A stretch of 17,223 bases of DNA from Planctomycetota bacterium (lineage in GTDB: Bacteria; Planctomycetota; Brocadiia; SM23-32): NCBI GenBank assembly GCA_018400625.1, contig JAGYMJ010000500.1:1-17223 (forward strand). The letters run 5' to 3'. The position numbers and the translations under genes are program-made. How positions within the stretch are numbered: position 1 is the first letter of the stretch; the number at the start of each line of letters is the position of its first letter. Positions 1-17,223 of the stretch are shown here, piece by piece. The notes under the pieces were generated by a model. The model was not told the DNA's origin, searched no databases, and was given only the letters and a program-made list of their open reading frames with translations.

Positions 1-49
1 ACCGGCACAGGGCACGGTGGTGATGTTACGGGGTTCACTGAGGACTTAC
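1..49 (+). repeat. Truncated copy A of a dispersed repeat at the window edge
   Basis: The first 20 bases are identical to the reverse complement of 17063-17082. Weaker identity runs on to about base 49 (about 40 of 49 positions, matching the reverse complement of 17034-17082). The copy is cut by the window edge, so its true left end is unknown. Read in frame 1 the copy encodes TGTGHGG and continues to a stop at 91-93. Several differences from the other copy fall at third codon positions (GGT/GGG, TTC/TTT, GAG/GAA). That would fit the repeat being, or once having been, coding, but the sample is small. Confidence 0.75.
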
Positions 50-272
50 TATTTTTCCTCCTCACCATAGGGTTTATCATACTACATTATTGAGTGTTCG
101 TGCACGGAAAAGCGTTCAAATAGAGCATACGGGATGGAAAAGGAACGGCAGGACTTGGGAACTGCACCTTAAATATCAGAAGGCATATCCCGTTATAGGG
201 GCAAATACCATTGCCCCCTGGTTTTCATTCAACAATGGAAAGCAATCTTGTTGCTCAGTAAAAAAATAACAC
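50..272. other. Non-coding stretch downstream of dnaA
   Basis: No convincing gene is visible between the edge repeat and the dnaA stop codon. A 7-bp GC-rich stem (GGGGCAA at 198-204, TTGCCCC at 211-217, 6-nt loop) lies about 55 bp beyond the dnaA stop. No T-tract follows it on either strand, so it is not a convincing intrinsic terminator, though it could still protect or stop the dnaA transcript. Confidence 0.4.
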
Positions 273-1733
273 TTAACGACCAAATTCTTTGCGAATTTTA
301 GCGAGCATGTTAGTGAATGAAGAATTTTCCTTTTCCAGTTTGGAGGCTTTAACCACCGAATGTTTAATCGTACTGTGGGACCGGCCGAATACTCTGCCGA
401 TATCCGACAAGGAAAGGTCTGTTAATTCCCTTGTAAGGAGAATGGCCATTTGACGTGCCCGGCATATGTTCCGGGCTCTTGACCCCCCTTTCAGACTATC
501 AACGGTTATACCGTTGGCTGATGCCGCAGCTTTGCATATATCCTCGGCGGAAATAGATTTAGGGACATTTCGCCCTGAAGCAGTCAGCGCCGAGTTCGCT
601 GTTTCCATATCGATTTTGTATCTGCGCTCCAGAGAGGCATAAGTCGCGATAGTGGCCACGGCGGAGTTTAAATCCTGAATACTCAGGGTAAATGATTGGG
701 CAAGATATGAGCAGACCGCAGGCTCCATCCGTATCCTGTGCAGATTAGCCAACTGCTGCACCATCTGAACTCTCTCATGCGCAGGGGGCATAATAAGCTC
801 CGCCCAAAATGCCCCCTTAAGCAAACTACGGATTTCCGGTTTGATTTCATTCAGTTCATTAGGATTACAAGAGCAGCTGAGCACGACCCGTGCCCCGTTA
901 GTATTCAGAGTTTTAGTCGTAAACAGCAGCTCATCCTGGGCGGCGGCCTTACCCTGCAGAAATTGGATACCGTCGAGTAAAAGCAAATCAGCGGTTCGAT
1001 AATAATTCCGAAACTTTCGTGTGCTCCGTTTCTGAATAGCATGATAATAGTCATTGCACCATGTTTCAGCCATTTCATAAACACACTTTTTACCCGTTCC
1101 GGAAGATTTAGCCCCCTCAGCGATAGCTTCAAGCAGAGCAGTTTTACCAAATCCGGGTTCGCCGAGTATAACCAGGAAATTAAATCGTGGATTTTGCTTA
1201 CAAGAGATTTCTTGCGCGGCCAGGAACGGGAGGCGATTGGATTCTGTAGCGATAAGCCGCTCAAAACAATGTCTTTTGCCCCAGAATTGTTCTTCAACAT
1301 CTTTTGCTTGTGCAGTAACAACAGGCACCTTTTCATCGGCGGATGCAACTTCTGCTTCATCCGTATCGTGATTCTCGACACTTCTGGATTTTCTGTTTCG
1401 TCTTAAAAGATCAGGAGCAACGTCAAAACGCACTTCATAATGCTTATTGGTGAGGTTATGAGTGATTTCCTTGAGGAGTTCTTTATATTTTTGCTCCAGA
1501 TACTGCTTCTTGATGACATTGGAAACTCCTATAACCATCTTCGAACCGCTGAGTTCCATCAATTGGGTCTGTTTAAACCAGAGCCCAAAACGTTCGACGC
1601 CGAGTCTTTTTTTGATACATTTTTGTATTTGATCCCAGATATCCCGGCGTTCCGCAGCGGTAATCGAAATTCCTCCATTAGATTGGACTTGCCCGGTCTG
1701 TGAAATTTCAGTATCAAATTCAGCGTCAGTCAC
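273..1733 (-). CDS. dnaA: Divergent DnaA-family replication initiator
   Basis: A cytoplasmic AAA+ initiator that should bind DnaA boxes and open the origin. The frame runs back to a TTG at 1763, but that codon has no ribosome site. GTG at 1733 is preceded by GGAG seven bases upstream, so I prefer it. Residue numbers here count from the TTG. Domain I is seen at about 42-110 (IWDQIQKCIKK, LWFKQ), a charged linker at about 118-155, and the AAA+ core from about 160. The core has Walker A GEPGFGKT (201-208) and the initiator-type block FRNYYRTADLLLLDGIQFL (251-269). Domain IV has ARQMAILLTRELTDLSLSDIG and the DNA-reading motif GRSHSTIKH. Several ATPase residues deviate: the second Walker B Asp is Gly265, the usual RLRSRF arginine-finger block reads IRSLLKGAF, and the sensor II Arg position reads Gln363. 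One glycine of the usual FGGRDHTT motif is also missing. No dnaN, recF or rpmH lies beside it. It could be the housekeeping DnaA of a divergent lineage or a paralogue. Family assignment is firm; its role as main initiator is inferred. Confidence 0.85.
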   Translation of the reverse strand: MTDAEFDTEISQTGQVQSNGGISITAAERRDIWDQIQKCIKKRLGVERFGLWFKQTQLMELSGSKMVIGVSNVIKKQYLEQKYKELLKEITHNLTNKHYEVRFDVAPDLLRRNRKSRSVENHDTDEAEVASADEKVPVVTAQAKDVEEQFWGKRHCFERLIATESNRLPFLAAQEISCKQNPRFNFLVILGEPGFGKTALLEAIAEGAKSSGTGKKCVYEMAETWCNDYYHAIQKRSTRKFRNYYRTADLLLLDGIQFLQGKAAAQDELLFTTKTLNTNGARVVLSCSCNPNELNEIKPEIRSLLKGAFWAELIMPPAHERVQMVQQLANLHRIRMEPAVCSYLAQSFTLSIQDLNSAVATIATYASLERRYKIDMETANSALTASGRNVPKSISAEDICKAAASANGITVDSLKGGSRARNICRARQMAILLTRELTDLSLSDIGRVFGRSHSTIKHSVVKASKLEKENSSFTNMLAKIRKEFGR

Positions 1734-1763
1734 AACATTTCTCCAGTAGGAAGTCGAAATCAA

Positions 1764-2156
1764 AAAAGGGGGATAAAACGACGGGTCATCGAACTGTTAG
1801 AATTTTATTTATTTTTATTAAAATTTTCAATACGTTGAAAAAGAAAATACTATGGATTTCAACTATAACGATTTTATATTTCTTCTAAGTTTGAAAGAAA
1901 TCGAGACTTTTGAATTAGTCGTTTTTCATAAAAAAAAAACGGACAAAATTCTCTTTTTTTTACCCTGTGACAAACAGGGAAAAGGATTGCAGGCAGGTGC
2001 ATCCGCATGTCAATTAGAATAAAGGGGTTAGACAAAATAAAAGGGGGGAAAAGCGGCAAATGATTTTGAAGAATTTACGATAACGCCGTGCCAAATGAAA
2101 ATAGCCGATCAGATCAGAGGTCACATACGTATTATTGGGGGTAGAGATATATTAAA
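1764..2156. other. AT-rich intergenic region upstream of dnaA
   Basis: This gap of about 390 bp lies between the PorV/PorQ-like gene and dnaA and holds no plausible gene. It is rich in A and T runs. It contains a 6-bp hairpin with a 5-nt loop (CCCTGT at 1963-1968, ACAGGG at 1974-1979), with T or A runs on the wrong side for an intrinsic terminator. I found no clear cluster of DnaA boxes (TTWTNCACA), so I cannot call a replication origin here despite the AT-richness and the neighbouring dnaA. Confidence 0.45.
1802..1830 (-). promoter_or_regulatory. Candidate sigma70 promoter of dnaA
   Basis: On the minus strand a TTGAAA -35 element (1825-1830) and a TAAAAT -10 element (1802-1807) are separated by 17 bases. 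Transcription would start near 1795, about 60 bases before the GTG at 1733. The surrounding DNA is very AT-rich, so a chance match is possible. Confidence 0.4.
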
Positions 2157-3188
2157 TCAAAAGAAAAAGCCAAAGCTCAGCATATGCATAGTGTAATCAT
2201 CTGTAGCATCACCCATAAAAGCGGCATAATCAACTTTCCATCCCATATTGCTTTTGAAACCAATGCCGCCGGTCAAAGCATTAAAATCACTATTATCCCA
2301 ATGGAAGCCCCCGGCTCTGAGAACCAGGCCTTCGCCGGGCTCAGCAGCCCAAAGTCCCGTAGTCCATTCCACACCGAATCTGATATCTTCATTCACAGCG
2401 CCATCAGAATTATCCAACAAATCCACAGCATCAACGGCTATAGAAATCCGGTCATTACCGGCGAAAAGGCCGTGAGGACTTTGCCAGGCCAGCCCGCCGC
2501 GAAGGTCGAAAATATGTTCAATGCTGAATGGTTCATCGAAAGGGGACCCCCCTGTTCTATATCTTGGCAATAAGTCAAAAGAGGGTTCTTTCAAGTTAAG
2601 GGCCGCAGCTCCCATCGTGAAACCAGCGCCTAAATCCAGAATAACACCAGCATCGAGACCGTAATCGGTCGCCTCGTCGGAAGCATTCTTTAAGCGTGTA
2701 TATTCTGCTTTGATGGACTTCAGATTTACTCCTATGGATACTGATTCACCGGGCAGCACTGTAAGGGGCATTGTATAGCCCATCCCGATAATTATTTGCC
2801 GCTCCTTATCCCGTCCGGTTTCGTCTTCAACAACCAATTTACTGCGGCCCTGTACCAGAGCGCCACCAATCCCCATAGATCCTCCTTTGACCTCGAATGC
2901 ATGAACTGCTCCGAAATAGTCGGTAAATCTGGGCACAGCTTCTCTTCGTCGATTGAGACCGGCGCTATAAATTATCTCTCCTCCGGACCCGTTGGCAAGC
3001 CCTGCCGGATTGTAGAGATTACTATAAGTATCATCGGCAAAAGCGACATATGCCCCACCCATCCCCATCGGTCTGGTTCCCACCATCCCTATCAAATGAG
3101 CGCCCGAATCAGCTAATGTTATACGGGAAAAAGAGAAAAAACATAATACCAGCAAAATAAAGAAATCGACCTTCTTTGTGATGATCAT
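2157..3188 (-). CDS. PorV/PorQ-type outer-membrane beta-barrel protein
   Basis: This 343-residue protein has a Sec signal peptide (MIITKK, then a hydrophobic stretch to about residue 24; cleavage likely near TLA-DSG). The mature part opens with the block GTRPMGMGGAYVAFADDTYS and then NLYNPAGLA (about 37-65), the hallmark N-terminus of PorV/PorQ/UPF0164 proteins, which are related to FadL barrels. Alternating glycine- and aromatic-rich strands follow, and the chain ends in FGFFF, a typical beta-barrel C-terminal signal. It should sit in the outer membrane. PorV and PorQ proper serve type IX secretion, but members in many phyla have no known role and no type IX genes are visible here, so function is open. 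An AAGGAGG ribosome site (3199-3205) precedes ATG 3188 by 10 bases and overlaps the stop codon of an upstream mini-ORF. Confidence 0.75.
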   Translation of the reverse strand: MIITKKVDFFILLVLCFFSFSRITLADSGAHLIGMVGTRPMGMGGAYVAFADDTYSNLYNPAGLANGSGGEIIYSAGLNRRREAVPRFTDYFGAVHAFEVKGGSMGIGGALVQGRSKLVVEDETGRDKERQIIIGMGYTMPLTVLPGESVSIGVNLKSIKAEYTRLKNASDEATDYGLDAGVILDLGAGFTMGAAALNLKEPSFDLLPRYRTGGSPFDEPFSIEHIFDLRGGLAWQSPHGLFAGNDRISIAVDAVDLLDNSDGAVNEDIRFGVEWTTGLWAAEPGEGLVLRAGGFHWDNSDFNALTGGIGFKSNMGWKVDYAAFMGDATDDYTMHMLSFGFFF

Positions 3189-3203
3189 AATTTAGTTTCC
3201 TCC

Positions 3204-3248
3204 TTAGAGATGGGCTAAGTATTCCATGAAAACAAAGGAAGCCGTCAT
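3204..3248 (-). CDS. Possible 14-codon leader peptide upstream of the PorV/PorQ-like gene
   Basis: A mini-ORF encoding MTASFVFMEYLAHL begins at ATG 3246-3248. It has its own strong AAGGAGG ribosome site (3253-3259, spacing 4), and its TAA (3204-3206) overlaps the ribosome site of the PorV/PorQ-like gene. It lies wholly inside the predicted leader transcript. This arrangement fits translational coupling or attenuation. The peptide has no run of one amino acid that would name an effector. The same frame is open up to 3395, but that longer version would overlap the promoter and lacks a ribosome site. Whether it is translated is inferred only. Confidence 0.35.
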   Translation of the reverse strand: MTASFVFMEYLAHL

Positions 3249-3357
3249 GCTGCCTCCTTCAACAAATCGGCAAGCTGAATTCCCCTTTGTATTTCCCGAA
3301 AGTTTACGGGGAACAGGCGTACCGCAGGGGCACTTGATTCGACGAATAATTACAGTC

Positions 3358-3386
3358 ATTGTATATAAAACGGCAGCAAAAGGCAA
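3358..3386 (-). promoter_or_regulatory. Sigma70-like promoter of the PorV/PorQ-like gene
   Basis: On the minus strand a TTGCCT -35 (3381-3386) and a TACAAT -10 (3358-3363) are 17 bases apart. Transcription would start near 3350, giving a leader of about 160 nt. The leader can form two mutually exclusive stems: TTCCCC at 3280-3285 with GGGGAA at 3308-3313, or CCCG at 3295-3298 with CGGG at 3307-3310. I do not recognise a known riboswitch in it. Confidence 0.55.
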
Positions 3387-3467
3387 GCAAATCACGAGAT
3401 ATTTAACATTTTCTTCATTATAAAATCGAACAATCCAAGGTTTTCTCCACAGCCTTGAAAGTTAACT

Positions 3468-6260
3468 CTATGAAACCAACACGTTTTTCAAATATTTTCC
3501 TGTAATTGAGTTTTCACACGCTGCAATTTCTTCCGGTGTTCCACTCCCAACAATATACCCCCCTTTTTCACCTTCTTCGGGCCCTAAATCAATAATATAG
3601 TCCGCGCTCTTTATGACATCGAGATTATGCTCAACAACGACTACCGTATGGCCGTCATTGACGAGTTGCTGAAAACATTTTAAGAGTTTCTTAATGTCAT
3701 CACAATGCAAACCGATAGTCGGTTCATCAAAAATCATGAGTTTTTTCTTGTTCTGTTGGCTAATCATAAACTTTGCCAGCTTAAGCCTTTGAGCTTCCCC
3801 GCCCGATAGCGTGGTGGCCGGCTGGCCGATCTTTATATAGCTCAGCCCTGTATTGTAAAGCATTTTGAGCTTAGTGGAAACCGCTTTTTGATCGGCAAAA
3901 AAACGCATTCCCTCAGAAACACTCATCTGAAGTATGTCGTAAATTGAACGCCCTTTGTATTTTATTTTGAGTATATCACCATGAAAACGCCGTCCCCGGC
4001 ATTGATCACACAGCACGTACATGTCTGCCAGAAATTGCATATCAACCTTAATACTGCCGGCCCCTTCACATCTCTCGCATCGGCCGCCTGCGGTATTAAA
4101 AGAAAACGTACCCGGCGACAGATTCCTTAGCCTGGCCTCACGGGTCCTGGAAAAAAGTTTCCGAATCGCATCGTAAAATTTCATATACGTAGCAGGATTC
4201 GATCGCGGCGTCTTACCTATAGGACTCTGGTCAACCATTTCCACGTCATGGATGAGATCGAAACCTTCTATGGAACTATAGACTCCCACTTCTTCACCAT
4301 ACCCCCCTGGTTTTTTTCGCTTCATTGCCCCATAAAGAGTATCCTTTACTAATGTGCTTTTCCCGCTGCCGCTCACCCCGGTAACGCATATCAACAGTCC
4401 TATCGGGATTTCAACATCAATGTTCTTGAGATTATGGTGGGAACATCCGGTAAGAGCTATTTTCTCATCTCCAGCTTTACGGCGCTCTTGGGTAACTTCT
4501 ATTGCACTCTCTCCAGCCAAATAAGCGCCGGTAATTGAAACTTCACAATGCGTAAGGCCTTTAACATCACCAGAGTAAACGACTTCGCCGCCGTATTCCC
4601 CTGCGCCCGGGCCAAGCTCCAGTATATGATCGGCATGTCGGATTATTTGCATATCATGTTCGACAACCACCACCGTATTGCCGAGTCGGCGGAGCCGCTT
4701 AATAATCTCAAGCAGTCTGTCATTATCACGCGGATGCAGTCCAATACTGGGTTCGTCGAGGATATAAAGCGTATTGACCAGAGCGGAGCCAAGGCTTGTA
4801 GCAAGGTTGACCCGCTGCATTTCCCCTCCGCTCAGTGTCCTTGCAGCGCGATCAAGGGTTATATAACCAAGCCCGATGAGGTTGAGGTAATGCAACCGTG
4901 TATTTATCTCGCTGAGTATGGTCGAAGCGACCTTTTCCTCAGAATCTCCCAATTTAAGCTTTTCATTAAAGAAAGCGCTCGCCTCAGAAATCGTCATTGC
5001 ATTGATTGCTGCGATGTTTTTGCCCCTTATTCTTACGGCCAGCGCCTCGCGTCGCAAGCGCGTGCCCTCGCATTCACGGCATCTCACGTATCTCCTGTAG
5101 CGGCTCAGCAAAACCCTGACATGCAGCTTATATTTCTTCGACTGCATCCATCGGAAAAAATCCATCACACCGTAAAAATGCTCAGTGCCTTCCATGACCA
5201 TACGCTTGTGTTCTTCACCCAACTTCTCCCAGGGAACATCGACCGGGATGCCGGCTTGGTCGGCGCCGCTAATAAGCTGATCCAAGCATTCTTTCGTGGT
5301 ATCAGTATTCCAGGGCTGAATAGCCCCCTCTGCAATGGAAAGCGACGGATCGGGTACTACACGCCTCCGGTCGATGTCAATCGTGGCCCCGTAGCCCGAA
5401 CAGTTTTCACATGCCCCCAAAGCGCTGTTGAATGCAAAAAGCTGCGGTCTGAGCTCAGGGGCCGCATAACCGCATTTTGCACAGCGGAGTTTCTGGTGGA
5501 ACTTGAACACTTCCCCATCCGGAATGCACAGCACACATCGCCCCTTCCCCAGCCTGTAACACGTTTCCACCGCCTCCGCAACACGTTCAGAGTTTTTTTG
5601 TCCTGCAACCAAACGATCCACAACAACCTCGATTTCAGCCCCCCCCTCTGGTACAGGCGGCGTTTGCGACCCAATGTCGAAAACCTTCCCTTCATAATAG
5701 ATTCGGATAAACCCCATCTCCCGAAGGCGAGAAATCTGCACATCTAATTCCAGTTCACCGGACAAAACCAGCGGGAAACCGATCGTGAACCTTGTCCTTT
5801 CGGGAAACTCTTTTGTTTTAGCAACGATATGGCTGACAGGATGGGCGACTATCGGGATATCGCATTCCGGACAGAAAACCTCGCCTATGCGGGCAAAAAG
5901 CAACCGCAGGTAATCGCTTACTTCCGTAGCAGTACCCACGGTCGAGCGTCGGTTCTTGACCGGATTTTTTCGTTCGATGGCTATAGCCGGCGGGATGTTT
6001 TCGATTTTATCAACATCCGGTTTGTCCATGCGCTCCAAAAACTGACGCGCATAAGGGCTGAAAGACTCCACATAGCGGCGCTGACCTTCGGCATAGAGTG
6101 TATCCAGAACCAGGCTGGACTTGCCGCTGCCGCTGAGTCCGGTCACAGCGACAAACTGACCTTTAGGTATGTCGATATTAATATTCTTGAGGTTATGGAC
6201 CCGCACTCCACGCAAATGGATATTATTGTCAACAGCCATGACGCTTTGTTGTCGATCCAT
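3468..6260 (-). CDS. uvrA: UvrA, excinuclease ABC subunit A
   Basis: UvrA is the DNA-damage sensor of nucleotide excision repair: a dimeric ABC ATPase that finds lesions and loads UvrB. The 930-residue length is normal. Seen in order: Walker A GLSGSGKSS (41-49), the UvrB-interaction region starting RRYVESFSPYARQFL, a zinc module (C260, C263, C284, C287), ABC signature LSGGE (476-480) and Walker B with DEPSIGLHP (502-510). The second half has Walker A GVSGSGKST (628-636), the second zinc module (C728, C731, C751, C754), LSGGE (818-822) and DEPTIGLH (845-852). All essential residues look intact. ATG 6260 has no clear ribosome site; an in-frame ATG seven codons later (MAVDNN) is equally possible. 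The gene follows topA by 55 bp on the same strand and is probably co-transcribed with it. A match on the opposite strand is only an antisense shadow. Confidence 0.97.
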   Translation of the reverse strand: MDRQQSVMAVDNNIHLRGVRVHNLKNINIDIPKGQFVAVTGLSGSGKSSLVLDTLYAEGQRRYVESFSPYARQFLERMDKPDVDKIENIPPAIAIERKNPVKNRRSTVGTATEVSDYLRLLFARIGEVFCPECDIPIVAHPVSHIVAKTKEFPERTRFTIGFPLVLSGELELDVQISRLREMGFIRIYYEGKVFDIGSQTPPVPEGGAEIEVVVDRLVAGQKNSERVAEAVETCYRLGKGRCVLCIPDGEVFKFHQKLRCAKCGYAAPELRPQLFAFNSALGACENCSGYGATIDIDRRRVVPDPSLSIAEGAIQPWNTDTTKECLDQLISGADQAGIPVDVPWEKLGEEHKRMVMEGTEHFYGVMDFFRWMQSKKYKLHVRVLLSRYRRYVRCRECEGTRLRREALAVRIRGKNIAAINAMTISEASAFFNEKLKLGDSEEKVASTILSEINTRLHYLNLIGLGYITLDRAARTLSGGEMQRVNLATSLGSALVNTLYILDEPSIGLHPRDNDRLLEIIKRLRRLGNTVVVVEHDMQIIRHADHILELGPGAGEYGGEVVYSGDVKGLTHCEVSITGAYLAGESAIEVTQERRKAGDEKIALTGCSHHNLKNIDVEIPIGLLICVTGVSGSGKSTLVKDTLYGAMKRKKPGGYGEEVGVYSSIEGFDLIHDVEMVDQSPIGKTPRSNPATYMKFYDAIRKLFSRTREARLRNLSPGTFSFNTAGGRCERCEGAGSIKVDMQFLADMYVLCDQCRGRRFHGDILKIKYKGRSIYDILQMSVSEGMRFFADQKAVSTKLKMLYNTGLSYIKIGQPATTLSGGEAQRLKLAKFMISQQNKKKLMIFDEPTIGLHCDDIKKLLKCFQQLVNDGHTVVVVEHNLDVIKSADYIIDLGPEEGEKGGYIVGSGTPEEIAACENSITGKYLKNVLVS

Positions 6261-6315
6261 ATCATTAATAGCTGGAAACGGTCAATGGGATAAGGGCTAA
6301 AGAATTATTCTGTTT

Positions 6316-8955
6316 TCATTTAGACTTTTTCTTGGTTTTCTTCTTTTGGGCGGTTTTCTTTTTTGTTTTTTTTGTTTTTTTTGTTTTTTTCTTCAACTCG
6401 CCTTCATATTCACATTCAGGGTAGCGTGAACAGCCTAAATATTCCCGGCCGTCTTCAGCAATTTTCGGGATTAAATGCCCATCGCATCCCTCCCGGGGAC
6501 ATTCTTTCATTTTTGAGGGTATTTTCCATGTGTTTTTACACTTGGGAAACCCCGAGCAGGCTAAGAACCTTCCATATTTCCCCCACCTCAGGGACAGGGG
6601 CAGTCCGCATTTTTCACACTTCTCAGCCGTAACTACCGGATCGGGCAGCTCATTTTTACCCAAAGCGCGCGTGCCATCACATTCAGGATATTTCGTGCAA
6701 CCGAGGAAAAGCCCGCCTCTGCTCGTACGCAACCCCATAGGCGCCCCGCATTCATCACAAGGCGGTGTGTCCTCATCCACTACTGTTTCGGTCAATTTAA
6801 GGGCTTCTTCCAGCGTTTTAGGATCATCCTGCCAGCGGCATCGGCCGCAAACCGCTTTAGCCCCTTCATCTCGATGCTCCAGGTAAATTCTTTCGCCACA
6901 CCGCGGACACGTCAACCCCATCGCATCGCGTTTCTTAAACTCGACCGGTTTACCCTCCTTGTCTATCCCCATGGCCGTGTCACAGTCAGGGTAACCGGAA
7001 CAGGCCAGATATTCATTCCCCTTTCGGCTGGTTCGTTTCATCATTACCTTGCCGCAGTTCGGACATTTATGATCAGTTTCTTCGCTATCATCATCCAGCG
7101 GAGCAGTACCTTTACATTCAGGGAACTTTCGACATCCCAAGAACCTGTCGCCGGTGCGGCTGAAACGTAAAATCATCTCTCCCCCGCATTCCGGGCATTT
7201 ATAATTTTGCCCCATATCGGTATCAGCGACGGAAACCATTGATTTTTTAGCCGTTTCGAGGTCGCTTTTAAATCTCGAATAAAACTCTTCAAGCGTCTTA
7301 CGCCAGTCCACTTTCCCATCCTCAACTTTATCCAGCTTATCTTCCATATTTTTGGTGAAATCATAATCCATCTCGGTAGGAAAATGTTCCAACAATTTAT
7401 TCACGACCACCTTTCCAAGCTCCGTCGGTTCTATCGACCTGCTTCTGCCCTGCCTCTTCACGTAATTGCGTTTGAAAAGTGTGCTTATAGTGGGCGCATA
7501 GGTGCTCGGACGCCCGATTCCCTTGCGTTCCAATTCGCGAACGAGTGAGGCTTCGGTATAGCGGGGCGGGGGTTGAGTGAAATGCTGTGATGGTTCCAGA
7601 CTGCGCAAAAGCAGCTCTGTATCTTCCTCCAAGGCCGGCAAGATTTGGTCTTTATCATCTTTTTTACGGGGCAAGACCTTTGTGTAGCCGTCGAAAATCA
7701 TCTCCCTGCCTTTGGCGATGAAAGTACCGGTTGTATCTTCCTTTTGATTGTCATTGTTATATGTTTTTATGGTAACACTTGTCAGTGCATAGACGGCCGG
7801 TTTCATCTGAGAAGCAACGAAACGTCTGAAAATCAGGTCGTAAAGCTGCCATTGGCGTTTAGTCAAGACCTTTTTCAGCGATTGAGGGTTTCTTGCAATG
7901 TTTGTCGGGCGTATGGCCTCATGCGCTTCCTGAGCAGAGGCTTTATTTTTGAAAAAATTGGGTTTGCCCGGCAGATACTTCTCTCCATATGTCTCTTTTA
8001 TATGCTCTCTTACAGCCCCTAGGGCCTGTTTGGAAACAGTAGTAGAGTCTGTACGCATATAAGTGATGAGCCCTTCATTCTGGCCTTTAATCTCTATACC
8101 CTCGTAAAGCTTTTGGGCCTCACGCATTGTCTGGGCGGGGCTCATATTCAGCATCGTGCTGGCCGCACGCTGCAGTGAGCTCGTAATAAAGGGCGGGGCG
8201 GCTTGAGAACCGGTTTTACGCTTTTTGACAGACTCCACCCTATAGTTTTGTTCTTTAAGGGCCTTGACAATATCCTGAGCGTTTTTTTCCTCGCCTATTT
8301 TGGCCTTCTTCCCGTTGACCTTATCGAGTTTGGCCTCGAACTCAATTTTGCCGCCTTCAGGCAAGAGATTGGCGGTTATCTCCCAATACTCAACCGGCTC
8401 AAAGGCATCGATTTCCGATTCACGTTCCACGACCAACCTCAAAGCCACACTTTGCACCCTTCCCGCACTGAGGCCGCGAACTATCTTCTTGCTGATAAGA
8501 GGACTCAGTTCGTAGCCCACAAGTCTGTCGAGTATTCGACGGGCCTGCTGGGCATTAACTCTGTTCATGTCGATATGCCGGGGTTTAGTAAAAGCTTCAT
8601 GAATAGCCGAGCGTGTTATTTCGTGGAAGGTAGCGCGTTGCGTTTGCTCATCCTTGAGTTTCAGAGCATGAATCAGATGCCATGCTATGGCCTCTCCCTC
8701 GCGATCGGGGTCAGGGGCAAGATACACGGTATCCGCCTCTTTGGCCTTCTTTTTCAGTTTATTGATCGTCTTGCGGCTTCGGGGCATCAAGACATACGTC
8801 GGTTCAAAGTTATTCTCCACATCCACACCGAAACGACGGGGTGGTAAATCTCTGACGTGCCCTCCGGAAGCCTCAACAGCGTAATTTTTCCCGAGGTAAC
8901 GTGAAATCGTACGCGCCTTCGCTGGTGATTCGACTATTACAAGTTTCTCAGCCAT
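6316..8955 (-). CDS. topA: TopA, type IA DNA topoisomerase I with six zinc-ribbon-like modules
   Basis: This enzyme relaxes negative supercoils by passing strands through a transient single-strand break. Numbering is from the upstream ATG at 8964 (882 residues). The TOPRIM domain shows VIVESPAKA (Glu12) and APDPDREGE (Asp85, Asp87). The catalytic tyrosine is Tyr302 in GLITYMRTDS. Conserved GRPSTYAPTIS lies near 484-494. The C-terminal third carries six cysteine modules: C590/C593/C611/C617, C634/C637/C655/C661, C686/C689/C706/C709, C736/C739/C756/C762, C783/C786/C803/C809 and C822/C827/C845/C851. These bind single-stranded DNA in known homologues. A Lys/Thr-rich tail ends the protein. ATG 8955 has an AAGGG site at good spacing (8 nt), whereas ATG 8964 touches that site, so I prefer MAEKLVIV as the N-terminus. 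The lipoprotein gene lies close upstream and uvrA 55 bp downstream. Confidence 0.96.
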   Translation of the reverse strand: MAEKLVIVESPAKARTISRYLGKNYAVEASGGHVRDLPPRRFGVDVENNFEPTYVLMPRSRKTINKLKKKAKEADTVYLAPDPDREGEAIAWHLIHALKLKDEQTQRATFHEITRSAIHEAFTKPRHIDMNRVNAQQARRILDRLVGYELSPLISKKIVRGLSAGRVQSVALRLVVERESEIDAFEPVEYWEITANLLPEGGKIEFEAKLDKVNGKKAKIGEEKNAQDIVKALKEQNYRVESVKKRKTGSQAAPPFITSSLQRAASTMLNMSPAQTMREAQKLYEGIEIKGQNEGLITYMRTDSTTVSKQALGAVREHIKETYGEKYLPGKPNFFKNKASAQEAHEAIRPTNIARNPQSLKKVLTKRQWQLYDLIFRRFVASQMKPAVYALTSVTIKTYNNDNQKEDTTGTFIAKGREMIFDGYTKVLPRKKDDKDQILPALEEDTELLLRSLEPSQHFTQPPPRYTEASLVRELERKGIGRPSTYAPTISTLFKRNYVKRQGRSRSIEPTELGKVVVNKLLEHFPTEMDYDFTKNMEDKLDKVEDGKVDWRKTLEEFYSRFKSDLETAKKSMVSVADTDMGQNYKCPECGGEMILRFSRTGDRFLGCRKFPECKGTAPLDDDSEETDHKCPNCGKVMMKRTSRKGNEYLACSGYPDCDTAMGIDKEGKPVEFKKRDAMGLTCPRCGERIYLEHRDEGAKAVCGRCRWQDDPKTLEEALKLTETVVDEDTPPCDECGAPMGLRTSRGGLFLGCTKYPECDGTRALGKNELPDPVVTAEKCEKCGLPLSLRWGKYGRFLACSGFPKCKNTWKIPSKMKECPREGCDGHLIPKIAEDGREYLGCSRYPECEYEGELKKKTKKTKKTKKKTAQKKKTKKKSK
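6359..6390. repeat. Homopolymer-rich low-complexity tract in the topA 3' end
   Basis: Runs of 6, 8, 8 and 7 T (plus strand), separated by single G residues, encode part of the Lys/Thr tail of TopA. Such runs are prone to polymerase slippage. A frameshift here would alter only the last few dozen residues, after all zinc modules. Confidence 0.7.
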
Positions 8956-8992
8956 TTTACTCATCCCTTAATTGACATTCTCTTTTACAGTG

Positions 8993-9901
8993 TTAATTGA
9001 TCGGCTCCCCAAAAAGTCTCATTTTTCTGAGTTCCCACTCCCTTTCCGAATTCTCCCGCACATAAACCTCAACAACCACAGCACCTGATTCGTCACCGTC
9101 ATCAGAGGTATAATTCAGCTCATAGGTTAGAACAACGGATAAATTCCCCGCGTATTTTGCAGGGAAACCGTCGCTGATTTCCGGCCAGGTTTCAATATGA
9201 AGTTCCCGAAAAGATTTCAGGTCTTCCTGAAAAGCCTTCATTTTCTCTTCTCTGAAAAACATGCGGTCAAACAAATCCCGCCTTTCTTCCCGGTATTTCG
9301 CCTCATACGTATCGGGCAACAAGTCTTCAACAGCATCCACGTCCTTGCGCCGAAGATTGTCAAAAACCAACTCGATCAAAGCACTGATCTCGGACCTGTC
9401 TGCATAGCCAATATCAACCCACTGGCCGATGTCAGGCGAACGCAAATCCACATTTATTATGCGCCATGTATCCTCGGGCATTGAAAGTTCAAAATAATCC
9501 CTGCTTAACAGTCCCCGGCCACAACTTACTTCAAGTTCAAGAATAACCTCACCTTCCGTCAGATCGCGCCAATGAATAGCTTCTAAAGCTTCTTCCAGGT
9601 TAAGCATCTGATAACCGCTCATTTCAGGTATCCATGTCACTCTCTTGAATTCCGCATAATTGTCATTAAGCTGCCTGGGCGGTATCCAGGCATGTACATG
9701 ATTTTCGACAATAGCTTCGTAGTCATTGGCCCTGATAAGTTTTTCCACATCCATCATGAGCTTTTTTATAGTGCTGCGTTCCCTTTCCGCCCAATAAGCA
9801 TGGCTCCTTGTAGGAGGACCACTCTCTCTTTGGCATCCCGTACTTGCCGCAAAAAACAAACACATAATCACAATAATACTTTTTTTTATCTTCCATGTCA
9901 T
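8993..9901 (-). CDS. Lipoprotein with two NTF2-like-looking repeats, function unknown
   Basis: The frame opens at 9934, but the ATG at 9901 gives a clean lipoprotein signal (MTWKIKK, a hydrophobic core, then STGC with Cys23), while the upstream ATG has no ribosome site. A G-run lies about 11 bases before 9901. The mature protein is acidic and contains two halves of similar plan. Each begins with a helix resembling a small cone-shaped-fold entry (TIKKLMMDVEKLIRANDYEAI and LIELVFDNLRRKDVDAVEDL). Each ends in strands with a WRI or WEL motif. This suggests duplicated NTF2/SnoaL-like domains, a visual judgement only. It should be anchored to the inner or outer membrane facing the periplasm. It is the first gene of the likely lipoprotein-topA-uvrA unit, 28-37 bp upstream of topA. 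I do not recognise a specific family. Confidence 0.65.
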   Translation of the reverse strand: MTWKIKKSIIVIMCLFFAASTGCQRESGPPTRSHAYWAERERSTIKKLMMDVEKLIRANDYEAIVENHVHAWIPPRQLNDNYAEFKRVTWIPEMSGYQMLNLEEALEAIHWRDLTEGEVILELEVSCGRGLLSRDYFELSMPEDTWRIINVDLRSPDIGQWVDIGYADRSEISALIELVFDNLRRKDVDAVEDLLPDTYEAKYREERRDLFDRMFFREEKMKAFQEDLKSFRELHIETWPEISDGFPAKYAGNLSVVLTYELNYTSDDGDESGAVVVEVYVRENSEREWELRKMRLFGEPIN

Positions 9902-9961
9902 CGCGTATTTTACCCCCAAAAAACTCTGAACCATATAATGTTTGCCGACCGATAGAGACGC

Positions 9962-9990
9962 ATTTTACAGAGAAGTGTCACTTAAAGCAA
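9962..9990 (-). promoter_or_regulatory. Sigma70-like promoter for the lipoprotein-topA-uvrA unit
   Basis: On the minus strand TTGCTT (9985-9990) and TAAAAT (9962-9967) are exactly 17 bases apart. Transcription would start near 9955, about 54 bases before the preferred lipoprotein start at 9901. No equally good promoter was seen in the short gaps before topA and uvrA, which supports a single transcription unit. Confidence 0.55.
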
Positions 9991-10025
9991 ATGATAAAGA
10001 CTTATCCTCTTTATCCAAAAACAAT

Positions 10026-11915
10026 TCAGCGAAAAAAGAAAAGTCGAACAGGGCGCCAAATACCGCCCGCCATTCTTGTATTCTTTGCCCTTACCGCTAC
10101 ATGATTTTCAGCTTCCGGGTCCAGCTCCTCCGTGATATCGAAATAAAAAGGCACATCCCAGCCGTCGGTGCATTCGCCGACAAATATCCCGTTGACCCAA
10201 ACCTGCGCCTGCTCATCAACGGCCCCAAAAAACAGATAAACACGGTTCCATTCCGGCAGATCGCTGATCTCGAAAAAACGACGGTACCAGGCCGGCCCAT
10301 GATAATCATTTTCAAGATGGTGCTGCCAGGACGATTCGATCGGCACATCTTCTCGCCAGTCACTGTCGTCGAACTGCGGTTCATACCACTGCTGATCAAT
10401 TCCCTGCCGATCAGGGTCCGTCTGAAACCGCCAGCCGGTCTGCGGCATGCGCATCTCTGAGACAATATCCCTGTTTAACCTGTAGCGCAGTTCATTGACG
10501 GGATCCCAGAATTCTTCAATTATACCGAGCGTCTTTCCCACCCAATCACGGCCTCCTTCGGGGCCTATATTCCCCTGATTCCTGTAAGCGCCGTGTGAGC
10601 CGTAAGCGCCCCCTTTGGCCGCCCGTTCGGGCGCGAGATAGGAGCCGGACCCGGCAAGCTGGACGATAAAGGTCTGAACGGCTTTGCTGCGTTCCTGAAT
10701 TCGCACACCAAAGTCCAGATAGAGTTCGAAAGGATTGGTCGCAAAGGCCATATCGCCGAGCCGCAGCACATAGACCTCAATCGGCAGGCCGCCACCGTCC
10801 TCCCTCTCTTCACGGGTGGTCATTTCGACTTTCTGCTTTGCATGCGCAAACAGCGGGTTCCACTCGATATTTTCCTCCATATACGGAAGTATGTCCAGAA
10901 CGCCATGAGTGATCCGACGCGCTATGCGTTCACGTCGCCCCTCGCCCGTCAACCTTTCCATGCGTCTCTCGGCCCTTCGGTGGATCATCACCCGCTCCGA
11001 CTGATCGCCGGCCGCGGAGCACTGGGGCAGGACATGCAGCTCGTCTCCCAGGTGCCGGCGCAGTTCAACCCGCGTCTCGTGCCAGAAGTCGGCGCTGAGC
11101 CTCAAGCTGTTCTCATCATGTTGTGAAGGCGACGCCAGGTTGATGAGCACGCCTGTCAGTTCACCGTTCTTGCTCCATGTGTAAAGCAGGTTGACCGAAT
11201 GATCTTCCCATCCCTCCACATGGCTGAAATTCGGGCGATCGGGCGATCCGTACATCCGGCTTCTGCCGTCGTCGTATGTCATTATGCGATTGTGACCTAC
11301 GACAGCATGACTCAATCCGAAGCTGACACCGCCCGGTTGGCGTGCCCGCCAGGCTTCCACGGCCGCTCCGGCGATGCGTTCGGTCGCAAAATCGATGTAT
11401 TCCCGTGGCTGCATGACGGTGTCGAGCTTATCGGCCCATTGTTCTTTTTGTCCCTCACGGAGCCGTTCTTCCAAACCGGTTCTGTCGCGCACCTCCGGTC
11501 CGGCATGGGTATGGGTAGCGAAGAGGACGACCTTGGGGGTCTTTTCTTCAGGCAGCGCCTCCGCAACCAGTTCCCGCACCCGTCCTCTGAAATCACCGCC
11601 CCTGATTTCGTCGGGGATACTGATAAGATCGCAGCTTACCATGATCACTCCATTGCCAAAACGCGACTCAAGCGCCAGCGCCGTCGCTGTGATGGGGTCC
11701 ATCACGCCCTCCGAAATACGGGCATAGCGCTGCCCCGTGATGAAGACCGGTGCATCCGGGGTTAAGTCCACGGACGCCCATCCTATCTGCAGCGTTTCAT
11801 TATCTTCTGGTGGAGCACCGGGAGCGACTGCCGTCAATGAGATGATTACAAATGCCGTCAGAAAAACGGTAATAAACACTTTTGAACGTCGGATAGAGAA
11901 TGCATTGTTCATCAT
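10026..11915 (-). CDS. Exported neutral/alkaline ceramidase-like hydrolase with C-terminal jelly-roll domain
   Basis: This 629-residue protein starts with a Sec signal peptide (basic FSIRRSK, then a hydrophobic core; cleavage near residue 33-36). The N-terminal two thirds resemble the neutral ceramidase N-terminal domain. They begin with IGWASVDLTPD, and ATHTHAGPE (133-141) matches the zinc-binding NHTHSGPG-type motif of that family. The last 130 or so residues look like the galactose-binding jelly-roll domain seen in GH2-type proteins (WYRRFFEI, VWVNGIFVGE, AGGIWRPVRLFF). The usual Ig-like ceramidase C-terminal domain is absent. Bacterial members of this type have no proven ceramide substrate; an amide or ester bond in a glycoconjugate is as likely. 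AGGAGG (11920-11925) precedes two adjacent ATGs; the second (11912) has better spacing. By eye the gene is richer in G+C than its neighbours, which may indicate transfer or strong expression. Confidence 0.75.
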   Translation of the reverse strand: MMNNAFSIRRSKVFITVFLTAFVIISLTAVAPGAPPEDNETLQIGWASVDLTPDAPVFITGQRYARISEGVMDPITATALALESRFGNGVIMVSCDLISIPDEIRGGDFRGRVRELVAEALPEEKTPKVVLFATHTHAGPEVRDRTGLEERLREGQKEQWADKLDTVMQPREYIDFATERIAGAAVEAWRARQPGGVSFGLSHAVVGHNRIMTYDDGRSRMYGSPDRPNFSHVEGWEDHSVNLLYTWSKNGELTGVLINLASPSQHDENSLRLSADFWHETRVELRRHLGDELHVLPQCSAAGDQSERVMIHRRAERRMERLTGEGRRERIARRITHGVLDILPYMEENIEWNPLFAHAKQKVEMTTREEREDGGGLPIEVYVLRLGDMAFATNPFELYLDFGVRIQERSKAVQTFIVQLAGSGSYLAPERAAKGGAYGSHGAYRNQGNIGPEGGRDWVGKTLGIIEEFWDPVNELRYRLNRDIVSEMRMPQTGWRFQTDPDRQGIDQQWYEPQFDDSDWREDVPIESSWQHHLENDYHGPAWYRRFFEISDLPEWNRVYLFFGAVDEQAQVWVNGIFVGECTDGWDVPFYFDITEELDPEAENHVAVRAKNTRMAGGIWRPVRLFFFR

Positions 11916-11943
11916 ATTGCCTCCTTTTTATAGAAATATGTTG

Positions 11944-11965
11944 CCTATCGCAGAAGAGTTGTATA
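11944..11965 (-). repeat. Motif upstream of the ceramidase-like gene, shared with 13722-13742
   Basis: Plus-strand CCTATCGCAGAAGAGTTGTATA here resembles CCTATCAGAAGAGTTAATATA at 13722-13742, in the same orientation. Both lie 30-40 bases before a minus-strand start codon. They may be a shared regulatory site, or direct repeats flanking a mobile segment that carries the 550-residue gene. The sequence alone does not decide. Confidence 0.4.
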
Positions 11966-11986
11966 AGACATTAGGCGCTTAGTTGC

Positions 11987-12016
11987 CGTACATCGTTAAC
12001 AAAATGAGGATGTACG
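11987..12016. repeat. Hairpin downstream of the 550-residue gene
   Basis: An 8-bp perfect stem (CGTACATC at 11987-11994, GATGTACG at 12009-12016, 14-nt loop) sits just beyond the gene's TGA (12031-12033). T runs (12019-12031) follow on the plus strand. It could act as a weak terminator for plus-strand transcripts or mark the left end of a mobile element. For minus-strand transcripts the T-tract is on the wrong side. Confidence 0.45.
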
Positions 12017-12030
12017 AATTTTTTGTTTTT

Positions 12031-13683
12031 TCAGGCTGCTAAGCCTATTGTATTGAATAATTCTTTCATTTCTAGTTGAATATTATGATAATGATGGTTA
12101 ACAGGGTGTTGATTCTGGGGTTTTTGCCTTCGAGTTGGCTTTTCTGTTGCGGCCAGGATAGGTTTTATTACCTGCTCCCGCAATGTCAAAATAGCAACCA
12201 TTGCCCGAAGCCCCTTCTGAGTGGGCTTGTACCTTCTGGAATTTTTGATTTTACGAACAAGGTTTTTGCCGCGAAACTTTCTCAAATCATACGAGGCTTT
12301 CCCCGCGGTGTAATCCAGACATTGCTCAGATTCATATTTGTTTACTGCATGAGCAAGTTCAGATGCAGTAAATCCACGTGGATTAGGAGCAAGGTTAACT
12401 ATCGCCCCCATAACCGTTCTGATGCGCTCTTTGTTGAGATTGACACCGGCAACTCTACTTTTACCAACAGAGCTTGGGGTGGAAAGCTGATCAAAACTCC
12501 CATCGTCAATCCAGGAAACATCAATACAATTAACCGCTTCCATAACATTATCAAGGATATTTTTCAGTTTGTTGATGAGCTCGGGAAAATATCCAACCGA
12601 ACGTCTGCAATTCAAAGCTCTGGCATTGTGAAGAACAGCCTCTGCTCGGAGAACGTGCTCGCCTTTGGTATAGAACTTGACGGTGAAGGCGCCAAAATGA
12701 AGCTTAAAGACCGTCATGTCATACACAGGTCTCTCGATCACCATCTCCAAGCGCGGTCTGCTCTTTCTGCTTCTTTTATGAGCGGGACGCTTCTTGTAGC
12801 CGAAGATTGTTTTCACCCTATTGATGTCCATGAAGGGCCAACTGTGAGCTACCAGGCCTTTGAAAACCTGATCCAACACTTTGCCTCTGGTAAAGAGAAG
12901 ATTGCGGCTGTATTCGGCTTGGTAAACAGAATATTGATACCGAAAACCGCTCCTCTCCTGTTCCTCAAGAGTAAGGGCGAAACACAAACAGGTCGAATAT
13001 ATCCAACGCTCACACACCCCGGCCAAGCGCCCTATGGCCCTTTCGGACGAGGTCTCTGCGACAAGTCCGAGGTGGCGAGCGTTGTCAATATCGGTAAAAC
13101 AGTTCCCTTCTTTGGTAAAAACGACGCCTTCTTCTATTGCTTTGCGCTCTACATATTCATGTCCATTGAGTATAATCTGCGCATTAAACGGTGGATGTCC
13201 ACACAGCTTGATCGTAATGTGACCCCACTCGGGGTCGATGATGTGAAACGAGTAATGCTTGACGTATGGCATAGGTTTTTTCTTAGCGATATTGGTAATT
13301 TTTCCGCTTTCTTTAGAGCGATCAATGTTATACACGGAATTAGGAGCACAAGAACCTATTATCAAAAACAATCCGGTAAATTCAGGGTCTTTGGGAATAT
13401 ATTGCTCGGCTATTTCATGTTTGCGTTGACCGGCTTTGCAGTGTATTATCGGTACGCGGTTTTTCTTAGCGTATGCACAAATACGTCGTCCCATATATTT
13501 TGCAAATCGCTTAATACTGGTGTTATTTAAATCATCATCCGTGCCTTTCAGTTGCCGCCACCATTTGCGAAAGCCGCCCACTGAACAGGCCAAAGTAGAG
13601 TAAGCGTTCAGTACGATACGATCTACACAATCGTAAGTTGCGTCAAGATAGTCAGAATAGTAATTTGTAAATGAATCAGACAT
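12031..13683 (-). CDS. Uncharacterised 550-residue protein with C-terminal winged helix, probably mobile-element borne
   Basis: I recognise no named enzyme. Distinctive blocks: GGFRKWWRQL (36-45); GQRKHEIAEQYI (85-96); YSFHIIDPEWGHITIKLCGH (144-163), followed by PPFNAQIILNGHEYVER; RYQYSVYQAEYSRNLLF (248-264); VFKLHFGAFTVKFYTKGEHV (325-344); and a winged-helix-like region SYDLRKFRGKNLVRKI..SRRYKPTQKG (464-491). From memory, unverified, the same block order occurs in a very abundant, multi-copy uncharacterised bacterial family (IKLC..P..., LNGHEY..RQ, IFGR, a beta-hairpin before VLR.E, then a C-terminal winged helix). No DDE, serine or tyrosine recombinase, RuvC or HNH signature is clear; Asp150 (IIDPEWG) and the GH..N..NGH stretch (162-175) are candidate functional residues. 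Translation is well supported: AGGAGGT lies 6 bases before ATG 13683. It lies between a hairpin on one side and hairpin-rich DNA plus a truncated gene on the other, which suggests mobility. A nucleic-acid-binding role is inferred from the winged helix and the Lys/Arg-rich segments. Confidence 0.85.
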   Translation of the reverse strand: MSDSFTNYYSDYLDATYDCVDRIVLNAYSTLACSVGGFRKWWRQLKGTDDDLNNTSIKRFAKYMGRRICAYAKKNRVPIIHCKAGQRKHEIAEQYIPKDPEFTGLFLIIGSCAPNSVYNIDRSKESGKITNIAKKKPMPYVKHYSFHIIDPEWGHITIKLCGHPPFNAQIILNGHEYVERKAIEEGVVFTKEGNCFTDIDNARHLGLVAETSSERAIGRLAGVCERWIYSTCLCFALTLEEQERSGFRYQYSVYQAEYSRNLLFTRGKVLDQVFKGLVAHSWPFMDINRVKTIFGYKKRPAHKRSRKSRPRLEMVIERPVYDMTVFKLHFGAFTVKFYTKGEHVLRAEAVLHNARALNCRRSVGYFPELINKLKNILDNVMEAVNCIDVSWIDDGSFDQLSTPSSVGKSRVAGVNLNKERIRTVMGAIVNLAPNPRGFTASELAHAVNKYESEQCLDYTAGKASYDLRKFRGKNLVRKIKNSRRYKPTQKGLRAMVAILTLREQVIKPILAATEKPTRRQKPQNQHPVNHHYHNIQLEMKELFNTIGLAA

Positions 13684-13721
13684 TATGATACCTCCTGGAT
13701 ATAGATGCTTTTGTATGAAGC

Positions 13722-13742
13722 CCTATCAGAAGAGTTAATATA
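13722..13742 (-). repeat. Second copy of the shared motif, upstream of the 550-residue gene
   Basis: This partner of 11944-11965 shares the 10-mer CAGAAGAGTT plus flanking CCTATC and TATA, with a 2-base indel. It lies about 39 bases upstream of ATG 13683. Confidence 0.4.
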
Positions 13743-13811
13743 GCAAAAAAGCGTTTGAAATAAAAGAAAATCTTAGGTACCATAAAAATTCTATAAGGTT
13801 TGAAAAAGATT

Positions 13812-13845
13812 ATAAGAAAAGACTTTTTCAAAAGTTTTTTCTTAT
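13812..13845. repeat. AT-rich 16-bp hairpin (H1)
   Basis: ATAAGAAAAGACTTTT and AAAAGTTTTTTCTTAT flank a 2-base centre. Read as plus-strand RNA the stem is complete with one G-U pair; read as minus-strand RNA that position is an A-C mismatch. A TATAAT-like -10 for the 550-residue gene (13809-13814, minus strand) overlaps its left edge, but no good -35 is seen. Confidence 0.55.
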
Positions 13846-13886
13846 GTCTGTACGTCTTTTAGTCGTTTTGTCTGCAATCGGTAAAA

Positions 13887-13959
13887 GCATTTTTTGTCCC
13901 TTTTTCGGTCCTCTCGTAGCCGCCGCACGTGGAGGGCCGAAAAAGGAAACGAAAAATGC
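13887..13959. repeat. Long imperfect hairpin (H2)
   Basis: Arms 13887-13914 and 13931-13959 pair over about 24 positions, with one small internal loop; an inner CGT/ACG stem closes a 9-nt loop. The outer 8 pairs (GCATTTTT/AAAAATGC) and the CGGTCCTC/GAGGGCCG part are the strongest. G-U pairs favour the plus-strand RNA at two or three positions and the minus strand at one, so the strand is not settled. No T-run follows on either strand, so it is not a simple terminator. Confidence 0.65.
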
Positions 13960-14039
13960 GAACGCCAGATTCACCTGAAGACGTTAAAAAGTACTGCGCC
14001 GACAGGCGCCCCATTTTCAGAGCGCAGTCTCTGAAAATG
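13887..14039. ncRNA. Candidate structured RNA or element end (hairpins H2 to H4 with possible pseudoknot)
   Basis: In about 150 bp follow hairpin H2 (13887-13959); a small stem AACG (13961-13964)/CGTT (13982-13985) enclosing CAG/CTG; a 5-bp GC stem GCGCC (13996-14000)/GGCGC (14005-14009) with GACA loop; and an 11-bp perfect stem (14012-14022 with 14029-14039). The 6-nt loop of the last, CGCAGT (14023-14028), is the exact complement of ACTGCG (13993-13998), so a pseudoknot, alternative to the GC stem, can form. No ORF with coding character is visible. The density of pairings is the evidence; transcription and strand are unknown. On the minus strand it would be a leader of the 550-residue gene; on the plus strand it would read straight into the truncated polyferredoxin gene. 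No RNA family is recognised. Confidence 0.4.
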
Positions 14040-14115
14040 CGTAGATCCTTACAGCATTTTTGGAAGGATTTTCTCCGGTCTCTTACGCCCCGTCGTTCTC
14101 GCGGCAAACAATTTA
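14035..14115 (+). pseudogene. Start-less upstream part of the polyferredoxin frame
   Basis: The ferredoxin frame is open from 14035 after a TGA at 14032-14034. This part reads KCVDPYSIFGRIFSGLLRPV and onward, which is typical internal sequence of long membrane polyferredoxins (a DPYSxFGR block before the second membrane segment). It has no start codon, ribosome site or upstream membrane helices. The family match stops at the edge of the 11-bp hairpin, so the normal N-terminal half is missing here. Confidence 0.7.
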
Positions 14116-15201
14116 GTGGCATCCCTGTTACAGAGCATAGACATATACAGTTTCAGTCATTTAAGCTTTTACCCGCTGGGCTTGTCCATTTACCTGATCT
14201 CGATCCTCTTCCTCACCCTGATCGTTCTCCTCACGATTTCTCATGGAAGGCTTTACTGCAACACAATCTGCCCGGTAGGCACTTTGCTCGGTTATTTTTC
14301 GCGGCTATCAATTTTTAAAATGCGAATTAACCCGCATGACTGCAGAAAATGCGGGGCATGCGAAGAGGCATGTAAAGCGGAATGTCTGGACCTTGAAAAC
14401 CTGACGATTGACCATTCGCGATGCATATTATGTTTCAACTGCGTCACCTCTTGTCAGTTTAAAGCCATAGATTATTCTCCCGGGAAAAAACTTTCGAGAA
14501 AGGTGGAGGGTGTGAAACCGGACTCCTCCAGCCGCAGAAAAGCCTTAAGTTCAATGCTCGGCGGAATATTGCTGGCCCGGGCGGGGACGGATGAGGTGGG
14601 CCGGGAAACCAGGTCGGAATCGGGTTTTAGAATAAGAAGAAGGCATTACGTTACTCCGCCGGGTTCGGGGGAAATCAAAGAGTTTGCATCAAAATGCACG
14701 GGATGTCATTTGTGTGTCAACGCCTGTCCCACCGGTGTTATACAGCCGGCGCAGAACGAATTAGGCTGGCAAAACTTTATGCGCGTCCGATTGGATTTCA
14801 ATGCCGGCTACTGCAACTATGAATGTACGCGCTGCATGGAAATATGTCCCACGGGAGCTCTACTTCCCGTGCCAACAGCAGACAAAAAACGGACTCAGAT
14901 AGGTAAAGCAAAATTCGTGAAAGAGAATTGTATAATTATTGCAGAAGGGACAGACTGCGGCGCATGTGCAGAGCATTGTCCTACCGGGGCCGTAAGGATG
15001 GTACCCCATAAAAATGACATACGAATTCCGGAAGTTGAAGAGGACATATGCATTGGCTGCGGCGCCTGTGAACATGCCTGCCCCTCCCAGCCGTATAAAG
15101 CGATTTATGTGGAGGGCAATAAAGTTCACGTTATTGCCGAAGAACCCCGAAAAGGGGAAAAAGCGCAGGAAACGGAATTTGAGGGAGATTTCCCGTTCTA
15201 A
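14116..15201 (+). CDS. 5'-truncated membrane polyferredoxin (NapH/NapG-like 4Fe-4S protein)
   Basis: The first usable start is GTG 14116, with no clear ribosome site, and the frame is coding-like well upstream of it. From that start: one membrane segment (about 20-42), the loop motif YCNTICPVG (47-55), then 4Fe-4S motifs at C76/C79/C82/C86, C103/C106/C109/C113, C194/C197/C200/C204, C233/C237/C240/C244, C281/C284/C288 and C312/C315/C318/C322. A twin-arginine-like SRRKAL (139-144) plus hydrophobic stretch sits between the NapH-like and NapG-like parts, as in full-length relatives. Such proteins carry electrons between the quinone pool or a membrane complex and an unknown redox partner. Relatives I recall are about 500 residues, with an extra N-terminal membrane part containing a first CxxxCP loop; that part is absent. 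The C-terminal coding sequence is intact, so the loss may be recent or a shorter product may still be made. It is the only large gene on the plus strand. Confidence 0.8.
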   Translation: MASLLQSIDIYSFSHLSFYPLGLSIYLISILFLTLIVLLTISHGRLYCNTICPVGTLLGYFSRLSIFKMRINPHDCRKCGACEEACKAECLDLENLTIDHSRCILCFNCVTSCQFKAIDYSPGKKLSRKVEGVKPDSSSRRKALSSMLGGILLARAGTDEVGRETRSESGFRIRRRHYVTPPGSGEIKEFASKCTGCHLCVNACPTGVIQPAQNELGWQNFMRVRLDFNAGYCNYECTRCMEICPTGALLPVPTADKKRTQIGKAKFVKENCIIIAEGTDCGACAEHCPTGAVRMVPHKNDIRIPEVEEDICIGCGACEHACPSQPYKAIYVEGNKVHVIAEEPRKGEKAQETEFEGDFPF

Positions 15202-15383
15202 ACCCGGAAAGCCGGGGGTGATGAGTCGTCCTGGTTAAAAGCCGACAATTGGTGAGATTTTCGGGTTAGAAAGCTTTTCCCCCGGATGCCCATTGTGGGT
15301 TGGAAGGGGGCTGTAACCGTTAGATTTTGTTGCCATTTTTCAGTTGGGACATGATCGTAATGTTAAGCATTAAAAGAATGGGG
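15202..15383. other. Convergent intergenic region between polyferredoxin and antiporter genes
   Basis: A CCCGG-AAAG-CCGGG hairpin (15203-15216) sits immediately after the polyferredoxin stop. A broader CCCCC/GGGGG pairing with an inner CCCA/TGGG stem lies around 15281-15310. Neither is followed by a T-run, so they are weak terminator candidates at best. Confidence 0.3.
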
Positions 15384-16958
15384 TTAAATCAGAACTGCAG
15401 GGATTTCGGAGTGGGAAAGGACAATTCCAGCGGTATCGCCGATTTTTGTTTTTTTCTGTGAGTCCAGGCCTTTCCTGCCCATGTAGATATAATCCGCCCC
15501 TTCCTTCCTGGCGGTCTCAACGATCATTTCGGCGGGGTTGCCCTCGACAATGATCAGTTCGTGCGCTACGTCTCGGGCGACTTCAAGTTCCTTCTCAATC
15601 TCTTCTTTGCTCAATTTTATTTCGTTTTCAAAAAAAGCATGAAGGATGATAAGCTCTCCGTCGGACTGCCGGGCGATGCGGGCTGCTTCCTTGAGAGCTC
15701 TCTGCGATGCCGGGGACCTATCCATCGCAACCAGAAATTTGTAATGACTCTTCACTGTCACTTTCGTCGGATCGACTTCTCCTTTCTCGAGCATTCTGGG
15801 AGCAAGAAAGGTAGTGCCGAAGGCACCTATCGGTGCAGAGATAAGAATAGCAAGCACTGCAATCGCAAGTATGTATTCTCCTTGAGGAATTCCCATAGCC
15901 AGTGGTATCCCAGCTATGGCCGCCTGAACCGTGGCTTTGGCCATATCGCCTACAACCATGAATACACGCTCCCTGATTTTGATGTTTGATCCCCATGTCG
16001 AAGCAAAAACACCTAACCACCTGCCTGCAACCAACCCTATACCGATAATGGCAAGCCCTTTTAATCCGGCGTCGGCGGCAACCGTTATGTTGACCGCGGC
16101 TCCGATGAGAACGAACAGAAAGATTTCACCGATTATCCAGATTTTTTTAAGTTCCACGCGCAGACGCCTTGCCAGTACGGCATCGGTTTCCAGCAGCGTG
16201 AAGCCCATAACCATGACGGCAAGGAAACTGGAGTAAGGGAGGTAATTATCGCCGAGAACAAGCAGTAATCCGAAGCCGAGGCTGATTATCAGATCATGGA
16301 CAATGTCTTCGGCAAGCTGTATCCGATGCAGGAGATAATGCGCCATTTTGCCTGCCAGATAGCCCAGCAGTATGCCCAGGATCACATGGACCGGTATGCT
16401 GATGACCTGAACCGATACGCTCTGTCCCATCTCGCCCAGAATCCAGCTCAGAAAAATTCCGAACATGGTGACGGCCGTGGCATCGCTTGCTGTGCCGCCG
16501 GCCAGGATCAGATCGGGTATTCCCTTTTTAACGCCCCAGCCCTCGGCTTTGAGCCGAAGCATGAGAGGAACTATAACCGCCGGAGAAGCCGCACATATTA
16601 TCCATCCAAGAAGCCAGCAGATAAGCCAATCCCAGCCCAGCAGCCAGCGGGCAGCTAATGCTACGACTGTTGCTTCGATAACGGCAGGCAGAAACCCCAG
16701 CCGGAGCGCCACAGTACCCTGGCTCAGCAGTTTTTCTTTATCGAGCCCGAGTCCTGCCTTCAGGAGTATAATAAGCAGGGCGAAAAGGCGGATTTCTTCG
16801 GAGATGGCGAGTATCTCCTGTGGAAGGACATCCAGGATATGGGGTCCGAGGAGAACGCCGGCCAGCAGCATACCGATGAGTTTGGGAAAGCCCAGCTTTC
16901 CGGCAGCTTCGCCGGCGATAAAGCCCGCCGCAACTATGATTAAAAGACCATACAACAT
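15384..16958 (-). CDS. CPA-family cation/proton antiporter with C-terminal universal stress domain
   Basis: An inner-membrane antiporter of 524 residues that should exchange Na+ or K+ for protons. ATG 16958 is chosen because GGAGG (16966-16970) lies 7 bases upstream; the frame is open further, to 17066, but that extension overlaps the edge repeat. Residues 1-390 hold about 12 hydrophobic segments. They include CAASPAVIVPLML (122-134), the unwound-helix region of CPA transporters, and GGTASDATAV (154-163), where the ion-binding Asp is Asp159. The residue before it is Ser rather than the Asn (CPA1) or Asp (CPA2) usually found. Residues about 405-524 form a UspA-like domain with VAMDRSP and the nucleotide-binding-type GRKGLDSQKKTKIGDT, which could sense ATP or a cyclic nucleotide and control transport. 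It is convergent with the polyferredoxin gene, 182 bp away. Family assignment is firm; the ion is unknown. Confidence 0.9.
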   Translation of the reverse strand: MLYGLLIIVAAGFIAGEAAGKLGFPKLIGMLLAGVLLGPHILDVLPQEILAISEEIRLFALLIILLKAGLGLDKEKLLSQGTVALRLGFLPAVIEATVVALAARWLLGWDWLICWLLGWIICAASPAVIVPLMLRLKAEGWGVKKGIPDLILAGGTASDATAVTMFGIFLSWILGEMGQSVSVQVISIPVHVILGILLGYLAGKMAHYLLHRIQLAEDIVHDLIISLGFGLLLVLGDNYLPYSSFLAVMVMGFTLLETDAVLARRLRVELKKIWIIGEIFLFVLIGAAVNITVAADAGLKGLAIIGIGLVAGRWLGVFASTWGSNIKIRERVFMVVGDMAKATVQAAIAGIPLAMGIPQGEYILAIAVLAILISAPIGAFGTTFLAPRMLEKGEVDPTKVTVKSHYKFLVAMDRSPASQRALKEAARIARQSDGELIILHAFFENEIKLSKEEIEKELEVARDVAHELIIVEGNPAEMIVETARKEGADYIYMGRKGLDSQKKTKIGDTAGIVLSHSEIPAVLI

Positions 16959-17010
16959 GATATTACCTCCGCTGATGAACGGTTGTCGCAGAAAAATCGA
17001 AAAGGAGTCA

Positions 17011-17172
17011 TCAGCCGAGGTGCAACAGCACGGGTAAATATTCAGTAAACCACGTAGTTTCCCCACCGTGCCCTGTGCCGGTGAAATGAAGATTATTAGC
17101 TACAGCGGGCATAAACAACACGCTCCGCCGTGTCTCCGCCCAGCCCGGCCCTTCCAGCGCTTGCACTGTCAT
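17011..17172 (-). CDS. Possible small ORF (53 codons) spanning repeat copy B
   Basis: A minus-strand frame runs from ATG 17172 to TGA 17011 and includes NNLHFTGTGHGGETTWF. No ribosome site is visible, and the N-terminal part lies in one arm of the terminal palindrome. The only sign of coding is that copy A at the window start keeps the TGTGHGG peptide, with some third-position changes. It is more likely a repeat that happens to be open than a gene. Confidence 0.2.
   Translation of the reverse strand: MTVQALEGPGWAETRRSVLFMPAVANNLHFTGTGHGGETTWFTEYLPVLLHLG
17034..17082 (-). repeat. Copy B of the dispersed edge repeat, inverted relative to copy A
   Basis: The reverse complement matches the first 49 bases of the window at about 40 positions, with the first 20 identical. 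It lies between the antiporter start and the terminal palindrome. Confidence 0.75.
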
Positions 17173-17223
17173 CTATCGTTCATTTCAAACTATAAGCGCA
17201 AGCGCTGGAGGGGCCGGGCTGGG
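17139..17223. repeat. 26-bp palindrome at the right window edge
   Basis: Arms 17139-17164 and 17198-17223 are reverse complements over 26 bases with one mismatch, separated by 33 bases. The GC-rich arms would form a very stable hairpin. The right arm ends exactly at the window edge, so its real extent is unknown. It looks like a REP- or MITE-like dispersed element. Confidence 0.8.

Follow-up and report, generated by a model that had tools for sequence, protein, structure and literature searches.

Insertion sequences of the IS200/IS605 type have subterminal hairpins, lack inverted repeats, insert 3' of a short target and are oriented with respect to replication, while elements of the IS91/ISCR and Helitron types carry a terminal hairpin. 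The works that we cite for background (PMC4797284, PMC13107129, PMC5714925, PMC8147514, PMC10132070) describe, in the excerpts drawn on here, IS91/ISCR and Helitrons as elements without inverted repeats or target duplication that use a rolling-circle type enzyme. In the same excerpts, proteins of the Rep_trans family (pT181 RepD/RepDE, RepSTK1 4cij and MOBT relaxases; PF02486), whose relatives power rolling-circle replication, are assigned to plasmids, phages and conjugation only. Rep-Arvir, from archaeal viruses and plasmids, is described in the excerpt of PMC13107129 as a TBP-fold Rep that is kin to Rep_trans at the level of the fold only. Titles and abstract openings of the open-access literature searched describe no Rep_trans or TBP-fold transposase.

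A one-gene insertion sequence and its relatives

We analyzed a stretch of 17,223 nt from a Planctomycetota bacterium of SM23-32 (contig JAGYMJ010000500.1, assembly GCA_018400625.1), referred to here as the window. Positions 11972-14041 (minus strand) are a complete and precisely bounded one-gene insertion sequence of 2,070 bp, reading CGCATTTTC...TAAGCGCCTA, whose ends were set by by-eye alignment with the relatives L031, L032, L034, L037, L045 and L068. We propose that it is probably autonomous and moves as single-stranded DNA by means of a Rep_trans-like, non-HUH tyrosine nuclease. Its order is a covarying 5' hairpin, the gene for a 550-aa protein, a 3' hairpin and then the 3' end TAAGCGCCTA (11972-11981, minus strand), the proposed right cleavage site; the identical 10-mer closes L031, L034, L146 and the own-genome copies L114 and L116. 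The 5' end was recovered in 18 of 20 own-genome regions examined, and directly 5' of the element lies the target TAAGGATCTA (14042-14051, minus strand), proposed as the left cleavage site from the TAAG-NNN counts given below. The initial annotation had placed a candidate mobile element at 11940-14040, about 30 bp or less off the ends found here, and the idea of a mobile unit is supported by precise shared ends that include the hairpins, by near-identical copies of relatives in other genomes, by empty sites and by three 3' junctions in the genome's own assembly. Comparison shows that the element is mobile; the chemistry of movement we infer.

At E ≤ 1e-3, 6,249 homologues were found among 7,998 scored candidates, and four related families were defined from 22, 7, 5 and 6 near-identical copies in three genomes, in agreement with an earlier suggestion that the protein belongs to a widespread multi-copy family. 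All four families have sharp ends without inverted repeats (ends by eye), and DDE-type terminal inverted repeats were not found in the same by-eye comparison. The family A empty site is precise and without target duplication. Four-nucleotide direct repeats at family A targets were considered as a target duplication and are read instead as a target motif around C^AC-R-R-A; this target has no CTA shared by the element. In each of the four separately defined multi-copy units the 550-aa-type gene is the sole long gene, and gene-less derivatives occur with the same ends as full elements. A survey of 392 genomes of the phylum at E ≤ 1e-30 found a window-like protein in 4, its own genome among them; for the family A protein, at E ≤ 1e-20, the count was 17 of 393 genomes, including G015. 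A relative is encoded in 2 of the 119 pattern stretches from viral contigs. One plasmid record labels a relative an ArsR family regulator.

Insertion sites and target

The C-terminal part of a polyferredoxin gene (14045-15201, plus strand) stays open in frame up to the 5' end of the element. Contig C664 begins with the element's last 48 bp, followed by the N-terminal half of the polyferredoxin, and this flank (L083) joins the window flank in frame to give a 526-aa open frame, the empty site. The element therefore interrupts the polyferredoxin gene, as first proposed, and the deletion or rearrangement that had been invoked for the missing N-terminal half is not needed, as that half lies on C664 behind another 3' end. 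Past the 3' end in the window, positions 10026-11971 (minus strand) hold a gene and intergenic flank that form the insertion site of another copy and are not part of the polyferredoxin gene. Because C664 carries the polyferredoxin-side 3' junction and the flanks join in frame, the left junction in the window belongs to another element copy. The window contig thus joins two copies, which could reflect recombination between them, variants among strains or an assembly that ran through the repeat. The assembly holds three different 3' junctions of the window element, and the empty sites that can be read, those of the window element and of family A, are precise.

TAAG-NNN precedes the CTA position in 15 of the 26 left flanks counted and in 6 of 8 non-tandem own-genome flanks, counts whose significance is post hoc, the motif having been formed on the same flanks; L115, counted as a match, may be a tandem remnant, and excluding it gives 5 of 7. 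These counts omit L108 and L110, whose 5' ends are degraded. Nine own-genome flanks that look tandem or resemble a 3' end (L100, L102, L103, L105, L106, L109, L111, L112 and L113) were kept apart. Exact TAAG is missing from the left flanks of L101, L107, L111, L112, L032, L068 and L145 and from all five of family C. Among ends inspected once the motif existed, three left flanks were readable: L031 has TAAG, L143 has GAAG, as does its 3' end, and L145 lacks TAAG. L144 has a 5' hairpin without CTA, and no 5' end is visible in L146 or L147. The 3' ends inspected later read TAAGCGCCTA in L146, GAAGCGTCTA in L143 and TAAGTGCCTA in L053, and were not recognized in L144, L145 and L147. As read from the aligned flanks, the window subfamily inserts 3' of TAAG-NNN-CTA at most readable sites, and the element's 3' end imitates this target.

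Both junctions of window-type elements carry CTA, and four own-genome copies sit immediately after another element's 3' end, with a single triplet separating tandem elements. The CTA common to both junctions could equally be described as a 3-bp repeat. The CTA junctions, the single triplet and the lack of inverted repeats would also suit a double-stranded circle undergoing site-specific strand exchange at a 3-bp core CTA, in the manner of IS110/IS1111 and with unrelated recombinase chemistry. We consider this unlikely, since the members scanned match no recombinase of the DEDD/IS110, serine or tyrosine kind, family A shares no CTA with its target, and single-stranded DNA is the better fit for the family A strand bias and for a hairpin that covaries with no one-sided changes (both described below). 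A general IS110-type bridge RNA guide is argued against because the 361-bp leader is not common to families A, B and D. The tandem copies, together with high copy numbers and the rolling-circle replication that Rep_trans relatives power in the cited excerpts, could also reflect copy-out rolling-circle transposition of the IS91/Helitron kind by the same protein, a variant of our preferred explanation whose probability overlaps with it. We view this variant as possible but doubtful: the copies that were aligned share both ends, and TAAGCGCCTA acting as a target explains the tandem junctions equally well.

Terminal hairpins and orientation to replication

The structures that bear on the preferred reading, movement as single-stranded DNA, begin with 5'-terminal hairpin 1 (14012-14039, minus strand; 11 bp, 6-nt loop). 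Across 14 distinct sequences, 93.5% of its cells pair, against 72.0% in shuffled data, with 36 two-sided changes (12.3 shuffled) and no one-sided changes. Comparison of these sequences establishes Watson-Crick covariation of the terminal hairpin. Hairpin 2 (13996-14009, minus strand) is supported by folding in the window and in relatives, the covariation figures being those of hairpin 1 alone. The double hairpin, folded over 13990-14044, has a z of -5.99, equaled by 0 of 200 shuffles. Further into the leader lie a long internal hairpin (13890-13955, minus strand; stretch 13850-13980, z -3.43, 0 of 200 shuffles equal) and a second one (13812-13845, minus strand; stretch 13800-13860, z -2.47, 5 of 200 equal), both predicted by folding and both also present in L031, a 72% relative. 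The hairpin-rich stretch reported upstream of the gene is real. Families A, B and D have short leaders, and the long internal hairpin is missing there. Seven Rfam matches to the leader hairpins were all under the gathering score, and a known RNA family was rejected. A hairpin past the stop, also reported earlier, exists as a 3' subterminal hairpin (11987-12016, minus strand) that is evident by eye in L031, L033, L034, L036 and L045; it is weak in the window copy (z -1.76, 11 of 200 shuffles equal), not clear by eye in L032 and not seen in family A.

In the complete genome G015, 20 of 22 family A copies lie in one orientation to replication, a bias seen in this one genome, whose two-arm reading is consistent with 15 of 20 skew samples. 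The weakly skewed G063 has 6 of 7 family B copies opposed to the local skew and 4 of 5 copies of family C in line with it. The skew of G576 is too weak to read orientation.

The element resembles IS200/IS605 in having subterminal hairpins, in lacking inverted repeats and target duplication and in inserting 3' of a short fixed target; the orientation bias to replication in one genome would be a further likeness. It differs in a TAAGNNNCTA-like target that is copied by the right end and in a protein of about 550 aa. With IS91/ISCR and Helitrons (HUH Y2) it shares the lack of inverted repeats and target duplication, a terminal hairpin and a putative rolling-circle type enzyme, whereas the predicted nuclease fold and the motifs differ.

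A putative Rep_trans-like transposase

The 550-aa putative transposase is encoded at 12031-13683 (minus strand). Its predicted model combines a TBP-like domain (residues ~1-390) with a winged helix confined to residues ~393-510. The initial annotation had called it an uncharacterised winged-helix protein, a description borne out by the lack of database matches and by the predicted winged helix, which covers only that part of the chain. Pfam, searched with the window protein and five relatives, and NCBIfam, searched with the same protein and four relatives, gave no match over cut-off, and PHROGs, searched with four proteins, gave weak matches only and no transposase. Weak domain-database matches are mostly to helix-turn-helix domains in the C-terminal part. 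Group I/II intron, DDE, DEDD (IS110/IS1111), serine and HUH enzymes, the last as Y1 (IS200/IS605) and Y2 (IS91/ISCR), were rejected as candidates, none giving a Pfam or NCBIfam match over cut-off in the members scanned.

A profile search of solved structures returned two irrelevant matches (E 0.14 and 0.24). When the PDB was searched with the window model, the only matches below E 0.001 were two chains of a pT181-type rolling-circle Rep. A viral structure library gave six matches at E ≤ 1e-3, the named ones including TBP/TFIID-like proteins, and an Inoviridae protein at 2.1e-3. The family A model, which is not independent of the window model as their alignments have rows in common, had no Foldseek PDB match below E 1e-3, and its Rep matches were placed under TBPs by Z.

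The proposed nucleophile Y338 (K336-x-Y338-x-K340; codon 12670-12672, minus strand) is present in 94 of 94 aligned members, on predicted strand 333-340. Equally invariant are the candidate metal ligands E348 (L345-R346-x-E348, motif IV; codon 12640-12642, minus strand), on predicted strand 344-351, and E257 (motif I position; codon 12913-12915, minus strand), as is R346; K340 is constant in 93 of 94. D21, a further putative ligand at the motif N' position (codon 13621-13623, minus strand), is D in 93 of 94. The three conserved acidic residues each lie on a separate predicted strand and, with Y338, follow the Rep_trans motif order. The likeness of the C-terminal domain to winged-helix regulators and the ArsR label of one relative would fit a passenger gene, a DNA-binding or regulatory protein in units mobilized in trans by some other transposase. 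We hold this to be very improbable, as the gene is the only long one in four units from three genomes, and 16 of 20 invariant columns fall in the N-terminal TBP-like domain, in an arrangement that would suit a nuclease site.

What the protein would share with Rep_trans, as a tyrosine nuclease, is a predicted TBP-like crescent catalytic fold, a C-terminal helix-turn-helix, the invariant K-x-Y-x-K tyrosine on a strand (motif III, Y-x-K) followed by R-x-E (motif IV), two more conserved acidic residues on separate strands and, in the element, hairpins at DNA sites. It differs in being a transposon gene, in a longer D21-E257 stretch, in the absence of motif II (T/S-x-Y/E-x-G), the equivalent strand having a conserved K327, and in having no detectable sequence similarity: PF02486 gave no Pfam match at E ≤ 10 in the window protein and five relatives, hhalign against Rep_trans returned probabilities of 0.2 and 0.1, and a Rep_trans motif HMM scored no higher on 244 proteins than on reversed or shuffled decoys. 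Rep-Arvir, as described in the excerpt of PMC13107129, is likewise similar in its TBP fold, wHTH and neighboring DNA hairpin; that system belongs to archaeal replicons, not insertion sequences.

Proposed mechanism and implications

We suggest that the 550-aa protein shares its TBP-like fold with the rolling-circle initiators of the Rep_trans family and acts as a metal-dependent tyrosine nuclease, in which Y338 would be the nucleophile, D21, E257 and E348 would bind the metal, and the C-terminal winged helix would bind the element ends. Two nicks would be made in the top strand, one behind CTA in the left flank and the other behind the TAAGCGCCTA of the element itself, with the 5' phosphate retained on Y338. 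The ends might then be joined into a single-stranded circle, or the strand transferred by rolling-circle displacement, and insertion would follow 3' of a new TAAGNNNCTA, preferably on the lagging-strand template.

It appears reasonably likely that these proteins form a new top-level class of transposases, Rep_trans/TBP-like-fold tyrosine nucleases that drive single-strand transposition of an abundant unannotated superfamily in several bacterial phyla, with targets imitated by the right end; this novelty is judged against Pfam, NCBIfam and PHROGs rather than against the unclassified (ISNCY) groups of ISfinder, ISDol1 for example. If so, they would add a sixth type of catalysis to those of the DDE, DEDD, HUH, tyrosine and serine enzymes, and the element would represent a compact inserter of single-stranded DNA with a short readable target. 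Many contigs of ~1.7-2.3 kb that bear the gene may be accounted for in this way, and annotation would at present be missing transposases in their thousands, filed as unnamed or "hypothetical" proteins. Transposition would gain a catalytic fold, and insertion sequences would be tied to the Reps of plasmids, phages and conjugation.

Distribution and copies of the element

The sole long gene of the window element (12031-13683, reverse strand) encodes a 550-residue protein, for which searches of Pfam and NCBIfam gave zero matches over the cut-off. A search of 5.8 billion proteins returned 6,249 relatives among 7,998 scored candidates, and a distant second query, the family A protein described below, returned 4,520 of 7,997; in the best 120 of each list a precomputed Pfam domain is absent, and many of these proteins come from contigs about 1.7-2.3 kb long. 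In its own assembly (83% complete, 698 contigs) the window protein is present once; it has no match in the eight other genomes of its host family examined, and its distribution is therefore patchy. Relatives occur in seven loci, drawn from 16 pattern stretches, whose records bear the labels Desulfobacterales, Caldithrix, Phycisphaerales, Spirochaetes, Sulfurimonas, Anaerolineales and Mycobacterium; plasmid-borne relatives occur in 16 records, from Rhodococcus, Paraburkholderia and other hosts. On the Mycobacterium riyadhense plasmid (locus L068) two diverged members lie head to tail (1236-2852 and 2995-4656), the second beginning right behind the first.

The initial annotation had proposed a mobile unit, and this is borne out by near-identical copies with shared sharp ends in genomes G015, G063 and G576; alignment of high-identity copies shows that the 5' hairpin travels inside the unit. 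Family A is that of G015, a complete genome from the host's class: a relative with 24% identity has 22 matches there, forming a unit about 1,703 bp long whose two ends were read in 21 copies. G063 holds seven identical 1,669-bp copies with ends as sharp as those of family A (family B) and five equally sharp copies, about 1,808 bp long, of a closer relative at 46% identity (family C; three copies at least 99.5% identical, one 98%, one 92%). Family D, in G576, has six sharp-ended copies of about 1,700 bp with at least 99.5% nucleotide identity. Each of these units carries one long gene, the relative of the 550-residue protein. Inspection of the ends in families A-D found no terminal inverted repeats; a hairpin lies just inside the 5' end in all four, and another precedes the 3' end in B, C and D and is not obvious in A. 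It is close to certain that the window element is a mobile insertion sequence. The match segments in G063 number 42, and many contain several in-frame stops: old decayed copies stand beside young identical ones.

Ends and insertion site

Alignment with relatives maps the shared ends to 14044 (5' start) and 11972 (3' end) on the reverse strand. The 5' start, CTACGC or CTACCC plus a hairpin, is common to L032, L034, L037, L045 and L068 and recurs in L031; the 3' end TAAGCGCCTA is found in L031 and L034. A DNA search of the element's own genome found, at E<=1, 27 further matches, of which the last are weak: 19 over the 5' end (12 starting at most one base from it), four over the 3' end and four internal. 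The 20 regions fetched contain the 5' end in 18 cases and the 3' end alone in two; L103 and L106 are units of 252 and 235 bp with both ends, too short for the gene. The last 48 bp of the element open contigs C664 and C665, and its first 45 bp close contig C175; the assembly therefore holds three distinct junctions at the 3' end and two at the 5' end, which may stem from strain variants. About 250 bp before the end of C175, upstream of the 5' junction, there is another hairpin resembling the 3' end (CACATCGAAACAAAATTGTCGATGTG), perhaps a remnant of another copy. Palindromic short units of type GACCCTGTGTCGGTGG were seen by eye downstream of several degraded own-genome 5' ends (L102, L108, L111, L112) and are repeated in L108; a stricter pattern matched L112 alone. 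They are possibly another repeat family co-occurring with the element.

The polyferredoxin gene is indeed interrupted by the element, as first claimed: joining the C664 flank to window position 14045 gives a single 526-residue open frame. The N-terminal half, whose absence from the other side of the unit was earlier attributed to a deletion or rearrangement, is located on C664 behind the element's 3' end. We compared the junction with four homologues, of which three stem from plasmid records of Bacteroidales and one from genome G011. With a single CTA it reads GLLDPYSIFGR and equals all four in length; without CTA it is one residue shorter. This length match makes TAAGGATCTA-AAAGG the most likely pre-insertion site and favours writing the element as CGC...CTA, inserted after CTA. 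Since the C664 flank and the window's left flank cannot both follow one copy's 3' end, the window contig joins two copies. Elsewhere in the window, positions 273-1763, read from a TTG start, encode a protein that looks DnaA-like to the eye.

In 15 of the 26 left flanks counted, TAAG precedes the CTA position by exactly three bases. Once tandem and 3'-end-like copies are set aside, it is present in six of eight own-genome copies, or five of seven without the doubtful L115 (background frequency 0.00295; post hoc binomial p = 1.8e-14). The window element's own 3' end, TAAGCGCCTA, has the same pattern, and if a 3' end itself serves as target, tandem copies separated by a single triplet are expected; four own-genome copies are so placed directly behind another element's 3' end (L105, L106 and L112 by script, L100 by eye). 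Among ends read after the motif was formed, L031 has TAAGGGT-CTA, L145 is without TAAG, and L143 has GAAG both at the target and at the 3' end. Family C carries ATAA at this place in 4/5 copies. The family A target differs, being C^AC-R-R-A (left C 20/21, right C 19/21, A at +5 21/21); comparison with a paralogous empty site of this family showed precise insertion, with no loss and no duplication.

Hairpins, strand orientation and mechanism

Across 14 distinct 5' ends, pairing holds in 93.5% of stem cells, against 72.0% in shuffles (0/500 as high). Two-sided changes number 36, against 12.3, and none of the 11 stem pairs shows a one-sided (G-U type) change. Such free change of the paired bases, with no wobble intermediates, suggests that selection acts on a hairpin in single-stranded DNA. 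A 361-bp leader sequence with extra hairpins is common to the window element and L031; the long leader of L145 differs in sequence and those of families A, B and D are short, for which reason the extra hairpins are probably regulatory and no general guide.

By GC skew, sampled in twenty 20-kb stretches of which 15 fit a two-arm reading, G015 has its origin at about 2.1 Mb and its terminus at about 3.9-4.0 Mb. On that reading, the coding strand of 20 of the 22 family A copies runs in the fork direction, i.e. it lies on the lagging-strand template (Fisher p = 2.1e-4; 1.1e-3 with one near-origin copy reassigned, 4.6e-4 with three clustered copies counted once), and the target motif itself is unbiased in orientation (four patterns, 0.45-0.54). 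G063 has weak skew and its families disagree, with 6/7 copies of B against and 4/5 of C along the local skew; the skew of G576 is uninformative.

The best-supported mechanism, and one that we consider likely, is that of a single-strand transposon with a nuclease resembling the rolling-circle initiators of Rep_trans (PF02486). The element would work like IS200/IS605 or IS91, but we do not file it in either, because no HUH enzyme was detected among the members scanned; nor is the protein placed in PF02486, whose profile it fails. True PF02486 matches occur at three places in the same-genus genome G001 (contig C335 and two others; two over the cut-off), so that this lineage has both enzyme types. 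A paper on insertion sequence detection names five types of transposase (DDE, DEDD, HUH, Y and S), and our searches of open PMC literature found no transposase with a Rep_trans fold. On the material searched, ISfinder excepted, the element would represent a new type of transposon.
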